Source of the DNA: Salinarchaeum sp. IM2453
Lineage (GTDB): Archaea; Halobacteriota; Halobacteria; Halobacteriales; Salinarchaeaceae
Assembly (NCBI RefSeq): GCF_019693215.1
Contig: NZ_CP081183.1
Span: 1,863,226-1,927,225, forward strand
Direction: 5' to 3'
Length of the DNA: 64,000 nt
Shown: piece after piece, positions 1 through 64,000 of the stretch
Layout of the letters: every line of letters starts with the position of its first letter
How positions within the stretch are numbered: the first letter of the stretch is position 1
Program-made: the position numbers and the translations under genes
Notes under the pieces: model-generated
The model's database searches: none
Told to the model about the DNA's origin: nothing
What the model saw: only the letters and a program-made list of their open reading frames with translations

Positions 1-25
1 TAAATTCGATACACCGTCTCAGAGA

Positions 26-80
26 GTGAACTATTTCTGCCGACTCGTCGCATTCGACGGATCCTTGAGGATAGGGACTT
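26..80 (-). repeat. Solo IS200/IS605-type right-end hairpin, degenerate
   Basis: This stretch matches the right end of the tnpB element near 10173. Both begin GTGAACTA, carry CTGCC..ACTCG in the middle, and then have a TCCTTGAGG..AGGG segment. Pairing in the stem is decayed. No transposase remains next to it; the flanking gene is the 3' end of thiM. Read in the direction that matches tnpB, the repeat ends in TTCAC, as the other copies do. I infer a remnant or a non-autonomous end. Confidence 0.5.
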
Positions 81-108
81 ATCCCATAACAGTTAATTTC
101 GAGGTGAT

Positions 109-936
109 TCACCTGACATCAACTGTCTCAATTCGCCCTTCAACATCAATTGTCTCAAATGTTTCTGGGTTAAGCGAAGCAACAGTATCGAGGAAAGCTG
201 TCCGATAGCTCGCTGGCCCTTGCCAATCCTGCTCCTTGGTTGCTATTTCCCCAGCAATCCCAAATGCTGTTGTTCCCCCAAGTGCGGCCGATAGAGAATC
301 CTCCGCAACAGCGTCGAAAATATTAACCGTGATTCCTAGCATACATCCGGTCCCGACGAAAGATCCGAGCATTGAGTCTCCTACCGAGAGCTTATATGCC
401 GTTGTTTGATCAGCGATAATGTCTGTCTCTCCTGTTGCCACAACGATAGAATCCATTGTATTTGCACATGCTACAGCAGTCTGCTCAATATCAGTATGCT
501 CACCAGTTACATCAACTCCCCGAATATTAGCATCGTCTTGAACAAGCGCAGTGATTTCGCCGTAATTTCCACATATTATTGACACATCAATTTCGTTTCC
601 GATTTCACGAGCAGCCCCTGTCCGCTCTGATGTACCTCCTGCTCCGACTGGATCAAACGCAACCGGAGTGTCTCCGTTGTTTGCTGCTTTTCCAGCTTCG
701 ATGAATAGCTCAATATCTTTATCATCGATAAATCCCATATTTAGATGACAGCCATCTGATATTCTAAATCGCTCTTCTATATCCTTCTGGTCCTGACTCA
801 TTGATGGAAGTCCGCCCCAAAACGACGTGATATTTGCTACTTCATCAATCGTGACAAAGTTTGTAATTGAATTAATTAATGGGCGCTGCTCTGATATTGT
901 GGTAATTTGGTTCTGTAGTGTCGATTGATCGATCAT
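109..936 (-). CDS. thiM: Hydroxyethylthiazole kinase ThiM
   Basis: Phosphorylates the thiazole alcohol of thiamine with ATP, a salvage step that feeds thiamine phosphate synthase. The 275 residues match the family length. Visible motifs are PL-x-x-x-ITN near residues 19-26, DPVGAGGT at 95-102, the GNYGE segment near 123-127 and GTGCMLG at 195-201, which contains the catalytic Cys198. The usual His in the first motif is replaced by Asn22. The start codon overlaps the thiE stop by four bases (ATGA on the minus strand), so the two genes are translationally coupled and their products act in consecutive steps. Confidence 0.93.
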   Translation of the reverse strand: MIDQSTLQNQITTISEQRPLINSITNFVTIDEVANITSFWGGLPSMSQDQKDIEERFRISDGCHLNMGFIDDKDIELFIEAGKAANNGDTPVAFDPVGAGGTSERTGAAREIGNEIDVSIICGNYGEITALVQDDANIRGVDVTGEHTDIEQTAVACANTMDSIVVATGETDIIADQTTAYKLSVGDSMLGSFVGTGCMLGITVNIFDAVAEDSLSAALGGTTAFGIAGEIATKEQDWQGPASYRTAFLDTVASLNPETFETIDVEGRIETVDVR

Positions 937-1583
937 CGTCGGTTTACCCCCGTCATAACGGCATCACTTAGCCGTATTGTTGCTTCTTTCGGATTCTCGG
1001 CAGTGGCAATCGCAGAAATAACTGCCACACCCTCTGCTCCAGCAGCCACAACATCAGCCGCGTTACCAGCATTAATCCCACCGATACCAACAATTGGAAT
1101 ATCTACAGCCTCCCGAACTGCAGCAACCCCTTCTGGTCCAATTCCTTCTTCCTCTGGATCAACATCTTTTGAATCTGTATGGTAAACTGCACCCACTCCA
1201 AGATAATCGGCACCTGCTGCAACGGCTGCGCGTGCTTCTTCTGGAGTAGTCACAGAGCGACCGATAATTGCATCTTTACCGAGTTGCTCACGAGCAACTT
1301 CAATCGGAAGGTCACTATCTCCTACATGCACTCCATCCGCGTCAATTGCGGCTGCAATATCTACCCTGTCATCGACAATTAGCGGGACTTCTGCTTCTTC
1401 GGTTATTCTACGTAGTTTAAGACCTAATTCGTACCGTTCGCGAGCACTCATGTGCTTTTCACGTAATTGTACGACATCGACACCTCCCTCAATCGCTCCT
1501 CGAACAACATCAGTTGTTGACAAACCCCCCGAATAATTCTGCTGGGTCACAAAATAGACTGTCTGATCAGTGATTTGCTTCAC
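933..1583 (-). CDS. thiE: Thiamine-phosphate synthase ThiE
   Basis: Joins hydroxymethylpyrimidine diphosphate and thiazole phosphate to make thiamine phosphate in the cytoplasm. It is a 216-residue TIM-barrel protein with VQLREK at 38-43, DDRVDIA at 71-77, DADGVHVGDSDLP at 81-93, a YLGVGAVYHTDSK phosphate/loop segment and a GIGGI motif late in the barrel. It is the first gene of a thiE-thiM pair on the minus strand. No TPP riboswitch is visible in the roughly 60 bases between its start and the upstream tRNA gene. Confidence 0.94.
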   Translation of the reverse strand: MKQITDQTVYFVTQQNYSGGLSTTDVVRGAIEGGVDVVQLREKHMSARERYELGLKLRRITEEAEVPLIVDDRVDIAAAIDADGVHVGDSDLPIEVAREQLGKDAIIGRSVTTPEEARAAVAAGADYLGVGAVYHTDSKDVDPEEEGIGPEGVAAVREAVDIPIVGIGGINAGNAADVVAAGAEGVAVISAIATAENPKEATIRLSDAVMTGVNRR

Positions 1584-1646
1584 AGTAATTAGTCGGTTGT
1601 ACCTTCTGGTACTTGACCGTTATCGAACTCAACAGAAAGGGAAAGG

Positions 1647-1719
1647 TGGGCACGGTGGGATTTGAACCCACGATCGAGAGGTTAGGAACCTCTCGCCCTG
1701 TCCACTAGGCCACGCGCCC
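1647..1719 (-). tRNA. tRNA-Arg (anticodon CCT)
   Basis: The minus strand folds as a complete cloverleaf. The acceptor is GGGCGCG paired with CGTGCCC (one G-U pair), the D stem is GCC/GGC, and the anticodon stem AGAGG/CCTCT encloses the loop TTCCTAA. The T arm is GTGGG TTCAAAT CCCAC. The anticodon is CCT, reading AGG. The discriminator is A and CCA is not encoded. No intron is seen. Confidence 0.95.
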
Positions 1720-1736
1720 GAAAAGAGAAAAATACG

Positions 1737-2027
1737 TTAGTTTGCTGCAGTTGAGTCTTTTTCTCCATCTGACTCAACATCTGTATCAACATCTTCAATG
1801 TCTCCGTCGACATCTTCAATGTCTGCATCACCATCTCGAATTTCTTTTAGCTCCTGTTCAACTTCCTCTTTACCTTTCTGGAACTCACCAATTGCCTGAC
1901 CGCTTGACCGGGCAAGCTCTGGGATTTTACTCGCACCGAAAAGGATGACGACTACTAGAAAGATCAGCGCGATCTCGAACGCCCCCAGACCCCCGATGAA
2001 GAGCGGACTGAATGTTTCAACGACCAT
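1737..2027 (-). CDS. tatA: Sec-independent translocase subunit TatA
   Basis: Pore-forming subunit of the twin-arginine translocase, which exports folded proteins. Haloarchaea use this route for most secreted proteins. The 96-residue product has one N-terminal membrane helix (about residues 10-31), the FGASKIPELARSSG hinge and amphipathic-helix segment that marks the family, a charged helix, and a strongly acidic tail with a short IEDVDGD-type repeat. It ends 18 bases from the tRNA-Arg gene and is divergent from the HD-domain gene. No tatC is in view. Confidence 0.93.
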   Translation of the reverse strand: MVVETFSPLFIGGLGAFEIALIFLVVVILFGASKIPELARSSGQAIGEFQKGKEEVEQELKEIRDGDADIEDVDGDIEDVDTDVESDGEKDSTAAN

Positions 2028-2134
2028 TGCTATTTACTTGTAGATGGGTGCTGATTATAGTCTTTTTGCCTATCTCCCCGCGCAGAGAGATATACTGGCG
2101 ATGTGCTTTTGTGGTGTTTCTTTCAATAGTACGT

Positions 2135-2965
2135 ATGGACGAACCTGATCCCGTGGTTCCAGATACTGAGCCTTCGCGCGTGCATGATGAATATGATCCG
2201 TCAGCCGATCATGCATTTCCTGATACCCGTTTAAATAGTGTTCTTGAATATCTTCAGAATGATGAAGAAATCCAAGCATATCTTAAAGCACAAAATGTCA
2301 ACCCGGTGAAACGGATGAACTATAATGATCATGGACAAGAGCACATACGAATTGTCCGAGATAGAGCCTTAGAATTATATGGGCTGCTTAAAAAAGGTGG
2401 AGTTACATTCAACGGGGCTACTGATCAAGGCCTCTCAGAAGCAGACGAACCAGTGATTATTGCGCTTGCTGCAACGCTTCATGACGTTGGTCATGTGGTC
2501 CATCGGCATGACCATCCGTATTATTCAATCCCAATTGCCTCTGACATTCTTGATCGTGTCCTGCCGGAGTTTTATTCGGTCCCTGATGCAGTTCGGGTCA
2601 AAAGTGAAGTGCTACATGCGATTCTCTGCCATCCCACAGAAGAAAGACCGCTAACCTTGGAAGCAGGCGTCGTTCGGGTCGCGGACGCACTAGATATGGA
2701 ACGAGGAAGATCGAGGATTCCATATGAGAAGGGCGGACGTGGGATTAATACACTTTCAAGTCGAGCAATCGAAGAAGTATCCCTTACCTCTGGGGATTCT
2801 GCTCCAGTACTTGTTGAGATTAAGATGTCTGGAGCAGTAGGCGTCTATCAAGTTGATTCATTACTTAAATCAAAACTGCAACACTCTCGTCTTGAAGATC
2901 ACATTCGTATCGTCGCGATCAACACAGGTGGTGAGGACCAACTCGTTGAACGAATTGAGCTTTAG
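2135..2965 (+). CDS. HD-superfamily metal-dependent phosphohydrolase
   Basis: Likely a metal-dependent phosphohydrolase. The protein is about 276 residues. Visible ligand motifs are the NDHGQEH segment, a central LHDVGHVVHRHDH motif containing the HD pair, and a later VADALDMERGR segment with the conserved Asp. I chose the ATG at 2135 because the upstream in-frame extension is hydrophobic, unlike a haloarchaeal cytoplasmic N-terminus, and covers the tatA promoter region. The substrate cannot be told from sequence. It stands alone, divergent from tatA. Confidence 0.8.
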   Translation: MDEPDPVVPDTEPSRVHDEYDPSADHAFPDTRLNSVLEYLQNDEEIQAYLKAQNVNPVKRMNYNDHGQEHIRIVRDRALELYGLLKKGGVTFNGATDQGLSEADEPVIIALAATLHDVGHVVHRHDHPYYSIPIASDILDRVLPEFYSVPDAVRVKSEVLHAILCHPTEERPLTLEAGVVRVADALDMERGRSRIPYEKGGRGINTLSSRAIEEVSLTSGDSAPVLVEIKMSGAVGVYQVDSLLKSKLQHSRLEDHIRIVAINTGGEDQLVERIEL

Positions 2966-3015
2966 TTATATTAGAAAAAGTGGTTTTTGACAGAGACAGG
3001 ACTAACTCAGAATAG

Positions 3016-3264
3016 CTATATTCCAGTTCGTTTGGCGTAGTAACGTGTTGTTTCGTCAGTTGACTCACAGGCTACTAATTCGCGATTAGACAGCGTTTGC
3101 AAGATGCTTAAAATAGTGAGTTGTGGTAAATCAAGACGTTGCTGTAACTGCGAGGCTGTTGCTGCTCCCTCCAGAGCTAAGGAATGATAAACGAGTTTGG
3201 CTGTAGCCGATTCTATTTTTGACATCACGACTCGTCGATCCTCTGTATCGAGGGCTGCCATCAT
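3016..3264 (-). CDS. Small winged-helix DNA-binding protein
   Basis: An 82-residue protein that is nearly all one winged helix: an amphipathic helix, then GAATASQLQQRLDLPQLT as the helix-turn-helix, then a recognition helix ILSILQTLSNRELV and a short wing. It resembles TrmB/MarR-type single-domain regulators of haloarchaea. The start at 3264 is supported by a TATA-like box (TTTTATTA on the minus strand, 3289-3296) about 26 bases upstream, which gives a leaderless message. It lies downstream of rpl11 on the same strand but has its own promoter. Target genes are unknown. Confidence 0.7.
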   Translation of the reverse strand: MMAALDTEDRRVVMSKIESATAKLVYHSLALEGAATASQLQQRLDLPQLTILSILQTLSNRELVACESTDETTRYYAKRTGI

Positions 3265-3288
3265 TATCAGATACAACTATTTCGACAA

Positions 3289-3296
3289 TAATAAAA
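3289..3296 (-). promoter_or_regulatory. TATA box of the small winged-helix gene
   Basis: TTTTATTA on the minus strand is centred about 27 bases before the ATG at 3264, the spacing expected for a leaderless haloarchaeal transcript. It follows a T-rich run after the rpl11 stop, which is a plausible terminator for rpl11. Confidence 0.5.
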
Positions 3297-3326
3297 CCTC
3301 GCGTTCGACAAAAGTCGAAAAAAGAC

Positions 3327-3815
3327 CTACGCAGCTGCTTCCTCAGCGAAGTACTCGTCGTACTCCCCACTGTCTATCTTCTCTTTGAACTCACGAGGAT
3401 TTTCGCCTTCGACTGTTACACCAAGCGATGTGCACGTACCTACAATTTCTTTTGCAGCGTTCTTCAGGTCATATGCAAGTAGGTCTGTGTGCTTTTGTTC
3501 CGCTATTTGTCGAACCTGATCCACCGAGAGATCAGCAACAAATTCTTCATGCGGTTCTCCACTTCCAGTTTCGAAGCCAGCTTCATCCTTAATCAGCTCA
3601 GCTGTTGGCGGAACACCAACTTCAATCTCAAAGGACCCGTCGTCCTCGTAATTGATCGTTACTGGCACTTCTGTGCCATCGAATGCAGCTGTCTGGTCGT
3701 TAATCTCTTGTACAACATTCTGAACATCAACTGGTGTTGGACCGAGCTCAGGACCAAGTGGCGGGCCTGGATCAGCCTGTCCACCTGGAACGAGCACTTC
3801 GATTGTTCCTCCCAT
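3327..3815 (-). CDS. rpl11: 50S ribosomal protein L11 (uL11)
   Basis: Ribosomal stalk-base protein that binds the GTPase-associated region of 23S rRNA. The 162-residue product has the family N-terminus IEVLVPGGQADPGPPLGPELGPT and the C-terminal RNA-binding helical domain (KNAAKEIVGTCTSLGVTVEG). It has the acidic C-terminal tail expected in haloarchaea. It is not accompanied here by rpl1, rpl10 or rpl12, as it would be in bacteria. A T-rich segment follows its stop. Confidence 0.96.
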   Translation of the reverse strand: MGGTIEVLVPGGQADPGPPLGPELGPTPVDVQNVVQEINDQTAAFDGTEVPVTINYEDDGSFEIEVGVPPTAELIKDEAGFETGSGEPHEEFVADLSVDQVRQIAEQKHTDLLAYDLKNAAKEIVGTCTSLGVTVEGENPREFKEKIDSGEYDEYFAEEAAA

Positions 3816-3868
3816 AAACGATAAAACTCGCTATCAACTGTTAAGCGTATCGAAACGGGGATAAACAG

Positions 3869-4180
3869 TTAAGAATCAGCGATCACTGACTCTTCAATCC
3901 ATGATTTATATGCACTGAGAACGTCGTCTTCCTCAAATCGCTCAATACAGGGAACATCGTAGGGATGTAGCTCCTTTACACGGGTTTTTAGTTTTTCATA
4001 TGTCTCTGCTGTTGTCTTGATAAAGAGAATAGCTTCAGTGTCAGTATGTATTTCTCCGTTCCAGCGGTATGTTGAACTACAGTCAACCGAATTTACACAA
4101 GCTGCAAGCTGCTCTTGGATAAGTGTCGTTGCTATTTCCTCTGCGGAGTTTTCCGGTACTGTAACGAATACTGTTGTCAT
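3869..4180 (-). CDS. cutA: CutA1-family divalent cation tolerance protein
   Basis: Small trimeric protein linked to copper/divalent metal tolerance, with a ferredoxin-like fold. About 103 residues, the usual length. It shows the N-terminal strand TTVFVTVPENSAEEIATTLIQEQLAACVNSV and the late segment HPYDVPCIERF, a family hallmark. I chose the ATG at 4180, which makes MTTVFVTVP the N-terminus and overlaps the stop of the upstream HEWD-type gene by ATGA, so the two are one transcription unit. Confidence 0.9.
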   Translation of the reverse strand: MTTVFVTVPENSAEEIATTLIQEQLAACVNSVDCSSTYRWNGEIHTDTEAILFIKTTAETYEKLKTRVKELHPYDVPCIERFEEDDVLSAYKSWIEESVIADS

Positions 4181-4353
4181 GAGTTTGCGTTTATTGGAGA
4201 ATAGTCTCCCGTTATATCCCATTCATGAATACAGTATATCTCCCCTGGCTGTTCATCAGATACGCGCCATGCTCCATCTTTCCATACTTCTTTTCGACCA
4301 CAGAGCTCACATTCCCGGGCATCAGGCGGCTGAATATCAATCATCATTTGCAT
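4177..4353 (-). CDS. Short HEWD-family protein (58 residues)
   Basis: A 58-residue reading frame on the minus strand. It has a CELCGR zinc-type CxxC near residues 15-20 and then YCIHEWDITGDYSPI near 40-54. The HEWD sequence followed by a DI-x-G-x-x-xP pattern marks a small haloarchaeal family of unknown function. Its TGA stop overlaps the cutA ATG, so it is the first gene of a two-gene operon. Any of the three Met codons within the first four residues could be the start. Confidence 0.72.
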   Translation of the reverse strand: MQMMIDIQPPDARECELCGRKEVWKDGAWRVSDEQPGEIYCIHEWDITGDYSPINANS

Positions 4354-4464
4354 AATCAGGGCATCTTAGGTATAACACTTTTACGGCATTCCTTCTCACG
4401 AAAAGTGTTGTCAATTTGGCTATTAGCAAAACAACCATGTTAATTGCTTTCAAATACCAATTTG

Positions 4465-5610
4465 ATGCGGCTACTAGAACACGAAGCTAAACGTCAATTT
4501 GAACGGGTTGGTATCCCGACTCCGTCGTCGTACCACGTTAGTTCGTGTGCCACGGCACGGGATGCGGCAGTTTCCCTCGGGTACCCAATAATGGTCAAAG
4601 CTCAGATTCCGACAGGCGGTCGCATGAAGGCTGGCGGAATAACACGTGCTACAACACAATCTGAGTTGACCTCAATTGTTGACCAAATGCTAGACTCAAC
4701 GATTAAGGGATACCGTGTTGATTCCATACTGATTGAATCGATTGTTGATGTTGCATCGGAATTGTACCTCAGCATTACGATTGATCGGACAAAAGGCCAA
4801 CCAGTGGCAATCTTTTCTGCGGAAGGGGGTATTGATGTTGAGGCAGCTGACTCTGATAAAATTCATCAACAACTGATTGACCCAGCATATGGATTACAAG
4901 CACACCAAATCCGCCAAATGGCATACCAAGCAGATATTGATCGAGGGCTAGTTCCTGACCTTGTGGATATTTTCCAGAAAGTGTATAAACTATGGGATGA
5001 GTCGGATGGGACTGAAATAGAAATTAATCCACTCGTTTTAACACCTTCAACTGATCTCCGCGCAGTTGATGCTGTTTTTGAGCTCGACCCTGACGCAATG
5101 TTCCGTCAGTCTTCTTTCACCCCAGCAGCCTATGATATTCAGCAACAGGATACTGTCGAACGGAAGGCAGATGAGTATAATTTCGACTATGTCCGCTTGG
5201 ACGGAAATATTGGTATTATCGGAAACGGTGCTGGACTCGTTATGACGACACAAGATCTAATTGCTGAAGAGGGTGGAAGTCCGGCAAACTTCCTTGACAT
5301 CGGTGGAGGAGCAGATGCACAGCGAATGGCAAATGCACTTGACCTCACGTTCAGTGATCCAAACGTGTCTGTGCTATTGATCAATATTTTTGGTGGAATT
5401 ACCCAATGTGATGCTATTGCAGAGGGTATTAATAATGCAATTAAGAAGCATGCACCTCCTCCGGTTCCTGTTGTCGTTCGACTTGCTGGTACGAATGCAA
5501 CTGCTGGCCGCCAACAACTTGATACGCAACATCTGACCGTTGCCGACTCGTTGGACCAAGCGATTAGCAAAGCAGTTACAATTGCATCATCTGAAGAGGT
5601 CAAACCATGA
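4465..5610 (+). CDS. sucC: Succinate--CoA ligase beta subunit SucC
   Basis: With SucD it interconverts succinyl-CoA and succinate, with substrate-level phosphorylation, in the citric acid cycle. About 381 residues: an N-terminal ATP-grasp domain starting MRLLEHEAKRQFERVGIPTP, the KAQIPTGGRMKAGGI nucleotide segment, the EINPLVLT metal-binding motif, and a C-terminal flavodoxin-like domain with GNGAGLVMTTQD and LDIGGGAD. I prefer the ATG at 4465 to an upstream TTG because it restores the normal family N-terminus. It overlaps sucD by ATGA. It is divergent from the HEWD-cutA unit. Confidence 0.9.
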   Translation: MRLLEHEAKRQFERVGIPTPSSYHVSSCATARDAAVSLGYPIMVKAQIPTGGRMKAGGITRATTQSELTSIVDQMLDSTIKGYRVDSILIESIVDVASELYLSITIDRTKGQPVAIFSAEGGIDVEAADSDKIHQQLIDPAYGLQAHQIRQMAYQADIDRGLVPDLVDIFQKVYKLWDESDGTEIEINPLVLTPSTDLRAVDAVFELDPDAMFRQSSFTPAAYDIQQQDTVERKADEYNFDYVRLDGNIGIIGNGAGLVMTTQDLIAEEGGSPANFLDIGGGADAQRMANALDLTFSDPNVSVLLINIFGGITQCDAIAEGINNAIKKHAPPPVPVVVRLAGTNATAGRQQLDTQHLTVADSLDQAISKAVTIASSEEVKP

Positions 5611-6479
5611 GTATTTTTGTCGACAACGATACTCGTGTCATCGTTCAGGGAATCACTGGTAGCCAAGGAAAGTATCACACAGAGCAGATGAAAGCATACG
5701 GAACAGACATTGTTGCTGGGGCTGTTCCAGGGAAAGGCGGTGAAAAGATACATGGAGTACCGGTATTTGATACTGTATTCGAAGCGGCCGAGCAAACAGA
5801 GGCAAATGCATCTGTAATATTCGTTCCCCCTGCCGCTGGGAAGGATGCTGTTTTTGAGGCAATTGCCGCACAACTAGATCCTGTCATTGTGATCTCAGAA
5901 GGGATACCACAGCAGGATATGGTCCTCATTCGTCGTCGTCTCAGTGAAACAGGCACTCGACTCATTGGCCCGAATACCCCCGGGATCATTACACCTGGAC
6001 AAACTAAACTTGGAATTTTCCCAAATGACCTGACAGCAGCGGGGTCCGTTGGTATTATATCACGATCTGGTACACTAACATACCAAATTGTTGAAGAGCT
6101 CAATCAGGAAGGTATCGGTCAATCAACAGTCCTCGGCGTCGGGGGTGATCCAATTATCGGGACAACATTTCGAGATGCGCTCTCGGCGTTTGAAGCTGAT
6201 CCCCAGACAGACGCCGTAGTTCTCTGTGGTGAGATTGGAGGGGAACAAGAAGAGCAAGCAGCAGAATTCATTCAAGAGTCAATGACCACACCAGTTGTTG
6301 GATTTGTTGCTGGTCGGACCGCTCCTGCGGGGACTCGTATGGGGCACGCAGGAGCGATTATAACTTCAGATGGAACCGGAACTGCGGAGCATAAAATTAG
6401 ATTACTAAAACGAGCAGGGGCTGACATCGCACACACACCCAAAGAAATACCGACTCTTCTCAAATCGGTACTCGAATAA
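5607..6479 (+). CDS. sucD: Succinate--CoA ligase alpha subunit SucD
   Basis: CoA-binding, phospho-enzyme subunit of succinyl-CoA synthetase. 290 residues, the family length. The N-terminal Rossmann domain has [14 protein letters not shown] at 15-28 and [14 protein letters not shown]. The catalytic part has CGEIGG at 207-212 and the phosphohistidine loop [10 protein letters not shown] with His247. The ATG overlaps the sucC TGA, so the subunits are coupled and made in equal amounts. No other citric acid cycle genes adjoin it. Confidence 0.93.
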
Positions 6480-6552
6480 TGTCACTTATACAATTACCTG
6501 TGTATCAAATAAAAAATAGCGTTTACATCAGTCAATTATCTATATAGTATAT

Positions 6553-7515
6553 ATGAGTACAGAGGTTAGTCGGACCCGTGCTTGGTTTATCGCTTCACGT
6601 CCTCAGACGCTACCAACTGGTGCAGCCCCTGTGATTGTTGGTACGGCAGTCGCATACTATGAGAATTTGTTTTCACTTTGGCCGGCTGTTGCCGCACTCG
6701 TAGGTGCGCTACTCATCCAGATTGGTACGAATTTTGCAAATGACTACTATGACGCTGTCAAAGGTGTCGATGATGATGACAGAGAAGGCTTTACACGTGT
6801 CACCCACGCTGGCCTTCTGCCACCTAAGCGGGTAAAACAAGCCGCATTTGTGACCTTCGGATTAGCAATCCTCGTTGGCACATATTTGGTCTATGTCGGG
6901 GGCCTTCCGATTCTTATCATTGGCTTAGCAAGCATTGTTAGTGGCTACGCATACGCTGGGGGTCCATACCCACTTGGCTCGAATGGATTGGGGGACCTTT
7001 TTGTATTCTTATTCTTTGGGGTCATTGCTGTTACTGGAACAGTATATGTACAGGCTACTGAGAAACTTCTCACAGAACCTTTCCCGATGACTGTCCCCGA
7101 AGGGACCATTCCAATGACTGCAATTCTGGCCAGTCTCCCGATGGCTGCCTTTGCCACCAATGTCTTAGTGATCAATAACATCCGAGATTTAGAAAATGAT
7201 AAAGAAGCAGGCAAGCAAACACTTGCCGTTCTTATCGGGTATGGATGGAGCCGGATCGAGTTTATCGGATTAACAGTGCTAGCATACATTGTTCCAATTC
7301 TTCTCTGGTTGGGGATTGGAACGTCTCCAGTTGGCGTTTCAATCTTACTTCCACTTCTAACCTTACCATTTGCTCTCGGCATCATACGTACGATACTAAA
7401 TCAGACTGACGGTGCTGCATTGAATCCAGCATTGGAGAATTTAGGTAAGGTTCTCTTTGCCTACGCAATTCTTTTTGCAGTTGGCATGGTGATGTCCAAT
7501 GTACAGCTGCTCTAA
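6553..7515 (+). CDS. menA: 1,4-dihydroxy-2-naphthoate polyprenyltransferase MenA
   Basis: Integral membrane UbiA-family enzyme that attaches the polyprenyl chain to 1,4-dihydroxy-2-naphthoate, giving demethylmenaquinone. The 320-residue product has about nine membrane helices. The two Asp-rich prenyl-diphosphate/Mg sites are visible: NDYYDAVKGVDDDDREG after helix 2, and NNIRDLENDKEAGK in the middle. A TATA-rich stretch lies just before the ATG. It is followed 22 bases later by menC, so the two menaquinone genes are likely cotranscribed. Confidence 0.92.
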   Translation: MSTEVSRTRAWFIASRPQTLPTGAAPVIVGTAVAYYENLFSLWPAVAALVGALLIQIGTNFANDYYDAVKGVDDDDREGFTRVTHAGLLPPKRVKQAAFVTFGLAILVGTYLVYVGGLPILIIGLASIVSGYAYAGGPYPLGSNGLGDLFVFLFFGVIAVTGTVYVQATEKLLTEPFPMTVPEGTIPMTAILASLPMAAFATNVLVINNIRDLENDKEAGKQTLAVLIGYGWSRIEFIGLTVLAYIVPILLWLGIGTSPVGVSILLPLLTLPFALGIIRTILNQTDGAALNPALENLGKVLFAYAILFAVGMVMSNVQLL

Positions 7516-7537
7516 ACGCAAATATTAGACTCAGTTC

Positions 7538-8572
7538 ATGAGACTCCGCATTGAGCAATTCGAGTTAGACCTGAATACTGAATTTACGACCGCATCACAG
7601 ACGGTGACAACACGGAAGGGAGCCGTTATTATTGTGACTGATGGAGAAACGTATGGAATCGGCGAGGCGACCCCGCTAGCCGGTTGGACCGAATCTACTG
7701 AGGCCTGCTACCGGGCTTTATCAGCTCTTCCGAATTCACTAGGAGATCATGATATCGATGGGCTTCTACATCAGCTTTCAGATACACCAGCTGCAAGACA
7801 TGGAGTAGAACTTGCATTGCTGGATTACGCGGCCCGAAAGGAGAGTGTCTCTTTGTATACGCATATCTCTGACTCAAAGCTAACACAAACTTCTGTTCCA
7901 GTTAATGCTACTATCGGAAGTGTTGATGGGCAAAAACTCAGTCAGCAAGTCGAATCTGCGATTAACCAAGGATATGAAACAATAAAGGTCAAGGCTGGTA
8001 AAGCATCTCCCGATGTCGATAAGAACCGAATCGAGCGCGTACGTTCAATTGCCGGGCCAAGTGTCTCAATCCGAGTCGATGTCAATGAAAGTTGGAGCCT
8101 CCGGACTGCACAAGCCGCAACTCATTGGATAAATAAAGCAGATGTTGAATATCTTGAACAACCTTTGCCTCGTGAATGTCTTGAGGAGCATGCTGAGCTA
8201 AATAGATCAGCCAATGTTGCAATCGATGAAGGCCTGTATGAATATGATATTACGAGTATTATTGAAAAGAATGCAGCAGCGTATCTAATCTGCAAACCGA
8301 TGGCCATTGGTGGAATCTTGCCAACTCGTAAAATCGCACGACAAGCCCGAAACGCAGGGATAGAACCAGTTATCACGACGACAATAGATGGGGCAATAGC
8401 TAGAACAGCAGCGACACACCTTGCCGTGTCACTGGCTCCTTTACCAGCGTGTGGACTTGCGACGGGACAATTGCTTGCGGAAGATCATTGTCGTTTTCCA
8501 ATTCACGTTGACTCAGGTGTCTTTACCGTCCCTGATGCTGTTGGGCTCGGGATTGACAGATCCGAGCTTTGA
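7538..8572 (+). CDS. menC: o-Succinylbenzoate synthase MenC (enolase superfamily)
   Basis: Dehydrates SHCHC to o-succinylbenzoate in menaquinone synthesis. 344 residues with all enolase-superfamily (muconate-lactonizing type) catalytic groups visible: KVK at 150-152, metal ligands Asp181 (RVDVNE), Glu207 (EYLEQPL) and Asp230 (AIDEG), and the second base Lys253 (CKPMAIGG). Sequence alone does not rule out a dipeptide epimerase. The position directly behind menA supports the menaquinone assignment. Confidence 0.87.
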   Translation: MRLRIEQFELDLNTEFTTASQTVTTRKGAVIIVTDGETYGIGEATPLAGWTESTEACYRALSALPNSLGDHDIDGLLHQLSDTPAARHGVELALLDYAARKESVSLYTHISDSKLTQTSVPVNATIGSVDGQKLSQQVESAINQGYETIKVKAGKASPDVDKNRIERVRSIAGPSVSIRVDVNESWSLRTAQAATHWINKADVEYLEQPLPRECLEEHAELNRSANVAIDEGLYEYDITSIIEKNAAAYLICKPMAIGGILPTRKIARQARNAGIEPVITTTIDGAIARTAATHLAVSLAPLPACGLATGQLLAEDHCRFPIHVDSGVFTVPDAVGLGIDRSEL

Positions 8573-8593
8573 ATATTCTGCTGATTCGTCTTT

Positions 8594-8634
8594 GTGAACT
8601 CACCCCGGGGTCAAGCCCCAGGGCAGTCGCCTTG
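8594..8634 (-). repeat. Solo hairpin end, type with GGGGCTTGACCCC core
   Basis: On the minus strand this reads AAGGCGACTGCC, then a GGGGCTTGACCCC hairpin, then GAGTTCAC. The same arrangement occurs on the plus strand at 49600 and 59677. It lies between menC and hflX, about 80 bases from a second end-like hairpin. No transposase frame is attached. I read it as a solitary IS200/IS605-type right end. Confidence 0.55.
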
Positions 8635-8712
8635 TACCGCCTGTACATCACTCAAAGATATCGAAATGCTCTATGTTGCCTTTTTATGATCTCTGAAGAT
8701 CAGCGCCCAAAC

Positions 8713-8770
8713 GTGAACTACCCCTGCCTATTCATCGCTTTCGGTGGCTCCTTGACGACAGGGACGTAGT
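8713..8770 (-). repeat. Solo IS200/IS605-type right-end hairpin
   Basis: This is a close copy of the tnpB-element end at 10173: GTGAACTACCCCTGCCTA is shared exactly, followed by a similar GGTGGCTCCTTGA segment and a decayed second stem arm (ACAGGGA). In the tnpB sense it ends in TAGTTCAC. It lies upstream of hflX. The rest of the 8573-8857 interval holds the other hairpin at 8594 and the hflX promoter. Confidence 0.6.
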
Positions 8771-8857
8771 CTGTGGAGATTAAATTCAGAAATACTAATA
8801 ACGGATATATCCGGCTTGGCTTTATTATTGCTCAGCTATTAGTTTACTATTGTACAC

Positions 8858-10168
8858 GTGTCAGGGAATACTCGCGTTGTCATTGTTAAACGGGTCGATG
8901 AAGGCACCGCAGATACCGAAGAAATCCGAAACCTTGCCCATGCCGCAGGATATCAGGTTGTTGGAGAAATTACACAGACGCGCAAAGAAGACCCAGCAAC
9001 TGAAATCGGTGCAGGGAAAGTCCAAGAACTAGCACGAACAGTCTTATATGAGAACGCTTCAACGGTTATCTTCGATAACCGTCTTGGACCTTATCAGACA
9101 TACAACCTTGGTCAAGAGCTTCCGGAAGGAACTGAAGTAAATGACCGGTTTCGGCTCATTCTTGATATCTTCGGCCAGCGGGCACAGACTCGTAAGGCAC
9201 AATTACAAGTTGAACTTGCAGAGTTACGATATGAACTCCCTCGCGCAGAGGCCAAAACCAGCTTAGCCAAACGCGATGAGCATCCTGGGTTCATGGGCCT
9301 CGGTGAATACGATGAAAGTCGAGAGCAGGATATCAAAGATCGGATCAGCCGGATTCGAGAAGAACTGGAGCAAATTGAACAAACTGAGGCGGATCGTCGT
9401 GAACAACGCCGCGAGTCTGGATTTGATCTTGTCGCTTTGGCTGGATATACAAACGCAGGAAAATCAACGCTTCTGCGGCAGTTGTCTGCTGACCTCGATG
9501 TTGACGAAAATAAAAACCTTCATCCAGACCTTGACACAACGGCAGAATCTGAAAACCAACTGTTTACTACACTCGGTACGACAACGCGCAAAGCTGACTT
9601 TGACCAACGTGATGTACTAGTTACTGATACTGTTGGATTCATTAGTGATCTTCCACACTGGCTTGTTGAGTCGTTTAAATCTACTCTTGATGCAGTATAC
9701 CGAGCTGACCTAGTCCTCTTAGTGGTGGATGTAAGTGAATCTATTGAGGAAATACGTCAAAAGCTCACTACTTGTCATGATACACTATATGAGCGCAATA
9801 GGGCTCCAATTGTCACCGTGTTAAATAAAATCGATAAAATTGATGAGGACGAATTACAGGAGAAGATAACTGCTCTATCAGCACTGGCTCCTAATCCAGT
9901 CGCGCTCAGTGCGAAAACAGGAGAGAATATTGACCAACTCTGGAATCGTATGCACCAGGAACTTCCTGATCTGCAACATGAGCGACTTGCGTTGCCTATG
10001 ACAGACGAAACAATGAGTGTTGTGTCATGGATTTATGACAACACTCGGGTCGACGATATTACCTATGATAATGATACTGTGATTATTGAATTTGCAGCAA
10101 GACCTAATGTTGTCTCTCAGTCTCGATCAAAGGCAAGTGAACTCGTAACGGCAGAAGCCGAAGCTTGA
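8858..10168 (+). CDS. hflX: GTPase HflX
   Basis: Ribosome-associated translational GTPase, which splits or rescues stalled ribosomes in bacteria. The archaeal role is less clear. 436 residues: an N-terminal HflX domain, a helical coiled region with a GFMGLGEYDESREQDIKDRI linker, a G domain with Walker A GYTNAGKST at 196-204, the DTVGFISDLPHWLVESF switch segment, and NKID, then a C-terminal domain. The start is GTG at 8858. A TATA-like GGCTTTATTATTG about 33 bases upstream suggests a leaderless transcript. Confidence 0.92.
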   Translation: MSGNTRVVIVKRVDEGTADTEEIRNLAHAAGYQVVGEITQTRKEDPATEIGAGKVQELARTVLYENASTVIFDNRLGPYQTYNLGQELPEGTEVNDRFRLILDIFGQRAQTRKAQLQVELAELRYELPRAEAKTSLAKRDEHPGFMGLGEYDESREQDIKDRISRIREELEQIEQTEADRREQRRESGFDLVALAGYTNAGKSTLLRQLSADLDVDENKNLHPDLDTTAESENQLFTTLGTTTRKADFDQRDVLVTDTVGFISDLPHWLVESFKSTLDAVYRADLVLLVVDVSESIEEIRQKLTTCHDTLYERNRAPIVTVLNKIDKIDEDELQEKITALSALAPNPVALSAKTGENIDQLWNRMHQELPDLQHERLALPMTDETMSVVSWIYDNTRVDDITYDNDTVIIEFAARPNVVSQSRSKASELVTAEAEA

Positions 10169-10172
10169 ACAC

Positions 10173-10225
10173 GTGAACTACCCCTGCCTACTCGCGGCCG
10201 TTGGCGGCTCCTTGAGGCAGGGGCT
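10173..10225 (-). repeat. Right end (terminal hairpin) of the tnpB element
   Basis: The stem CCCCTGCCT/AGGCAGGGG encloses a GC-rich loop. The sequence ends TAGTTCAC on the tnpB strand, five bases past the hflX stop codon. The tnpB stop codon TAG lies inside this end. By analogy with IS200/IS605 elements, this region would be the 3' scaffold of a TnpB guide RNA, with the guide running into the 3' end of hflX. That role is inferred. Confidence 0.65.
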
Positions 10226-11437
10226 TCCTGCTTCCACGACGCGCTTTGCAGGAACAACCGCAGTTCCCGTAGGGAGCGCAGTCTCCACAGGCGTTCCTTC
10301 GGAGTGACCCACTCCTAGTTTCGAGAGTCCGCGAGAAAGAACGTTCCACGCTGCGTTTGCGTCTCTGTCCACCTCGAACCCACAGGCCGGACAGGAGTGT
10401 TCACGCACCCACAGCGGTTTGGCTGTTTTGACGCCACACTGGGCGCACTCTTTGGTGGTGCCGTCAGGGTCAATCTCCACGAAGTGCGTGCCTTCTCGCT
10501 CGCACTTGTATTCGAGCAGATCAGTGAAAGTGCTCCACGCCGCTGACGCGGTATTGCGGCTGTTACGCGGCGATTCCAGCATCCCTTTCACGTCGAGGTC
10601 TTCGACAGCGACTAGGTCGTACTCCCGAGCGTAGTAGTTCGAGAGTTTGTGCAGGAAGTCACGCCGCTTGCGCTTGATGTCGAGATGACACTCAGCAACT
10701 GCCTGCCGCTGGTTTTCCCAGTTGTTTGCCCCGTGCTCTTTATGCGAGAGCTTCCGTTGCTCTCGTTCGAGCCTGTCGCGTTCGTCCGCGAGGTCAAGTG
10801 ACCCAACTGCCGTGCCGTCAGTGTCGTGGGCATACTTCAGAATCCCCACGTCGATGCCAACCATCTCGTCCGCGTCAACATCTTCCAGCGACGGTTTGGC
10901 AGGTTCATCTTTATCATCAACGGCGAAGGAGGCGTACCACTCTCCAGTTGGTTCTTTCTTGAGCGTGACTTCTTTGACTGTTTCATCTTCGGGGATTTGT
11001 CGGTGACACTCAATCGGGATATCCGCGAGTTTCGACAGCGAGAGTACAGTCTGACCGTTCTTCTTGTCGAACTCGAAGCCAGACTGGACGTATGTGAAAC
11101 TGCGGAATTCCTTGGGTGCCTTCCAGTTGAGACTCCCAACATTGTAACCCTTCTCTTTCAGTTCAGACAGGGCTTTGATACTGTCTTCAATCCGCATGAC
11201 AGCGGCCTGTGCAACCGTCGAGTACAGGTCGTTCAATTCCTCCCACCAGTCTTTCAGGTCGGTGAGTTGATTGCGGACCTGTCGCACTCGTTGATTGAGC
11301 GTTCCTGCCGAGTCGGGAATCTTGGTAAACTCCCTGAGAGCGTGGTTGTAGAGTTGCCTACAGGTGTCCCGGTGATAGTCCAGCGTTTCACGCTGTTCGG
11401 CGGTTGGTTTGAGTCGGAACCTGTAGGCGTAGTGCAT
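10178..11437 (-). CDS. tnpB: RNA-guided endonuclease TnpB (IS1341 type)
   Basis: A 419-residue TnpB with intact active-site residues: RuvC-I Asp196 (GIDVG), RuvC-II Glu279 (VAVEDLD), the C4 zinc ribbon Cys331/334/349/352 (CAQCG and CPACG), and RuvC-III in VDRDANAAWN at 356-364. TnpBs are RNA-guided nucleases that keep IS200/IS605 elements at their donor sites. No TnpA transposase is present, so the element cannot move on its own. Its codons look GC-rich beside its neighbours, which indicates transfer. The C-terminal tail SRQG runs into the terminal hairpin. Confidence 0.93.
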   Translation of the reverse strand: MHYAYRFRLKPTAEQRETLDYHRDTCRQLYNHALREFTKIPDSAGTLNQRVRQVRNQLTDLKDWWEELNDLYSTVAQAAVMRIEDSIKALSELKEKGYNVGSLNWKAPKEFRSFTYVQSGFEFDKKNGQTVLSLSKLADIPIECHRQIPEDETVKEVTLKKEPTGEWYASFAVDDKDEPAKPSLEDVDADEMVGIDVGILKYAHDTDGTAVGSLDLADERDRLEREQRKLSHKEHGANNWENQRQAVAECHLDIKRKRRDFLHKLSNYYAREYDLVAVEDLDVKGMLESPRNSRNTASAAWSTFTDLLEYKCEREGTHFVEIDPDGTTKECAQCGVKTAKPLWVREHSCPACGFEVDRDANAAWNVLSRGLSKLGVGHSEGTPVETALPTGTAVVPAKRVVEAGSPCLKEPPTAASRQG

Positions 11438-11440
11438 CAG

Positions 11441-11563
11441 TTATCCCTCACGTTGTTCGATAAGCTCGTCCAATTTCTCTTGGACGAACGAAGAGAGATT
11501 CAAGTGGTTCTCTTCGACCCACTCGGCTTGATCTTCACGGATTGTGATGTTCTTCCGTTCCAC
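11441..11563 (-). CDS. 40-residue ribbon-helix-helix-like protein upstream of tnpB
   Basis: The reading frame from GTG at 11563 gives about 40 residues: ERKNITIREDQAEWVEE, then NLSSFVQEKLDELIEQ. A short basic strand followed by two helices is the ribbon-helix-helix pattern. It ends three bases before the tnpB start, so the pair is one unit. A longer frame starting at 11638 is possible but would read through the upstream non-coding sequence. I infer a DNA-binding autoregulator or antitoxin-like partner of tnpB. Confidence 0.6.
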   Translation of the reverse strand: MERKNITIREDQAEWVEENHLNLSSFVQEKLDELIEQREG

Positions 11564-11655
11564 AGTGTGTGTTATACGCAGTATATGTATAAGTCCATCG
11601 AAACGGTGGGTCTGTGGGCCAGCAACAGGAAGGTGCAAAAAGACGAAGACGGAGC

Positions 11656-11708
11656 TGTATCCCCGCCCTACTCGCTCCCTCTGGTCGCTCCTTGAGGACG
11701 GGGGCTTA
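11656..11708 (-). repeat. End-like hairpin upstream of the tnpB unit
   Basis: CCCCGCCC, then an ACTCGCTCCCTCTGGTCGCTCCTTGAGG segment in the loop, then ACGGGGGCTT. It aligns with the tnpB right end, including CTCCTTGAGG. It has lost the GTGAAC terminal bases. It lies about 90 bases beyond the start of the small tnpB partner gene, in the same orientation as the right end. It could be the left boundary of the element or a separate older insertion. Confidence 0.5.
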
Positions 11709-11868
11709 GCGCCTGTATTCAGCTAATCGGTCTTGCGTGGAACGTAGCCGATGTAGTTCCAGCATCTTTTCAGAGTGACTTCTCTGGACGGTGATGGCTT
11801 TCTCATTGTTCAAACAACGATTTGACCGTCCTGAAAGTATATGATACTGGATTTAGTATTGACACAGT

Positions 11869-12441
11869 ATGAAGCGTCGGTCGCTCCTCGCAGGTCTTGG
11901 AATTTCTGTTGCGGCAATTGGAACAGGAGCGATTGCGCAAGGAGGTCGACCCTCTTTCAGTAATTCCACCGATACTCAAACGGATGAATTGCTGATCCAA
12001 AAAAACCGAGAATGGATCGAAACAGATCCTTCGGCGACAGATAACCCATATTATGTACCCGTTTTTGATGCGTCTGATGCTGATCGCCTCATAAATCACA
12101 CAAAGCTTGATCCGTCAGAACAGAGATTTATTGAAGAGACCGATTTTGAGTCTGCGTATTTGCTTGTTGTAGAACATTGGCCAACGCATGGGGTAGAGCT
12201 CACACACACAGACACAACTGTTGATGACACAACTGTGGTGCAGGTATCTGAACAAGATTACCGTGATCCGGATGAAGCGTATATCGGTGTTGTACATCTC
12301 AATAGCTTAGTGCTACGAGTATCCAGCCCCGTTACTCCAGACTCAGTGTCCTTTCAGATTCGATTACAAAAAACAACTGGCGAAGAAATAGCTGTTGATC
12401 CATATGATTCCTCTGAGTATGACGATCAAACCTCGGTTTAA
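11869..12441 (+). CDS. Putative Tat-exported protein of unknown function
   Basis: 190 residues. The N-terminus MKRRSLLAGLGISVAAIGTGAIAQ is a signal peptide with a twin-Arg-like KRRSLL start, so export in folded form is likely. The mature part is acidic and predicted to be beta-rich (AYLLVVEHWPTHGVELTHTDTTVDDTTVVQV, VVHLNSLVLRVSSP), and no catalytic motif is seen. There are no Cys residues and no lipobox. I do not recognise the family beyond its haloarchaeal type. It stands alone between the tnpB element and a regulator gene. Confidence 0.65.
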   Translation: MKRRSLLAGLGISVAAIGTGAIAQGGRPSFSNSTDTQTDELLIQKNREWIETDPSATDNPYYVPVFDASDADRLINHTKLDPSEQRFIEETDFESAYLLVVEHWPTHGVELTHTDTTVDDTTVVQVSEQDYRDPDEAYIGVVHLNSLVLRVSSPVTPDSVSFQIRLQKTTGEEIAVDPYDSSEYDDQTSV

Positions 12442-12536
12442 AATATATAATGATGATGCAGAGAACTAAACAACAAGTGATTGGATGTTAATACCTCCAT
12501 ATCATAATATCAAATAGCAACTGACAGTCAACAATC

Positions 12537-13154
12537 ATGCGTGACAAAGTACAGCGACTCTCGAACGGTCCCCGTCCAGAAAATGGTGAAGGCCCAATCC
12601 ACATTGTCGATATGGAAGACGAAGAAGCAGTCGAGTTGTTCGAAACTTTAGGAACTCAGACGACATACCAAATCTATAACGAACTCCAACATGAGCCACA
12701 GACGCCAAGTGAGCTTGCTGACTCTCAAGGTGGTAGTTTACAGAATATCCACTACCATATTGAGAAACTCGAAACTGCAGGGCTAATCGAGCCGGTCGAT
12801 ACATGGTACTCAGAAAAGGGTGTCGAGATGAGCGTATACGCCCCAACCCACAATCCTCTTGTGATTAGCTTTGGCACGGATTCAAGCCGAAGTCGATTAC
12901 GAACTGTACTAACACGAGCATTTGGCGGTATTGGTATTGTCGCGGCAACTAGTTTAGTCGTTGAGTACGCTGTCAACTGGTGGCAGGAGTCAGGTGAATC
13001 TCAATCGGGCACCGAAATTAGCACAGTTACGACCAACGGCGAATCAGCACAACCCAGTGTTGTTGATGTTATTGTCAATTCTCCCGGGTTGACTGTGTTT
13101 GTTCTTGGTCTCCTGGTCATTATGCTCTATACAATTGGTCAACTTCGCGACTGA
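12537..13154 (+). CDS. Membrane-anchored winged-helix transcription regulator
   Basis: 205 residues. Residues about 25-105 form an ArsR-like winged helix (LFETLGTQTTYQIYNELQHEPQTPSELADS, then NIHYHIEKLETAGLIEPV). Two membrane helices follow, GIGIVAATSLVVEYAVNWW and PGLTVFVLGLLVIMLYTIG, separated by a polar outside loop. This HTH-plus-two-helix layout is common in haloarchaea and suggests regulation by a membrane signal. It is convergent with the BtuCD genes. No ligand site is recognisable. Confidence 0.75.
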   Translation: MRDKVQRLSNGPRPENGEGPIHIVDMEDEEAVELFETLGTQTTYQIYNELQHEPQTPSELADSQGGSLQNIHYHIEKLETAGLIEPVDTWYSEKGVEMSVYAPTHNPLVISFGTDSSRSRLRTVLTRAFGGIGIVAATSLVVEYAVNWWQESGESQSGTEISTVTTNGESAQPSVVDVIVNSPGLTVFVLGLLVIMLYTIGQLRD

Positions 13155-13233
13155 GGCTTCTTCTTGTAACCCAGAACAGTATAAAATTAATGCGAAATAT
13201 AAGAGAATCCCACACAAACTATCACAGAACACC

Positions 13234-14004
13234 TCACTCTGCAAGCGCTGTCACTGTTGGTGTCCCAGTCTCTGGGTTAGTGCCAATTGCTGTTTGTACA
13301 CCAAATGTCTCTTCTAGCTGCTTCGTTGTATAGACCTCTTTTGGACTTCCATGTGCAGCAATTGTCCCGTCGGCAAGCAAAGCGATATCATCGCAGAACC
13401 TTGCGGCAAGCTCAAGATCATGAATTGCGGCAATTACTGTTTTTCCGGAGTCAGCCAATTCACGAACTAATGAGAGTGTTTGTACCTGATGATTAACATC
13501 TAAATTCGCCGTAGGCTCATCAAGTAACAGCACTGGTGTCGATTGTGCTAGTGCCTGTGCAAGCAATACGCGCTGCCGTTCTCCGCCGCTCAATTCTCTT
13601 ACATTCCGTTCAGCAAACTGTGCAGTCCTTGTCTTATCAAGTGCACGCTGCACAGCCATCTTGTCTTCTTTTGTTGTTGGTGAAAGGCGGTTTTGATGAG
13701 GCATCCGTCCCATTGCAACGATCTCTTCTACAGAGAAATCGAACGCAAACGTCGTTTTTTGTGGAACCGTCGCAACGCGCCTTCCAATTTCCTCTGAAGA
13801 TAGCGTGCTCACATCAGCATCATCAACCCGTATTCTTCCACCATCTGGCTCAAGATATCCGTTTAGCGTTCGTAATAGGGTGGTCTTTCCAGCACCATTT
13901 GGTCCTATTAAACCAACAAACGATCCTGCTTCAACGGTAAGCGATACATCTGATAAAATCTCTGTTGAGCCGAGTGTAATATTTATATTTTTGATGTTGA
14001 TCAT
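13234..14004 (-). CDS. btuD: BtuD-type ABC importer ATP-binding protein
   Basis: ATPase of a type II importer of the cobalamin/siderophore/heme class. 256 residues: Walker A GPNGAGKTT at 34-42, the signature LSGGERQR, Walker B VLLLDEPTANLD, and the switch His in IAAIHD. It overlaps the upstream permease gene by four bases. The substrate is not settled: cobalamin is likeliest for haloarchaeal copies, but heme or iron-siderophore cannot be excluded. Confidence 0.86.
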   Translation of the reverse strand: MINIKNINITLGSTEILSDVSLTVEAGSFVGLIGPNGAGKTTLLRTLNGYLEPDGGRIRVDDADVSTLSSEEIGRRVATVPQKTTFAFDFSVEEIVAMGRMPHQNRLSPTTKEDKMAVQRALDKTRTAQFAERNVRELSGGERQRVLLAQALAQSTPVLLLDEPTANLDVNHQVQTLSLVRELADSGKTVIAAIHDLELAARFCDDIALLADGTIAAHGSPKEVYTTKQLEETFGVQTAIGTNPETGTPTVTALAE

Positions 14005-15047
14005 AGTGAATACACCTCCTGCCGGCGAAGTAGATACAGGAAAAACGGAGCACCGAGTGCAGCGGTAACTATGCCAACTGGCATCTCACTAGGCCCAGCA
14101 CGTGCAATTGTGTCTGTGGCGACGAGAAACACTGCCCCTGCCAATGCACTGACCGGCAGTAAAATTCGATGATCCGGTCCAACAATCAATCGCATAATGT
14201 GGGGAACAATTAATCCGACAAAGCCGATAACACCTGAGACCGCAACCGCAGCAGCTGTGATGACACTCGATCCTGCAAGCAACTTTTGTTTTGTCCGTTG
14301 GACATCAATTCCGAGCCCATGTGCTTCTTCCTCACCTAGCAAGAGCGCGTTAAGATCTCTTGTATATACCAGCAGCCAGACAAACATAACGAGGGCAATT
14401 GGAAGTGCAATTTGTACTCTCCCCCATGAACTGTGGTGCAGATGACCCATTAACCAGTACACTGCTTCTTCAAGACTGTCTCCAGCATGAAGTAATAGAT
14501 ACGAAATCATCGCTCCGAGAAGCGTCTGAATAGCGATACCGGCAAGTAATAACGTCGCAACTGGGGTTTGTCCATCTTCGGTCGCAATTGCATAAACTAG
14601 AAATCCTGCCCCAAGCCCTCCAGCAAAAGCAGCAAGTGGTAATCCCCCAGGTACTGAAAGCGGCAGCACAATATATGTTACTGCGCCAAGCGCTGCCCCG
14701 GTTGAGATACCAATAATTGATGGGTCCGCCATTGGATTACGGAAAAACCCCTGCATTACCGTTCCAGCGGCTGCAAGCGCAAACCCAACAATTGCACCAA
14801 GTACAATTCTCGGCAACCGAATCGATTGAATAATCAATTCAGTTGATTCGTCGATATTAAAACTGAAAGGGGAGATCCATTCTATCCCGTTCGTCCAGAG
14901 AACCGGAATTGTGATTCCATTGAGTGTTGCTGCTGTAACTTCCCACATCCCAATATCGGCATACCCAACCCGAGCACTCGCCAACATTGTCACAAACAAC
15001 AGTCCCAGCAGACCGGCTGACCAGGCGAGTGTTCTCCGGACTACCAT
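14001..15047 (-). CDS. btuC: BtuC/FecCD-family ABC importer permease
   Basis: About 348 residues with roughly ten membrane helices of the FecCD/BtuC family. Family segments are RLPRIVLGAIVGFALAAAGTVMQGFFRNPMADPSIIGISTGAALGA and GFVGLIVPHIMRLIVGPDHR, the latter being the loop that contacts the ATPase. I chose the ATG at 15047, giving MVVRRTLAWSAGLLGLL, because the upstream extension is not family-like. It is divergent from the substrate-binding gene and overlaps btuD. Confidence 0.87.
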   Translation of the reverse strand: MVVRRTLAWSAGLLGLLFVTMLASARVGYADIGMWEVTAATLNGITIPVLWTNGIEWISPFSFNIDESTELIIQSIRLPRIVLGAIVGFALAAAGTVMQGFFRNPMADPSIIGISTGAALGAVTYIVLPLSVPGGLPLAAFAGGLGAGFLVYAIATEDGQTPVATLLLAGIAIQTLLGAMISYLLLHAGDSLEEAVYWLMGHLHHSSWGRVQIALPIALVMFVWLLVYTRDLNALLLGEEEAHGLGIDVQRTKQKLLAGSSVITAAAVAVSGVIGFVGLIVPHIMRLIVGPDHRILLPVSALAGAVFLVATDTIARAGPSEMPVGIVTAALGAPFFLYLLRRQEVYSL

Positions 15048-15115
15048 TATAATACAACTGAATTTGGAATAATTAAATATTTGTTGCACTAGCTCTGAAT
15101 CCCCATCGTCAGTAT

Positions 15116-16168
15116 ATGAAACAACATATTCTCATACTCGGGGTGCTGCTTGCTGTTCTATTACTCGGAATAGCAGCACATCCGGTAACGGCTGATAACG
15201 ATGGATATCCGGCTCAAATCGAAGATGGAACCGGCGAGAATGTTACGATAGAGGAACCGCCAGAGGAAATTGTTGTAACAGACTATGCAACAGCACAAAT
15301 AATGTGGGAGCTTGGTGCTGAGGATCTGGTTGTCGGGATGCCAGTTGGTGACCCAAGTTCATATCTGGATGGGTACGATGAACGCGAGGATGTTCTTGAT
15401 GATGAGGGAGATACCTTCATGCTCAAAGAGGAAGCAATTGTTGAACTCGACCCTGACTTGATTATTGGAGGAAATGTCAATAAAGATGGAACAGAAAACC
15501 TACGAGACGATCTGGGTTTAGATATACCTATATTTGTTCTTGAGTCACAGGGATCAATTGATGGGATAATGGACGAAATTGAGATGATTGGAACAGTTAT
15601 AGACAAGAACGAAAAAGCATCACAAACGACCGTTGAAATGGAGTCATGGATCTCTTCGATAGACGAAGCAACAGCTAGCCATGAACATCCTGATGTACTC
15701 TATCGAATGGAAGGTGGATTCTCTGCAGGTTCTGCTACGTTTACACATGAACTAATTGAGTCCGCCGGAGCGAATAATATATTCAGTGACAACGAGCTGT
15801 GGGGTGACGTGAACGACGAATTAATTGTTGACGAGAATCCGGAGTGGATTGTTGTCCCAGACGATGCCACGATACCGGAAGGCGATCCTTATGAAAAAAC
15901 GACAGCATATCAGGAAGGACAAATCCTTGAAATCAACTCTAATTACATAAACCAGGAGGGACCTAAAGTTGTTGATGCGGTTATTTCAATGGCGATGGCA
16001 TTTCATTCCGATGCTCTTGATACTGGTGAGATCGTAGAGCCGCCTGAGCAAGACACAGAAGCCTCGGATGAGGAGGATGATAGTCCAATTCCACTGAACC
16101 CTGTTGTACCTGTTATTGGGCTACTCTTAGGCCTGTCACTGCTGGTCTTCCGGAATAAAACTAGCTAA
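15116..16168 (+). CDS. btuF: BtuF-type substrate-binding protein, membrane anchored
   Basis: 350 residues. It has a signal peptide (ILILGVLLAVLLLGIAAHPVTA), then a class III binding fold with the EEIVVTDYATAQIMWELGAEDLVVGM start and VELDPDLIIGG. An acidic linker (EPPEQDTEASDEEDDS) and a C-terminal membrane helix (PVVPVIGLLLGLSLLVF) anchor it outside. The PGF motif seen in many haloarchaeal relatives is not evident. The divergent btuC and btuD complete the importer. Confidence 0.83.
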   Translation: MKQHILILGVLLAVLLLGIAAHPVTADNDGYPAQIEDGTGENVTIEEPPEEIVVTDYATAQIMWELGAEDLVVGMPVGDPSSYLDGYDEREDVLDDEGDTFMLKEEAIVELDPDLIIGGNVNKDGTENLRDDLGLDIPIFVLESQGSIDGIMDEIEMIGTVIDKNEKASQTTVEMESWISSIDEATASHEHPDVLYRMEGGFSAGSATFTHELIESAGANNIFSDNELWGDVNDELIVDENPEWIVVPDDATIPEGDPYEKTTAYQEGQILEINSNYINQEGPKVVDAVISMAMAFHSDALDTGEIVEPPEQDTEASDEEDDSPIPLNPVVPVIGLLLGLSLLVFRNKTS

Positions 16169-16269
16169 TTTCTTTCCACATACAAATCTGTTCTCTTTAA
16201 TTCGACTGCTAAACAGAACAGCTGACGTGTAAAGGATATATATTCTGCGCAGAACATAAGAAATGAAAG

Positions 16270-16926
16270 ATGCGCTCAGGAATTGTCCTTGCCGGGGGCC
16301 GATCTACGCGGTTTGATGATGGTGACAAAGCTCTGGCCTCCATCAACGGACAACCAATGATTGTCCATATCTGCTCGCAGATTATCGACAGTGTCGATGA
16401 GCTAATCATCAACTGTCGAGAGGATCAGCGCTCTGCCATTGAAGATGTATTTCATGGCACGAACTTCTCACCAAAATTTGCTATTGATGAATCTCCAGAC
16501 ATCGGACCGGTCGGCGGGATGCTATCCGGACTCTCGATAGCAGATGAGTACGCAGCTGTTGTTGCCTGTGATATGCCATTTATTTCTAACCCTGTACTTA
16601 ACTCCCTATTTTCGTATCTCAGTGCATCATCGCTGCCAGAAAATATTGAGAGAACATGTAATCAGCCAGAAGTGGACCGGTATGATGCAGTTCTTCCAAA
16701 ACTAAATTCTGGTTGGTACCAACCGACAGCAGCTGTGTATCGGTCTACTCCTGTCGCTCAGGCCTGTCGGTGTGCGATAGAACAAAATGAACAAAAGGCA
16801 CTTGCTCCTTTAGAATACTTGAATTGGGTCTCAGTACCAGAACAAGAAGTCACAACCTCTGAACGAACATTTCAGAATGTAAATACTACCGAAGAACTTG
16901 CTGCTGCCAAACAATACTTCGAATAA
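16270..16926 (+). CDS. mobA: Molybdenum cofactor guanylyltransferase MobA
   Basis: Attaches GMP to molybdopterin. 218 residues with a nucleotidyltransferase fold: LAGGRSTRFDDGDKAL at 7-22 (GTP loop and Lys), ESPDIGPVGGMLSGL, and the VACDMPFI metal-binding Asp. The context fits, since moaC and yqeC lie nearby on the opposite strand. A TATA-like GGATATATATT is about 40 bases upstream. It converges on yqeC with a palindromic terminator between. Confidence 0.87.
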   Translation: MRSGIVLAGGRSTRFDDGDKALASINGQPMIVHICSQIIDSVDELIINCREDQRSAIEDVFHGTNFSPKFAIDESPDIGPVGGMLSGLSIADEYAAVVACDMPFISNPVLNSLFSYLSASSLPENIERTCNQPEVDRYDAVLPKLNSGWYQPTAAVYRSTPVAQACRCAIEQNEQKALAPLEYLNWVSVPEQEVTTSERTFQNVNTTEELAAAKQYFE

Positions 16927-16953
16927 TCAAGAGAAGCCGAACGTCTGTGGCTG

Positions 16954-16973
16954 TTTCTCAGTTAACTGAGAAA
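16954..16973. terminator. Bidirectional palindromic terminator between mobA and yqeC
   Basis: A perfect 20-base palindrome with arms TTTCTCAG and CTGAGAAA around TTAA, placed midway between the stops of the convergent mobA and yqeC genes. The position and symmetry suit a shared terminator. Confidence 0.55.
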
Positions 16974-16976
16974 TAA

Positions 16977-17714
16977 TCAATGGGTAACCTGCTCAACTAT
17001 TGGATTCTCAGCAATCATCTGAGCTAATATAATTTGCTCAATCTGTTGGTTGTTGATTGCTTGCTTTGCTGCAGCGAGGGCCTGTTCTTTATCCGCTTCT
17101 GTATCTACCATATTAATCAATCCGACTACTGTTGCGTCTGATGGAACTTGCTTCAATCCACCTTGTTTACTTCCTAAAACTGCTGCAATATCAGCTGGCT
17201 CTATATTGTCCCCAATGCTTTTTCCTGTTATGTCGGCCACTCGTTCCGGCCTATGCACCCAATCTTCTGTTAGCTGCTTTCCAATTGCCCGCGCACTGGC
17301 GATTGGAATAACCGTTGAGGCAGTTGAGGGAATCTGTGGTTCTCGGCTATCTGGTGCTTTAAGATGACGCGTTCGAGCTCCGTCAGCCTTGACAAGCACA
17401 GGGACCCCAATCTTTGATGCGAACTCATCAATGGTTGTCGGATCAAACCCTCGATAGCGATCCGATCGTTCCTGCTCAGGAACGATTCCAACTGGCCATT
17501 CTGATGATTCTGGAGACACAGTTTCTGGGGATTCGGTCACATATACCCTTCTGACTTTTTTATCAAAAATTGGAATACGCACAGTCGATGTGACAACTGC
17601 TTTGTGTAACTCATTTGCTAATCGGTATATTGTTGTCTTCTTTCCACCTGCCCCGACCACACACGTGACTCCCTGCTCTGCAGCAAACAAACTTGGAAGT
17701 GATTGTTCTGTCAT
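16977..17714 (-). CDS. yqeC: YqeC-family protein (putative molybdenum hydroxylase maturation)
   Basis: 245 residues with an N-terminal P-loop variant GAGGKKTT at 21-28, a VVTSTVRIP segment, LVKADGARTRHLKAPDSREPQIP in the middle, and SKQGGLKQVP later. These are the marks of the YqeC family, linked by genome context to selenium-dependent molybdenum hydroxylases. Here it starts 11 bases after the moaC stop, on the same strand, and faces mobA. That supports a molybdenum cofactor role. A selenium role in this organism is not shown. Confidence 0.75.
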   Translation of the reverse strand: MTEQSLPSLFAAEQGVTCVVGAGGKKTTIYRLANELHKAVVTSTVRIPIFDKKVRRVYVTESPETVSPESSEWPVGIVPEQERSDRYRGFDPTTIDEFASKIGVPVLVKADGARTRHLKAPDSREPQIPSTASTVIPIASARAIGKQLTEDWVHRPERVADITGKSIGDNIEPADIAAVLGSKQGGLKQVPSDATVVGLINMVDTEADKEQALAAAKQAINNQQIEQIILAQMIAENPIVEQVTH

Positions 17715-17725
17715 GAATCTGCTGT

Positions 17726-18208
17726 CTATTTTCCTCCCTTTTGCTTGCTTGTCACCTTAACGTCGGTGATGCGTGTTGTTGGGTACTGTCCATCCCGGTT
17801 TTTCTCGGCTGATTTTACCATATCCCAGATTACATTGAGTCCAGTCGTTACACCGTTCAATGCCTCCATCTCGCAACCTGTTTGTGCAGTTGTTTCGACA
17901 GTAACCATCAACGTTATTTTCTCATTGGCAATGTCGAAGCTCGTATTGATGTTAGTGATCGGGATTTGATGGCACATCGGGATTGTGTCCCAGGTTCGCT
18001 TTACAGCCTGAATTGCACCAATTCGTGCGGTAGCAATGACATCGCCTTTAGATACGTCTGTATCATTGATCGCAGCGACTGTTTCTGCTTGCAAATGTAT
18101 TGTTCCTTCGGCGACTGCTCGCCGATTGACGGCGGGTTTGTCTCCAACATCAACCATATCGACGGATCCATCTGGGTCAGTATGTGTTAAATCGGAATCC
18201 TCACTCAT
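17726..18208 (-). CDS. moaC: Cyclic pyranopterin monophosphate synthase MoaC
   Basis: Second step of molybdopterin synthesis. About 160 residues with DVGDKPAVNRRAVAEG, the MCHQIPITNI motif, and EMEALNGVTTGLNVIWDMVKSAEKNRDGQYPTTRITDVKV, which holds the conserved Glu and Lys-Asp groups. I chose ATG 18208 (MSEDSDLTHTDPDG) because related proteins start this way. It overlaps the end of nnr by eight bases. Gene order nnr-moaC-yqeC suggests one transcript. Confidence 0.92.
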   Translation of the reverse strand: MSEDSDLTHTDPDGSVDMVDVGDKPAVNRRAVAEGTIHLQAETVAAINDTDVSKGDVIATARIGAIQAVKRTWDTIPMCHQIPITNINTSFDIANEKITLMVTVETTAQTGCEMEALNGVTTGLNVIWDMVKSAEKNRDGQYPTTRITDVKVTSKQKGGK

Positions 18209-19661
18209 TGGTTTCACCTGTGATTATTTCGCTGACAACATCTGGAAGATCAGAAGCCATCAATCCGTGGCTATGTGTTCTTGCAACTTCATCTCCAGCA
18301 CGCCCTGTTATATATGCTGCTAATCCACCTGCAGTGACTCCGGAAACCCGAGCAAATAACGCTCCAGTAACTCCAGCAAGCACATCACCAGTTCCGCCCA
18401 CAGTCATGCCTGGATTTCCAGTTCGGTTTACACGTGTTTCTGCTCCATCACTAATGATGTCATATGGTCCTTTGACGAGGAGTGTCTGATCGATCTCCTT
18501 TGCAAAGTCAGCGACAAGGTCCTGCCGGACACTCCAATCATCATCGGTTTTGCCTCCCATAGCCTTCAGTTCACCCTGATGAGGTGTACATAACAGATCA
18601 GCATCGGTTTGTACTTCAGGTACTACACGAAGGGGATCTGCATCAACGACTATTGAACCATCTGCTCCACTGAGGAACTGGCGCGCAGCATCTAGTGACG
18701 TTTCATTACGTCCTAACCCTGGGCCAAAGACAACACAGTCTTTGTCTGTAGCTAACTCCTGCATTTCCCCAACGTGTTCTGGAAGAATTTGGTCGCCAGA
18801 TAGTGCATGTGTAATGATATCTTGATGATAGCTTTGTACTGTAGCGACAACTGACTCAGGACATAGAACGTGAACAAGATCAGCGCCAGCGCGGAGAGCA
18901 GCCTGCGCTGATAATGCGGGGGCTCCAGTGTATGGACCTCCCCCAATGACAAGAATCTCTCCGTGATCGCCTTTGTGTGCATCTGATTCCCGATCCAAAA
19001 CAAGCAAGTCTCCAGGTCCAACGAACCTCTGAGCTGCTTCTGGGATTCCGATATCAGCTACTGTGACAGTAGCATCAATATCCGGTAATCCAGGCTTCAT
19101 ATCATGAAATGTAACAACCTCGTCAGCAACAACGGCATCTGAGACTGTCCCGCCTGTATCTGGATCCACACCTGTCGGAACATCGACTGAAACGACTGTT
19201 CCCTCACTGTTGTTGATCTCTTTAGCAGCAGTTGCGGTCGGTTCTCGAAGCCCGCCACTGATACCTGTTCCAAGCATTGCGTCGATAATTACGTCTGCTT
19301 CTTTAATTGCTGATCCTGCATCTCCTTCTCTCAATTCCACTGAGTCCCGAACCTGGTGGGTATCATATTCAGCAGCCCGCAGTGCTTGCCAGTTTTCTCG
19401 TGCAATTTCTGTACGAATTGTTTCAGAACGTCCGAGCAAAAATATCTCTACATCATAATCACCTAAAAAACGTGCAGTGACAAACCCATCTCCTCCGTTA
19501 TTACCTCGACCGGCGATAATTACCACCTTATCGCCCTTTGATGCCTGTTCGATGACTTTCTGAGCAACAGCATGTCCACTTGATTCCATTAACTGCTTTC
19601 GCGGAATACCAAGCGCCTCTGCATTACGGTCAATTATAGCCACTTTGTCGCTTCGGATCAT
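18201..19661 (-). CDS. nnr: Bifunctional NAD(P)H-hydrate epimerase/dehydratase
   Basis: Repairs hydrated NADH and NADPH. 486 residues in two domains. The N-terminal YjeF-type epimerase (about 1-215) has GRGNNGGDGFVTARFL and DAMLGTGISGG, plus SVDVPTGVDPDTG. The C-terminal ADP-dependent dehydratase has KGDHGEILVIGGGPYTGAP, DADPLRV, TPHQGE and the GGTGDVLAG nucleotide-binding motif. It is first in an operon with moaC and yqeC, an unusual partner set with no direct metabolic link apart from cofactor upkeep. Confidence 0.93.
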   Translation of the reverse strand: MIRSDKVAIIDRNAEALGIPRKQLMESSGHAVAQKVIEQASKGDKVVIIAGRGNNGGDGFVTARFLGDYDVEIFLLGRSETIRTEIARENWQALRAAEYDTHQVRDSVELREGDAGSAIKEADVIIDAMLGTGISGGLREPTATAAKEINNSEGTVVSVDVPTGVDPDTGGTVSDAVVADEVVTFHDMKPGLPDIDATVTVADIGIPEAAQRFVGPGDLLVLDRESDAHKGDHGEILVIGGGPYTGAPALSAQAALRAGADLVHVLCPESVVATVQSYHQDIITHALSGDQILPEHVGEMQELATDKDCVVFGPGLGRNETSLDAARQFLSGADGSIVVDADPLRVVPEVQTDADLLCTPHQGELKAMGGKTDDDWSVRQDLVADFAKEIDQTLLVKGPYDIISDGAETRVNRTGNPGMTVGGTGDVLAGVTGALFARVSGVTAGGLAAYITGRAGDEVARTHSHGLMASDLPDVVSEIITGETNE

Positions 19662-19817
19662 TTGCTTAGCAACAAATTAAGGCCGTGTCACTAAAATTTC
19701 CCAGTATCACCTCGTTAATCTGGGAACGAACTTGCGTTCAGATGGACTATGATCATGGTAGCTACAGTATAATCGAAAACAGCCAGACTAAATGCACTTG
19801 ATATCAATGCTATCTGC

Positions 19818-21101
19818 ATGGATGTCACAGTCTCTCCATCAAACGTTGCTGGCCAAGCACAGGCCCCTCCATCGAAAAGCTACACACATCGTGCGATCCT
19901 TGCAGCTGGATATGCTGACAATACGATCGTAGAAAATCCCTTATGGAGTGCGGATACAAAAGCAACTGCTCGTGCTGTTGAGGCATTCGGTGGTGACATA
20001 AAAAAAGAAGAGAGCAAATTATACATTGACGGGTTTGATGGCTCTCCTGACGTTCCGGAAGATGTCATAAATTGCGAAAACAGTGGCACAACAATCCGAC
20101 TAACTGCTGCTTGCGCATCCTTGGCTAACGGAATAACCGTGTTAACCGGTGATCAGTCGCTACGATCACGGCCACAAGGTCCATTACTCTCAGCAATCCG
20201 CCAACTGGGTGGAGCAGCGGAGAGCACACGCAACAATGGTCAGGCCCCACTGGTTATCGAAGGCCCTATCGAGGGTGGTGATGTAGCGATTCCGGGCGAC
20301 GTGTCTTCACAGTTCATTACGGCGTTACTGATGGCGGGACCGGTAACTGATTCTGGAATCAATATCACCCTTGAGACAGAGCTAAAATCGGCCCCGTATG
20401 TTGATATCACGAGAGAAGTTTTAGAGGTATTTGACATTAGCACGAACGAAACGGATGAGGGATATGCCGTTGCTGGCGAGCAAGAATACACACCAACAGA
20501 CGGAACATATAATGTTCCCGGTGACTTTTCGTCTACTTCATACCTGTTGGCAGCTGGAGCGCTTGCTGCACCAGAAGGCCTTACGGTGAATAATGCGGTA
20601 CCCAGTGCCCAAGGCGATACGGCTATTGTCGATATACTAGCGAATATGGGTGCAGAGCTACGGTGGGATAAAGATGCAGGGCAGATTGACATTCGCCGGT
20701 CTGATCTTAAAGGTGTCACTGTCAGTGTAGAGGACACGCCAGATTTGTTACCAACAATAGCTGTTCTTGGTGCTGTGGCAGATGGTACTACACGGATTAC
20801 CAATTGCAAGCATGTTCGGTATAAAGAGACTGACCGTGTCAGTGCGATGGCAACTGCTCTTTCGAAGCTCGGAGCGGAAGTTACTGAACACGAAGCAGAA
20901 TTAGTTATTGATGGGGATGAGACTTCTTTACAAGGTGCTACTGTTGACGGCCAAGCAGATCATCGCGTGATCATGTCGCTGACACTTGCAGGACTTGTTG
21001 CAGAAGGGGATACAACTGTCCGCAATGCCGATCATGTTGATGTATCCTATCCCGGGTTCTTTGACACAATGAAACAGCTCGGGGCAACCATTCGGGACTG
21101 A
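19818..21101 (+). CDS. aroA: 3-phosphoshikimate 1-carboxyvinyltransferase AroA
   Basis: EPSP synthase of the shikimate pathway. 427 residues. The N-terminus has PSKSYTHRA with Lys20, then NSGTTIRL, the SRPQGPL segment, [15 protein letters not shown], and [16 protein letters not shown], which holds the catalytic Asp region. KETDR-type RYKETDRV and DHRVIMSL are also present. It is 163 bases ahead of aroC, the next enzyme in the pathway. Confidence 0.95.
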
Positions 21102-21264
21102 TATATACCAACTCGAAAACTCCCCGTTCGATTCTGGTGATCTAGTTATTTTCTCGATTTTTTAGTTCTTGTCAGTGAGTGTTTGTGCTTAGGCAGATTA
21201 TAAAGTGCCTAATTATGTGTTACCTTCAAAAAGATAAAATATCCAGCACCCTCACCGGGAGATA

Positions 21265-22452
21265 ATGAACGGAAATCAATTTGGTAGACTTTTCCAGATG
21301 GTTACCTACGGCGAAAGTCACGGGGATGCAATGGGTGTTACTGTCAGCGGATGTCCAGCAGGTGTTGAGATTGATCAAGAAGACATCCAGCGCGAACTTG
21401 ACCGCCGAAAACCCGGCCAGTCTTCAATCACTACAAGCCGTGATGAACCAGACCGTGTCCGTATTAATTCTGGTGTTGAAAATGGATATACGACCGGAAT
21501 GCCAATTGGGATGGTAATTCAGAATAAAGACGCTCGGTCGGGTAAATATGAACCATTTGTTACGGCTCCCCGTCCGTCTCATGGAGATTTCACGTATTCA
21601 GCAAAATTTGGAACACGAAGCTGGGGTGGGGGTGGAAGAGCTTCGGCAAGAGAAACTGTAAACTGGGTTGCTGCTGGGGCCATTGCAAAGCAAGTTCTCG
21701 ATCAGTCTGAGTACGATATTCAAGTTAAAGCTCATGTAAACCAGATGCACGACATTCGATCACCGAAGGTGTCGTTCAAAGAAATGCTTGAAAACACTGA
21801 AACGAACGAAGTACGGTGTGCACATCCAGAAACTGCTGAAAAAATGCGTGAGCTTCTTGAAGAAACCCAACGACAGGGGGATTCAGTTGGAGGATCAATC
21901 TACTTTGAGACTCGCGGTGTACCGAGAGGGCTCGGTGCTCCTCGATTTGATAGTTTTCCTGCTCGACTTGGACAGGCAATGATGTCAATTCCTGCGACAA
22001 CCGCATTTGAGTTCGGATTAGGCAAAGATGCTGCCGCTACTACAGGGTATGATCGAAATGAGGACTGGACATTTGAGTCAGGCGAGACTCGGCCTGATAC
22101 AGTCAATGAACAAGGTGATCCCGTGCCGGTAGGAAATGATCATGGAGGGCTCCAGGGCGGCGTCACAACTGGAGAACCAATTTATGGTGAAGTAACTTGG
22201 CACGCGCCTACCTCCATCCCAAAAGAGCAGACAACAGCGGATTGGGAAACCGAGGAACAAAAGGATATCAACGTTGTTGGCCGTCATGACCCATCACTGC
22301 CTCCGCGTGCCGTACCTGTCGTCGAAGCTATGTTTTATATCACCATCCTTGATTTCATGCTGCTTGCTGGTCGAATCAATCCTGACCGGCTTGATAATCA
22401 ACCCGGTGAATATGATACAAAGTATCACCCTTCCTCACCACAGAATGAGTAA
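21265..22452 (+). CDS. aroC: Chorismate synthase AroC
   Basis: Converts EPSP to chorismate with reduced FMN. 395 residues: GRLFQMVTYGESHGDAMG at the N-terminus, RRKPGQSSITTSRDEPD, SHGDFTYSAKFGTRSWGGGGRASARET, and NDHGGLQGGVTTGEPI, all signature segments. A GGGAG stretch seven bases before ATG could be a ribosome site. A TATA-like GATAAAATATCC about 28 bases upstream suggests a separate promoter from aroA. Confidence 0.95.
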   Translation: MNGNQFGRLFQMVTYGESHGDAMGVTVSGCPAGVEIDQEDIQRELDRRKPGQSSITTSRDEPDRVRINSGVENGYTTGMPIGMVIQNKDARSGKYEPFVTAPRPSHGDFTYSAKFGTRSWGGGGRASARETVNWVAAGAIAKQVLDQSEYDIQVKAHVNQMHDIRSPKVSFKEMLENTETNEVRCAHPETAEKMRELLEETQRQGDSVGGSIYFETRGVPRGLGAPRFDSFPARLGQAMMSIPATTAFEFGLGKDAAATTGYDRNEDWTFESGETRPDTVNEQGDPVPVGNDHGGLQGGVTTGEPIYGEVTWHAPTSIPKEQTTADWETEEQKDINVVGRHDPSLPPRAVPVVEAMFYITILDFMLLAGRINPDRLDNQPGEYDTKYHPSSPQNE

Positions 22453-22821
22453 TATGCAAAGCGGGGCACTGGTATACTGAGTTATTTTGTGTGCTTTGAT
22501 TAGTAGGTGATTCTCCACCGATTTCCCGCTACGTGATTGGAGAACCACATTCAGTAAGCTACCAGCTAGTTCCTGAAAAGGGATCAGTAGTCATGTCTCA
22601 GTCTATCAGTACTCAAATAGCAAATTATCGGATAAAAACATTTCATATATCAAAAATATTGTATCCGTAAAATTAGTAAGAACAATTTCACTTTCTTCTT
22701 CCCGGAACAATAATTATAATACTGCTTACTGGCTGCCTATTTCATACATATAAAAATTATAGATATGACTTAATCATCAAAAATCTCGAATTCTTCACAA
22801 TTGATTCATGTTAATCTATAG
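22453..22821. other. AT-rich intergenic stretch before korA, no gene seen
   Basis: About 370 bases of AT-rich DNA with stop codons in all frames and no RNA fold or repeat that I recognise. The next 65 bases hold three dyads and the korA TATA box, described separately. Confidence 0.5.
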
Positions 22822-22876
22822 CAAAAGCTTTTGTATAAGGTCTCTATACATGTGTATACTTCAGGCCATCGTGGCC
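22822..22876 (+). promoter_or_regulatory. korA promoter with three dyads
   Basis: Three inverted repeats lie within 55 bases. CAAAAGCTTTTG (22822-22833) is a perfect palindrome abutting the TATA box TGTATAAG. TATACA-TG-TGTATA (22845-22858) lies between the TATA box and the expected transcription start. GGCCA-TCG-TGGCC (22864-22876) lies in the leader. Their spacing suits a repressor or Lrp-type multimer. The Lrp gene beyond korB is a candidate. No binding data are implied. Confidence 0.5.
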
Positions 22877-22886
22877 AAGGGTTACT

Positions 22887-24776
22887 ATGAAAACGAATGA
22901 ACTAATTTGGCGAATTGCTGGCGGGTCCGGAGACGGTATCGACTCAACTAGTCGAAATTTCGCCACCGCGTTGATGCGCTCTGGGCTAAATGTGTTCACA
23001 CACCGACATTTCCCATCTCGGATTCGGGGTGGCCATACATATGTAGAGGTACGTGCAGGCCCAGATCCGGTCTCCTCGCGTGGCGATGGATTCAATTGCC
23101 TACTTGCGTTGGGGGATTCATTCGCACGAAACCCGGATGAAGATGCCTACTATGATGATGAAAAGATCAAACCCCTATCTGAGAATCTCGACGACTTGCA
23201 GGAAGGTGGCATTATTGTCTATGACGATGGTGTTCTCGATACAGATAATATCGAGCACTTCGATGAGAGAGTTGAGCAAAATAACTGGCATGTTTACCCG
23301 GTCGATCTGCAGGCTATTGCCCGAAAGCATGGACGTGATGTGATGCGAAACACAGCAGGGGTCGGCGTTATTGCCAGTCTAATTGGCTTTGATCTCACTT
23401 ACATTGAGGAGATTATTGGAGAGTCAATGAGTGGCGAAATAAAAGAACAGAATATCCAAATTCTTCGAGAAGCGTCTGATCACGTCGAATCATCTGTCAA
23501 AGTCACACATGATTTCCAAATCCCAACCGGTGAGCATGAGGAAGAACAAGTGCTTTTGTCCGGTTCAAATGCTATTGCATACGGAGCACTTGATGCTGGC
23601 TGCCGGTTCATCTCTGGATATCCAATGACGCCATGGACAGATGTCTTTACGATCATGACACAACATCTGCCAGATTTTGGCGGGATGTCTGAGCAGGTCG
23701 AGGACGAAATTGCAGCTGTCAATGTTGCTCTTGGTGCATCTCATGCTGGTGTCAAGGCTATGTCTGGTTCTTCTGGAGGTGGATTCTCATTGATGACCGA
23801 GTCACTTGGACTCGCAGAGCAAACAGAGACACCTATTGTACTCCTTGAAGCAATGCGGGCAGGACCTTCTACCGGTATGCCAACAAAGCCGGAACAGAGT
23901 GATCTTGAACATGTTCTTTATAGCAGCCAAGGAGACTCTGCTCGTGTCGCCTTTGCCCCCGGCAGCCACCGCGAGTGCTATGAACACACACGGTTAGCGT
24001 TCAAACTTGCGTATGAATACCATCTTCCAGCAATTGTTATTTATGATCAGAAGGTCCAAGGCGAAAATCGAAATCTGCCAAAGAGTTTCTTTGATCGCGA
24101 AGTGGATGCTGATCCCGGGCGTGTGATCTCTGAAGAAGAACTCAAAGATGCGATTCACGATGCTTCAGGGAAGTTTCATCGATATGATACCGATGCCGAG
24201 ACAGCTGCCCCCCGATCAGTTCCTGGTCAGACAGGAGGACGATATCTCGCGAGCAGTAATGAACACTTGCCGTCCGGGCACATAACCGAGGTCCCCGAGA
24301 TTCGAACCGCGCAGATGGATCGACGAATGGGAAAAGTTGAAGCAGTTCGGGAGGATCTGAACGACTTTGATGGACAACTCCAGACATACTTCGGCTCTGA
24401 TGACGCTACGTACGGTATAATCACTTGGGGAAGTATGCAAGGAACACTACGAGAAGCAGTCTCCATACTGCGCGAAGAGGGCAACGATGTACAAGGCCTT
24501 TCTATCGGACAGATGGCTCCTTTCCCTCGTTCAGAAGTCCGAGACTTCCTCTCTGATGTCGATTCCGCTGTCGTTCTTGAGATGAATGCAAGTGGACAAC
24601 TTGCAAACCTAATCAAAAGAGAGCTTGGTGACTTTGGAAATAAACTGGTGAGTCTTCTAAAATACGACGGGGAACCATTCCAACCACGTGAAGTCGTTGA
24701 GGGATATAAGGCTGAAATTGATGGAGATGGATCGCTATCAGGAAATGCCACAATAAAACAGTCAGCAGGTGATTAA
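22887..24776 (+). CDS. korA: 2-oxoacid:ferredoxin oxidoreductase alpha subunit (KorA-like)
   Basis: 629-residue fusion of gamma and alpha domains. The N-terminal gamma part has GGSGDGIDSTSRNFATAL starting near residue 12. The alpha part has SGYPMTPWTDVF near 243 and the SSGGGFSLMTESLGLA segment. With KorB it oxidatively decarboxylates a 2-oxoacid to acyl-CoA and reduces ferredoxin. Haloarchaea have pyruvate- and 2-oxoglutarate-specific enzymes of this layout, and sequence inspection alone does not separate them with certainty. It is followed two bases later by korB. Confidence 0.85.
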   Translation: MKTNELIWRIAGGSGDGIDSTSRNFATALMRSGLNVFTHRHFPSRIRGGHTYVEVRAGPDPVSSRGDGFNCLLALGDSFARNPDEDAYYDDEKIKPLSENLDDLQEGGIIVYDDGVLDTDNIEHFDERVEQNNWHVYPVDLQAIARKHGRDVMRNTAGVGVIASLIGFDLTYIEEIIGESMSGEIKEQNIQILREASDHVESSVKVTHDFQIPTGEHEEEQVLLSGSNAIAYGALDAGCRFISGYPMTPWTDVFTIMTQHLPDFGGMSEQVEDEIAAVNVALGASHAGVKAMSGSSGGGFSLMTESLGLAEQTETPIVLLEAMRAGPSTGMPTKPEQSDLEHVLYSSQGDSARVAFAPGSHRECYEHTRLAFKLAYEYHLPAIVIYDQKVQGENRNLPKSFFDREVDADPGRVISEEELKDAIHDASGKFHRYDTDAETAAPRSVPGQTGGRYLASSNEHLPSGHITEVPEIRTAQMDRRMGKVEAVREDLNDFDGQLQTYFGSDDATYGIITWGSMQGTLREAVSILREEGNDVQGLSIGQMAPFPRSEVRDFLSDVDSAVVLEMNASGQLANLIKRELGDFGNKLVSLLKYDGEPFQPREVVEGYKAEIDGDGSLSGNATIKQSAGD

Positions 24777-24778
24777 TC

Positions 24779-25717
24779 ATGAGTAGTGAATTCAGTGCGT
24801 TTGAGGAGGACCGTGAGCTAAGTACTGATGACTTTACGCCAGATGCGGAACCACAACCAACTTGGTGTCCTGGATGTGGTGACTTTAGCGTTGCCAAGTC
24901 GTTGAAGAAGGCATTGATGGAAACAGGACACAACCCAGATGAAACGCTTTTAGTTACTGGTATTGGGTGTTCTGGAAAGCTAAGTAGCTATGTCGACACA
25001 TATGGCTTCCATACAATCCATGGCCGAACACTCCCCTTAGCACGAGGGGCAAAGCTCGCCAATCCCGACTTAGAAGTCATCGCCGCAGGCGGTGACGGAG
25101 ATGGATACGGAATTGGTGGAAACCACTTTGTCCACACAGCCAGAGAGAATCCTGATCTCACATACATTGTATTTAATAACGAAATCTTCGGACTAACGAA
25201 GGGCCAAACGTCCCCAACTAGTCCAAAAGGACATAAATCAAAAACTCAACCCCATGGATCTGCAAAGGACCCAATTCGTCCGCTCTCGCTTAGTCTTACG
25301 TCAGGATCCACATATGTTGCTCGAACGGCGGCTACAAACCCACGGCAGGCAGCTACCATCCTTGCTGAGGCCATTGAACACGATGGGTTCGCACATGTTG
25401 ATTTCCTAACACAGTGTCCAACTTGGAACAAAGACGCACAGTCATATGTTCCATTCATCGATATTGATCAGTCTGATGAGTATGAGTTCGATGAAACTGA
25501 CCGGTCAGAGGCAATGGAAATGATGCAAAAAGCTGAATCTGCTCTGTACGAAGGCGAAATACTGACTGGTCGATTCTATGTCGATGAGACCCGTCCAACG
25601 CTCTCAGAGGAAAAGATGGCTACCGGCGAGATGCCAGAGTCTCCACTTGCAAAACGATATTATCATGATGACCCCGACTTTGAGCGGTCATACCAGTTGC
25701 TTGACCGTCATACCTAA
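24779..25717 (+). CDS. korB: 2-oxoacid:ferredoxin oxidoreductase beta subunit (KorB-like)
   Basis: Thiamine-diphosphate-binding subunit, 312 residues. WCPGCGD gives Cys30 and Cys33, GIGCSG gives Cys64, and TQCPTW a fourth Cys, the ligands for the single 4Fe-4S cluster. The thiamine diphosphate/Mg motif GGDGDGYGIGG begins at 105 and ends with the VFNNEIFG segment. It is coupled to korA, and a Lrp regulator lies 180 bases downstream. Confidence 0.88.
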   Translation: MSSEFSAFEEDRELSTDDFTPDAEPQPTWCPGCGDFSVAKSLKKALMETGHNPDETLLVTGIGCSGKLSSYVDTYGFHTIHGRTLPLARGAKLANPDLEVIAAGGDGDGYGIGGNHFVHTARENPDLTYIVFNNEIFGLTKGQTSPTSPKGHKSKTQPHGSAKDPIRPLSLSLTSGSTYVARTAATNPRQAATILAEAIEHDGFAHVDFLTQCPTWNKDAQSYVPFIDIDQSDEYEFDETDRSEAMEMMQKAESALYEGEILTGRFYVDETRPTLSEEKMATGEMPESPLAKRYYHDDPDFERSYQLLDRHT

Positions 25718-25829
25718 TATACTGGTGTCTCCCACTGAACAAAGGACGAAGTCGCCATGTTGAAAAGTTCTCTTTGATATCCTTGGAAATTCCTTTAAAA
25801 TAATATAGCCTTCGACCGATCATTTTATT

Positions 25830-25843
25830 TTAGGCATACCTAA
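25830..25843. promoter_or_regulatory. Dyad upstream of the Lrp gene
   Basis: TTAGG-CATA-CCTAA, an inverted repeat with a four-base spacer, about 60 bases before the Lrp start. It is a candidate operator. Confidence 0.35.
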
Positions 25844-25888
25844 TACATGCTTTCTGATTTTCAAAAGATATTTTCCTATACCTGAATT

Positions 25889-25901
25889 ATTACCTAGTAA
25901 T
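25889..25901. promoter_or_regulatory. Dyad overlapping the Lrp start codon
   Basis: ATTAC-CTA-GTAAT, whose last two bases are the first two of the Lrp ATG. An operator in this position would block initiation, as expected for autorepression by an Lrp protein. Confidence 0.4.
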
Positions 25902-26328
25902 GAGCACTGAATCTACAGAAGAAAAGATCCTCTCAGCTCTTGAAGATGATGCCCAGGCGTGCTACTCTGAAATTGCAGAGAAAGCAGGCGTCTCTAAACC
26001 AACTGTCCGTAAATATATCAACCAACTCGAAGATGAAGGTGTTATCGTGGGGTATTCTGCTGAAGTTGATCCAAAGAAGCTTTCAAGCAAATCCATTGCG
26101 ATGGTTGGAATGGATGCAAAAAGTGAACAGTATGTCGACGTAACACAGGAACTGAAGGACATGTCCGAGGTTCGTGCGCTATATACCTCCAGCGGTGACC
26201 ACATGCTTATGGCAGAAGTTCGAGCACGTGATGGTGACGAACTAGCGAAAGTCATCAGTGACAAAGTTTTATCAATCGATGGTATAACAGAAGCACACCC
26301 TACATTTCTGCAGGAGCGTCTCAAGTAA
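25900..26328 (+). CDS. Lrp/AsnC-family transcription regulator
   Basis: 142 residues: an N-terminal HTH (ACYSEIAEKAGVSKPTVRKYINQLEDEGVI) and a C-terminal RAM ligand/oligomer domain (SIAMVGMDAKSEQYVDVTQELKDM, then VRALYTSSGDHMLMAEVRARDGDELAKVI). Lrp proteins respond to amino acids or 2-oxoacids as octamers. It follows korAB on the same strand with its own promoter. Dyads at 25830 and over its start codon suggest autoregulation, and dyads before korA suggest korAB as a target. Confidence 0.88.
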   Translation: MSTESTEEKILSALEDDAQACYSEIAEKAGVSKPTVRKYINQLEDEGVIVGYSAEVDPKKLSSKSIAMVGMDAKSEQYVDVTQELKDMSEVRALYTSSGDHMLMAEVRARDGDELAKVISDKVLSIDGITEAHPTFLQERLK

Positions 26329-26391
26329 GATCTCAGCCTATCCCCAGATAAATTGCTTTTATCGACTTAGCTTATGCTGAGTGGGATACTT

Positions 26392-27240
26392 CTATCCTTG
26401 TAGTGCCCTTTCAAGTTTCTCAATTAGCGACGTATTACCGACATGTACGGGAACTCGATCATGAAGTCCCTCTGGAGAACGTTCTAATATCGATTGTGAT
26501 CCATCAGACGATGCTCCTCCAGCATGCTTAGTAATATATGCAACTGGATTGCCTTCAAATTGTAGTCGGAGCTTCCCATCGGGATACCCTTCAAGAGATG
26601 GGTACGCAAAGATTCCACCGTATGTGAGTACTTGACTGATATCTGCAACAAATGCCCCTCCGTATCGGAGCTTTAATTCATGCCGAATTTCATTTGCAAA
26701 CTCACTAAACTCGTCCGTCCATGCAGCGTCTCCGCCACCGAACCCATACACTGTGGGATCGTCCGGCAACATCATATCAGCATTTGCCGTAGTTTTTGTA
26801 CCATTGATAACCTCGTACTCAGTAACCGTTCCGTCCCGTGCAACAGTAAATGTTGTAATTGGACCATATACGACAGACCCTGCAGCTACTAATTCTGTTC
26901 CTGCTGCTGGAAGCTCAGCATCATAGATTCCAATAATGGTTCCCATCGGATTGTTGGACTTCAAGTTTGAAGACCCATCTAACGGATCAAGCGTAACAGC
27001 ATATCCGTTGCCACAAGTGATTTTTTCTTCTCGTTCTTCGGTGGCAATCTCTCCGACACCATCAATATCGCTAAGACGATCGACGAGTAGTTCGTCTGCC
27101 TTCACGTCTGCTGCAATTTGTGTCTCTCCACTTGGATTTGTTTTGGCAGTTTTTCCCCGCCGCCCTGAAAGTATCTCTCGTATTTCTGGAGTAGCAGCGG
27201 CAATTTCGTCGATGATGGCATCCACAACGGTATCGCTCAT
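26392..27240 (-). CDS. fbp: Fructose-1,6-bisphosphatase, class I
   Basis: Gluconeogenic phosphatase, 282 residues. Visible are IATEEREE (metal-binding Glu), LDPLDGSSNLKSNNPMGTIIGIYD, which carries the DPLDGSSN metal/substrate motif, and FAYPSLEGYPDGKLRLQFEGNPVAYITKHAGG with the Lys and Glu residues near the C-terminus. The ATG overlaps the TGA of the aldolase gene, so two successive gluconeogenic steps are coupled. Confidence 0.93.
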   Translation of the reverse strand: MSDTVVDAIIDEIAAATPEIREILSGRRGKTAKTNPSGETQIAADVKADELLVDRLSDIDGVGEIATEEREEKITCGNGYAVTLDPLDGSSNLKSNNPMGTIIGIYDAELPAAGTELVAAGSVVYGPITTFTVARDGTVTEYEVINGTKTTANADMMLPDDPTVYGFGGGDAAWTDEFSEFANEIRHELKLRYGGAFVADISQVLTYGGIFAYPSLEGYPDGKLRLQFEGNPVAYITKHAGGASSDGSQSILERSPEGLHDRVPVHVGNTSLIEKLERALQG

Positions 27241-28025
27241 GCTTGGAGTGCTTCGTCAACAGTTGTTTCTTCGAAGATGATCTTTTCTAGACTATCTAAA
27301 ATACTAACTGGATCCTCGCGCTGCCAGACATTTCGTCCGACTGCAAGACCCTTTCCTCCAGCGTCCATCGTGGTCTTGACACTTTCGAGGAACTTACGAT
27401 CTGAAACTTTTGAGCCACCGCTCATGATGACCTTCACTGGACCAGCCATATTGACTGCTAATTCCATACCTTCCTGACTGCCTGGATGCTTGACCTTTGC
27501 AATATCGGCTCCTAGCTCTAGTGCTTGTCGAGCAGCGTAGGCGATCACATCGTCTTTTTTATCATTTTTCAGCCCTTGTCCTCGTGGATATGACCACATG
27601 ACGATCGGGAGGTCATGATCACGAGCAGATTCTTGGACCTCACGGAATTCTTCTGCCATCTCTACCTCGTTATTTGAACCGCCATACAGTGTATATCCAA
27701 TTGCATCTGCTCCAAGTTCATGTGCATAATCCACGGACCAGTTGACCGCTGAATCTGGTTCGCCCATCCATAGATTCGATGTTCCGTTTAGCTTAGCAAC
27801 AAGATTCACTTCATCATCGTATGAAGGATAGTATGACTCAGCAACTCCTTTCTGGACGGCAAACCCTGTCACTGCATCATGTGTGGCAACATCAAAGATT
27901 TTCTTTGGATCCATGCTCTCTGGCACTGAATCAAAATCGGCAGGGCCATGCTCAAGTCCGTGGTCGTACGCTAGAATTAGTACTTTACCATCCCGGACAA
28001 TTGGAGACTCATCAATTGGTATCAT
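27237..28025 (-). CDS. fba: Archaeal class I fructose-bisphosphate aldolase
   Basis: FbaB/DeoC-type Schiff-base aldolase of about 262 residues: LILAYDHGLEHGP at the N-terminus, TLYGGSNNE, MWSYPRGQG, ADIAKVKHPGS, whose KVK holds the Schiff-base Lys, and VIMSGGSK and GGKGLAVGRNVWQ for phosphate. The ATG at 28025 is preferred over a TTG at 28040: a TATA box at 28051-28056 lies 26 bases upstream, which gives a leaderless message beginning at this ATG. Operon with fbp. Confidence 0.92.
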   Translation of the reverse strand: MIPIDESPIVRDGKVLILAYDHGLEHGPADFDSVPESMDPKKIFDVATHDAVTGFAVQKGVAESYYPSYDDEVNLVAKLNGTSNLWMGEPDSAVNWSVDYAHELGADAIGYTLYGGSNNEVEMAEEFREVQESARDHDLPIVMWSYPRGQGLKNDKKDDVIAYAARQALELGADIAKVKHPGSQEGMELAVNMAGPVKVIMSGGSKVSDRKFLESVKTTMDAGGKGLAVGRNVWQREDPVSILDSLEKIIFEETTVDEALQA

Positions 28026-28050
28026 CGTCTGTATATCCAACGAGATAGCT

Positions 28051-28056
28051 TATAAA
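28051..28056 (-). promoter_or_regulatory. TATA box of the fba-fbp operon
   Basis: TTTATA on the minus strand (within GGCTTTATAAGC) is 26 bases from the fba ATG, the spacing for a leaderless transcript. It decides the start codon. Confidence 0.6.
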
Positions 28057-28182
28057 GCCTATGAGGTGGCTTTAGCGGAATCGAATAAATAATGAAAAAG
28101 ATATCAGACCGACTTTGATTTTATAAGGTATTGAGAAGAAATCTTCGAGCTCGACTGTAGGAGACCGCGATTAACTTCTACA

Positions 28183-28245
28183 GGCTACATCCCCTATCCT
28201 CAAGAAACGACCCGCGTCAGCAGTGAGTGAGTAAGCATGGGTAGC
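28183..28245 (+). repeat. Degenerate end-like hairpin between HhH gene and fba
   Basis: Read on the minus strand, CTACCC..TTACTCAC is followed by GTCGTTTCTTGAGGATAGGGG, aligning with the tnpB right end (CTACCCC..ACTCG..CTCCTTGAGGCAGGGG). The terminal TTCAC is not clear. It is the only feature seen in the roughly 225 bases between the fba promoter and the HhH gene stop. Confidence 0.35.
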
Positions 28246-28282
28246 CACTTACAGCAGAATATGCCAACCTCTGTTCGGAGCC

Positions 28283-28873
28283 TTATGCATGTTCCACTGC
28301 CTGATCGTGTAATTCCTGAAGTATTTCCTCACTAATCTCTACTGCGTCCGCTAAGCGTTTAGGATCCACCGTCGCGAGTCTCCGAACTGTATTTACCCCT
28401 GCTTTGGCGAGTTCGTCCGAGATTGCTTTATCGACTGCGTCAAGATCATCTACCGGTCTAAGCTCAGGTGGTTCATCGATCAACTCAAATCCAAGTGCAT
28501 CCTTTGGGATTTCTGGTCGCTTAAGCTCAATCTCAGTAGACACTTCTGTTGTTTCCCAATCCGCATTACTCAGTGATACCCACCGCTTCTCTGCTTCACT
28601 AAGCCCAGAAACAGTCTCTGATCGCTGATCCAAATCTGACCCCATGCCACTTATTGTCCACGGTAGTGAATGCTCACGGCGAATCTTAGCCGCAACTCCG
28701 GGATTGATACCTTTCTCAACCAACTTCCGATATGAGACATTCTTCGACTTGATGTCAGCTGCTGTGATATCGGCATCTCGTAAAATTTCTGCTGTGGCTG
28801 GACCAACATATCGGAGCCTTCGAAGATCGCTCACAGTAGAAACATCACCAGTACTATCCTGTGAGTCAGTCAC
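28283..28873 (-). CDS. Helix-hairpin-helix protein of unknown function
   Basis: 196 residues. The N-terminal part has LRRLRYVGPATAEILRDADITAADIKS, a helix-hairpin-helix, then NPGVAAKIRREHSLPW. An acidic linker follows, then a second HhH-like unit AISDELAKAGVNTVRRLATVDPKRLADAVEI at the C-terminus. HhH repeats bind DNA without sequence preference. This protein belongs to a haloarchaeal group without assigned function. It sits between squalene synthase and the gluconeogenic operon, with no obvious link. Confidence 0.75.
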   Translation of the reverse strand: MTDSQDSTGDVSTVSDLRRLRYVGPATAEILRDADITAADIKSKNVSYRKLVEKGINPGVAAKIRREHSLPWTISGMGSDLDQRSETVSGLSEAEKRWVSLSNADWETTEVSTEIELKRPEIPKDALGFELIDEPPELRPVDDLDAVDKAISDELAKAGVNTVRRLATVDPKRLADAVEISEEILQELHDQAVEHA

Positions 28874-28987
28874 TGCTCAATACAATGATGTCGATTGACT
28901 TCAACGTTTGTGAGTCCAGCGACAACACAGGAAGGTCAATCACCTTCTCTTAGTTAGATTTCTGAACAATCTGTTAATTGTCTAAAA

Positions 28988-30031
28988 TTAGTGTTCAGCC
29001 AAATGAAGTGGCTCCCTCTCCATAGTAGATCGTAGATCCGGGATTTGTTCTCGCGGAACTCCTGACTCAAATCGTTGGATTAGCGCATATACTTCTGCTC
29101 GGGAAACTTTAACGTCACCGTTTACTACCTGATCTGGTTGTTTCTGGAGTTCGCGTATAGTTCCAACAGCAAGCAACTTCGGTATCGCCCACGCTGCAAG
29201 TGTGTTACCTTGAGTGTCTGGCATCGCCATTAAATATTCTTGGGCGTCATCAAGGTATCCATTCGCACGGTCGACGACTCGCTGGACTACTGACCCAACT
29301 GCATCCGCATTCTGCGTTTCTGAAACCTCTTCTTGTGCAATCCCGACATCATCTAACCATTCTGCCGGCAAATATACATTATTCTCTTCTCGGTAATCGT
29401 CTCCAACATCTTTCGCTATATTCACTAATTGCAGCAGTAACGCAAACGACTCAGCGTTATTGGCCATCGTCTTTCGCTCTTGTTCGGATGCATCTTCGGA
29501 TAACAAATTTGTAATCAGTTGGCCAACCGTTCCGGCAGCATACCAGCAGTATTCTTCCAATTCCTCGACTGTCTTGATGCGTAAACCACCCGTATCGGAG
29601 TATCGGTCAACAAACATTGACATCCCAGAAACCAGTTCAGACGCCGGCTCCGCAATGGCTTGTTGTGACGATTTCGGTAACGTATCGAACGCATTGAATA
29701 CGCGATTAACATCTGCAACTACATCCCAATCAGCCGATCTCGTTTGTTCGTCCGGAATCCAAGTATCGACTGCTGTTCGGAATGATTCTACGGACCGTTC
29801 TCCATCCAATGTTTCACGGTAGTGATCCAGCAACTCAACTTGTTCTTCTGATGGTATATGTCCAGCGTCCTCAACGGTGTCAGCAATTCTACAGAGTAGA
29901 TATCCAACACAGATACGATCTGACATTGGTGGCTCCAATTGGTCAACCGTAATTGCAAATGTTCTTGAGACATCAACAACAGCATCATGGCACCATCTTA
30001 GTTCTTCTCCACGAGATCGACCCGATGACAT
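28988..30031 (-). CDS. Squalene/phytoene synthase family enzyme
   Basis: Head-to-head prenyl transferase, 347 residues. First Asp motif DTVED at 51-55, second Asp-rich motif DVGDDYREEN at 208-217 followed by VYLP, and the CWYAAGTVG segment at 162-170. Phytoene synthase would feed carotenoids and squalene synthase the menaquinone-associated squalenes. The N-terminal WCHDAVVDVSRTFAITVDQL pattern favours squalene synthase. No crtI or similar gene adjoins it to decide. Confidence 0.82.
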   Translation of the reverse strand: MSSGRSRGEELRWCHDAVVDVSRTFAITVDQLEPPMSDRICVGYLLCRIADTVEDAGHIPSEEQVELLDHYRETLDGERSVESFRTAVDTWIPDEQTRSADWDVVADVNRVFNAFDTLPKSSQQAIAEPASELVSGMSMFVDRYSDTGGLRIKTVEELEEYCWYAAGTVGQLITNLLSEDASEQERKTMANNAESFALLLQLVNIAKDVGDDYREENNVYLPAEWLDDVGIAQEEVSETQNADAVGSVVQRVVDRANGYLDDAQEYLMAMPDTQGNTLAAWAIPKLLAVGTIRELQKQPDQVVNGDVKVSRAEVYALIQRFESGVPREQIPDLRSTMEREPLHLAEH

Positions 30032-30097
30032 TAGATACTCACATTACGGTATCCGGGTAGAAAAAATCCGCGTTCTATCAAGAAACAATCTGACTAT

Positions 30098-30116
30098 CTC
30101 GGGGTCTGTCCCCGAG
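30098..30116 (-). terminator. Stable hairpin after the halocyanin-like gene
   Basis: The perfect seven-base stem CTCGGGG/CCCCGAG with a five-base loop lies 17 bases past the halocyanin-like stop. It may act as a terminator. On the minus strand the sequence GGGGACAGACCCCGAGATAGTCAG also resembles the GGGGCTTGACCCC-type solo ends, so it may be a decayed copy recruited as a terminator. Confidence 0.45.
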
Positions 30117-30132
30117 TCGTTCCTGCGTTTAC

Positions 30133-30693
30133 TCAGTCCGAAGAATCGACAACAACTGCTCCCCACTGACCACTATCTACATGTGGAGTACATCCGTACA
30201 ACGCAACTCCTGTATCATCGATAGTCTCTTCCCAAACTTCATTTTCCCCTGTTGATCCAGCATCCAGAGTAATATCTGTCTCGTAAGCTCCAGTTACAGC
30301 ATCTCCTACCGCATTATCTCCTTCAACATCAAGTGTGATTACATTATGACCACCGCCAACCTCCCAAGTGATTTCAGTCCCTTCATCAACAATTAGCAGT
30401 GCCGGGTCATAATACGGAAATCCAGCATCAACTGTCACTTCTTGTTCCCCTCGTAAGTCCTCGCTCTTCCATCCGTTGTCTGCCCCAGCTGCATTTTGCT
30501 CCTCAAGAAACTCCTCGGCTCGTTGCTCTGCGTCTTCGAAATCAAATCCATCTTCCCCATTATCATCCCCGTTATCTCCGTTATCATCGTTATCCCCGTT
30601 ATCATCCAACAAGTCAGCACAGCCAGCTAATGCTGGCAACAACGCAGCTGTTCCACTAATCTTGGCGAGTTTTCGTCGATTAAGACGTGCCAT
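30133..30693 (-). CDS. Halocyanin-like cupredoxin lipoprotein with Gln at the axial position
   Basis: 186 residues. The basic N-terminus leads to a lipobox LAGC (Cys25), then an Asp/Asn/Gly-rich linker (30-48), then a helix, and from about 85 a cupredoxin domain. Copper ligands: His116 (GGGHNV), Cys168 and His171 (YGCTPH). Halocyanins and plastocyanins have Met four residues after the second His. Here the residue is Gln176 (HVDSGQWG), as in stellacyanins. The likely role is one-electron transfer at the outer membrane face. It is divergent from nosD, so it may serve the Nos system. Confidence 0.85.
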   Translation of the reverse strand: MARLNRRKLAKISGTAALLPALAGCADLLDDNGDNDDNGDNGDDNGEDGFDFEDAEQRAEEFLEEQNAAGADNGWKSEDLRGEQEVTVDAGFPYYDPALLIVDEGTEITWEVGGGHNVITLDVEGDNAVGDAVTGAYETDITLDAGSTGENEVWEETIDDTGVALYGCTPHVDSGQWGAVVVDSSD

Positions 30694-30866
30694 GCACTCT
30701 CCACCAATGAAAGAAGGTTATATAGTCTATTTAGCGGAGCTTCAAACTATGCAACTTCTCCTGTAGTTAAATCCAGATGATAATCTGAAAATCTTTAACC
30801 TCAGGTGAATTTATATCTAATATTTACAGCTTACCCCTGTGTTCAACGTCTGAAATCTAGCAATAT

Positions 30867-32762
30867 GTGTATGTACATATCTTTATAACACCTATCGACG
30901 TGTCCGCACACACTTGGATCGTTTCAGGACTGATTGTATTCACTGCCGTATCGTCGGTTGGATTGTTTATCGCAAATCCCTCTGAAACTACTGTTGATCC
31001 TGTTTCATTTGATGATACTGTTAAAATAAGCGGAACCTTGGAAGATACAGACGCAGTCTCTGAAGAGGCGACCCCTGGCGTCCAAGTATTCTATGACCGA
31101 TACAGGCATCCTCTTGGATACCATGATCCTGCTTTAGCTGCAACAGAGTATGATTCTGATCGGCATGAAGAGCAATTTGGCAGCCCAATTGCAACCTACG
31201 TAACTGACTTTACTAATACAAATTTGACTCTTGATGACCACGGACATCCGTCAGTTGAGGTATCTCCAGGTTGGATTCCGGCGTCTGACGCAGTTTATGT
31301 GCAAAATAGCAAAATGAACCTACCATCTGGCCCAGTAACCATACCATTCTCCGATGAGCGACAGGCAGAACTGTTTATCGAACGATACGGTGGTGTTCTT
31401 CGTACTTGGGAAGACTTGCAAAATAACAACCAGAGTAGCCACCGGAATCAAGAGGATCTAGTTGATGACCAACATCAGAGATCAAACAAGCTGATCAATA
31501 CCACAACGAGATACTTAGACCGAGCAAAAACAACAGTCGTACAGCCGAATGAATCAGTACAATCTGCCATTCAAAATGCACCATCAAACAGCACTGTTCT
31601 TCTTTCAGAGGGTCGATACGAGCAACAGATCACCATTAATCAGTCCATAACTCTTCGTGGATCAAATACAACGATTGTCGGGAACAATACTGGCTCAGTC
31701 ATCAATGTAACCGCAGATGACGTTGCTATTTCTGATGTACATATCAAGGGAGCTGGTGACTCATTCGGACATACTGACGTCGGTGCCGAGGGTTGGGACA
31801 GCCGAATTGAAGCTGGATACGGACACGGTGATGCTGGAGTTACAGCGATCAATGCCAGCCGACCATTGATTTCGAATGTTAGTATAAATACGTCAGCAAA
31901 TGGTGTATTACTTCGGGATACCGCAGATCCTGTTGTCAGAAACATCTCTGTCGTTGGGTCTGACCACTGGCTGGAAGGATTTATGGGCGTGGTTGCTATG
32001 CGGTCTTCGGGAATTGTTGAGCAGTCGTCGTTTTTGAACGGTCGAGATGGAGTTTACTCGCACCGCTCCGACGGGTTAGTTGTACGGAATAATACGATGA
32101 CAAACACCCGGTTCGGTGTCCATCTAATGTATTCTTCAGATGTTTTGATTGCCGGAAATAGTATCGAACGTCACATACATGACGGGATAACCGTGATGAC
32201 AAATCCAACTGGTGTTTCCATCGTTAATAATCATGTCAGGAATGGAGGAAACGGTATGTCAATTTATGGTAACCGAATGTTTGTACAAGAGAATGAAGTC
32301 ATTAACAATGAAATTGGGATCGTTATGTCTGCTCCCGGATCTATCTATGAGCAAAATCTCCTTAAAGAAAACGACATAGGGGCTCGAACATCTGTTGTCA
32401 CTCCAACAAGTATTGTTTCCCAAAACGATTTTATTGACAATACCCAGCATGCAGACACCCTATCTGGACCATTACGAATATGGACTGACAACGTTGGAAA
32501 CCATTGGAGTGATGCGCCAAATTGGGGGACCTCTAACACCAGCACACGACCATTTGTCCCTACTGATACAGTTGACCAGCAAGCTCGATCAGACCATGGA
32601 GCTAGAACGCTTGCACACGCCCCAGCGCTACAGATGTTACGGACAATACAAGGCACGACACCCGGGCTTCGATCAGAGAGCATAGTCGACACAGATCCAC
32701 TCACAACTCCTGTTACTTTAGCAAAGACATCTACCGCAAACAATCTCTCACGATATACATGA
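30867..32762 (+). CDS. nosD: NosD-family protein with N-terminal NosL-like domain
   Basis: About 631 residues. An N-terminal membrane anchor (WIVSGLIVFTAVSSVGLFI) is followed by a region of about 100 residues whose end VTIPFSDERQAELFIERYGGVLRTWEDL looks like the C-terminus of NosL. A right-handed parallel beta helix (about 220-560) of short V-x-N/I-x-N-N repeats follows, a CASH-type domain. NosD with NosF and NosY supports copper-site assembly in nitrous oxide reductase. The GTG start at 30867 is uncertain, and GTG 30900 is also possible. It overlaps nosF by ATGA. Confidence 0.82.
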   Translation: MYVHIFITPIDVSAHTWIVSGLIVFTAVSSVGLFIANPSETTVDPVSFDDTVKISGTLEDTDAVSEEATPGVQVFYDRYRHPLGYHDPALAATEYDSDRHEEQFGSPIATYVTDFTNTNLTLDDHGHPSVEVSPGWIPASDAVYVQNSKMNLPSGPVTIPFSDERQAELFIERYGGVLRTWEDLQNNNQSSHRNQEDLVDDQHQRSNKLINTTTRYLDRAKTTVVQPNESVQSAIQNAPSNSTVLLSEGRYEQQITINQSITLRGSNTTIVGNNTGSVINVTADDVAISDVHIKGAGDSFGHTDVGAEGWDSRIEAGYGHGDAGVTAINASRPLISNVSINTSANGVLLRDTADPVVRNISVVGSDHWLEGFMGVVAMRSSGIVEQSSFLNGRDGVYSHRSDGLVVRNNTMTNTRFGVHLMYSSDVLIAGNSIERHIHDGITVMTNPTGVSIVNNHVRNGGNGMSIYGNRMFVQENEVINNEIGIVMSAPGSIYEQNLLKENDIGARTSVVTPTSIVSQNDFIDNTQHADTLSGPLRIWTDNVGNHWSDAPNWGTSNTSTRPFVPTDTVDQQARSDHGARTLAHAPALQMLRTIQGTTPGLRSESIVDTDPLTTPVTLAKTSTANNLSRYT

Positions 32763-33490
32763 CATCAGAATATACCTCAAACCAACCACTACTCACAGCC
32801 GAGTCAATCACACATAACTACGGGAATGTCGAGGCACTATCTGACTGCACCTTGTCACTCCATACTGGTAGAGTATACGGGTTAATCGGACCAAATGGTG
32901 CTGGAAAGACAACTCTCCTTCAGATTCTTTGCGGCCTTCTTTCCCCAGATAAAGGAACAATTCACATCAACAGTAATAGCTCCAGAGCTATTGGCTATCT
33001 TCCTCAACATCCTGAATTTAGGCCTCAATTTACAGCACGGGAGATAATTCAGTTTTATCAGCAAATGGTAGGTCAAAATAAGAGTTCGCCTGTGAGTATA
33101 CTTGAACAGGTAGGACTTGATAGTGTAGCAAGCCGTACTGTTGATGGCTTTTCCGGCGGTATGATCCAATTGCTCGGGATCGCACAAGCAACCATCGGAA
33201 ATCCTCCTATCATCATCCTTGATGAGCCAACCAGTGGTCTAGATCCTACGATGACAACCCGCGTGTTCGAGGCGACCGAAACAATTGCTGATGAGCACAC
33301 GACGGTACTTGTGAGTTCACACGATCTTGATAGTGTAGACCGATATGCCAATCGCGTGCTATTGCTAATTAACGGACAGATCAAGCACCGTGGGACCACA
33401 GATGCTCTTCAGGATCGGACAAATGTTCAATCACTGCACCAAGCGTACCATGACTTAATTCCAGCATCACATGAAACAGTTACACCATAA
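32759..33490 (+). CDS. nosF: NosF ABC ATP-binding protein
   Basis: 243 residues: Walker A GPNGAGKTT, the GYLPQHPEF Q-loop, signature FSGGMIQLLGIAQA, Walker B IIILDEPTSGLD, and switch His in VLVSSHD. It is coupled to nosD by ATGA and followed 34 bases later by the nosY permease. The NosDFY complex moves or delivers a sulfur/copper-site precursor outside the cell for NosZ. NosZ is not in the window. Confidence 0.87.
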   Translation: MTSEYTSNQPLLTAESITHNYGNVEALSDCTLSLHTGRVYGLIGPNGAGKTTLLQILCGLLSPDKGTIHINSNSSRAIGYLPQHPEFRPQFTAREIIQFYQQMVGQNKSSPVSILEQVGLDSVASRTVDGFSGGMIQLLGIAQATIGNPPIIILDEPTSGLDPTMTTRVFEATETIADEHTTVLVSSHDLDSVDRYANRVLLLINGQIKHRGTTDALQDRTNVQSLHQAYHDLIPASHETVTP

Positions 33491-33524
33491 GCAACAAACA
33501 GCATTCCCCTGAGATACTTAATAA

Positions 33525-34340
33525 ATGACAGTAAAAGAGCAAATCCAAACTCGAGCATTTCGACTACAGGCAATCATCAGTAGAGAGGTGAAAACTGTCT
33601 GGCGAACACGTACATATTTTGTACTGGGGATTGCATTTATTGCAGTTATTATTGGACTTGCCCACTCAGCTGGAGGCTATGAAGCTGGTTACGGCCCCGC
33701 TGTCGTTGACTTACTGACCCCACTCGAAATCTTAGTTCCTGTACTTGGATTCGCATTTGGATATCGAGCAATCCTCTCGGATACTACCAGTGGTGAGCAT
33801 GACATCCTTCAAACCTTTCCGGTTAGGCAATGGACTTACGTTGCTGGCGTATTCATCGGACGAGCGCTTTGGACCATTGTGATAGTCTTCTTTCCACTTT
33901 TGGCCGTTGCCGGACTGACAGCAGTAACGTCTGTTGAGACCGTGCCATTCTATGAGACGCATGACGCTGCTGATTCACCAATCTTGTTTGGACGATTTAT
34001 CGTATTAACCGTATTATATACTCTTCCGATCGTTGCTATTGCTCTTGCAATTTCTGCTTTTGCTAAATCACTTTGGAGTGCACTGGCGCTTATTGCTATT
34101 TTATTTATGTTTATCTCCTTTGGAGGTGATCTGCTGGCGCTAATCGCTCTTGAGCGGTTTCCTGATTTGTCGATATATCTCTCAGCAATGACTCCAAACA
34201 GCGCATACCGCGGATTGGTCTTCGAACATGTTTTGGGTGCATCAGAACCTACTGCTGCACACTCAGTTATAAACGCGATAAGTATTATGGCTTGGACAAT
34301 CATACCTGTGAGTATTGCAGTATTTATACAGCAACGGTGA
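33525..34340 (+). CDS. nosY: NosY ABC-2 type permease
   Basis: 271 residues with about six membrane helices, starting with an amphipathic segment and RTRTYFVLGIAFIAVIIGLAHS, and a GFAFGYRAILSDTTSGEHDILQTFPVRQWTYVAGVFIGRALW loop typical of NosY/ABC-2 exporters. It is the last gene of the nosDFY operon. A hairpin follows the stop, and then a GC-rich island. Confidence 0.86.
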   Translation: MTVKEQIQTRAFRLQAIISREVKTVWRTRTYFVLGIAFIAVIIGLAHSAGGYEAGYGPAVVDLLTPLEILVPVLGFAFGYRAILSDTTSGEHDILQTFPVRQWTYVAGVFIGRALWTIVIVFFPLLAVAGLTAVTSVETVPFYETHDAADSPILFGRFIVLTVLYTLPIVAIALAISAFAKSLWSALALIAILFMFISFGGDLLALIALERFPDLSIYLSAMTPNSAYRGLVFEHVLGASEPTAAHSVINAISIMAWTIIPVSIAVFIQQR

Positions 34341-34385
34341 TCTGATCCTTCGGTAGAATAGGCTGAGTGTCTTCGAGTCTCTCTG

Positions 34386-34410
34386 GAGGTACTTGCCGAA
34401 AGAGTACCTC
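34386..34410 (+). terminator. Hairpin terminator after nosY
   Basis: The perfect eight-base stem GAGGTACT/AGTACCTC with a nine-base loop, 45 bases past the nosY stop, is followed by TGAGTCTATTTTG. It is a plausible end for the nosDFY transcript. Confidence 0.5.
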
Positions 34411-34440
34411 TGAGTCTATTTTGAGAGCTTGACATCCATC

Positions 34441-34885
34441 GTTCACTAGTAGCTATCTGTAACAGCGAGAGAATTCCGCCCTTCCCATGAGAGGCGAGTA
34501 TTCGGACGCAAGTCTGAACGGAGGACCGAACAGGGCGGGCGTGAATTGCGTCCACGTTCCCCTCGCTTTCCACGGATGTATGCCCACTGAGGTCGTACAC
34601 AAACCCAACAACTCGGGAAAAGTGGGTGTAGGTTGGTGCTCACCCGTCATCAAAAACGCGAGCCTGCCCGAGTCAGACGCGGACGCGAGTCTGAGTCAGG
34701 TGGATGGCACCGCCCGCACGGGCCAAGTGGATACTCAAGCACACTACTCCCGTCAGGGACCGACGGCTTGCGTGCAAACCGGAGTACCTCTAACGGGGAT
34801 CTTGCCTCCGGTGGTGTCGGACCGCCTGACTCCACGCGAGAGGAACCCGCGCCGTTCGCGGCGCGGAGGATGTCATCGATGTATA
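34441..34885. other. GC-rich island of unknown nature between nosY and nosL
   Basis: About 440 bases that are conspicuously GC-rich beside the AT-rich flanks. Long stop-free frames run on both strands, but their translations (for example a plus-strand frame from 34487) show no domain and no haloarchaeal acidity, so I do not call a gene. Structure is evident: a perfect eight-base stem CCGCGCCG/CGGCGCGG with a TTCG loop at 34847-34866, and a GAGTCAGACGCG/CGCGAGTCTGAGTC imperfect hairpin near 34672-34700. It ends directly at the nosL stop codon. Candidates are a non-autonomous mobile element or a structured RNA. Confidence 0.5.
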
Positions 34886-35440
34886 TCACATCCCGTGATT
34901 GTCAACTATTTCGGGAGTAATTTCATCATGCTCGTTTACCATTCCACCATGAGTGTCAGCGAAGTCTGTAGCATCCGATTCATCTGAAAACGGTACGAAA
35001 GCCGGTCCCATTGCTCCCTCAATCTCTGTATCAAATACAATATACAATTCATCGGCGTTGACTAGATGCTCTACGTCAGTGTGTGCTGAGAGCTCGTTGT
35101 CATTATTAATCGAGTAGTCTACCCCCGAGTAATCTGTTAGAAACAGACTAATCGGGTCATTTTCTTCGTTTTCCCGCTTAAATGTGTACTCATATAAGCA
35201 GTACCCGCTACAGAAATGCTTAGGCTCATCATTCCCATTATTCTCATAATACCCTTGGCCAATCGGTCCGGGATGGTTCTTAACAATCATCCCACATTCT
35301 TCGCAATCTTCGGAGTCAGAAACCTCGACAGGTGAAATATCCTCCTCTCCAGAAAAAATATCCAAGTCTGTACACCCACTCGTACCAACAGCTGTGATAA
35401 GTCCAACTGTACCAAGAGCCGATCGTCGTGTGTATGACAT
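34886..35440 (-). CDS. nosL: NosL copper chaperone lipoprotein
   Basis: About 184 residues. MSYTRRSALGTVGLITAVGTSGC is a Tat/lipobox signal with Cys23. The copper-binding CEECGM motif is at 46-51, and FCSGYC at 76-81 adds two Cys. The C-terminal MGPAFVPFSDESDATDFADTHGG is the NosL hallmark. NosL delivers Cu(I) for NosZ. A start at 35512 has a well-placed TATA box but would bury the signal under a 24-residue polar extension, so I prefer 35440. It is convergent with nosDFY across the GC-rich island. Confidence 0.85.
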   Translation of the reverse strand: MSYTRRSALGTVGLITAVGTSGCTDLDIFSGEEDISPVEVSDSEDCEECGMIVKNHPGPIGQGYYENNGNDEPKHFCSGYCLYEYTFKRENEENDPISLFLTDYSGVDYSINNDNELSAHTDVEHLVNADELYIVFDTEIEGAMGPAFVPFSDESDATDFADTHGGMVNEHDEITPEIVDNHGM

Positions 35441-35637
35441 ACTGGTGGTGTCTTCAACTGGTGTCCAACTCACGCTGGACGAAATATAGCGCGTTACATT
35501 TTCTTCTGTCATAGCGATAACTTTGCTATCACTATAAGCGAGCTAAGAATCAACGGATAATTGCAATATTGGAAGATCGTTTGCAGAACATGAAATTGTG
35601 GAATAGTCTTATTATTATACGTACTTGGTACCAATCT

Positions 35638-36714
35638 ATGCATGACCTCGGTCCTGAATATCTCACAGAACAACTCCGTGATATAAATGACCCGCAATTA
35701 AATGCTGATATTGTTTCTCTCGGATTAGTTGAGGATCTTACCGTTGAGAACAATACTGCACGTATCACTCTTGGATTTAATGCTCCTTACTCTCCCGATG
35801 AAATGGCGATGGCAAGCAAAATTCGATCTGTCGTTGAAAATGCTGGCCTTGACCCAGAACTTCAGTCGCCAATGAACCAATCTGTGGATATACTTAGTGG
35901 TGTTCGAAATATTATTGCGGTTACCTCTGGTAAGGGTGGGGTCGGCAAATCAACAATTGCTGCTAATCTTGCTCATACAATTGCGGACCGAGGGGCAGAT
36001 GTCGGATTACTTGACGCTGATGTATACGGACCGAACATCCCACAGTTGCTCGATATTCAGTCAGCTCCTACGATGACAGATGATGGATATCCGATACCAG
36101 TAGAAACACACGGCCTGTCGGTAATGAGTCCAGGACTTGTTATTCCTGAAGCTGATGCTGCCGCACTACGCGGACCAATGATTAATAGTGCTATTCAGGA
36201 ACTTTTGACCGACGTAAGATGGGGAGACCTTGACTATCTAATTGTTGATTTACCTCCCGGAACAGGAGACGTTAAGATAACACTGCTTCAGACAGTTCCA
36301 GTCACCGGCGTTATTGGTGTCACGACACCACAATCAATGGCAACAGATGATGCGATCAAGGGATTGGATCTGTTCGGAGAACATAATGTCCCAGTCATTG
36401 GCATTATTGAGAATATGTCTAGTTTTGAGTGTCCGAGCTGTGGAGATCAGCACGAAGTATTTGGATCCGGTGGAGGAGATCGCTTAGCTGATGCATATGA
36501 CACTCCAGTACTTGGTAACGTTCCGGTAGACCCAACACTTAATTCCAACACACCTAGCGGAGTGGTAACCAACAAAACGAGTCCAGCAAAAAATGAGTTT
36601 GAAACACTGGCAAAAAAGACGCTAAACCGCGTTGGTGTGGTATCACGAAAGGATACTGCTGACTCCAATGTCTTACACAATCGTCCGTCACAGAAATCTG
36701 AAAGTTGGTTATAA
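35638..36714 (+). CDS. apbC: Mrp/ApbC-type iron-sulfur carrier ATPase
   Basis: 358 residues. The N-terminal MIP18/DUF59 domain (DINDPQLNADIVSLGLVEDL) precedes the P-loop SGKGGVGKST at 97-106 with the deviant KGG, then LLDADVYGPNIP, DLPPGTGD and a CPSCG CxxC motif for a bridging 4Fe-4S cluster. It carries and inserts Fe-S clusters. I chose the ATG at 35638 because DUF59 relatives begin here and a TATA-like TTATTATACG lies about 20-30 bases upstream. Divergent from nosL. Confidence 0.9.
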   Translation: MHDLGPEYLTEQLRDINDPQLNADIVSLGLVEDLTVENNTARITLGFNAPYSPDEMAMASKIRSVVENAGLDPELQSPMNQSVDILSGVRNIIAVTSGKGGVGKSTIAANLAHTIADRGADVGLLDADVYGPNIPQLLDIQSAPTMTDDGYPIPVETHGLSVMSPGLVIPEADAAALRGPMINSAIQELLTDVRWGDLDYLIVDLPPGTGDVKITLLQTVPVTGVIGVTTPQSMATDDAIKGLDLFGEHNVPVIGIIENMSSFECPSCGDQHEVFGSGGGDRLADAYDTPVLGNVPVDPTLNSNTPSGVVTNKTSPAKNEFETLAKKTLNRVGVVSRKDTADSNVLHNRPSQKSESWL

Positions 36715-36789
36715 TCACGCAGCTGAACACACCATTTGGTACTCAATAATCGGAATATATACGCGTCACAGGCACATATTCTATTGTGT

Positions 36790-37578
36790 ATGGAACAACG
36801 GCAAAGCGTAGAATCCCTCTCAACCAGAAAGATCATACGTGAGTTCCTTGCCGGTGCCGGTATCGCAGTACTTGGCTTCCTTGTTGGAATTATTGGTGTG
36901 TTTCTAATGGCAGGAGGGATGTATTTGTACGGTGTCAATATCTTTGACAATGTGATCGCACTATTTGCTGCTGAGATAATTGGCTTACAAGTGATTGGAT
37001 TTGGTGGAGTTGCATTGGCTTACTTATGGTACACAAAAGAAAGCCTGATTCAGATTGAAATCCCTTCCCTCCGGCATATTGCCTGGATTGTCATCGGCCT
37101 TGTATCATTATTTGTCGCTTTAATATTTGTCTCAGCAGTTGAGTTGGTGATTGGTGTTGATGCGGCCGAACATGGTATACAGCAAACTGCAACTGGGAAC
37201 CCAGAGATCCTTCTGTTGTTTATTCCAATTACGTTGTTCATCATCGGTCCTGCAGAAGAACTATTATTCAGAGGGATTATCCAACGGCGACTTGTTGATC
37301 GACTTTCACTGGGCTATGGAATCCTCTTTGCAAGCATTATCTTTGCAGTTGCTCATGCTGGTGCCCTTATCGCTTCTTCAACCTCTGGGTTTGTCTTTAT
37401 GATGGGGGTATACGTGGTGTTGGGAGCAATCTTGGGAATTACATACGAAATTACAAAAAACATTGTTGTCCCAATTGTCATACATGGCATATTCAACGCT
37501 TTGCAGGCAGCGGGTATGTATTTCGCTCTAACAAATGATGAGATGGCTGAATTCATGACGCTGCTTGGTCTCAGTTAA
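36790..37578 (+). CDS. CPBP-family intramembrane metalloprotease
   Basis: 262 residues, about seven or eight membrane helices. The three Abi/CPBP motifs are intact: EELLFR at 156-161, FAVAHA with His189, and HGIFN at 232-236. These proteases cleave in the membrane (Rce1-like CAAX processing or other substrates, unknown in haloarchaea). The ATG at 36790 lies about 30 bases after the TATA-like AATATATACG, a leaderless arrangement. Lies 33 bases before a secreted protease gene. Confidence 0.87.
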   Translation: MEQRQSVESLSTRKIIREFLAGAGIAVLGFLVGIIGVFLMAGGMYLYGVNIFDNVIALFAAEIIGLQVIGFGGVALAYLWYTKESLIQIEIPSLRHIAWIVIGLVSLFVALIFVSAVELVIGVDAAEHGIQQTATGNPEILLLFIPITLFIIGPAEELLFRGIIQRRLVDRLSLGYGILFASIIFAVAHAGALIASSTSGFVFMMGVYVVLGAILGITYEITKNIVVPIVIHGIFNALQAAGMYFALTNDEMAEFMTLLGLS

Positions 37579-37611
37579 CACAGCATACAATACTTATCTT
37601 TTCGCCCATGT

Positions 37612-40600
37612 ATGCATCATATAATGCGTATCTCTCGGGGAACACTGCTTGCACTACTGTTCTTTTGTTTTATAGCGATAGGAATCGGATTTGTAACTCC
37701 TGCCGGTGGAATCAGTGAGAATCATACAGGTACTCCACACTTCCTTTCGAATAACGTATCGGAAGAGCATGTCGACAAGAATGAGTCATTAGTCATCCGA
37801 TTCTCTTCTGACGAAGACACAGTCACATCGACCTCTGATCTGAAATCACAGGCCACTAATACTCAATCGGACCTCATTGAGGAAGCTAATCGAACACCAT
37901 ATCTTGACGTTACACGGACATTCTGGATCGCAAATGCAGTATTAGTTGAGTATGATCCAGAATATGTCTCCAAAGAAGGCTTCGAAAATATCTCAGGTGT
38001 TGATCACACACATCCTAACTTTAATGTCACAAGTTCAACAGATCAGACTGACTATTATTCTGCTGATATAGACCGGTCTGATCATCAAAATAGCCGAATT
38101 CCAGCCTCTAATACAAATATATCACGCGCCACCATGGGATCGCAACAGGATGTTGACTTTGTTACATATGGACTCGACATGATTCGAGCTCCACAGACGT
38201 GGACAGCATACAATACCGCTGGCGAAGATGCCGGCGTAGCTGTGCTTGATACTGGTGTCGATGACGATCATGAAGCAATTGATGTTGAGGGGTGGGCTGA
38301 ATTTGATCGGACCGGTGACTCTGTACAATCAGACCCGACTGATCCAGATGGACATGGTACACATGTTGCTGGTACGGTGACGGGGGATCCGGTCGATAGA
38401 ACAGCAATTGGAGTTGCTCCAGACGCTGACCTACACGGTGTTCGAGTACTGGATGAAGAGGGAAGAGGATCTTTTGCTCAGGTTTTGGCTGGGATGGAGT
38501 GGGCTATTGAACGGGATGATGAAATTGACATTATTCAACTTAGTCTCGGAGTGACTGGGTATGAAGAGGGATTCATTGAACCGGTAGAAAATGCCCGTGA
38601 CGCTGGACAAATCGTATCTGCGGCAATCGGAAATGCTGGTCAAGGAGTATCCAGTTCTCCCGGAAATATACCTCAAGTAGTTTCAACTGGAGCTGTTACA
38701 TCATGGGGTGCTGTGCCATTCTTCTCTAGCGGAGAAATTGTTACAACCGAGAGTGCGTGGGGAGAAGCTGCTCGCGACGATTGGCCGACCGAATATACTA
38801 CGCCGGATGTCGCTGCTCCGGGCGTATTCGTGCAAAGCGCTGAAGCTGGTACGACAGATGCATTGACCTCAAAATCAGGGACAAGCATGGCTTCGCCGCA
38901 TACTGCTGGCGCTGCTGCTTTAGCTATCAGCGCAGCAGATGGGGATGTTGACAATCACTTGATACAAGATGCCATAGTCGAAACAGCTGTTCATCCAGGC
39001 GGTCCTAATGCTGAAGATACTCTGTACGGACAAGGAATTATAGACAGTCTTGAAACCACAAATGAACTGCTTGCTGATGCATCGATTACTGGCACCGTGA
39101 CGATTGACGGAGAGCCTGCAACTGATGCTACAGTGCAATCTAGTATTGGTGGCTCAACACGGTCTGGTGAAGATGGTTCATACACGCTTTCTGTCCCAGA
39201 CGGGGAACAAACGATTACAGCGGATTCATTTGGATGGCAGCCGAAATCCTCAGAGATTTCTATTGGTCCCGGGGAGACACAGGAAATTAACTTTAATCTC
39301 GATGAATCAGTGGCTGATGCCGAAATCGTTGATGGCCCCGCTTTTCGCATTGACCCAGGTAACCAGATTGAATTAACTCTACGTGCAACAAATATTGATT
39401 CATATACACTAGACGTACAGGGTAAAACGATTGCGGGTGAACCAATAAATGAATCTTCTCTTACCCCACATTTTAATGGGGAAGAGATTTCATTCAATGA
39501 GTCGACAGATGTTGATGTCGGTCAGCATGAAGAAGAAGAATTGAGGATAACAATCGATACAGACGAGGATCTTATATCGGGTGTTCAACTAATACATACA
39601 TTTACCGGAGATAATTCCGAGACGACACTTGAATCGCCTGAGACGACTGTCCAACCAGAGACACTTCACATCCCTAACGACCATGATCCGGACAGCTTAC
39701 AGGATGTAATTGATTTCACTGCGCGTGATACAACAATCGCTCTGGACACTGATACAACGTTTGAGGAGACAATAACTGGTACAACCGCTCTTGAGATCGA
39801 TAAATCAATTACCTTCCGAGGTGATGGTGGACAAGCTAACATTAGCATTTCAGGGATTCCCGATAACAGAGAGACAGTAGGTATCCTTGCTGAGGGACTG
39901 AATACAACGATTTCTTCAATTTCTCTTGAAGGATCCCCTGATATCGGAATCAAGGCCAGTGAACTTGGCGTCACAGTACAGAACTCGCATATCGAAGGGC
40001 CTCACACTGGAACTGTCATGGATGATGGCCATGCTATCACAGGTACACACTACCAGTCGGTTAACAAAGCTATCACTGTTGACCGTTCTGTTAATCATAT
40101 CACAGATATCGAAGCTACGGCAGAAGAAACTGGTATTGAGATTAATAGTGAAGTTGGTACGGTAGAGGACATCACAATTAGCAGCAATGAGCAATTAAAA
40201 ACAGGCATCGAGATTTCTGGGACCACTGTTGAAGAATTTGCAACTGTGAACATCACAGCAGCTGAGACTGGAATATTAGCCGATGAGAGTATGAATTTAA
40301 TCATCGAAGAGAGCAATCTAACTGATGTACAGAACGGTGTAAAGATCACTGAAAGTACCAATGTAGATCTTGACCGGTTGGAAATTGCAGCGGATGCAAC
40401 ATCACTTACAATTGCTGATGGGACAACTGGACTCAATATGCAGGACAGTACTATCAGTGGCGGTGGAATTCTTTTTGAGGATGTCACAAAGGGAGATAAC
40501 CAAGTTCAGACCGAGTACGTAGATCGGTCGTTAATCTTAACCGGGAGTCAGATGGAGTTCTCATCCTCTACAGAACCAGCCCCATTTCCAGAATATGGGT

Positions 40601-41577
40601 CGCTAGATATCTTTTACGAAACTGAACAACAGTCCTCTTCTGGACAGATGAGTATTACCGTTGGATATGACCGTGAAGATGTCCTTGGAGCAAAAAATGC
40701 TACCGTCCAGTTTTACAGATTTGATCCTTCCACCGATTCTTGGACGCCTATCTCAGAGTCGTCTGTTGATGAGGTAGAGCAGACTATCTCTGGAACAATC
40801 TCAGAAAGTGGAACTGTTGGCGCATTTGGTGAAGGTGTCCCGTATATGGCAATAACCGACCTTGTTGCTCCTGATGAAGTTGGTCAGGGCCATACATATA
40901 CTGTTTATCCAACAATCGAAAATCAGGGTGGTTCAACATACACTGATTCTGTGGAGTTCATATTTGGCGATAATCCCTCTCCTGTAGCTGATAGAAGAGT
41001 GACGCTTGACCCAGGTGAACAGACGATCCTTCCACTCTCATACCTTATTCCATCTGATTTGGATGATGGTCAGTATGATTACAGCGTGAACACCGTAAAC
41101 GAATCAGTCACCCAAACGGTGAGTATAAGCAGTAATCTTGAGCCAGCTAACATCAGCATAGATCAAGTCTCTGTCAATGAGATGAACCATGAGACAAATG
41201 ACGAAGTTATCGTATCAATAACACTAAGGAATTCAGGTGGTGCACAGGGAGGAATCTTACTTGAGTTGACAGCCAATAACAACCCAGTTACAGCAAAAGC
41301 TGCCTTGGTGGATGCACAGCAATCTAAAACCGTTGAGTTGACCCATCGGTTCGAGCATGCTGGTCCATATGACCTCGCCGTTAATGGTCAATCAGTAGAC
41401 CGAATCTACATTTATGAACCATCTGGTGTCTCAGTAACTGAAACAGAAAGTGTCACTCGACTAATTGCTGTTCTTCTTATCATTGCTATCCTTATTGGCA
41501 TTATAGCTACGGTAGTCCATATCCAGTCTGGAAAAGAGAATATGTCTGCAACTAACACCAGTCATCGGGGTAAGTAA
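37612..41577 (+). CDS. Giant secreted subtilase with beta-helix and CARDB-like regions
   Basis: 1321 residues. Signal peptide 8-30; propeptide-like region about 55-140; S8 peptidase with Asp213 (VLDTGVD), His248 (DGHGTHVAG), oxyanion Asn341 and Ser425 (SGTSMASPH). Then a carboxypeptidase-regulatory-like Ig domain (ASITGTVTIDGEPATDATV, about 489-565), a right-handed beta helix (about 700-985) similar to NosD repeats, a CARDB-like adhesion domain (about 1080-1260) and a C-terminal membrane helix (RLIAVLLIIAILIGIIATVVHI) with a basic tail. It is a cell-surface protease or adhesin. The frame ends six bases before a GC-rich island. Confidence 0.85.
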   Translation: MHHIMRISRGTLLALLFFCFIAIGIGFVTPAGGISENHTGTPHFLSNNVSEEHVDKNESLVIRFSSDEDTVTSTSDLKSQATNTQSDLIEEANRTPYLDVTRTFWIANAVLVEYDPEYVSKEGFENISGVDHTHPNFNVTSSTDQTDYYSADIDRSDHQNSRIPASNTNISRATMGSQQDVDFVTYGLDMIRAPQTWTAYNTAGEDAGVAVLDTGVDDDHEAIDVEGWAEFDRTGDSVQSDPTDPDGHGTHVAGTVTGDPVDRTAIGVAPDADLHGVRVLDEEGRGSFAQVLAGMEWAIERDDEIDIIQLSLGVTGYEEGFIEPVENARDAGQIVSAAIGNAGQGVSSSPGNIPQVVSTGAVTSWGAVPFFSSGEIVTTESAWGEAARDDWPTEYTTPDVAAPGVFVQSAEAGTTDALTSKSGTSMASPHTAGAAALAISAADGDVDNHLIQDAIVETAVHPGGPNAEDTLYGQGIIDSLETTNELLADASITGTVTIDGEPATDATVQSSIGGSTRSGEDGSYTLSVPDGEQTITADSFGWQPKSSEISIGPGETQEINFNLDESVADAEIVDGPAFRIDPGNQIELTLRATNIDSYTLDVQGKTIAGEPINESSLTPHFNGEEISFNESTDVDVGQHEEEELRITIDTDEDLISGVQLIHTFTGDNSETTLESPETTVQPETLHIPNDHDPDSLQDVIDFTARDTTIALDTDTTFEETITGTTALEIDKSITFRGDGGQANISISGIPDNRETVGILAEGLNTTISSISLEGSPDIGIKASELGVTVQNSHIEGPHTGTVMDDGHAITGTHYQSVNKAITVDRSVNHITDIEATAEETGIEINSEVGTVEDITISSNEQLKTGIEISGTTVEEFATVNITAAETGILADESMNLIIEESNLTDVQNGVKITESTNVDLDRLEIAADATSLTIADGTTGLNMQDSTISGGGILFEDVTKGDNQVQTEYVDRSLILTGSQMEFSSSTEPAPFPEYGSLDIFYETEQQSSSGQMSITVGYDREDVLGAKNATVQFYRFDPSTDSWTPISESSVDEVEQTISGTISESGTVGAFGEGVPYMAITDLVAPDEVGQGHTYTVYPTIENQGGSTYTDSVEFIFGDNPSPVADRRVTLDPGEQTILPLSYLIPSDLDDGQYDYSVNTVNESVTQTVSISSNLEPANISIDQVSVNEMNHETNDEVIVSITLRNSGGAQGGILLELTANNNPVTAKAALVDAQQSKTVELTHRFEHAGPYDLAVNGQSVDRIYIYEPSGVSVTETESVTRLIAVLLIIAILIGIIATVVHIQSGKENMSATNTSHRGK

Positions 41578-41582
41578 TCTAC

Positions 41583-41985
41583 TTACAAGTGAAGTACCAC
41601 GGGCGCGGTGGCCCGTGGCTTCGCCGTGGTCTCTGGCGTGGAGCCAGCGAAACGACCGGTGGCGAATTTAATTCCGCCCGCGCTCGTCCCTGCCGGGACT
41701 CGCGTGGAACCAATGACACCCGAACACACCGAGAGTGCCACCGCAACGGAGGTCGTCTGTTGCTGCCGTGGCGGGTGTATCCGTGGGCGTCTGCCCCTTC
41801 ACGAGGGCGCGACACAGGCCCGGCGCACCGCGTCTTACCCCGAAGTGAGCGCGCGGGTTTTGCGAGGCCGATAACGTGGGTTCCAAACTGTCGTAGGGCG
41901 TCCCGGCAGTTAAAAACAGGGACGCAGCCAGGCGGACGCGTTTCACCCCCGCCCACGGTGGGGCGGGGAAATCGCGCTGCTTTTT
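41583..41985. mobile_element. GC-rich island bounded by matched hairpins (possible non-autonomous IS200/IS605-type element)
   Basis: About 400 GC-rich bases between convergent gene ends. At the left is a perfect eight-base stem CCACGGGC/GCCCGTGG with loop GCGGTG (41597-41618); at the right CCCCGCCC/GGGCGGGG with loop ACGGTG (41947-41968). The two stems face the same way, as in IS200/IS605 elements. On the minus strand the left end reads GAAGCC, hairpin, TACTTCAC, aligning with the tnpB right end. Frames are open on both strands, but no TnpB or other domain is readable. Confidence 0.5.
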
Positions 41986-41987
41986 GT

Positions 41988-43499
41988 TTAGAATCTGGCG
42001 TCTGTATCTGGGTCTCGTGGAAGACTAATCGTAATTGTTGTTCCAGATTCATCAGGTGTCGTTACAGTCACTGTTCCCCGTGAACGACGAACGATTAGGT
42101 GGACAAGCCACATTCCAAGTCCACTACCGTGATACAGGTCGTCGACTTCTTCGCCACTTTGTAGGACTGTTTGATCCATCGCAGGCAGTCCAGGGCCATT
42201 ATCTTCGACTGTAATTTCTGTAGTGTTTTTGTTCTTTTCTACAGTAACACTCAGTTTAGGTGTGTCTTCTCCAGCGTGCACAATCGCATTCACAAGGAGT
42301 TCTTCAATTGCATCTTGTAGCTCTGGAAGAGCATGCACAACTCCTGGAGAATTTAGTTTAGTATTGATTTCAGCATTGGGGTACCGCTCTCCTATTTTAT
42401 CCACGGCATCTGATATTATCGGCCCAACCGAGATTTGAACCGGAGTACTGTCCACAGAGAGAATATTTGTGATATTTCTCGATTTTTCGGCTGTATCAAG
42501 TAATGAGTTACAGTCCTCAATGATTTGCTGTGCCTGTGTGCTGGGGTCACCAGATACGGCTGTTTGAATCTCTTCAGCACGTCCCCGAATGACGGTAAGC
42601 TCATTTCTAAGGTTATGTCTCAGCACACGGTCAACAATCGATAACTGTTGCTTGCTTTCCTTCTGTCGAGTCACTTCCCAGTACTGGTGTATACGTCCTC
42701 CGGCTAATGCCCCGACAGTAATCGGATCACTACGTCCAGTAAACCATCGATCAGATTTGTCCTTTATTTGGAAATCTGGAACGCCAACTGATTCATCGAG
42801 TGCAAATGTAGTTACGTACCGATCCTCAAATTGCTTTGGTCCTGAGACAACAGGTTGTATATATTCATCAAATAATGCATCTGCCGATAGGTCAAGAATT
42901 TCCTCTGTCTCAAATTTGAACATTGACTCGGTGGCGTCGTTGCCCCACGCAACCCGATCTTCTGAATCAAACAAAACCAATCCAATATCTACACTGTTGA
43001 GCACATCTTGCACGATAGATCGATATCGACCCTCTCTATCCGCAAGTTCAATTGACTGAGCTCGAATTCGAAGCAGTGATTCGACCCGCCAATACAACTC
43101 AGCCTGTCCAAGAGGAAGCTCGATAATCTCATCTACATTCCGCCAGACAACGTTATCAATAAGGTTACGACGGTCGCTTTCTAGTAACTTCCTATCCTTC
43201 TCTGAAAGCAAAAGTAAGTACGGTAATTGGATTGGTTCACATTCTTTTTTTTGTCTCTCAAGCTCGTCAGCATATGCCTGAAATGCCTCTACATCAAGTA
43301 TACAGAGGTCAAAATCAGCTTTCGAAAGTTCGACATCTGAAGAAATGACTGAGTATTCAGTGTGTCCTTCAATCCAATTGATCAGCAATCGCTTGTTACC
43401 CTCATCAGCGAGTAGTGGATATATCTTGGCGGGGTTATCGGACGTCCCGATTTCTTCTGTCTCTCCGAAAGTCAGTCTTTGAGAACGATTTTTTGTCAT
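41988..43499 (-). CDS. Sensor histidine kinase with pseudo-receiver and PAS domains
   Basis: 503 residues, soluble. The N-terminal receiver-like domain (about 35-145, FDLCILDVEAF with Asp69, LPYLLLLSE) is followed by a PAS domain (about 155-275), a HisKA helix with RHNLRNE (His295), and an HATPase domain with VEDNGPGLPAMD and GSGLGMWLV. It overlaps the upstream kinase gene by four bases. No response regulator is nearby, so the target may be elsewhere or the KaiC-like partner. Confidence 0.87.
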   Translation of the reverse strand: MTKNRSQRLTFGETEEIGTSDNPAKIYPLLADEGNKRLLINWIEGHTEYSVISSDVELSKADFDLCILDVEAFQAYADELERQKKECEPIQLPYLLLLSEKDRKLLESDRRNLIDNVVWRNVDEIIELPLGQAELYWRVESLLRIRAQSIELADREGRYRSIVQDVLNSVDIGLVLFDSEDRVAWGNDATESMFKFETEEILDLSADALFDEYIQPVVSGPKQFEDRYVTTFALDESVGVPDFQIKDKSDRWFTGRSDPITVGALAGGRIHQYWEVTRQKESKQQLSIVDRVLRHNLRNELTVIRGRAEEIQTAVSGDPSTQAQQIIEDCNSLLDTAEKSRNITNILSVDSTPVQISVGPIISDAVDKIGERYPNAEINTKLNSPGVVHALPELQDAIEELLVNAIVHAGEDTPKLSVTVEKNKNTTEITVEDNGPGLPAMDQTVLQSGEEVDDLYHGSGLGMWLVHLIVRRSRGTVTVTTPDESGTTITISLPRDPDTDARF

Positions 43500-44650
43500 T
43501 GTTCGGGCCCTTCGTCATCTGAATCCGCATCACTTCGTTGGGTCCTTCTATGTTGATGTGTAGGGACCTCCGACTGCTTGGTTGTTTTGTCTCTTTCTGG
43601 CTCGATGACTGGAAGTGTAACACATACGCTTGTTCCTCCCTCCTCCCTGTTTGCTATCTGCATTGTACCTCCATAGTCTGTAACAAGAGTATCAACTAGA
43701 TACAGACCAAGACCTGCCGCCGGGTGATCTAACCCTCCTTCAGCTCGACCTCGGACAGCCTCTCGATGCTCAGGGGGAATCCCTGGTCCATCATCTGCAA
43801 CCGTAACACTTGCCCGAGCTTTTTTGACATCAGTTTGTATCCAAACACGAGGCGTGTCCTTTGGATTGTGTTCGACGGCATTGTCGATTAGATTTCGAAA
43901 TACTGAGGTAAGTAACTCATCTGCTCGGATTGTTGGATGTACTGACCCGGGATTGTATTCTATTTGTGCATGGCTATGAACTTCACGGCGACGGTTAATA
44001 ACTTCACCCAGCTGCTTGTGGAGGTCAATTGAAACATAGTTTCTGTTGTCCCGGTCAAATGTCTGAATCACATCTCGAAGCGACTCTGTAAGGCCAACTA
44101 CGTGCTCACTACCGGCAATAACATTCTCAAGCATTGGAATCCCCTTCTCATTCAAATGCGGTCTGAGCTCCTTAGCCCAACCTTGAATTACTGCCATGTC
44201 ATTCCGAATATCGTGCCGTGTAATGCGATTGATAATCCGAAGTCGCTTGTTTGTTTCACTAAGATGACCTGCTTGTTTACTGACTTGTAGTGCCATGTTA
44301 ATCCGTTTCGAAAGTGCCATCGGTCGCAATGGCGTCTGAAGAATATCATCAACAATCTTATCTATGTCATTCGGCAAGTACTCTACTGTTTTACTAGCAA
44401 TAGATTCGGGTAGGACTAGAAGATATGGTATATACCCCCGATCATATTTTCGATCGCGAAGCAACTCTTCGTTCTCTATAAGTCCTTGTCGATCAAGGAC
44501 ACAGAGGTCAAATTCTTTCGACGCAATGTCTTCTGATGGTAACACTATATTAAATCGATCTTTTTCACGTAACCACTCTTTCAGCACTTGATAGTTCCCA
44601 GTGTCTTTAATAAGAATGAGAATATCTGCCGACTCATTGTCCATATTCAT
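43496..44650 (-). CDS. Sensor histidine kinase with pseudo-receiver domain
   Basis: 384 residues, soluble, no PAS. The receiver-like domain (about 8-120, FDLCVLDRQG with Asp53 and IPYLLVLPES) resembles that of the downstream kinase. HisKA RHDIRNDMAV (His146) and HATPase VADDGPGIPPEH and AAGLGLYLV are intact. The tail is basic and acidic (HQHRRTQRSDADSDDEGPEQ). It starts three bases after the KaiC-like gene ends, forming a KaiC-kinase-kinase operon. Confidence 0.87.
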   Translation of the reverse strand: MNMDNESADILILIKDTGNYQVLKEWLREKDRFNIVLPSEDIASKEFDLCVLDRQGLIENEELLRDRKYDRGYIPYLLVLPESIASKTVEYLPNDIDKIVDDILQTPLRPMALSKRINMALQVSKQAGHLSETNKRLRIINRITRHDIRNDMAVIQGWAKELRPHLNEKGIPMLENVIAGSEHVVGLTESLRDVIQTFDRDNRNYVSIDLHKQLGEVINRRREVHSHAQIEYNPGSVHPTIRADELLTSVFRNLIDNAVEHNPKDTPRVWIQTDVKKARASVTVADDGPGIPPEHREAVRGRAEGGLDHPAAGLGLYLVDTLVTDYGGTMQIANREEGGTSVCVTLPVIEPERDKTTKQSEVPTHQHRRTQRSDADSDDEGPEQ

Positions 44651-44653
44651 GTT

Positions 44654-46123
44654 TTATTTTGTTCCGGGATTCTCCTTCGTGCCTTGGTCCCAGTCCGGTG
44701 TTCCAGTTAATATCCCCCGAAGCTCTGGCAGTGGTTCACCGACACGGATTCCATACTCAGTAATCTCTAGCTCTCGAAGCCACTTCTCGTAATCACTTGT
44801 TCTTTTCTTCAATACTCCTATCACCTTTCGGAGTTGGCCTTGATGTTCAACATGTCGTAAGAAAACAATGTTATCAGCTAGATTGCTAATTCCTTCTTCA
44901 GTTGCTTGGAAGCTCCCCGTTATTTGATGTACTTCATTGATAATGATTCCAATTGCGCCTGTGTTTCTCAGAAACCGGCCAACTTGAAGCAATTCGTCCA
45001 TTGGATCATCCCCGAAGCCTCGAAGTCCTTGCTTGTATCCACTAATCCCATCGATCATGACAACCTCAGTATTATTATTTTCGACCTCTTCCCGCACCTG
45101 CTGAGAGAATTCATCGACCGTCATGGATCCGGGGGTAATCTCTTCGATATGGAGTGTTTCTTGCTCCATCATTCGTTCTACGGGCAAGTTTACTGACTCA
45201 GCCCGCCGCAGTATTGTATTTATTGACTCTTCAAATGAGAACATTACTGATCGCTTCCCCCGACCTGCTGCCTCTTTCAGAAACTGTAGCCCGGTGGTTG
45301 TTTTTCCAACACCTGTTGGACCAGTCAGGTACGTGATCGTACCGGATTCTATTCCCCCACTAAGTAATTGATCCAGTTCTGGTACTCCCGATGATAACCG
45401 TTCAACTTCATAGTCTCGTTCATAATCGCCGGCGAAAAGCTTTGGCCAGACGACGATCCCTTGATCAGTAATGTCAAATGTATGGTCTCCTCGCTTGTAC
45501 GTTGATCCACGAAACTTCGACACCTCGATTGCTCGTCGTTCCGGATAGTCTTTAAGTGTGATTACTGCATCCGCGAGGAACTGTAAGTCATCATCATTAA
45601 CTGTATTAGCGGCCTGTGAAGTTAGCATCACTGTTGACTCTTGAGATTCCAGAAAATCAAGAAAACCAAGAATCTGCTTACGAAACTGCCGATCATCAGT
45701 TGTAAGATACCGAAACTCAGTTATTGGGTCCAAAAGAACGCGCTCCGGATCAATCTCCGCAACTGTATCTCGAATTTCATCAACTAATGGAGGACCTTCA
45801 ACATCCGCCGCTTTGAATAACTCGTATGTTTGGTCATCTTGGAAGTCTTTTCCAGTTGGAGAAAGATCCAGAAACTCAACTGAGCTAAAATCCAGCCCAA
45901 ATGCGTCAACTGTTTGCAGAGCATACTCTGCTGGCTCTCCTAAATTGATATACAGTCCAGATTCGTTCTCAATTGATCCAGCAGCTAGGAAGTGCAATCC
46001 AAAGATTGTCTTCCCTGCTCCTGGGGGGCCCCGAAGTAAAACACTACGATTTGGGACATATCCCCCGTAAAGAATTTCATCGAGTTCAGGAATTCCAGTA
46101 GAAACCCGGGAATCTGTCGACAT
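44654..46123 (-). CDS. KaiC-like double-domain RecA-family ATPase
   Basis: 489 residues with two RecA-like halves: STGIPELDEILYGGYV and Walker A GPPGAGKT at 32-39; SSGVPELDQLLSGGIESG and GPTGVGKT at 268-275. The second half has the FSFEES catalytic Glu pair, while the first half has LGEPAE. In the segment aligned with the cyanobacterial phosphosites (GIS-N-LADNIVFL), a Ser is kept and the Thr is replaced by Asn. Haloarchaeal relatives are light- or time-responsive cir genes. The kinase partners follow in the same operon. Confidence 0.88.
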   Translation of the reverse strand: MSTDSRVSTGIPELDEILYGGYVPNRSVLLRGPPGAGKTIFGLHFLAAGSIENESGLYINLGEPAEYALQTVDAFGLDFSSVEFLDLSPTGKDFQDDQTYELFKAADVEGPPLVDEIRDTVAEIDPERVLLDPITEFRYLTTDDRQFRKQILGFLDFLESQESTVMLTSQAANTVNDDDLQFLADAVITLKDYPERRAIEVSKFRGSTYKRGDHTFDITDQGIVVWPKLFAGDYERDYEVERLSSGVPELDQLLSGGIESGTITYLTGPTGVGKTTTGLQFLKEAAGRGKRSVMFSFEESINTILRRAESVNLPVERMMEQETLHIEEITPGSMTVDEFSQQVREEVENNNTEVVMIDGISGYKQGLRGFGDDPMDELLQVGRFLRNTGAIGIIINEVHQITGSFQATEEGISNLADNIVFLRHVEHQGQLRKVIGVLKKRTSDYEKWLRELEITEYGIRVGEPLPELRGILTGTPDWDQGTKENPGTK

Positions 46124-46221
46124 AATCTACATATATGATTTCATAGGTTGATAGTCTTACGAAACTACTAATTGCCGTTCTATGATGCAACCAAAAACAG
46201 TAAACTCTGTTTGATCTCAAC

Positions 46222-47349
46222 TCACCTATTGAAAAATAGATCTAAGTATTCATCAGCTACCTTCTCAACTGAGAAATCATCCGCTCGTTGTTGTAGTTTC
46301 TCCTTCTGTGGTGGTGAATGTAATGTGTCGATAAGCGCATTGGCGAATCCATCCGTATCATCTACTGACACTAACGGGCCATATTTTCCATCCTGTAGTA
46401 TCTCCGACGGTCCACTAGGACAATCAGTTGAGACAACAGGCGTCCCACAAGCCATGGCTTCGATTAAAACCGTTGGTAGGCCCTCCCATTTAGAAGACAA
46501 AGCAAACACATCTGCAGCATTCATATATGAGTATGGATTATCGACAAAACCCGGGAGGTCAACATAGTCGTCTAAACCTAACCTGTCTATTTGTCTCTCT
46601 AATTGGTCACGAAGCTCTCCTTCGCTAATAATAACCAGTCTTGCTTCTGTTAACTGTTGAACCTTCTCAAATGCCTTAATCAGCATCTGGAAGTTCTTCT
46701 GTGGTGTTAGACTTCCTGCACCGAGGATCACAGGAGGTCCATCTTCCGAGGTCAACCATGGATGATCACAGGGTTCTTGTGCCTTTTGGCGAAGTTCATC
46801 TGTGACGACTGGGTTGTATATTGTCTGAATTGATTCACGAGGAAGACCACTTACGTTTGCAAGACTGTCTGCAACGCCGTTAGACACAGCTAGTATTTCA
46901 TCAGCGAACGGATAAGTCACTCTGGCGATTATCGGAAGCATCTGAAGCCGTCGTAGATCTGCTCCAGCAACTGTGCTTGCTAAGTGATTATGTTCAGTTA
47001 CGATTAAACGGGTGTCTACATTTGTTGTTGCCCTAGCGAGAATAGCGACAGCATTTGCTCGTGTTAACCCAGAAAGGAAGATGTCAGGGTTTCGTTCGTT
47101 AAGATACCCACGTAACGGAACAAGTGAACCCATCGCGGAATAGACTGGTGCTTTTTTTCCTTCTAGTCCTATACATCTCACTTCGGGTACGAGTTCTGAA
47201 AGGTGCTCACCCTCTTTTCGGTAAAGAACCATCTCAACATTTAGCCCCCGCTTAGCATACTCATTTGCTAGGTTAATCATAACACGTTCTGCGCCCCCTC
47301 CAACTAATGTCGGCACATGCAGAGCGATTTGCTTATCCGTGATGTCCAT
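46222..47349 (-). CDS. Glycosyltransferase family 4
   Basis: About 375 residues, GT-B fold. The N-terminal IALHVPTLVGGGAERVMINLANEYAKRG is the acceptor-domain glycine loop. The C-terminal VILGAGSLTPQKNFQMLIKAF and SSKWEGLPTVLIEAMACGTPVV carry the E-x7-E nucleotide-sugar motif. I chose the ATG at 47349; a longer frame to 47436 adds 29 residues with no family match. Part of the glycan cluster with the ParB-like gene and the next glycosyltransferase. The sugar is not deducible. Confidence 0.87.
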   Translation of the reverse strand: MDITDKQIALHVPTLVGGGAERVMINLANEYAKRGLNVEMVLYRKEGEHLSELVPEVRCIGLEGKKAPVYSAMGSLVPLRGYLNERNPDIFLSGLTRANAVAILARATTNVDTRLIVTEHNHLASTVAGADLRRLQMLPIIARVTYPFADEILAVSNGVADSLANVSGLPRESIQTIYNPVVTDELRQKAQEPCDHPWLTSEDGPPVILGAGSLTPQKNFQMLIKAFEKVQQLTEARLVIISEGELRDQLERQIDRLGLDDYVDLPGFVDNPYSYMNAADVFALSSKWEGLPTVLIEAMACGTPVVSTDCPSGPSEILQDGKYGPLVSVDDTDGFANALIDTLHSPPQKEKLQQRADDFSVEKVADEYLDLFFNR

Positions 47350-47469
47350 TTCTTCAAACTTCTTCGATGGTATACTCAATACTTGGGATTTTCTGGCTGG
47401 AACATACAATAATTGATGGATTACAGAGAAAAGCAAGGTAAATGGCCCCGGTCTTAATCTGAGATAAAA

Positions 47470-48255
47470 TTAACGGGGTATGTCTGGGTGTATATAGCGT
47501 TGATCCAGATAGTATTGATCACGCTTTTCCATCCATCGCTTATGTCTATGATCAATCACAACTGGAACCTTTTCAAGTCCAAGTATCTTCGCAATAGCAA
47601 GCCTGTGTCGACCATCGACAAATAGAAACTCTCCATCACGTCCAATATCAACCAGTATTTCATTTAATAGCTCATCTACATAATCTGTCGCAGAATGCTG
47701 CGGCCGAAGCTCTGGCTGTGATTTATATCCGTTTTCCTTAATGTTTTCATATAAGTCTTCAACATAAGCGAAGCGATTCATTACCTCCCTTTTGCTTGTA
47801 CAGCCATGCCAATATTCACCTTTATTTTGAATTTTTCTCATACAGTGATCAAAAAATTCAGTTTCTTCCCAGGGGACTCCATGCTTGAACCGAGCTGCAA
47901 TGGACTTGTACCGAAGTGATTCTGTAAATAGACGTGTATTTTGATCCCAATCCCCTTCAGAAACCCCAATGAATTCTTTTCGCCGTCCGACGCCTACATC
48001 TATGTCTCGGCTTGTATGGTTGGATATCATCTCCGGATCAACCCAAATCCGCTTACAGGGCCTAATTGGTGCCTGATACTTAGAGAAGCGTTCGGCAAAC
48101 TTTTGATTGTAGTATTCTGGTGCAAGTTTCCAATATACACCTGACAGCACAGGCGCTTGGCTTGTAGCAATTTCTAATACTCGGAAAAGTGTATAAAAAT
48201 AACTCTCCTGCTGCATTGTGCGCCTGAGCTTTTTGAGTTGATGATAGACATTCAT
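47470..48255 (-). CDS. ParB/Srx-fold-like protein in the glycan cluster
   Basis: 261 residues. The C-terminal part LFVDGRHRLAIAKILGLEKVPVVI at 211-234 is the ParB/sulfiredoxin-type GxHR-like motif, here DGRHR. No HTH for DNA binding follows, so it is not a partition ParB. The N-terminal 150 residues are rich in Arg, Tyr and Trp, and less acidic than its neighbours. Some ParB-fold proteins are nucleotide-dependent kinases, so it might modify a sugar, lipid or small molecule. It starts 13 bases after the upstream glycosyltransferase stop. Confidence 0.65.
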   Translation of the reverse strand: MNVYHQLKKLRRTMQQESYFYTLFRVLEIATSQAPVLSGVYWKLAPEYYNQKFAERFSKYQAPIRPCKRIWVDPEMISNHTSRDIDVGVGRRKEFIGVSEGDWDQNTRLFTESLRYKSIAARFKHGVPWEETEFFDHCMRKIQNKGEYWHGCTSKREVMNRFAYVEDLYENIKENGYKSQPELRPQHSATDYVDELLNEILVDIGRDGEFLFVDGRHRLAIAKILGLEKVPVVIDHRHKRWMEKRDQYYLDQRYIHPDIPR

Positions 48256-48268
48256 TATCGGAGAGAAG

Positions 48269-49426
48269 TCACACAGACAATTCCTCTAATATCTTTTTGT
48301 ACCGATCAACAGCAGCATCAGTTGAATAATTATTCACAATATGTTTCCTACATCGCTGGCTCATCTCTTCTTGCGTCTTTGAGCGTAACGCTTCTGTGAC
48401 TACATTCGCCATTTGTTCCGGAGTGTGATCTTTTATGTGATACCCTGTTTTGTTGTCTTGAACGACATCTGGAACACCTGAAACAGGGGTCGCGTAAACA
48501 GGGGTTCCACAGGCCATAGACTCAATAATAACGGTTGGAAGCCCTTCTGTCGGCTGTGATGGAAGCACAAGTAATTTCATCCTGTTAAGAACTTCTGGAA
48601 CTTGGTCGTGATCGATCCAACCCGTCATCTCAACGGCTCCGCGTTCAATCTCTTCTTCTAATGCCTGTTCTATTTCACCTCGTTTACTTCCATCACCAGC
48701 AAAAATAAACGTAAACTCATCAGGGAGATTTCTAACCAATTCTATCAATTGATCAATCCCCTTCTCTTCATCTAAGCGACCAAGAAACCCAACAACTGGC
48801 TCTCGGTCTTCATACGATATCTCTGGAGAAAAATTTGTGATGTCTACGTACCGGGCACCGGACGGGTATAGCTTATGTTTATATTGATTTAGTCCAAGCT
48901 CACTTGCCATTGCCGGTGTATATGTAATGATTCCATCAGCGGCTTGATATCCGGCATGTTCTATTAGCCTGAGTGTTCCCGCAAGCACTGCAGCAAGCAT
49001 TGTTGGAATACGTTCTTCCCAGTGTAATTTGAGCGTTAACGGAACATCTCCTCGTGGTTCAAGAACGACGGTCCGGCCGATAGCCTTTGCAAACAGGATC
49101 GGAAGAATGTATGATGTTGCTCCAAAAAATAGTATTATCTCTTCATTTGTCTGTCTAATTGCATTGCACATCCGGAATTGATTATGTAGGAACTCAGCCG
49201 CAGCGAACGGAATTGATTCTCTCGGACTCTCGTCAGTAATCTCTGTAATCTCGTACTCTTGACGCATCGATGAGTCACGCGGTAGGTCTCCAGTGATGAG
49301 TTTCACAGAGGTGATCTCGGAAAGGATCTCCAACAGCGTTCGAGTTGCATTTTCACCTGCACTACCAAGTGGATGAGTAACAACGCATACGTCAGGATAA
49401 TCCTCACGGCAGGATCCGACAGACAT
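48269..49426 (-). CDS. Glycosyltransferase family 4
   Basis: 385 residues, GT-B. PDVCVVTHPLGSAGENATRTLLEIL at the N-terminus, VVGFLGRLDEEKGIDQLIELV and FAGDGSKRGEIEQAL at the second domain, and SQPTEGLPTVIIESMACGTPVYATPVSG with the E-x7-E donor motif. It is first of three cotranscribed glycan genes on the minus strand. A TATA-like stretch of ATAATATAAACG lies about 30-40 bases upstream. Confidence 0.87.
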   Translation of the reverse strand: MSVGSCREDYPDVCVVTHPLGSAGENATRTLLEILSEITSVKLITGDLPRDSSMRQEYEITEITDESPRESIPFAAAEFLHNQFRMCNAIRQTNEEIILFFGATSYILPILFAKAIGRTVVLEPRGDVPLTLKLHWEERIPTMLAAVLAGTLRLIEHAGYQAADGIITYTPAMASELGLNQYKHKLYPSGARYVDITNFSPEISYEDREPVVGFLGRLDEEKGIDQLIELVRNLPDEFTFIFAGDGSKRGEIEQALEEEIERGAVEMTGWIDHDQVPEVLNRMKLLVLPSQPTEGLPTVIIESMACGTPVYATPVSGVPDVVQDNKTGYHIKDHTPEQMANVVTEALRSKTQEEMSQRCRKHIVNNYSTDAAVDRYKKILEELSV

Positions 49427-49599
49427 TGGTTTTACATCATTGCTTGAAGCCCTATCTATAATAATATAAACGATTCTCTGACCGCACTTTGTATATATAA
49501 CTGGTACAGGACAACTGCTCTGGAGCTTAACCGCAGAGTAGGTTTCCCAATACTGTCCTGAAAACGGAAAATGTCTGTCGGACTGTTTTACAGAAAGTT

Positions 49600-49639
49600 G
49601 AGGCGAATGCCACGGGGCTTGACCCCAAGGCAGTTGACT
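49600..49639 (+). repeat. Solo hairpin end, GGGGCTTGACCCC type
   Basis: GAGGCGAATGCC, then a GGGGCTTGACCCC hairpin (49614-49626), then AAGGCAGTTGACT. About 27 bases are identical to the copy at 59677, and similarity continues upstream (TTTACAGAAA against TTTGCAGAAA). It lies in the divergent interval before the methyltransferase. It encodes no transposase. The interval also holds the two flanking promoters. Confidence 0.6.
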
Positions 49640-49720
49640 GGATGGTCAAAAAGCACTCCCGTCAAACTCAACGGATACACTCCGATAAATATACTGTGCA
49701 GAGACAGCAAATGCTATAAT

Positions 49721-50467
49721 ATGGACACTTCATCCTTAGAGGAGTTTCCACCAGCCTTTCAGAAACATCTGACTTCAGATGATCTCAAGGAAAATTCAAC
49801 ACTCCAGTCCCTTGGCTCGTTAAAGCCACAGCTTGATCTCATCCAACAGCATGCTGACAGTATTGATACAATCCTCGATATTGGGTGTAATCGGGGAGGT
49901 TTTGTGTCTGCTCTAGGAGAATATCTCAGTGCGTCTGAAGTGTATGGTGTTGAAATCGATGATACTGCACTGACCCGAGCACAGGGACGTGGTGTGGAAG
50001 TTTTTGATATTAATATCGAATCAGACACAATCCCGTTGGAGAGTAATACTGTAGATCTTATACTTTCATTTGGTGTTGTTGAGCATCTTCGTTATTTTGA
50101 TCAGCTATTTTCCGAAGCGACTCGACTTCTAAATGACGGGTGGTTCTGGATATCTTTTCCAAATCTTGGGAGTTGGGTTAACCGATTTGCACTTTTGACC
50201 GGCTATCAACCTCGCAACGTAGAAATATCAACTGAGTATGCAGCTGGTGTTTTACCTATTTATAGCCGAGACAGTCATATTAACCACGTTCATGCCCCAA
50301 CTTACAGAGCAGTAATTGACTTACTCAAGTATTACCAATTTGAGCCAATAAAGTCAACCATCTTAACTCCTTATCAGCGATCAATACTTGACCGAACCCT
50401 TGACTGGATATTTAGTATAATGACTAGCTGGGGCCGCCGAGTATCCGTCCTCTCTCGGGCTACCTGA
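49721..50467 (+). CDS. Class I SAM-dependent methyltransferase
   Basis: 248 residues. Motif I is ILDIGCNRGG at 51-60, with VYGVEIDDTAL as motif II and VDLILSFGVVEHLRYFDQLFSEATRLL as the later motifs of Methyltransf_11. I chose the ATG at 49721, about 30 bases after TATA-like GATAAATATAC, which excludes the solo repeat from the coding region. The N-glycan context suggests methylation of a sugar or lipid. It overlaps the glycosyltransferase gene tail-to-tail by eight bases. Confidence 0.8.
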   Translation: MDTSSLEEFPPAFQKHLTSDDLKENSTLQSLGSLKPQLDLIQQHADSIDTILDIGCNRGGFVSALGEYLSASEVYGVEIDDTALTRAQGRGVEVFDINIESDTIPLESNTVDLILSFGVVEHLRYFDQLFSEATRLLNDGWFWISFPNLGSWVNRFALLTGYQPRNVEISTEYAAGVLPIYSRDSHINHVHAPTYRAVIDLLKYYQFEPIKSTILTPYQRSILDRTLDWIFSIMTSWGRRVSVLSRAT

Positions 50468-51389
50468 AATCTGAGTAAATGTACTTTATCATCGCATATA
50501 CATAACCGACTCCGACGGCTGTTGTCAATAATAACAGCGACCCGACCTGCTTTATTTGGGTCGTATCTTGACTTCGTAATATCTGATAGACTCGGTCTGG
50601 GAGATAACGCACAAGTAAGTCTGCTAGAAAAGATACTTCCTTCTTTTCTGACTGAGGGAGAATTCGTGACATCGCATATTTTGAATACCCCTGCCAGAAG
50701 GCACGACTTAGCAACCAAATTGGATCTGTTCGGTACGTGAATATTTTGTGCCCAACCTCTGCGTTTGGATTATAATAGAGAGTTCCGTCTATTTCTTGAC
50801 GCATACGTTCTGCAAGTTCTGTCTCCTCTCCTTGGACGTGTTTGTCCCCTTTTCGACCTAATTCCTCGTTAAAGCCACCAATTTGTTCAAACACTTCACT
50901 ACGAAAGGAGATGTTCGATCCGAATGTATTCCTAACTGGTCCTTCATCGGGGAACCCTCGGTGTGTGACGCCAACAAGCCAAAAAAACTCTTCTGGTAGA
51001 AAGTCAGGACGTGTTTTGGGCCAAATTGGCGTCATCTTACCCCCAACCGCTTCAACATCTTCTTGCTTATATGTTCCTACTAACTCCTCTACCCATCGCT
51101 CATCCGCAACTGCATCATCATCAAGAAAGGCGATAATATCCCCCGTAGCACGCTTGATTCCCACATTTCGACTGGCAGATAGCCCTCTATTCTGTTCGTT
51201 GCAGTGGATAATTACGTCTTCGTGTGATCCCCATTTTTCTCTAATGCGTGTGCAGAGCTTATCATTGCCATCGATAACAGCAACCACCTCTATATCCGGA
51301 TAACTTTGTCCAAGCACACTCCGAACAGCATCACAAAAGTCCGGATACAAATCTGTTGAATATACGCAAATGACAACGGAGACCTTCAT
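50460..51389 (-). CDS. Glycosyltransferase family 2 (AglG/AglE-like)
   Basis: 309 residues. GT-A fold with SVVICVYSTDLYPDFCDAVRSVLGQSYPDIEVVAVIDG, ENRG-like EQNRGLSASRNVGI, the metal-binding DDD at 90-92 (AFLDDDAVA), and ISFRSEVFEQIGGFNEELG followed by GEETELAERM. The C-terminus has membrane segments (SLLLLTTAVGVGYVYAMI). It resembles haloarchaeal dolichol-phosphate-linked glucuronosyl/hexosyl transferases of N-glycosylation. aglB lies divergently upstream. Confidence 0.82.
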   Translation of the reverse strand: MKVSVVICVYSTDLYPDFCDAVRSVLGQSYPDIEVVAVIDGNDKLCTRIREKWGSHEDVIIHCNEQNRGLSASRNVGIKRATGDIIAFLDDDAVADERWVEELVGTYKQEDVEAVGGKMTPIWPKTRPDFLPEEFFWLVGVTHRGFPDEGPVRNTFGSNISFRSEVFEQIGGFNEELGRKGDKHVQGEETELAERMRQEIDGTLYYNPNAEVGHKIFTYRTDPIWLLSRAFWQGYSKYAMSRILPQSEKKEVSFLADLLVRYLPDRVYQILRSQDTTQIKQVGSLLLLTTAVGVGYVYAMIKYIYSDFR

Positions 51390-51650
51390 TATATTTGCTA
51401 TTTGTGGATTAGTTCGATAAGTTTACCGAAAGGGCATGCAAATAAAATATTTCATCGAAAGTCTAAATCTGATCTTAGAATCTCAGTAAGCACCCATCAA
51501 ATATACTAATATCAAATAAATATGGTGAATAACCACAGAAGATAGCATTCTAGTTGCTTGTACATTGGACCTACTCTCACCAAAGTTCAAAACATTCAGA
51601 TTGCTTATTTATATCAGCAGATGATGTAAGATGACCTTGAAACAACAAGG

Positions 51651-51656
51651 TTTATT
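51651..51656 (+). promoter_or_regulatory. TATA box of aglB
   Basis: TTTATT centred 29 bases before the aglB ATG. The spacing implies a leaderless or nearly leaderless message and supports the start at 51683. Confidence 0.5.
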
Positions 51657-51682
51657 CATTTTATCACCTTGTCTCGAAAACG

Positions 51683-54592
51683 ATGAGTACTGAAACGAAA
51701 GAAGGTCAACTCATTGATCAGTCGACCTTTGATACGATACGACAGCGGTATCATATCCCCACAATCTTCGCTGTCGTGCTCTTCATGTTCTGGCTGCGGT
51801 TCCGGAATTATGAGACCTTCCTTGTCGGCGAAGATGGGTTTACGCTTCAGGCTGTGGACTCATGGTACCACTGGCGGACAACGGAGTGGACGGTTGAGAA
51901 CTATCCTTGGCTTATTGGACATGATCCATGGACGAGATTCCCAGAGGGGACGTTTACCGGTCAGTTTGGCACGTTATTTGACTTTTTGATCGCAACTGTA
52001 GCGATGATTATCGGCGGAGGTGATCCCTCTTCGCAGCAAATTTTACTTGCCGGTGCAATTGTCGTGCCGCTACTAGCTGCTCTTACTGCTATTCCCGTGT
52101 ATTATCTTGGAAAGCAGATAGGAGGGCGCATCGGTGGCATTGCTGGCATTGTCTTCCTTGCAGTTGCTCCTGGCCAATTTTTCAATCGGATGACCGCCGG
52201 TCAGTTCCAGCATCACGCCGCCGAGGCACTGTTTATGATTGTCTCAGTTGTTGCATTGGTGTTTGCAATTCGTGTTGCAATGGAAGAAAAACCCATCTGG
52301 GAACTAGTCCCAGCAAGAGACTGGGATGAGCTTAAACGGCCAGCAATATACAGCGCGATTGCTGGCTTTGCGATGATTATTTATATCTGGACGTGGCCAC
52401 CAGGCATTGTCCTCATTGGTATATTTGGTATCTACGTTGTTGTACAAATTCTTCTCGATCATATGCGGAGACAGCCCCCAGATCACATTGCGTTTGTTGC
52501 AACAGTGAGTATGGCTGTCGTTGCTGTTGGAACTGCACTGTTGATACAGGAACCAGGCTTTAGCCGCACAACGATGGACTATTTGCCGCCGATATTCGCA
52601 TTGCTCGTAGCTGGTGGATCATTATTCATGGCTTGGTTCTCTAGGTGGTGGAATACAACAGATTACGGAGATAGAGGTTATCCTGTTGCTATTGCTGGAA
52701 TAATCATTGGAGGGCTATTGTCGCTATACCTTGTTCTTCCTGATTTATACGACACGTTGGTAGGTAATCTTGATACTGTCTTCCCGCTATTCATCCTTCC
52801 TGGCGGAAGCATCGGCATTGTCGCTGAAGCTCAGCCACCAAGTCCTTCAATCCTTTTCGGAGAACACGGGCTTGCCTTTTTCAGTGCATTAGTGGCCGTA
52901 GCCTTCTTATTTGGACGGGACTCTAACAAGCCTATTTATCTCTTTATTGGAGTCTGGGCTGCAATGACGCTCTCGATGGGTATCACACAAACCCGGTTTA
53001 ACTACTACACTGCCCTTGGGGTAGCTGTATTAAATGCTTATCTCGTCGGGAAGGCGGTCGAGCTCATTAATTTAGATCGGGCAGTTTCGTCAGTTCGTGA
53101 CATAGAAACTTACCAAGTATTGACGATAGTTGTCCTTCTAATGTTACTCGTTGTACCCTTGCTTCCACCAGTAGCCGATCACAACGTTATCGACCGAAGT
53201 GGGGCAACTGGCCCAGCAACCTACACTGAAAAAGGAGAGCCTGTCTATGACTGGATGAATGATAATACGCCAGAAGTTGGAAACTATGGTAACGCATCTA
53301 ACGCTGATGAGATTGATTACTATGGAGACTATGATATCCCTGAAGACTCAAACTTTGACTATCCAGAGGGTGCGTATGGAGTGATGTCATGGTGGGATTA
53401 TGGCCATCTCCTCACTACACAGGCTGAACGGCCTCCACATTCAAATCCATTCCAGCACAATGTAGAGACTTCAGCAACGTACCTGACAGAAACTGATGAA
53501 GAAAAGGCTGAGTTACTTCTTGATGCAATTGCTGCGGATGTATCGGACCCATCCGATCTGAGCAAGGAAGAATTACAGAATGAGCTAGAAAATGTCGATG
53601 AGAGTGAAATGGAACCAATTCAGTATGTCTCCATTCATGACCGAGATGTCGGAGGGATCTTCCCGGCAATCGCTCAGAGAACCGATAACTTCAACATCGA
53701 TGATGGGTTCGATGTGGAGAAGTATGAATCAACGATGATTGCTGAGTTATACTACGATGATGCAGATGGGCTAGAAAACTATCGTCTGGTAAAGGAAAGC
53801 CCATACTGGTCAAACGTCCAGATGACTGACGAAGGACCTCTGCATGAGGAATACGGTGATCCACAAACAGGAGAACTATATGAAGGCCCATACGTGTTTG
53901 AAGATGACGATGACGCCTATTCAGCAACAAAGCTGTTTGAACGGGTAGACGGGGCAACGCTCACTGGTGAGGTTGGAAATCTATCCGAGGTTGATGTAGA
54001 AGAAGCAACCATCACGGCAGAGCTTGAACTGTTCTCGGATACCGCTAGAACGTTTGAGTACTCACAAACCGCCGAGCCTGATGAAAATGGTGAGTTCGAG
54101 CTTACTGTCCCATATCCATCAAACGAGGAGTATGGACCCGATGATGGCTTTGCAGAATCTGCCATCACCCCACTCGGCGACAGTTATCAAGTAAACGTAG
54201 AAAATGAAACTGGTGACCTTGTAAAACAAGCTAACGTTGCCGTTAACGAGTCAGATGTACAATTTGGAAAAACGCAATCAGTCGAATTCGAACCAGCAAA
54301 CGTCACGGTCGATATCGACCGGAATGAAAGTAACCTTGACGTCAATAAGACTAATGACGAAAACCTGACCGCAGTTGTTGATATTGAAAACGTTGGCAGT
54401 CTTGGTACTGAGCAAACAATCACTGCCTCACTAGATGGTGAAGAGCAAAGCAGCGAAGAGTTCGACTTAGCCGCTCTGGAGAGTGAGACACACACGTTTG
54501 AACTCGACGTTGATCTTACTGACGATGGAGCAGAACTGATGATTGAAAGTGAGGACGATAGTGATACAGCAGAAATATCGGTGTTTGAATAG
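51683..54592 (+). CDS. aglB: Archaeal oligosaccharyltransferase AglB (STT3)
   Basis: Transfers the lipid-linked glycan to Asn of surface proteins. 969 residues: about 13 membrane helices over the first 500 residues, the first catalytic Asp loop in DSWYHWRTTEW, and the signature WWDYG at 570-574 (MSWWDYGHLLTTQAERPP). A large soluble domain follows with a beta-rich C-terminus (VTVDIDRNESNLDVN, VDIENVGSLGTEQTITASLDGEE). Glycosyltransferases on both strands upstream make the assembly cluster. Confidence 0.95.
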   Translation: MSTETKEGQLIDQSTFDTIRQRYHIPTIFAVVLFMFWLRFRNYETFLVGEDGFTLQAVDSWYHWRTTEWTVENYPWLIGHDPWTRFPEGTFTGQFGTLFDFLIATVAMIIGGGDPSSQQILLAGAIVVPLLAALTAIPVYYLGKQIGGRIGGIAGIVFLAVAPGQFFNRMTAGQFQHHAAEALFMIVSVVALVFAIRVAMEEKPIWELVPARDWDELKRPAIYSAIAGFAMIIYIWTWPPGIVLIGIFGIYVVVQILLDHMRRQPPDHIAFVATVSMAVVAVGTALLIQEPGFSRTTMDYLPPIFALLVAGGSLFMAWFSRWWNTTDYGDRGYPVAIAGIIIGGLLSLYLVLPDLYDTLVGNLDTVFPLFILPGGSIGIVAEAQPPSPSILFGEHGLAFFSALVAVAFLFGRDSNKPIYLFIGVWAAMTLSMGITQTRFNYYTALGVAVLNAYLVGKAVELINLDRAVSSVRDIETYQVLTIVVLLMLLVVPLLPPVADHNVIDRSGATGPATYTEKGEPVYDWMNDNTPEVGNYGNASNADEIDYYGDYDIPEDSNFDYPEGAYGVMSWWDYGHLLTTQAERPPHSNPFQHNVETSATYLTETDEEKAELLLDAIAADVSDPSDLSKEELQNELENVDESEMEPIQYVSIHDRDVGGIFPAIAQRTDNFNIDDGFDVEKYESTMIAELYYDDADGLENYRLVKESPYWSNVQMTDEGPLHEEYGDPQTGELYEGPYVFEDDDDAYSATKLFERVDGATLTGEVGNLSEVDVEEATITAELELFSDTARTFEYSQTAEPDENGEFELTVPYPSNEEYGPDDGFAESAITPLGDSYQVNVENETGDLVKQANVAVNESDVQFGKTQSVEFEPANVTVDIDRNESNLDVNKTNDENLTAVVDIENVGSLGTEQTITASLDGEEQSSEEFDLAALESETHTFELDVDLTDDGAELMIESEDDSDTAEISVFE

Positions 54593-54704
54593 CGTCCACC
54601 TACCGGTAAAACTGTACAAGTGGCCCGGGACCCGACTCTGAAGAAATCCATCGCGGTCAATCCGGTAAACGACCATTTATTTGGTTTATTATATAAGTAG
54701 ATGT

Positions 54705-56810
54705 ATGGTCAAGCAACCTGACGAGAACCCATATATCACGTCTCCTGATACCGATTTCACTCCCACAGAATCCCTTAATCCGGACACAGCTAGAGAACAA
54801 GCTCAACTGCTCCGCGAGGCGATTCGATATCATGACTTCAAGTACTACATTGAAAATAATCCCGTTATTGCAGATCGAACATACGATAAGTTGTTTAACC
54901 GATTACAAACGCTGGAGGACACTTTCGACCTGTCTACGCCAAATAGCCCGACCCAACGAGTAGGTGGTAAACCGGTTGACAGCTTGCCGGATGTCGAGCA
55001 TATACGCCCAATGCTGTCCATCGACTCGGATGGTGATTCTGCAGCAGTCAGGAATTGGGCAAACCGGGTGTCTAAAGATATTGGTGATACACAACGAGAT
55101 ATCTCTTTTTTTTGTGAACCGAAGTTTGATGGGCTATCGGTAGAAGTTATTTACGAAAATGGAACACTTTCTCGCGCTGCGACACGCGGTGATGGGAGCG
55201 TTGGGGATGACATTACTGAGAATGTAAAGACCATCCCCCATGTCCCATTGCGATTACGTGGAGAACATCCAGAGTATCTTGCTGTTCGAGGAGAGATATA
55301 TATGCCTCGTGACGGATTTCAAAAACTCAACAAAGAGCGCATGGAATCTGGAAAGGATCCGTTTGCTAATCCACGGAACGCTGCGGCTGGTACGCTCAGA
55401 CAACTTGATCCATCAACTGTCGCTGAACGTCCACTCTCTTGCTTTTTCTTTGATGTACTAGCAATCAGAGAGACAGAACAATGGGCAACTAAACCAGTTG
55501 AAACCCACGCAAAACTACACGAGAACCTTCCAAACTGGGGACTACGTACGACTGAACTAGCTTCACACGTAGAAAGTATTGAGGAGGCAATTGCATACCG
55601 TGATGATTTACTTGATCAGCGGGACTCATTAAACTATGAAATTGACGGGGTCGTTATCAAAGTCAACGACCGATCGCTATGTGAGGAGTTAGGAGCTACT
55701 TCAAGACACTATCGATGGGCATTCGCGTACAAGTTTCCTCCAAGGACAGAAGAGACGATACTCCGGGAGATTATTGTCCAGGTTGGCCGCACTGGCCGGT
55801 TAACACCGGTCGCTTTATTGGATCCGGTTGATGTCGGTGGCGTAACTGTTTCTCGAGCAAGCTTACATAACCCTGCTCAAATCGAAGAACTCGGTGTTGG
55901 CATAGGTGACAAAGTAAAGATCACACGGGCAGGCGATGTTATCCCACAGGTAACCGATGTACTGGAACATCAGGGACCACAGTATCAATTTCCGGACCGA
56001 TGTCCTGCTTGTGGAAGCCCAATTGAACGAGATGGCCCAATGGCCTTCTGCACGGGAGGGATGGCCTGCGATCGACAACTCGTGCGGGCAGTTACTCATT
56101 ACGCTAGTGATGCAGGACTTGACATTGAGGGACTGGGGGAACAAACAGCCAAACAACTTTATGAAGCCAAATTAATTGAAGATGGAATTGCGGATCTTTA
56201 CGCTATCTCTGTGCAGGACCTGACTGGACTTGATGGATGGGGAACAAAAAGTGCAAAAAACCTACTGGATGCAATTGAGTCAAGCAAGTCACCTCCCCTC
56301 TCTGATTTTATCGCAGCAATAGGTATTCGAGGCGTTGGTCCAACTGTTGCACAAGATCTTGCCTCAGAATTTACGACGTTTGACGCATTTATGAATGCCA
56401 CACAAGGGCAACTTAAAGCCGTGGAGGGAATCGGACAGAAAACCGCAAACACTATTGTGGAATTTTTTGATACAGAACATAACCAGACAGAGATTATGCG
56501 ACTATTAAACCAAGGAGTACGCCCTGAACCAGCAGAACAGACGGTGAGTGCAGAATTAGACGGACTGACGTTTGTTTTCACAGGGGCCCTTGACCAATAC
56601 ACAAGAGATGAAGCTCAAGAATTAGTCGAATCACACGGGGCCCGAGCAACGTCTTCTGTCTCTGGAAATACAGATTATCTCGTGACTGGGGACAATCCAG
56701 GTAGCCGTAAAATCAGTGATGCCAATGAAAATGACGTTACGCAAATTGATGAAGACCAGTTTCTTACACTTCTCGAGCAGGAAAGCGTCCTGACTTCCTC
56801 TGAATACTAA
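54705..56810 (+). CDS. ligA: NAD-dependent DNA ligase LigA
   Basis: 701 residues. Domain Ia with YHDFKYYIENNPVIADRTYD (NAD site), nucleotidyl Lys140 in KFDGL, REIYMPRDGF, EIDGVVIKVND, an OB fold, a four-Cys zinc finger (CPACG..CTGGMACDRQ), HhH repeats (GLDGWGTKSAKNLL, IRGVGPTVAQDL, VEGIGQKTAN) and a C-terminal BRCT domain (LDGLTFVFTGALDQYTRDEAQELVESHGA). LigA is bacterial-type and reached haloarchaea by transfer. ATG 54705 is preferred over an upstream in-frame start. Confidence 0.95.
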   Translation: MVKQPDENPYITSPDTDFTPTESLNPDTAREQAQLLREAIRYHDFKYYIENNPVIADRTYDKLFNRLQTLEDTFDLSTPNSPTQRVGGKPVDSLPDVEHIRPMLSIDSDGDSAAVRNWANRVSKDIGDTQRDISFFCEPKFDGLSVEVIYENGTLSRAATRGDGSVGDDITENVKTIPHVPLRLRGEHPEYLAVRGEIYMPRDGFQKLNKERMESGKDPFANPRNAAAGTLRQLDPSTVAERPLSCFFFDVLAIRETEQWATKPVETHAKLHENLPNWGLRTTELASHVESIEEAIAYRDDLLDQRDSLNYEIDGVVIKVNDRSLCEELGATSRHYRWAFAYKFPPRTEETILREIIVQVGRTGRLTPVALLDPVDVGGVTVSRASLHNPAQIEELGVGIGDKVKITRAGDVIPQVTDVLEHQGPQYQFPDRCPACGSPIERDGPMAFCTGGMACDRQLVRAVTHYASDAGLDIEGLGEQTAKQLYEAKLIEDGIADLYAISVQDLTGLDGWGTKSAKNLLDAIESSKSPPLSDFIAAIGIRGVGPTVAQDLASEFTTFDAFMNATQGQLKAVEGIGQKTANTIVEFFDTEHNQTEIMRLLNQGVRPEPAEQTVSAELDGLTFVFTGALDQYTRDEAQELVESHGARATSSVSGNTDYLVTGDNPGSRKISDANENDVTQIDEDQFLTLLEQESVLTSSEY

Positions 56811-56888
56811 CGAGAAAAACTTGTTCTTCGCACTTGACAAGAATGTCGGTGCAAATCGCTTAATTCTATCCGAATACTACAGAAAGAT

Positions 56889-57734
56889 ATGTCGAGACAG
56901 CGCGTTGGTGCTCACGTATCGATTGCAGATGGATTTCCAGCAGCAGTATCACAGATACAAGAATACGGCGGGAACTGTGGTCAGGTATTTGTTGGATCAC
57001 CGAGAACATGGTCTGTTAGCAGTGTTGACTCAAGCGATGCTACTGCATTCGCTGAGCTGCAGGCAACTGAAGATGTTAGACCATGGATCGTACACGGCAC
57101 GTATCTTATTAATTTTGCAACACCCAATGATGACCTTGCAGAGAAGTCGGTAGCGACTGTGCAGGAAGAACTAAACAAAGCGTCAAAGCTCGGTATAGAT
57201 TATTATACTTTCCACCCTGGGGCTCACACCGGTGCAGGTGTTGAAAAAGGAATAAGGAACATCGGATCGCGTCTTTCAGAGCTTGATATCCCTGACGGTA
57301 TGACAGTTTTACTTGAAAATACCGCCGGTGGAGGTACTTCCCTTGGAAGTACTTTCCAGCAACTACAGGAAATGCGAATCCGATCAGAAATCGACAATGA
57401 CCAACTTGGGGTTTGTATTGACAGTTGTCACCTGTACGCCGCAGGGTATGACTTTACAACAACCACTGGACTGACCGAAATGGTCGGAGAAATCGAGCAA
57501 ACCGTCGGTCTGGATGCTATTCAGTATTTACACCTAAATGACTCAAAACATCCGTGTGGTTCAAATAAAGATGAACACCAGCACATTGGCAAAGGACAAA
57601 TTGGCACAACAGGCTTTAGTAAACTAATCAATCATGACGCCTTTACTGATCTGCCGATGGTGCTAGAGACCCCTGTCGACGAAAAGGGATATGCTTGGAA
57701 TATTTCACAGATACAATCACTGTACGATACATAA
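56889..57734 (+). CDS. nfo: Endonuclease IV (Nfo)
   Basis: AP endonuclease for abasic sites, 281 residues. Metal-binding segments: VGAHVSIADGFPAAV, HGTYLINFATP, FHPGAHTGAG, LLENTAGGGTSLGSTF, CIDSCHLYAAGYDF, LHLNDSKHPCGSNKDEHQHIGKG and VLETPVDEKGYAWNI. All expected His, Glu and Asp groups are visible. It lies 78 bases after ligA on the same strand; both act in base excision repair, and nth lies about 6 kb away. Confidence 0.95.
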   Translation: MSRQRVGAHVSIADGFPAAVSQIQEYGGNCGQVFVGSPRTWSVSSVDSSDATAFAELQATEDVRPWIVHGTYLINFATPNDDLAEKSVATVQEELNKASKLGIDYYTFHPGAHTGAGVEKGIRNIGSRLSELDIPDGMTVLLENTAGGGTSLGSTFQQLQEMRIRSEIDNDQLGVCIDSCHLYAAGYDFTTTTGLTEMVGEIEQTVGLDAIQYLHLNDSKHPCGSNKDEHQHIGKGQIGTTGFSKLINHDAFTDLPMVLETPVDEKGYAWNISQIQSLYDT

Positions 57735-57875
57735 GTTATAGGCTTATTCCATTCGTGGGATTCTAAAGCATAGCCTTGTCCGGTCCACCGGTCACTTATT
57801 GGATTGCTCCAGGACTGGGATCCAAGATACTCGGCCTGCTCCGCCTGCAGATAACAATCAACTGAGTTCAGTAGC

Positions 57876-58151
57876 TCACACTGCTAACAGTATCGTGATG
57901 ACCCAAGCCGCCATCACAATTGCTGATAGACCCTGTTTTGTAGCTGACCTTCCAACTGGCGGATTTCGGAAAATGATCTCAAAAAGAATAATTGTTGCAA
58001 CTACACTTCCAGCAGCAAGCCCATGATACAAAGCGACTGACTCATGTATGCTAAGCGATGCTCCAGCTCCAAGTGCGATGATTATCCCGGCTAATAAAGC
58101 ATCATAGTAATCAATATCATCTAAGCTTCGAGGAATGAAATGATTAGACAT
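57876..58151 (-). CDS. Small membrane protein, three helices
   Basis: About 91 residues from the ATG at 58151: MSNHFIPRSLDDIDYYDALLAG, then helices AGIIIALGAGASLSI, ALYHGLAAGSVVATIILFEIIF and GLSAIVMAAWVITILLAV. The Asn-Pro-rich loop NPPVGRSATKQ lies between. No function is known. It is convergent with nfo and divergent from the ArsR gene. The 140 bases between its stop and nfo hold only a weak dyad (CCGGT-CC-ACCGG, 57780-57791). Confidence 0.6.
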   Translation of the reverse strand: MSNHFIPRSLDDIDYYDALLAGIIIALGAGASLSIHESVALYHGLAAGSVVATIILFEIIFRNPPVGRSATKQGLSAIVMAAWVITILLAV

Positions 58152-58265
58152 CCTATATTTAGCTAAAGTCTGACTATACAAAAGAGTGATTCCAAATATT
58201 ACTCGGGATCATATATCTGTTCTTCAGACTGAACGTTTATTATTACTTATCAAGTATAGATTCAT

Positions 58266-58658
58266 ATGGCAGAAGGTACAGAGCGGCTCTGTCGTTATCT
58301 GGAAGAAACTGAGGTCAACGCATGCCGAACGGAGGACGCACAGAACCGGATCACCGAATTACGACAACTCCAGTCAGGAATTGACGAATCACAGGTAACT
58401 GAGCACGTTCAAATTCTAGCCGCCGTTGGTGATGAGACTCGATATCAAATTGTGCAGATTTTATCAGAAGCAGAGGATGAGTTATGTGTCTGCGAGATCA
58501 CCCCTCTTCTTTCTGTAAGCGAAAGCGCTGTCAGTCATGCCCTTTCGAAACTCACTGATGCAGACGTAATCGATAGGAGAAAAGAAGGTAGATGGCGAAT
58601 GTATTCACTAACTGACCGCGGTAAGGCAATCGTTCAGGCACTTGAAGGATCAGTTTAG
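58266..58658 (+). CDS. ArsR-family metal(loid)-responsive repressor
   Basis: 130 residues. Winged helix with ILAAVGDETRYQIVQILSEAE, ELCVCEI at 72-78, whose Cys74 and Cys76 are the usual metalloid site, and SVSESAVSHALSKLTDADVIDRRKEGRWRMYSL. Extra Cys9 and Cys20 could be ligands. No arsenic efflux or reductase gene adjoins it; the divergent neighbour is the small membrane protein, which could be its target. Confidence 0.85.
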   Translation: MAEGTERLCRYLEETEVNACRTEDAQNRITELRQLQSGIDESQVTEHVQILAAVGDETRYQIVQILSEAEDELCVCEITPLLSVSESAVSHALSKLTDADVIDRRKEGRWRMYSLTDRGKAIVQALEGSV

Positions 58659-58686
58659 TGTCTATTGCCCGCATCAATAGCACATA

Positions 58687-58717
58687 GACCGAAGGCGGCC
58701 TCCATCGGCCTCCGGTC
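58687..58717 (+). terminator. GC-rich hairpin between the arsR-like gene and uspA
   Basis: GACCG..GGCC, TCCATC loop, GGCC..CGGTC, an imperfect stem straddling the uspA stop codon and lying 30 bases beyond the ArsR-gene stop. Its GC content is high beside its flanks. It is a weak candidate terminator for the convergent pair. Confidence 0.3.
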
Positions 58718-59165
58718 ACTCGGCGGCCTGCGTAGCTTCTGGTCGAATCGTAAGTACTGGGACTGGCGACGTTCGCACGACCTGATCAGCAACGCTACCA
58801 ATAATTGCCCGCTCTACTCCGCCCCGGCCACTTGTCCCAATTATGATCATATCGATAGGGTTTAATTCAGCATACTCAACAATCTGCTTTGCCGGCGTTC
58901 CATATTTGATACCCGTCACAATATCTAATTTATATTCTTTACCCTTCTGTTCTAGCCGATTCACACGTTCCTGCGCTTTTTCTTCAAGTCCTTCTCGAAT
59001 CGGCCGACTGGCTCCTGTATATGTCGCTGCTGCAACTACAGCGCTGTCTGCAACTGCCAATATATGAACTCTTGCGTCGAGCTTCTGAGCGAGCGCAAAC
59101 GCCTCTTCTGCTGCCCGTTCTGCGTGTTCACTTCCATCGGTGGGTACAAGTATCGTATTAACCAT
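58716..59165 (-). CDS. Universal stress protein UspA family
   Basis: 149 residues with the Usp fold: ILVPTDGSEHAERAAEEAFALA at the N-terminus, PIDMIIIGTSGRGGVERAIIGSVADQVVRTSPVPVLTIRPE at the C-terminus, including the G-x2-G-x9-G(S/T) ATP loop. Likely binds ATP. Cytoplasmic. A TATA-like ATCATAAAC precedes the start closely. Convergent with the ArsR gene. Confidence 0.9.
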   Translation of the reverse strand: MVNTILVPTDGSEHAERAAEEAFALAQKLDARVHILAVADSAVVAAATYTGASRPIREGLEEKAQERVNRLEQKGKEYKLDIVTGIKYGTPAKQIVEYAELNPIDMIIIGTSGRGGVERAIIGSVADQVVRTSPVPVLTIRPEATQAAE

Positions 59166-59309
59166 AGTTTATGATACAAGATAACAATTATTGAGGCTGT
59201 GGGTTTGTTACACGGTGACACTAAGATGGATATAATTGGTGTGGACTCTCGATGTATTATAAAATAGGAGGCAAAAACCCACTCGTTTTGGGGTAGAAGG
59301 AAGTCAAAC

Positions 59310-59540
59310 TCAATGTCGAAACATCATCACTGTCTGTTCTTCATTGAGAATACAAAATCTTCGCCCATCATTTTCCGGAAAACTCGTTGTCTTTTTCTCT
59401 GTGATAAATAATCGCTGGAATGCCTTGCCACATACTGGACAATCAATCTCTGCCTTTGTTTCGTATAATTTTGTGGACCCTCCGTCGCGTAGTTGCTTCA
59501 ACGCGTGTCGATGATCATGCACTGAAAACTTTGGCCCCAT
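59310..59540 (-). CDS. Small zinc-type protein of unknown function
   Basis: 76 residues: FSVHDHRHALKQLRDGGSTKLYETKAEIDCPVCGKAFQRLFITEKK, then FPENDGRRFCILNEEQTVMMFRH. The CPVC pair and a later Cys, with His residues at both ends, suggest one zinc site. It resembles a small haloarchaeal domain of unknown function (DUF7385-like; I recall this only from its pattern). Same strand as the downstream UspA gene, with 144 bases between. Confidence 0.6.
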   Translation of the reverse strand: MGPKFSVHDHRHALKQLRDGGSTKLYETKAEIDCPVCGKAFQRLFITEKKTTSFPENDGRRFCILNEEQTVMMFRH

Positions 59541-59676
59541 ATCCTTGCTAAATAATTCAGGCAGCTACAAATAAGCGTTCTTCAGCAGGACAGGATAGTG
59601 ATCAGGTCGGTAGTGGATATTAGTTTTGCAACTGACCTTCTCGTGATCTCTTTCAGATATTCAGTTTGCAGAAATC

Positions 59677-59716
59677 GAGGCGAATGCCACGGGGCTTGAC
59701 CCCGAGACAGTTCACT
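59677..59716 (+). repeat. Solo hairpin end, GGGGCTTGACCCC type
   Basis: GAGGCGAATGCC, a GGGGCTTGACCCC hairpin, then GAGACAGTTCACT. It shares about 27 identical bases with the copy at 49600 and ends in TTCAC as the tnpB right end does. It lies 31 bases past the mvaD stop on the opposite strand. No transposase is attached. Confidence 0.6.
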
Positions 59717-59746
59717 CCGTCTGTGGAGTCTTCCTATGCACTTAGT

Positions 59747-60730
59747 TCAAAACAGATGATCATCAGTAAGCCGTGCCGGACCTCCTGCTTTCCAGATCAT
59801 TGTTTCGACCCCACAATCAGAAACTGCTTCCTCAACAGTATCGACGTACTCTTTCTTGGTGTTTACATACACGGTGGCTCCCGTATCGGTTGAAAAGTAA
59901 ACTGGGATGTTCTGTTCCTCTCTCAGCGATTTGACTACTTCAAATATTTCGAGTGTCTCTGGCTGCCAGTATACCCATCCAGCTGGGCCAGTCATTGTCG
60001 TTGCTGCTAGAGATAGAGAGTCATGTTCTGCAAGTTTAAATACTCGGTCGAAATCACCGCTCCGTAGGGCATCCCTACACTCAACAATTTGGTCACCTAT
60101 GTGTGCACGACGGGCATCAAACATATGACTGTCAGCCGCTTCCGCATGTGCATCATCCGTTTCTTTGTATGCTGGAACTAAACCAACAACAATCCGTAGC
60201 TCATCTTCAATTGTAGTTTCAATTCGTTCAGATCGGCAGTCTTGATCGTTCAACCCGGCATAAAGGTGTGAAAACCCTCCAGTAACAGCTCGTGCAGCGG
60301 ATGATGATCCCCGCCGGGCGATAGCGGAAATCTCTGGTTTAGAGAGCTCAAGATCGGCAGCCCCGACAAGTGCCATTGCTGCTGCAGCGAACCCTGAGGA
60401 AGATGATCCAAGTCCCACATTTGACGGGAATGTATTTTGACTCTCTAACCGGACATTATAATCTTTATCGAGTTTTGAGGAGCGACTTTGGACCTCCTCA
60501 ACAATTCGATCAAGTCGTGCTGCTCCACTTCCTGTAACGGTTTCTCCATCAATTTGATACTGATTTTCGTCTATGTCCAGGCTAAACTGAGCTGTCGTCG
60601 TCGTCTTACTTGGGGCGGTACAGACACTAATGCTATCGTGGTACGGGAGACGAAGCTTCTCGTCTCTCATACCATGGTACTTCACAATACCCTGAATTGG
60701 GTGTGCAACTGCGGTTGTCTTCTTGACCAT
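59747..60730 (-). CDS. mvaD: Phosphomevalonate decarboxylase, MvaD-like
   Basis: Makes isopentenyl phosphate in the haloarchaeal mevalonate route. About 327 residues; GHMP-fold marks are AHPIQGIVKYHGMRDEKLRLPYHDSISVCTA, PSNVGLGSSSSGFAAAAMAL (ATP loop) and SSAARAVTGGFSHL, plus the C-terminal YFSTDTGATVYV loop. Haloarchaeal members characterised so far act on phosphomevalonate rather than diphosphomevalonate. I chose the ATG at 60730 because MVKKTTAVAHPIQG matches the relatives. Isopentenyl units feed the prenyl synthases in this window. Confidence 0.9.
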   Translation of the reverse strand: MVKKTTAVAHPIQGIVKYHGMRDEKLRLPYHDSISVCTAPSKTTTTAQFSLDIDENQYQIDGETVTGSGAARLDRIVEEVQSRSSKLDKDYNVRLESQNTFPSNVGLGSSSSGFAAAAMALVGAADLELSKPEISAIARRGSSSAARAVTGGFSHLYAGLNDQDCRSERIETTIEDELRIVVGLVPAYKETDDAHAEAADSHMFDARRAHIGDQIVECRDALRSGDFDRVFKLAEHDSLSLAATTMTGPAGWVYWQPETLEIFEVVKSLREEQNIPVYFSTDTGATVYVNTKKEYVDTVEEAVSDCGVETMIWKAGGPARLTDDHLF

Positions 60731-60846
60731 AACTGAAGAGCAGATAACTTCGGAGTTAAGTGTGGCGATAAGATGAGGAAATTCCAATAGTGTTATTTAA
60801 TTAACAATACCGAAAGAATTATTCATAATAAGATCTATGATAACGT

Positions 60847-61791
60847 GTGACAGACAATTCCCAGTGTCCCCACTGTAATACGCCAACAACTTCGGGATCT
60901 CGCTATTGCCCACAGTGTGGAAATGCTCTTCCGCAACGGTCTTGTTGGATGTGCAACTCATCGATGGATCCCGACGACCGGTACTGCCAATATTGTGGTG
61001 CAGAGCAGGGAAAGCTTGACCCGGAGTCTCGGCACAAACGATTTCGCCGTCATATTCGTCGTAAAGTTGCTAAAGGGTGGGAGATTGAACATGACTGGGA
61101 GGATGAAGTTATTCTGGTTAATCGCGATATAGGGAATCTGTTTATTCACGCTGCACTTATTCCTCTGACTGGTGGATTAGGAAACCTACTTTATGCCTAC
61201 TATCGACACACAGTCAAAGCTAATCGTGTCTTTCTATCTGTCGAAGATTATCACCCGAAACCATCAGGAGTGTCTCCTCAACAATCTGATGTTGACACTC
61301 AAGAAATAGATACCGAGGTGGGACAACGTAGTGCAAACAATGAGCTACAGGTCTCTGGTAACTACTCTGGATATATTGCATCAATTGTCTTGATGACAAT
61401 TGGATTTGCGGGATTATTTACTGGTGAAGCGCCTGTCATGCTTGTTGGCTTCTTAGTGCTCCTTTTTGGTGCTGGAGTATTTCCATCAATAACTGAGAGA
61501 ATTGCACGTCGATACAGCCTTACGGCAAATGGTACTATCCGATCTGTGGACAAAACTACCTTTGAGGGAGAAACTCACCGGTGTATGGCTTGCGGAAACG
61601 AGGTTGCATACGGAACTGAGCGAACATACAGGGAAGAGTTTGTCGTCGGAGGTATTCCACTACACACGTATACTGATGGAACAAACCATTATTGTCCGGA
61701 GTGCGCGGAACATGAGCATGGGACTTCAAGTCACCCTTACTCAAACCAGCGCACAAGAGATCAATCTGTAGAATCTGATGCTTCAAGATAG
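60847..61791 (+). CDS. Double zinc-ribbon membrane protein
   Basis: 314 residues from GTG. Two N-terminal zinc ribbons (CPHC..CPQCG, CWMC..CQYCG, residues 7-53), a basic stretch (RHKRFRRHIRRK), a short hydrophobic region (LFIHAALIPLTGGLGNLLYAYY), two membrane helices (YIASIVLMTIGFAGLF, PVMLVGFLVLLFGAGVF), and a C-terminal zinc ribbon (CMACG..CPECA). It looks like a membrane scaffold. I know no function. It ends two bases from the convergent phosphoesterase gene. Confidence 0.7.
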   Translation: MTDNSQCPHCNTPTTSGSRYCPQCGNALPQRSCWMCNSSMDPDDRYCQYCGAEQGKLDPESRHKRFRRHIRRKVAKGWEIEHDWEDEVILVNRDIGNLFIHAALIPLTGGLGNLLYAYYRHTVKANRVFLSVEDYHPKPSGVSPQQSDVDTQEIDTEVGQRSANNELQVSGNYSGYIASIVLMTIGFAGLFTGEAPVMLVGFLVLLFGAGVFPSITERIARRYSLTANGTIRSVDKTTFEGETHRCMACGNEVAYGTERTYREEFVVGGIPLHTYTDGTNHYCPECAEHEHGTSSHPYSNQRTRDQSVESDASR

Positions 61792-61792
61792 T

Positions 61793-63142
61793 TTATTCTG
61801 AGTCACGGACAGTGCGAATCTGTTTGCAGTCCCCCTCTTGATCAATAACACGTCGATCAGGTAAATGGAGGTCTGGTTCTCGACCAACAGTAAAAAATCG
61901 TTCAGTCCATGTTAACTCCTCTGTTGCTGGACTCGGTTTTTGAACCTCTATAAAATCGACTGCAATGGCATCTGCTTGCTCGGCAGACGAAATACGAACC
62001 GTTGACAATTGATATGAAGGGTAGAAAACAGGGGGAAGAATGCCAATAATTCCATCTCGACGATGGAGTCGCTTGAGCCAGGTGCCTGAATTCACAATCA
62101 TGCCGCCGTCAACTGACTGTACACCTGGACGGTGCGTGTGTCCATAACAGAAAAGCGTGGTATGCTCTTCATTAGTAAAAAGTTCTTCTGCGTAGTCTTG
62201 ATATGGTCTTTCAGGGTCGACAGTGAGTTCTGTTTCAAACACCCCAAACCGATTAACTGTCTTGCGGATGTCTCGACGAAGGAAATACAGAGGAATCCCA
62301 ACAAGAAGAATCAGTCCGGCGATGATGATGTTGACTGTTAAGAATGTCCAAATGGCTGTACCAGGACGACCCAACGACACGAAAAGGGCCTCTATTTCTT
62401 CGATTGGCATTGACCATATCCCCACAATATCAAGCCCAGAAAGAACTGCAAGAAGAACACTAATATTAAACAAGAGAAGAAATGGAAATAGCGAATACCG
62501 CAACAGCGGATTCATCTCCCGGTAAAAATATTTTGAGAATAACCACACTGGTACCCGCTCGGTGGGCGTAACAGCTTGAACATCTTTGAGCCAGTTGAAT
62601 TTTCCCCGATCAGATAATTGTCCAGCACGACTTGTTACCAGTGTATTATAGTAATACCCAAGTGGAGAGGCATGTGGATTGCCCCAGTCCTCAACCTTGT
62701 TGTTTGGGTCTTGTTGATGTCCGTGCTCAAAATGAATCACCTGCCCATCAAGTGTTCGCTTGACCGACCTCTCCTGCACGAGATTAATATTATACTTTTC
62801 TAACCTGTCAACGTATTCCTCATATGCAGCTAACTCATGATCATGATTTCCCGGAAGAAGTGTGATATCGATATTCTTCCCGGTAGACTTGAACTGCTCA
62901 AATAACGACGGGTATGTCTCCTCAAGCATCTCAAACTTCTCGATACCTTCCAACTCGGTGAATTCCCATAAACCAAAGGCGTCCCCATTAATTATTAATT
63001 CAGCATCTTCGTCTGTTGTTTCTAACTCTGTAAGAAAATCAATCAATTCATCAAGAAAGTCAATCTCTTTTAGTTGTTCGTCCCCACCGATATGGAGGTC
63101 GCTGATGACATAGTAAGTACGATTATTAGACTTTGTGCCCAT
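61793..63142 (-). CDS. Metallophosphoesterase with inserted membrane helices
   Basis: 449 residues. Calcineurin-like motifs in order: SDLHIGG (Asp15, His17), INGDAF (Asp54), LPGNHDHE (98-103), FEHGHQQ (His140, His142) and CYGHTHRPG (334-337). Two membrane helices (about 217-243 and 263-287) lie between the fourth and fifth motifs, so a membrane pair is inserted into the catalytic domain. It may cleave a lipid-linked or membrane substrate. Related LpxH-like enzymes lack the insertion. Confidence 0.8.
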   Translation of the reverse strand: MGTKSNNRTYYVISDLHIGGDEQLKEIDFLDELIDFLTELETTDEDAELIINGDAFGLWEFTELEGIEKFEMLEETYPSLFEQFKSTGKNIDITLLPGNHDHELAAYEEYVDRLEKYNINLVQERSVKRTLDGQVIHFEHGHQQDPNNKVEDWGNPHASPLGYYYNTLVTSRAGQLSDRGKFNWLKDVQAVTPTERVPVWLFSKYFYREMNPLLRYSLFPFLLLFNISVLLAVLSGLDIVGIWSMPIEEIEALFVSLGRPGTAIWTFLTVNIIIAGLILLVGIPLYFLRRDIRKTVNRFGVFETELTVDPERPYQDYAEELFTNEEHTTLFCYGHTHRPGVQSVDGGMIVNSGTWLKRLHRRDGIIGILPPVFYPSYQLSTVRISSAEQADAIAVDFIEVQKPSPATEELTWTERFFTVGREPDLHLPDRRVIDQEGDCKQIRTVRDSE

Positions 63143-63230
63143 TGTTTTGATACAGCAAATGAGAAGTGAAAAAACTGGGTTATTTGATCGAAAACCATAG
63201 AATCATAAGACATCGACCGTACTCAATTAT

Positions 63231-63917
63231 ATGGGAACTCCCCTCGAACTTCGATCAAGACAGGCATCGGAAGTTATTAACCGTCTGTCTGAAGAGTATC
63301 CTGATAGTTCAATTTCACTTATCTATTCCAACCGACTCGAGTTACTAATCTCCGTGATTTTATCTGCTCAGTGCACAGATGAGCGAGTTAATCAGGTGAC
63401 CGACAACCTGTTTGATAAATTCCAGTCGCTAAACGACTTTGCCAGTGCGTCAGAAGACGAGATTGCGGATATGATCGATTCGGTTACATATTATAACAAC
63501 AAAGCTCGATATATCCGTAATGCGTGCCAGATGATCAGAGATCATCACGACGGTGAGGTTCCAGAGACAATGGAAGAACTCACGAATCTTCCAGGCGTCG
63601 GAAGAAAAACAGCGAATGTTGTTCTTCAACATGGGCATAATATCACGGAAGGGATTGTTGTTGATACTCATGTCCAACGCCAAACGCGCCGACTTGGATT
63701 AACTGATCACAAGCGACCCGAAAAAATTGAGCGCGAATTAATGGATTATCTGCCGCAAAACGATTGGCAGCAATTTACACATTTGCTGATCGACCACGGT
63801 CGAGCAGTTTGCACAGCGCGGAGTCCAAGCTGTCATGGCTGTGTTTTATCTGACATATGTCCATCTGAGCAGGGCGACTCCAAAGTTGACCTTGCAACCG
63901 GGGAAGAGTGGAACTAA
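63231..63917 (+). CDS. nth: Endonuclease III (Nth)
   Basis: Bifunctional glycosylase/AP lyase for oxidised pyrimidines. 228 residues: SAQCTDERVN, HhH LPGVGRKTANVV with catalytic Lys126, VVDTHVQR with Asp145, and the 4Fe-4S cluster Cys194, Cys201, Cys204, Cys210 in the family C-x6-C-x2-C-x5-C spacing. Full length. With nfo and ligA it completes much of a base excision repair set in this part of the chromosome. Confidence 0.95.
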   Translation: MGTPLELRSRQASEVINRLSEEYPDSSISLIYSNRLELLISVILSAQCTDERVNQVTDNLFDKFQSLNDFASASEDEIADMIDSVTYYNNKARYIRNACQMIRDHHDGEVPETMEELTNLPGVGRKTANVVLQHGHNITEGIVVDTHVQRQTRRLGLTDHKRPEKIERELMDYLPQNDWQQFTHLLIDHGRAVCTARSPSCHGCVLSDICPSEQGDSKVDLATGEEWN

Positions 63918-64000
63918 GTCTTATCTGAAATTGAGTCTGCTAGCTTGCACCTATATATTAGTACGACCATCCATCTGGGGGCTCGTTAAGCAGGCGTCTG

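Follow-up and report, generated by a model that had tools for sequence, protein, structure and literature searches.

An enzyme-free transposable element of Salinarchaeum sp. IM2453 carries a conserved omegaRNA-like RNA

The locus and its flanking genes

The window, a 64,000-nucleotide stretch of the Salinarchaeum sp. IM2453 genome (G000; 2.66 Mb, one contig), contains a GC-rich island at positions 41583-41985, in which the GC fraction rises from 0.40-0.46 outside to 0.65-0.68 inside. An earlier sequence-only reading had placed this island between convergent gene ends, and the arrangement was confirmed. A gene for a subtilisin-like protease of 1321 aa (37612-41577, plus strand; weak family match, below the curated cut-off) ends 11 bp from the element described below, and a gene for a sensor histidine kinase of 503 aa (41988-43499, minus strand; family matches below the equivalog cut-offs) converges on it from the other side. 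Next to the element, the minus strand of 41988-46123 carries two histidine kinase genes and a KaiC-like gene in tandem. Searching the window with Rfam at gathering score returned one tRNA and nothing else.

The two perfect 8-bp stems first noticed in the island were recovered at 41597-41604/41611-41618 (loop GCGGTG) and 41947-41954/41961-41968 (loop ACGGTG). No other perfect 8-bp hairpin with a loop of 3-8 nt exists in 41583-41985. Among 2000 dinucleotide-preserving shuffles, two such hairpins occurred in 7, and a pair with a common loop 5-mer in none. The island also folds as a single sequence better than 100 of 100 shuffles on either strand (z -3.1 for the plus and -3.9 for the minus strand). 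On the minus strand its left end reads ...GGTACTTCAC, as had been claimed, and ...GGGGTAGTTCAC stands after the window tnpB at 10178-11437.

A mobile element with a defined target

The island is a mobile, enzyme-less element with a known target. The search for further copies, proposed together with the first description, located them in the same genome and in others, and their comparison fixed the boundaries. The whole element, a PATE of the IS200/IS605 class, comprises 399 nt and runs from 41987 to 41589 on the minus strand. In eight aligned copies both ends are exactly common while the flanks are not, and the length of 399 nt recurs in three copies of genome G165. The left end (41945-41987) contains a subterminal hairpin (CCCCGCCC CACCGT GGGCGGGG), and the right end (41589-41618), delimited by its hairpin and the aligned copies, consists of a hairpin (CCACGGGC CACCGC GCCCGTGG) and the terminal TACTTCAC, which is also the 3' end of the RNA scaffold. 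At 399 nt the element is enzyme-free: no TnpB was detected by profile within 1.5 kb (locus L153), and reading frames are broken across copies. The class assignment put forward from the hairpins thus gains support from copies in the same and other genomes, their common exact boundaries and an empty site without duplication. Palindromes lie near both ends, the short 5' target is fixed and not duplicated, and no transposase or nuclease gene lies inside.

The genome of IM2453 holds two more near-full copies, one with 82% identity over query positions 10-413 and one with an internal deletion, together with several solo ends. Among 125 genomes of one haloarchaeal family, 29 contain copies at E<=1e-8. 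Plasmids of Natrinema gelatinilyticum, Natronococcus occultus and Natronococcus sp. AD-5 carry the element at full length, and so do chromosomes; in total, 24 plasmid records had any match to the island. Phage records searched with the island and two related elements gave no match, and no exact right-end match was present in the viral contigs searched. Three copies each lie at distinct sites in G165 and G221, with identities from 385/387 to 397/399, and three copies in G179 are identical at 392-394 of about 400 positions. Such near-identical copies at differing sites of one genome indicate recent movement of TnpB-free copies and further favour the enzyme-less element. Short, core-deleted copies of 172 nt, including target letters, are present in Natrinema thermotolerans and Natrinema pallidum.

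An empty site was recognised for the Natrinema thermotolerans copy, whose flanks are joined in other genomes as ...GATCGYTTTCTGAACGRCC... or near it, against ...GATCGCTTTCTAA[element]ACGGCC... at the occupied site. This was seen at one site in all four genomes examined, with 74-77% identity over the joined query, and is consistent with insertion on the 3' side of a five-base target, TCTRA, without duplication. The site in Natrinema mahii was rejected as a clean empty site, as a deletion or some other change affects its right side; its left flank up to the target TTCTAT is also found in two relatives. For the target count, an earlier left-end pattern was discarded as circular, since it included the target letters, and an anchor free of them was used instead. 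Among the copies so anchored (21 of 34; the window copy and 12 others missed the stricter pattern), the target was YCTAW in all 21, as TCTAA in 18, CCTAA in 2 and TCTAT in 1. In the window copy, TTCTAA is seen directly: the target TCTAA (41988-41992, minus strand), kept in the flank and proposed as the TAM, agrees with the anchored copies, the empty site of the other copy (TCTGA) and the list of open reading frames, and the histidine kinase gene uses its TAA as stop codon. Of 26 copies, 6 have a target TAA that terminates a frame open over 165 codons or more, so some insertions lie just behind genes.

Several further features were observed around the copies. A 54-bp module of two short hairpins around GTGATCAC lies inside L002, L091, L078 and L093 and is absent from the window copy; the same module occurs at L057-L065 (left end) and L009, and resembles a small mobile repeat. 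In L090 (about 3420-3480) and L067, the left-end hairpin loop is occupied by a different insert, about 55 bp long. It recalls the SMR-A repeats, which are said in the accessible text of PMC3119063 to target PATE palindromes. At L088:7484-7519, a 36-nt right-end fragment lies inside a frame resembling the Fic-like gene that adjoins the Natrinema mahii element (L093). In Natrinema gelatinilyticum, the annotated 3' end of a gene of the dihydrofolate reductase family reaches into the copy (L077:1804-1886), and the protein may therefore end in transposon sequence.

A conserved RNA fold in the 3' part of the element

The 203 nt at the right end (41589-41791, minus strand) form an omegaRNA-like structured RNA core, recognised by covariation and by a test on independent copies. 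Alignment A3 contains this region from 19 copies out of 24 candidates, with identical rows counted once. The copies of G134 and G143, the short pallidum/thermotolerans form, a truncated Natrinema gelatinilyticum copy and G111d were excluded because the right end was not found by pattern or an internal deletion was present. The A3 fold comprises eight helices, with 97.9% of 1024 cells paired and compensatory double changes at 16 of 54 pairs (54 cells). None of 500 shuffles reached the values for pairing and double change (pairs, cells), and sliding the partner by 1-3 columns lowered pairing to 33-47%. Within the close subfamily of 15 copies, double changes occur in only 2 pairs, and 100 of 500 shuffles reach as many.

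As the structure had been derived from the A3 sequences themselves, it was tested on copies that had not been used (17 new copies, 16 of them distinct; L254 is without part of the core). In the 16 distinct copies, 94.7% of cells were paired, and double changes occurred in 20 pairs against 1-5 when the partner was slid by 1-2. G-U exceeded C-A cells in A3 (72 versus 11) and in the new copies (49 versus 19), which indicates an RNA read from the minus strand of the window. On these comparisons of sequences, the conserved fold and its strand are firmly assigned. The core measures 203 nt in close copies (202 in one) and 199 in a second subfamily, which has a 4-nt gap; no open frame is free of stops in all 19 copies, and indels of 4 nt and 1 nt separate the subfamilies. 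The average AT content upstream of the RNA revealed no clear promoter.

Against the Rfam model RF02657 (sot2652), the upstream part of the island (41712-41875, minus strand) gave a weak match of 20.8 bits (E 0.023) and a second piece (41591-41648) gave 17 bits; with a gathering score of 61, both lie well below membership in that family.

Homology to the RNA of one TnpB clade

A covariance model of the core, R1, was built from TnpB-free copies only; it scores the island core at 240.9 bits. R1 was run on 32 loci, of which 26 are TnpB loci of the IM2453 genome, two are the IS605 elements from plasmids and four are others. It matched the 3' ends of the TnpB genes L034 and L237-L239 on the sense strand (E 8e-18 to 9e-16), in each case ending at the element's right end, and it also matched a remnant locus (L235) and the 3' end of the Natronorubrum aibiense tnpB (E 2.7e-4). 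The other 25 TnpB loci of the IM2453 genome gave nothing below E 0.8. In L034, L237 and L238, frames of 447-474 aa that are 89-100% identical end in overlap with the RNA, and by eye these proteins retain RuvC residues and zinc finger alike. The TnpB-linked elements of the L034 type have the target core TCTA in common with the island element.

By sequence and fold, the island RNA is thus homologous to the 3' end of one TnpB clade, the place where the omegaRNA (reRNA) lies. The initial impression that the interior does not resemble tnpB was therefore mistaken: the interior is a conserved omegaRNA-like RNA. The secondary structure is conserved as in an omegaRNA, and the strand and the position at the right end agree as well. 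No tnpB gene is encoded with the RNA, for which reason we name it omegaRNA-like and orphan, and not a standard omegaRNA locus. The island is both a mobile element and an RNA gene.

The ends of the element and the source of TnpA

Over its 56 nt, the left end shares 94.6% identity with its counterpart in the tnpA+tnpB element of Natronorubrum aibiense, which adds to the IS200/IS605 assignment, and 87.5% with that in an element of Haloplanus sp. HW8-1 with an annotated tnpB. The right end resembles IS605 elements in layout and loop only. The left end thereby relates the PATE to an IS605 element with TnpA, and the order in such elements (left end, tnpA in reverse, tnpB forward, right end) sets the direction of the island element from 41987 to 41589.

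The IM2453 genome has 51 matches to PF07282 (TnpB) and one Y1 transposase (PF01797). No TnpA with the left end of the island family was found in this genome; its sole Y1 TnpA has the left end of another PATE family. From the near-identical copies at new sites, we infer that TnpA would be supplied in trans. That other family, also free of TnpB, comprises L057-L066 and L072 (e.g. G000:C1:46361-46503), measures about 440 bp and has the target TCTAC; its left end is that of the only Y1 TnpA element of the genome (L009). Across ten aligned copies, 15 of 111 predicted pairs show double changes, and the RNA is of the same kind.

Orphan status and distribution

At E<=1e-6, R1 has a match in 89 of 392 sampled genomes of the order. 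Of 23 R1 places in the IM2453 genome, TnpB accompanies three (one intact, two remnants) and is absent from 20, by a profile search at E<=0.01 on both strands within 1.5 kb on either side; a fourth locus, L164, has 48 TnpB residues by tblastn only. Elsewhere, 26 of 27 R1 loci taken from other genomes in the search of the order are without TnpB, and the 27th adjoins the TnpB of another element with its own right end. Ten more high-scoring copies had no TnpB. A further 40 loci, chosen among lower-scoring R1 matches, had TnpB sequence in five (three intact with overlapping RNA, one remnant and one more than 1.3 kb away) and none in 35, three of which are truncated at the edge of a contig.

A TnpB of the L034 type was found at E<=1e-90 in 52 of 89 R1 carriers versus 78 of 303 non-carriers. 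This co-occurrence is not used as proof, since linked copies carry the RNA by construction and kinship among the genomes is ignored. Conversely, 69 of 89 carriers are without such a TnpB at a threshold of at least 60% identity, and 37 of 89 at E<=1e-90. If TnpB is used in trans, either a looser match than this clade must suffice or many copies are idle.

Comparison with known systems

The PATEs of Haloquadratum walsbyi (PMC3119063) are the closest counterpart. Both have subterminal palindromes and no inverted terminal repeats, duplicate no target, are too short for a transposase and are related to IS605-type ends. Six families are described; one of them, HqIRS71, contains a portion of the C-terminal tnpB region and is termed non-coding. 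Where the accessible account presents them as fused ends or core deletions and proposes no guide RNA, the island has a covarying omegaRNA without tnpB. The haloarchaeal sotRNAs, which are known omegaRNAs (PMC12558985, in the portion available), correspond to the island RNA in their position at the tnpB 3' end and IS right end and in the weak match to RF02657. In contrast, RF02656/RF02657 RNAs sit inside tnpB elements, and the island falls far below the gathering score and is without tnpB.

In ISDra2, according to the available text of PMC8612924, the reRNA derives from the tnpB 3' end and the right end, about 16 nt of flank serve as guide, and the TAM equals the transposase target. The same layout is found here, with the scaffold ending at the right end, the guide expected from the flank and the target as TAM; however, the ISDra2 reRNA is encoded with tnpB, whereas nuclease and RNA would come from different elements in the island family. 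In IS200/IS605 TnpBs the guide starts with the right-flanking nucleotide (PMC10711439, accessible part). By this reRNA layout (PMC8612924, PMC10711439), the predicted guide of the window copy would be the first 16-20 nt or so of the right flank (41569-41588, minus strand), antisense to the 3' end of the protease gene region.

A TnpB-free PATE with a strongly transcribed 3' part is known from the virus HRTV-DL1 (PMC10544981, in its accessible text). It was considered as a member of the island family and rejected, as the best R1 score was 2.4 bits, not a match; its expression data hence do not bear on this family. The HRTV-DL1 PATE region (L243:972-1101) matches HgcC (RF00062) weakly, at 21.4 bits and E 0.018, which is below the gathering score. 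Altae-Tran and colleagues reportedly described, in 2021, stand-alone IscB omegaRNA loci, in which a guide scaffold likewise occurs without a nuclease gene, although with IscB and not TnpB as the nuclease. PATEs and haloarchaeal omegaRNAs are thus both known. In the literature searched, which lay mostly outside subscription papers, no description was found of TnpB-free PATEs conserving an omegaRNA, and such a PATE appears to be new within that literature.

Interpretation of the orphan RNA

We consider it reasonably likely that the element is a PATE of the IS200/IS605 class that lost tnpA and tnpB and kept a left end at YCTAW, a right end and an omegaRNA scaffold under selection that is read in the direction of the right flank, with the enzymes acting in trans. 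The simplest alternative, a degenerate PATE in which the RNA is a useless passenger left over from tnpB and a core-deleted IS605 element is moved by TnpA, has precedents in the core-deletion PATEs of Haloquadratum and the partial tnpB region of HqIRS71 (PMC3119063, accessible text) and in the short core-deleted copies of Natrinema thermotolerans and pallidum. A passenger should decay, yet the fold is kept by compensatory changes between TnpB-free subfamilies, and tnpB is found in none of the examined copies of the 203-nt type; we regard this explanation as rather unlikely. Another use for the RNA would be as a decoy or regulator that competes for TnpB or pairs with TnpA or TnpB mRNA, thereby taming autonomous elements and not guiding cleavage. 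The scaffold is the same as that of a resident TnpB, and orphan copies outnumber linked ones in many carriers, including IM2453 (20 of 23 R1 matches without TnpB by profile). A decoy role alone does not account for the constant and exact coincidence of the RNA end with the transposon end, where the flank is a natural guide, and this role seems improbable to us.

The terminal hairpins of IS200/IS605 elements work as single-stranded DNA, and the interior fold might be needed solely in that form for the action of TnpA. A single-stranded DNA intermediate is mentioned in the available text of PMC3119063. The interior helices, however, are found 60-200 nt inside the right end, well away from the terminal hairpins; G-U is accepted far more readily than C-A, which speaks for RNA of one strand, and the tnpB 3' ends bear the same fold, making this a very improbable account. 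A fixed, single-copy host RNA gene, which had been named as the alternative to a mobile element, would agree with the conserved RNA structure. It is contradicted by several copies per genome at a site that differs in every genome, by the empty site and by a flank that differs from copy to copy, and we find it barely credible.

Proposed mechanism and significance

Taking up the reading of a PATE that keeps its guide RNA, the data suggest that the element relies on other elements for its transposase as well as for its RNA-guided nuclease. TnpA supplied in trans would cut at the element ends, and the expressed RNA would take its guide from the right flank. Another element's TnpB of the L034 type (the best in the IM2453 genome being G000:C1:158780-160117) could then load the orphan RNA and cut the vacated site, consisting of YCTAW and the guide sequence, and repair from the sister copy would put the element back. 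In this way the element would probably be retained by TnpB acting in trans. Each of the 33 copies has a different 20-nt right flank, which is what guides gained through insertion would show and a single host target would not.

More tentatively, these elements may represent widespread haloarchaeal non-autonomous transposons that have shed both enzymes and maintain their own guide RNA under selection, moved by a borrowed TnpA and re-established by a borrowed TnpB, that is, guide-only homing parasites. If this is true, a guide RNA alone, without a nuclease gene, would be worth keeping for a transposon, and TnpB would serve elements in trans. The orphan-RNA element would offer a ready genetic test of the TnpB retention model. 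A haloarchaeal genome that has TnpB genes by the dozen and almost no TnpA would then amount to a community of enzyme-sharing elements.
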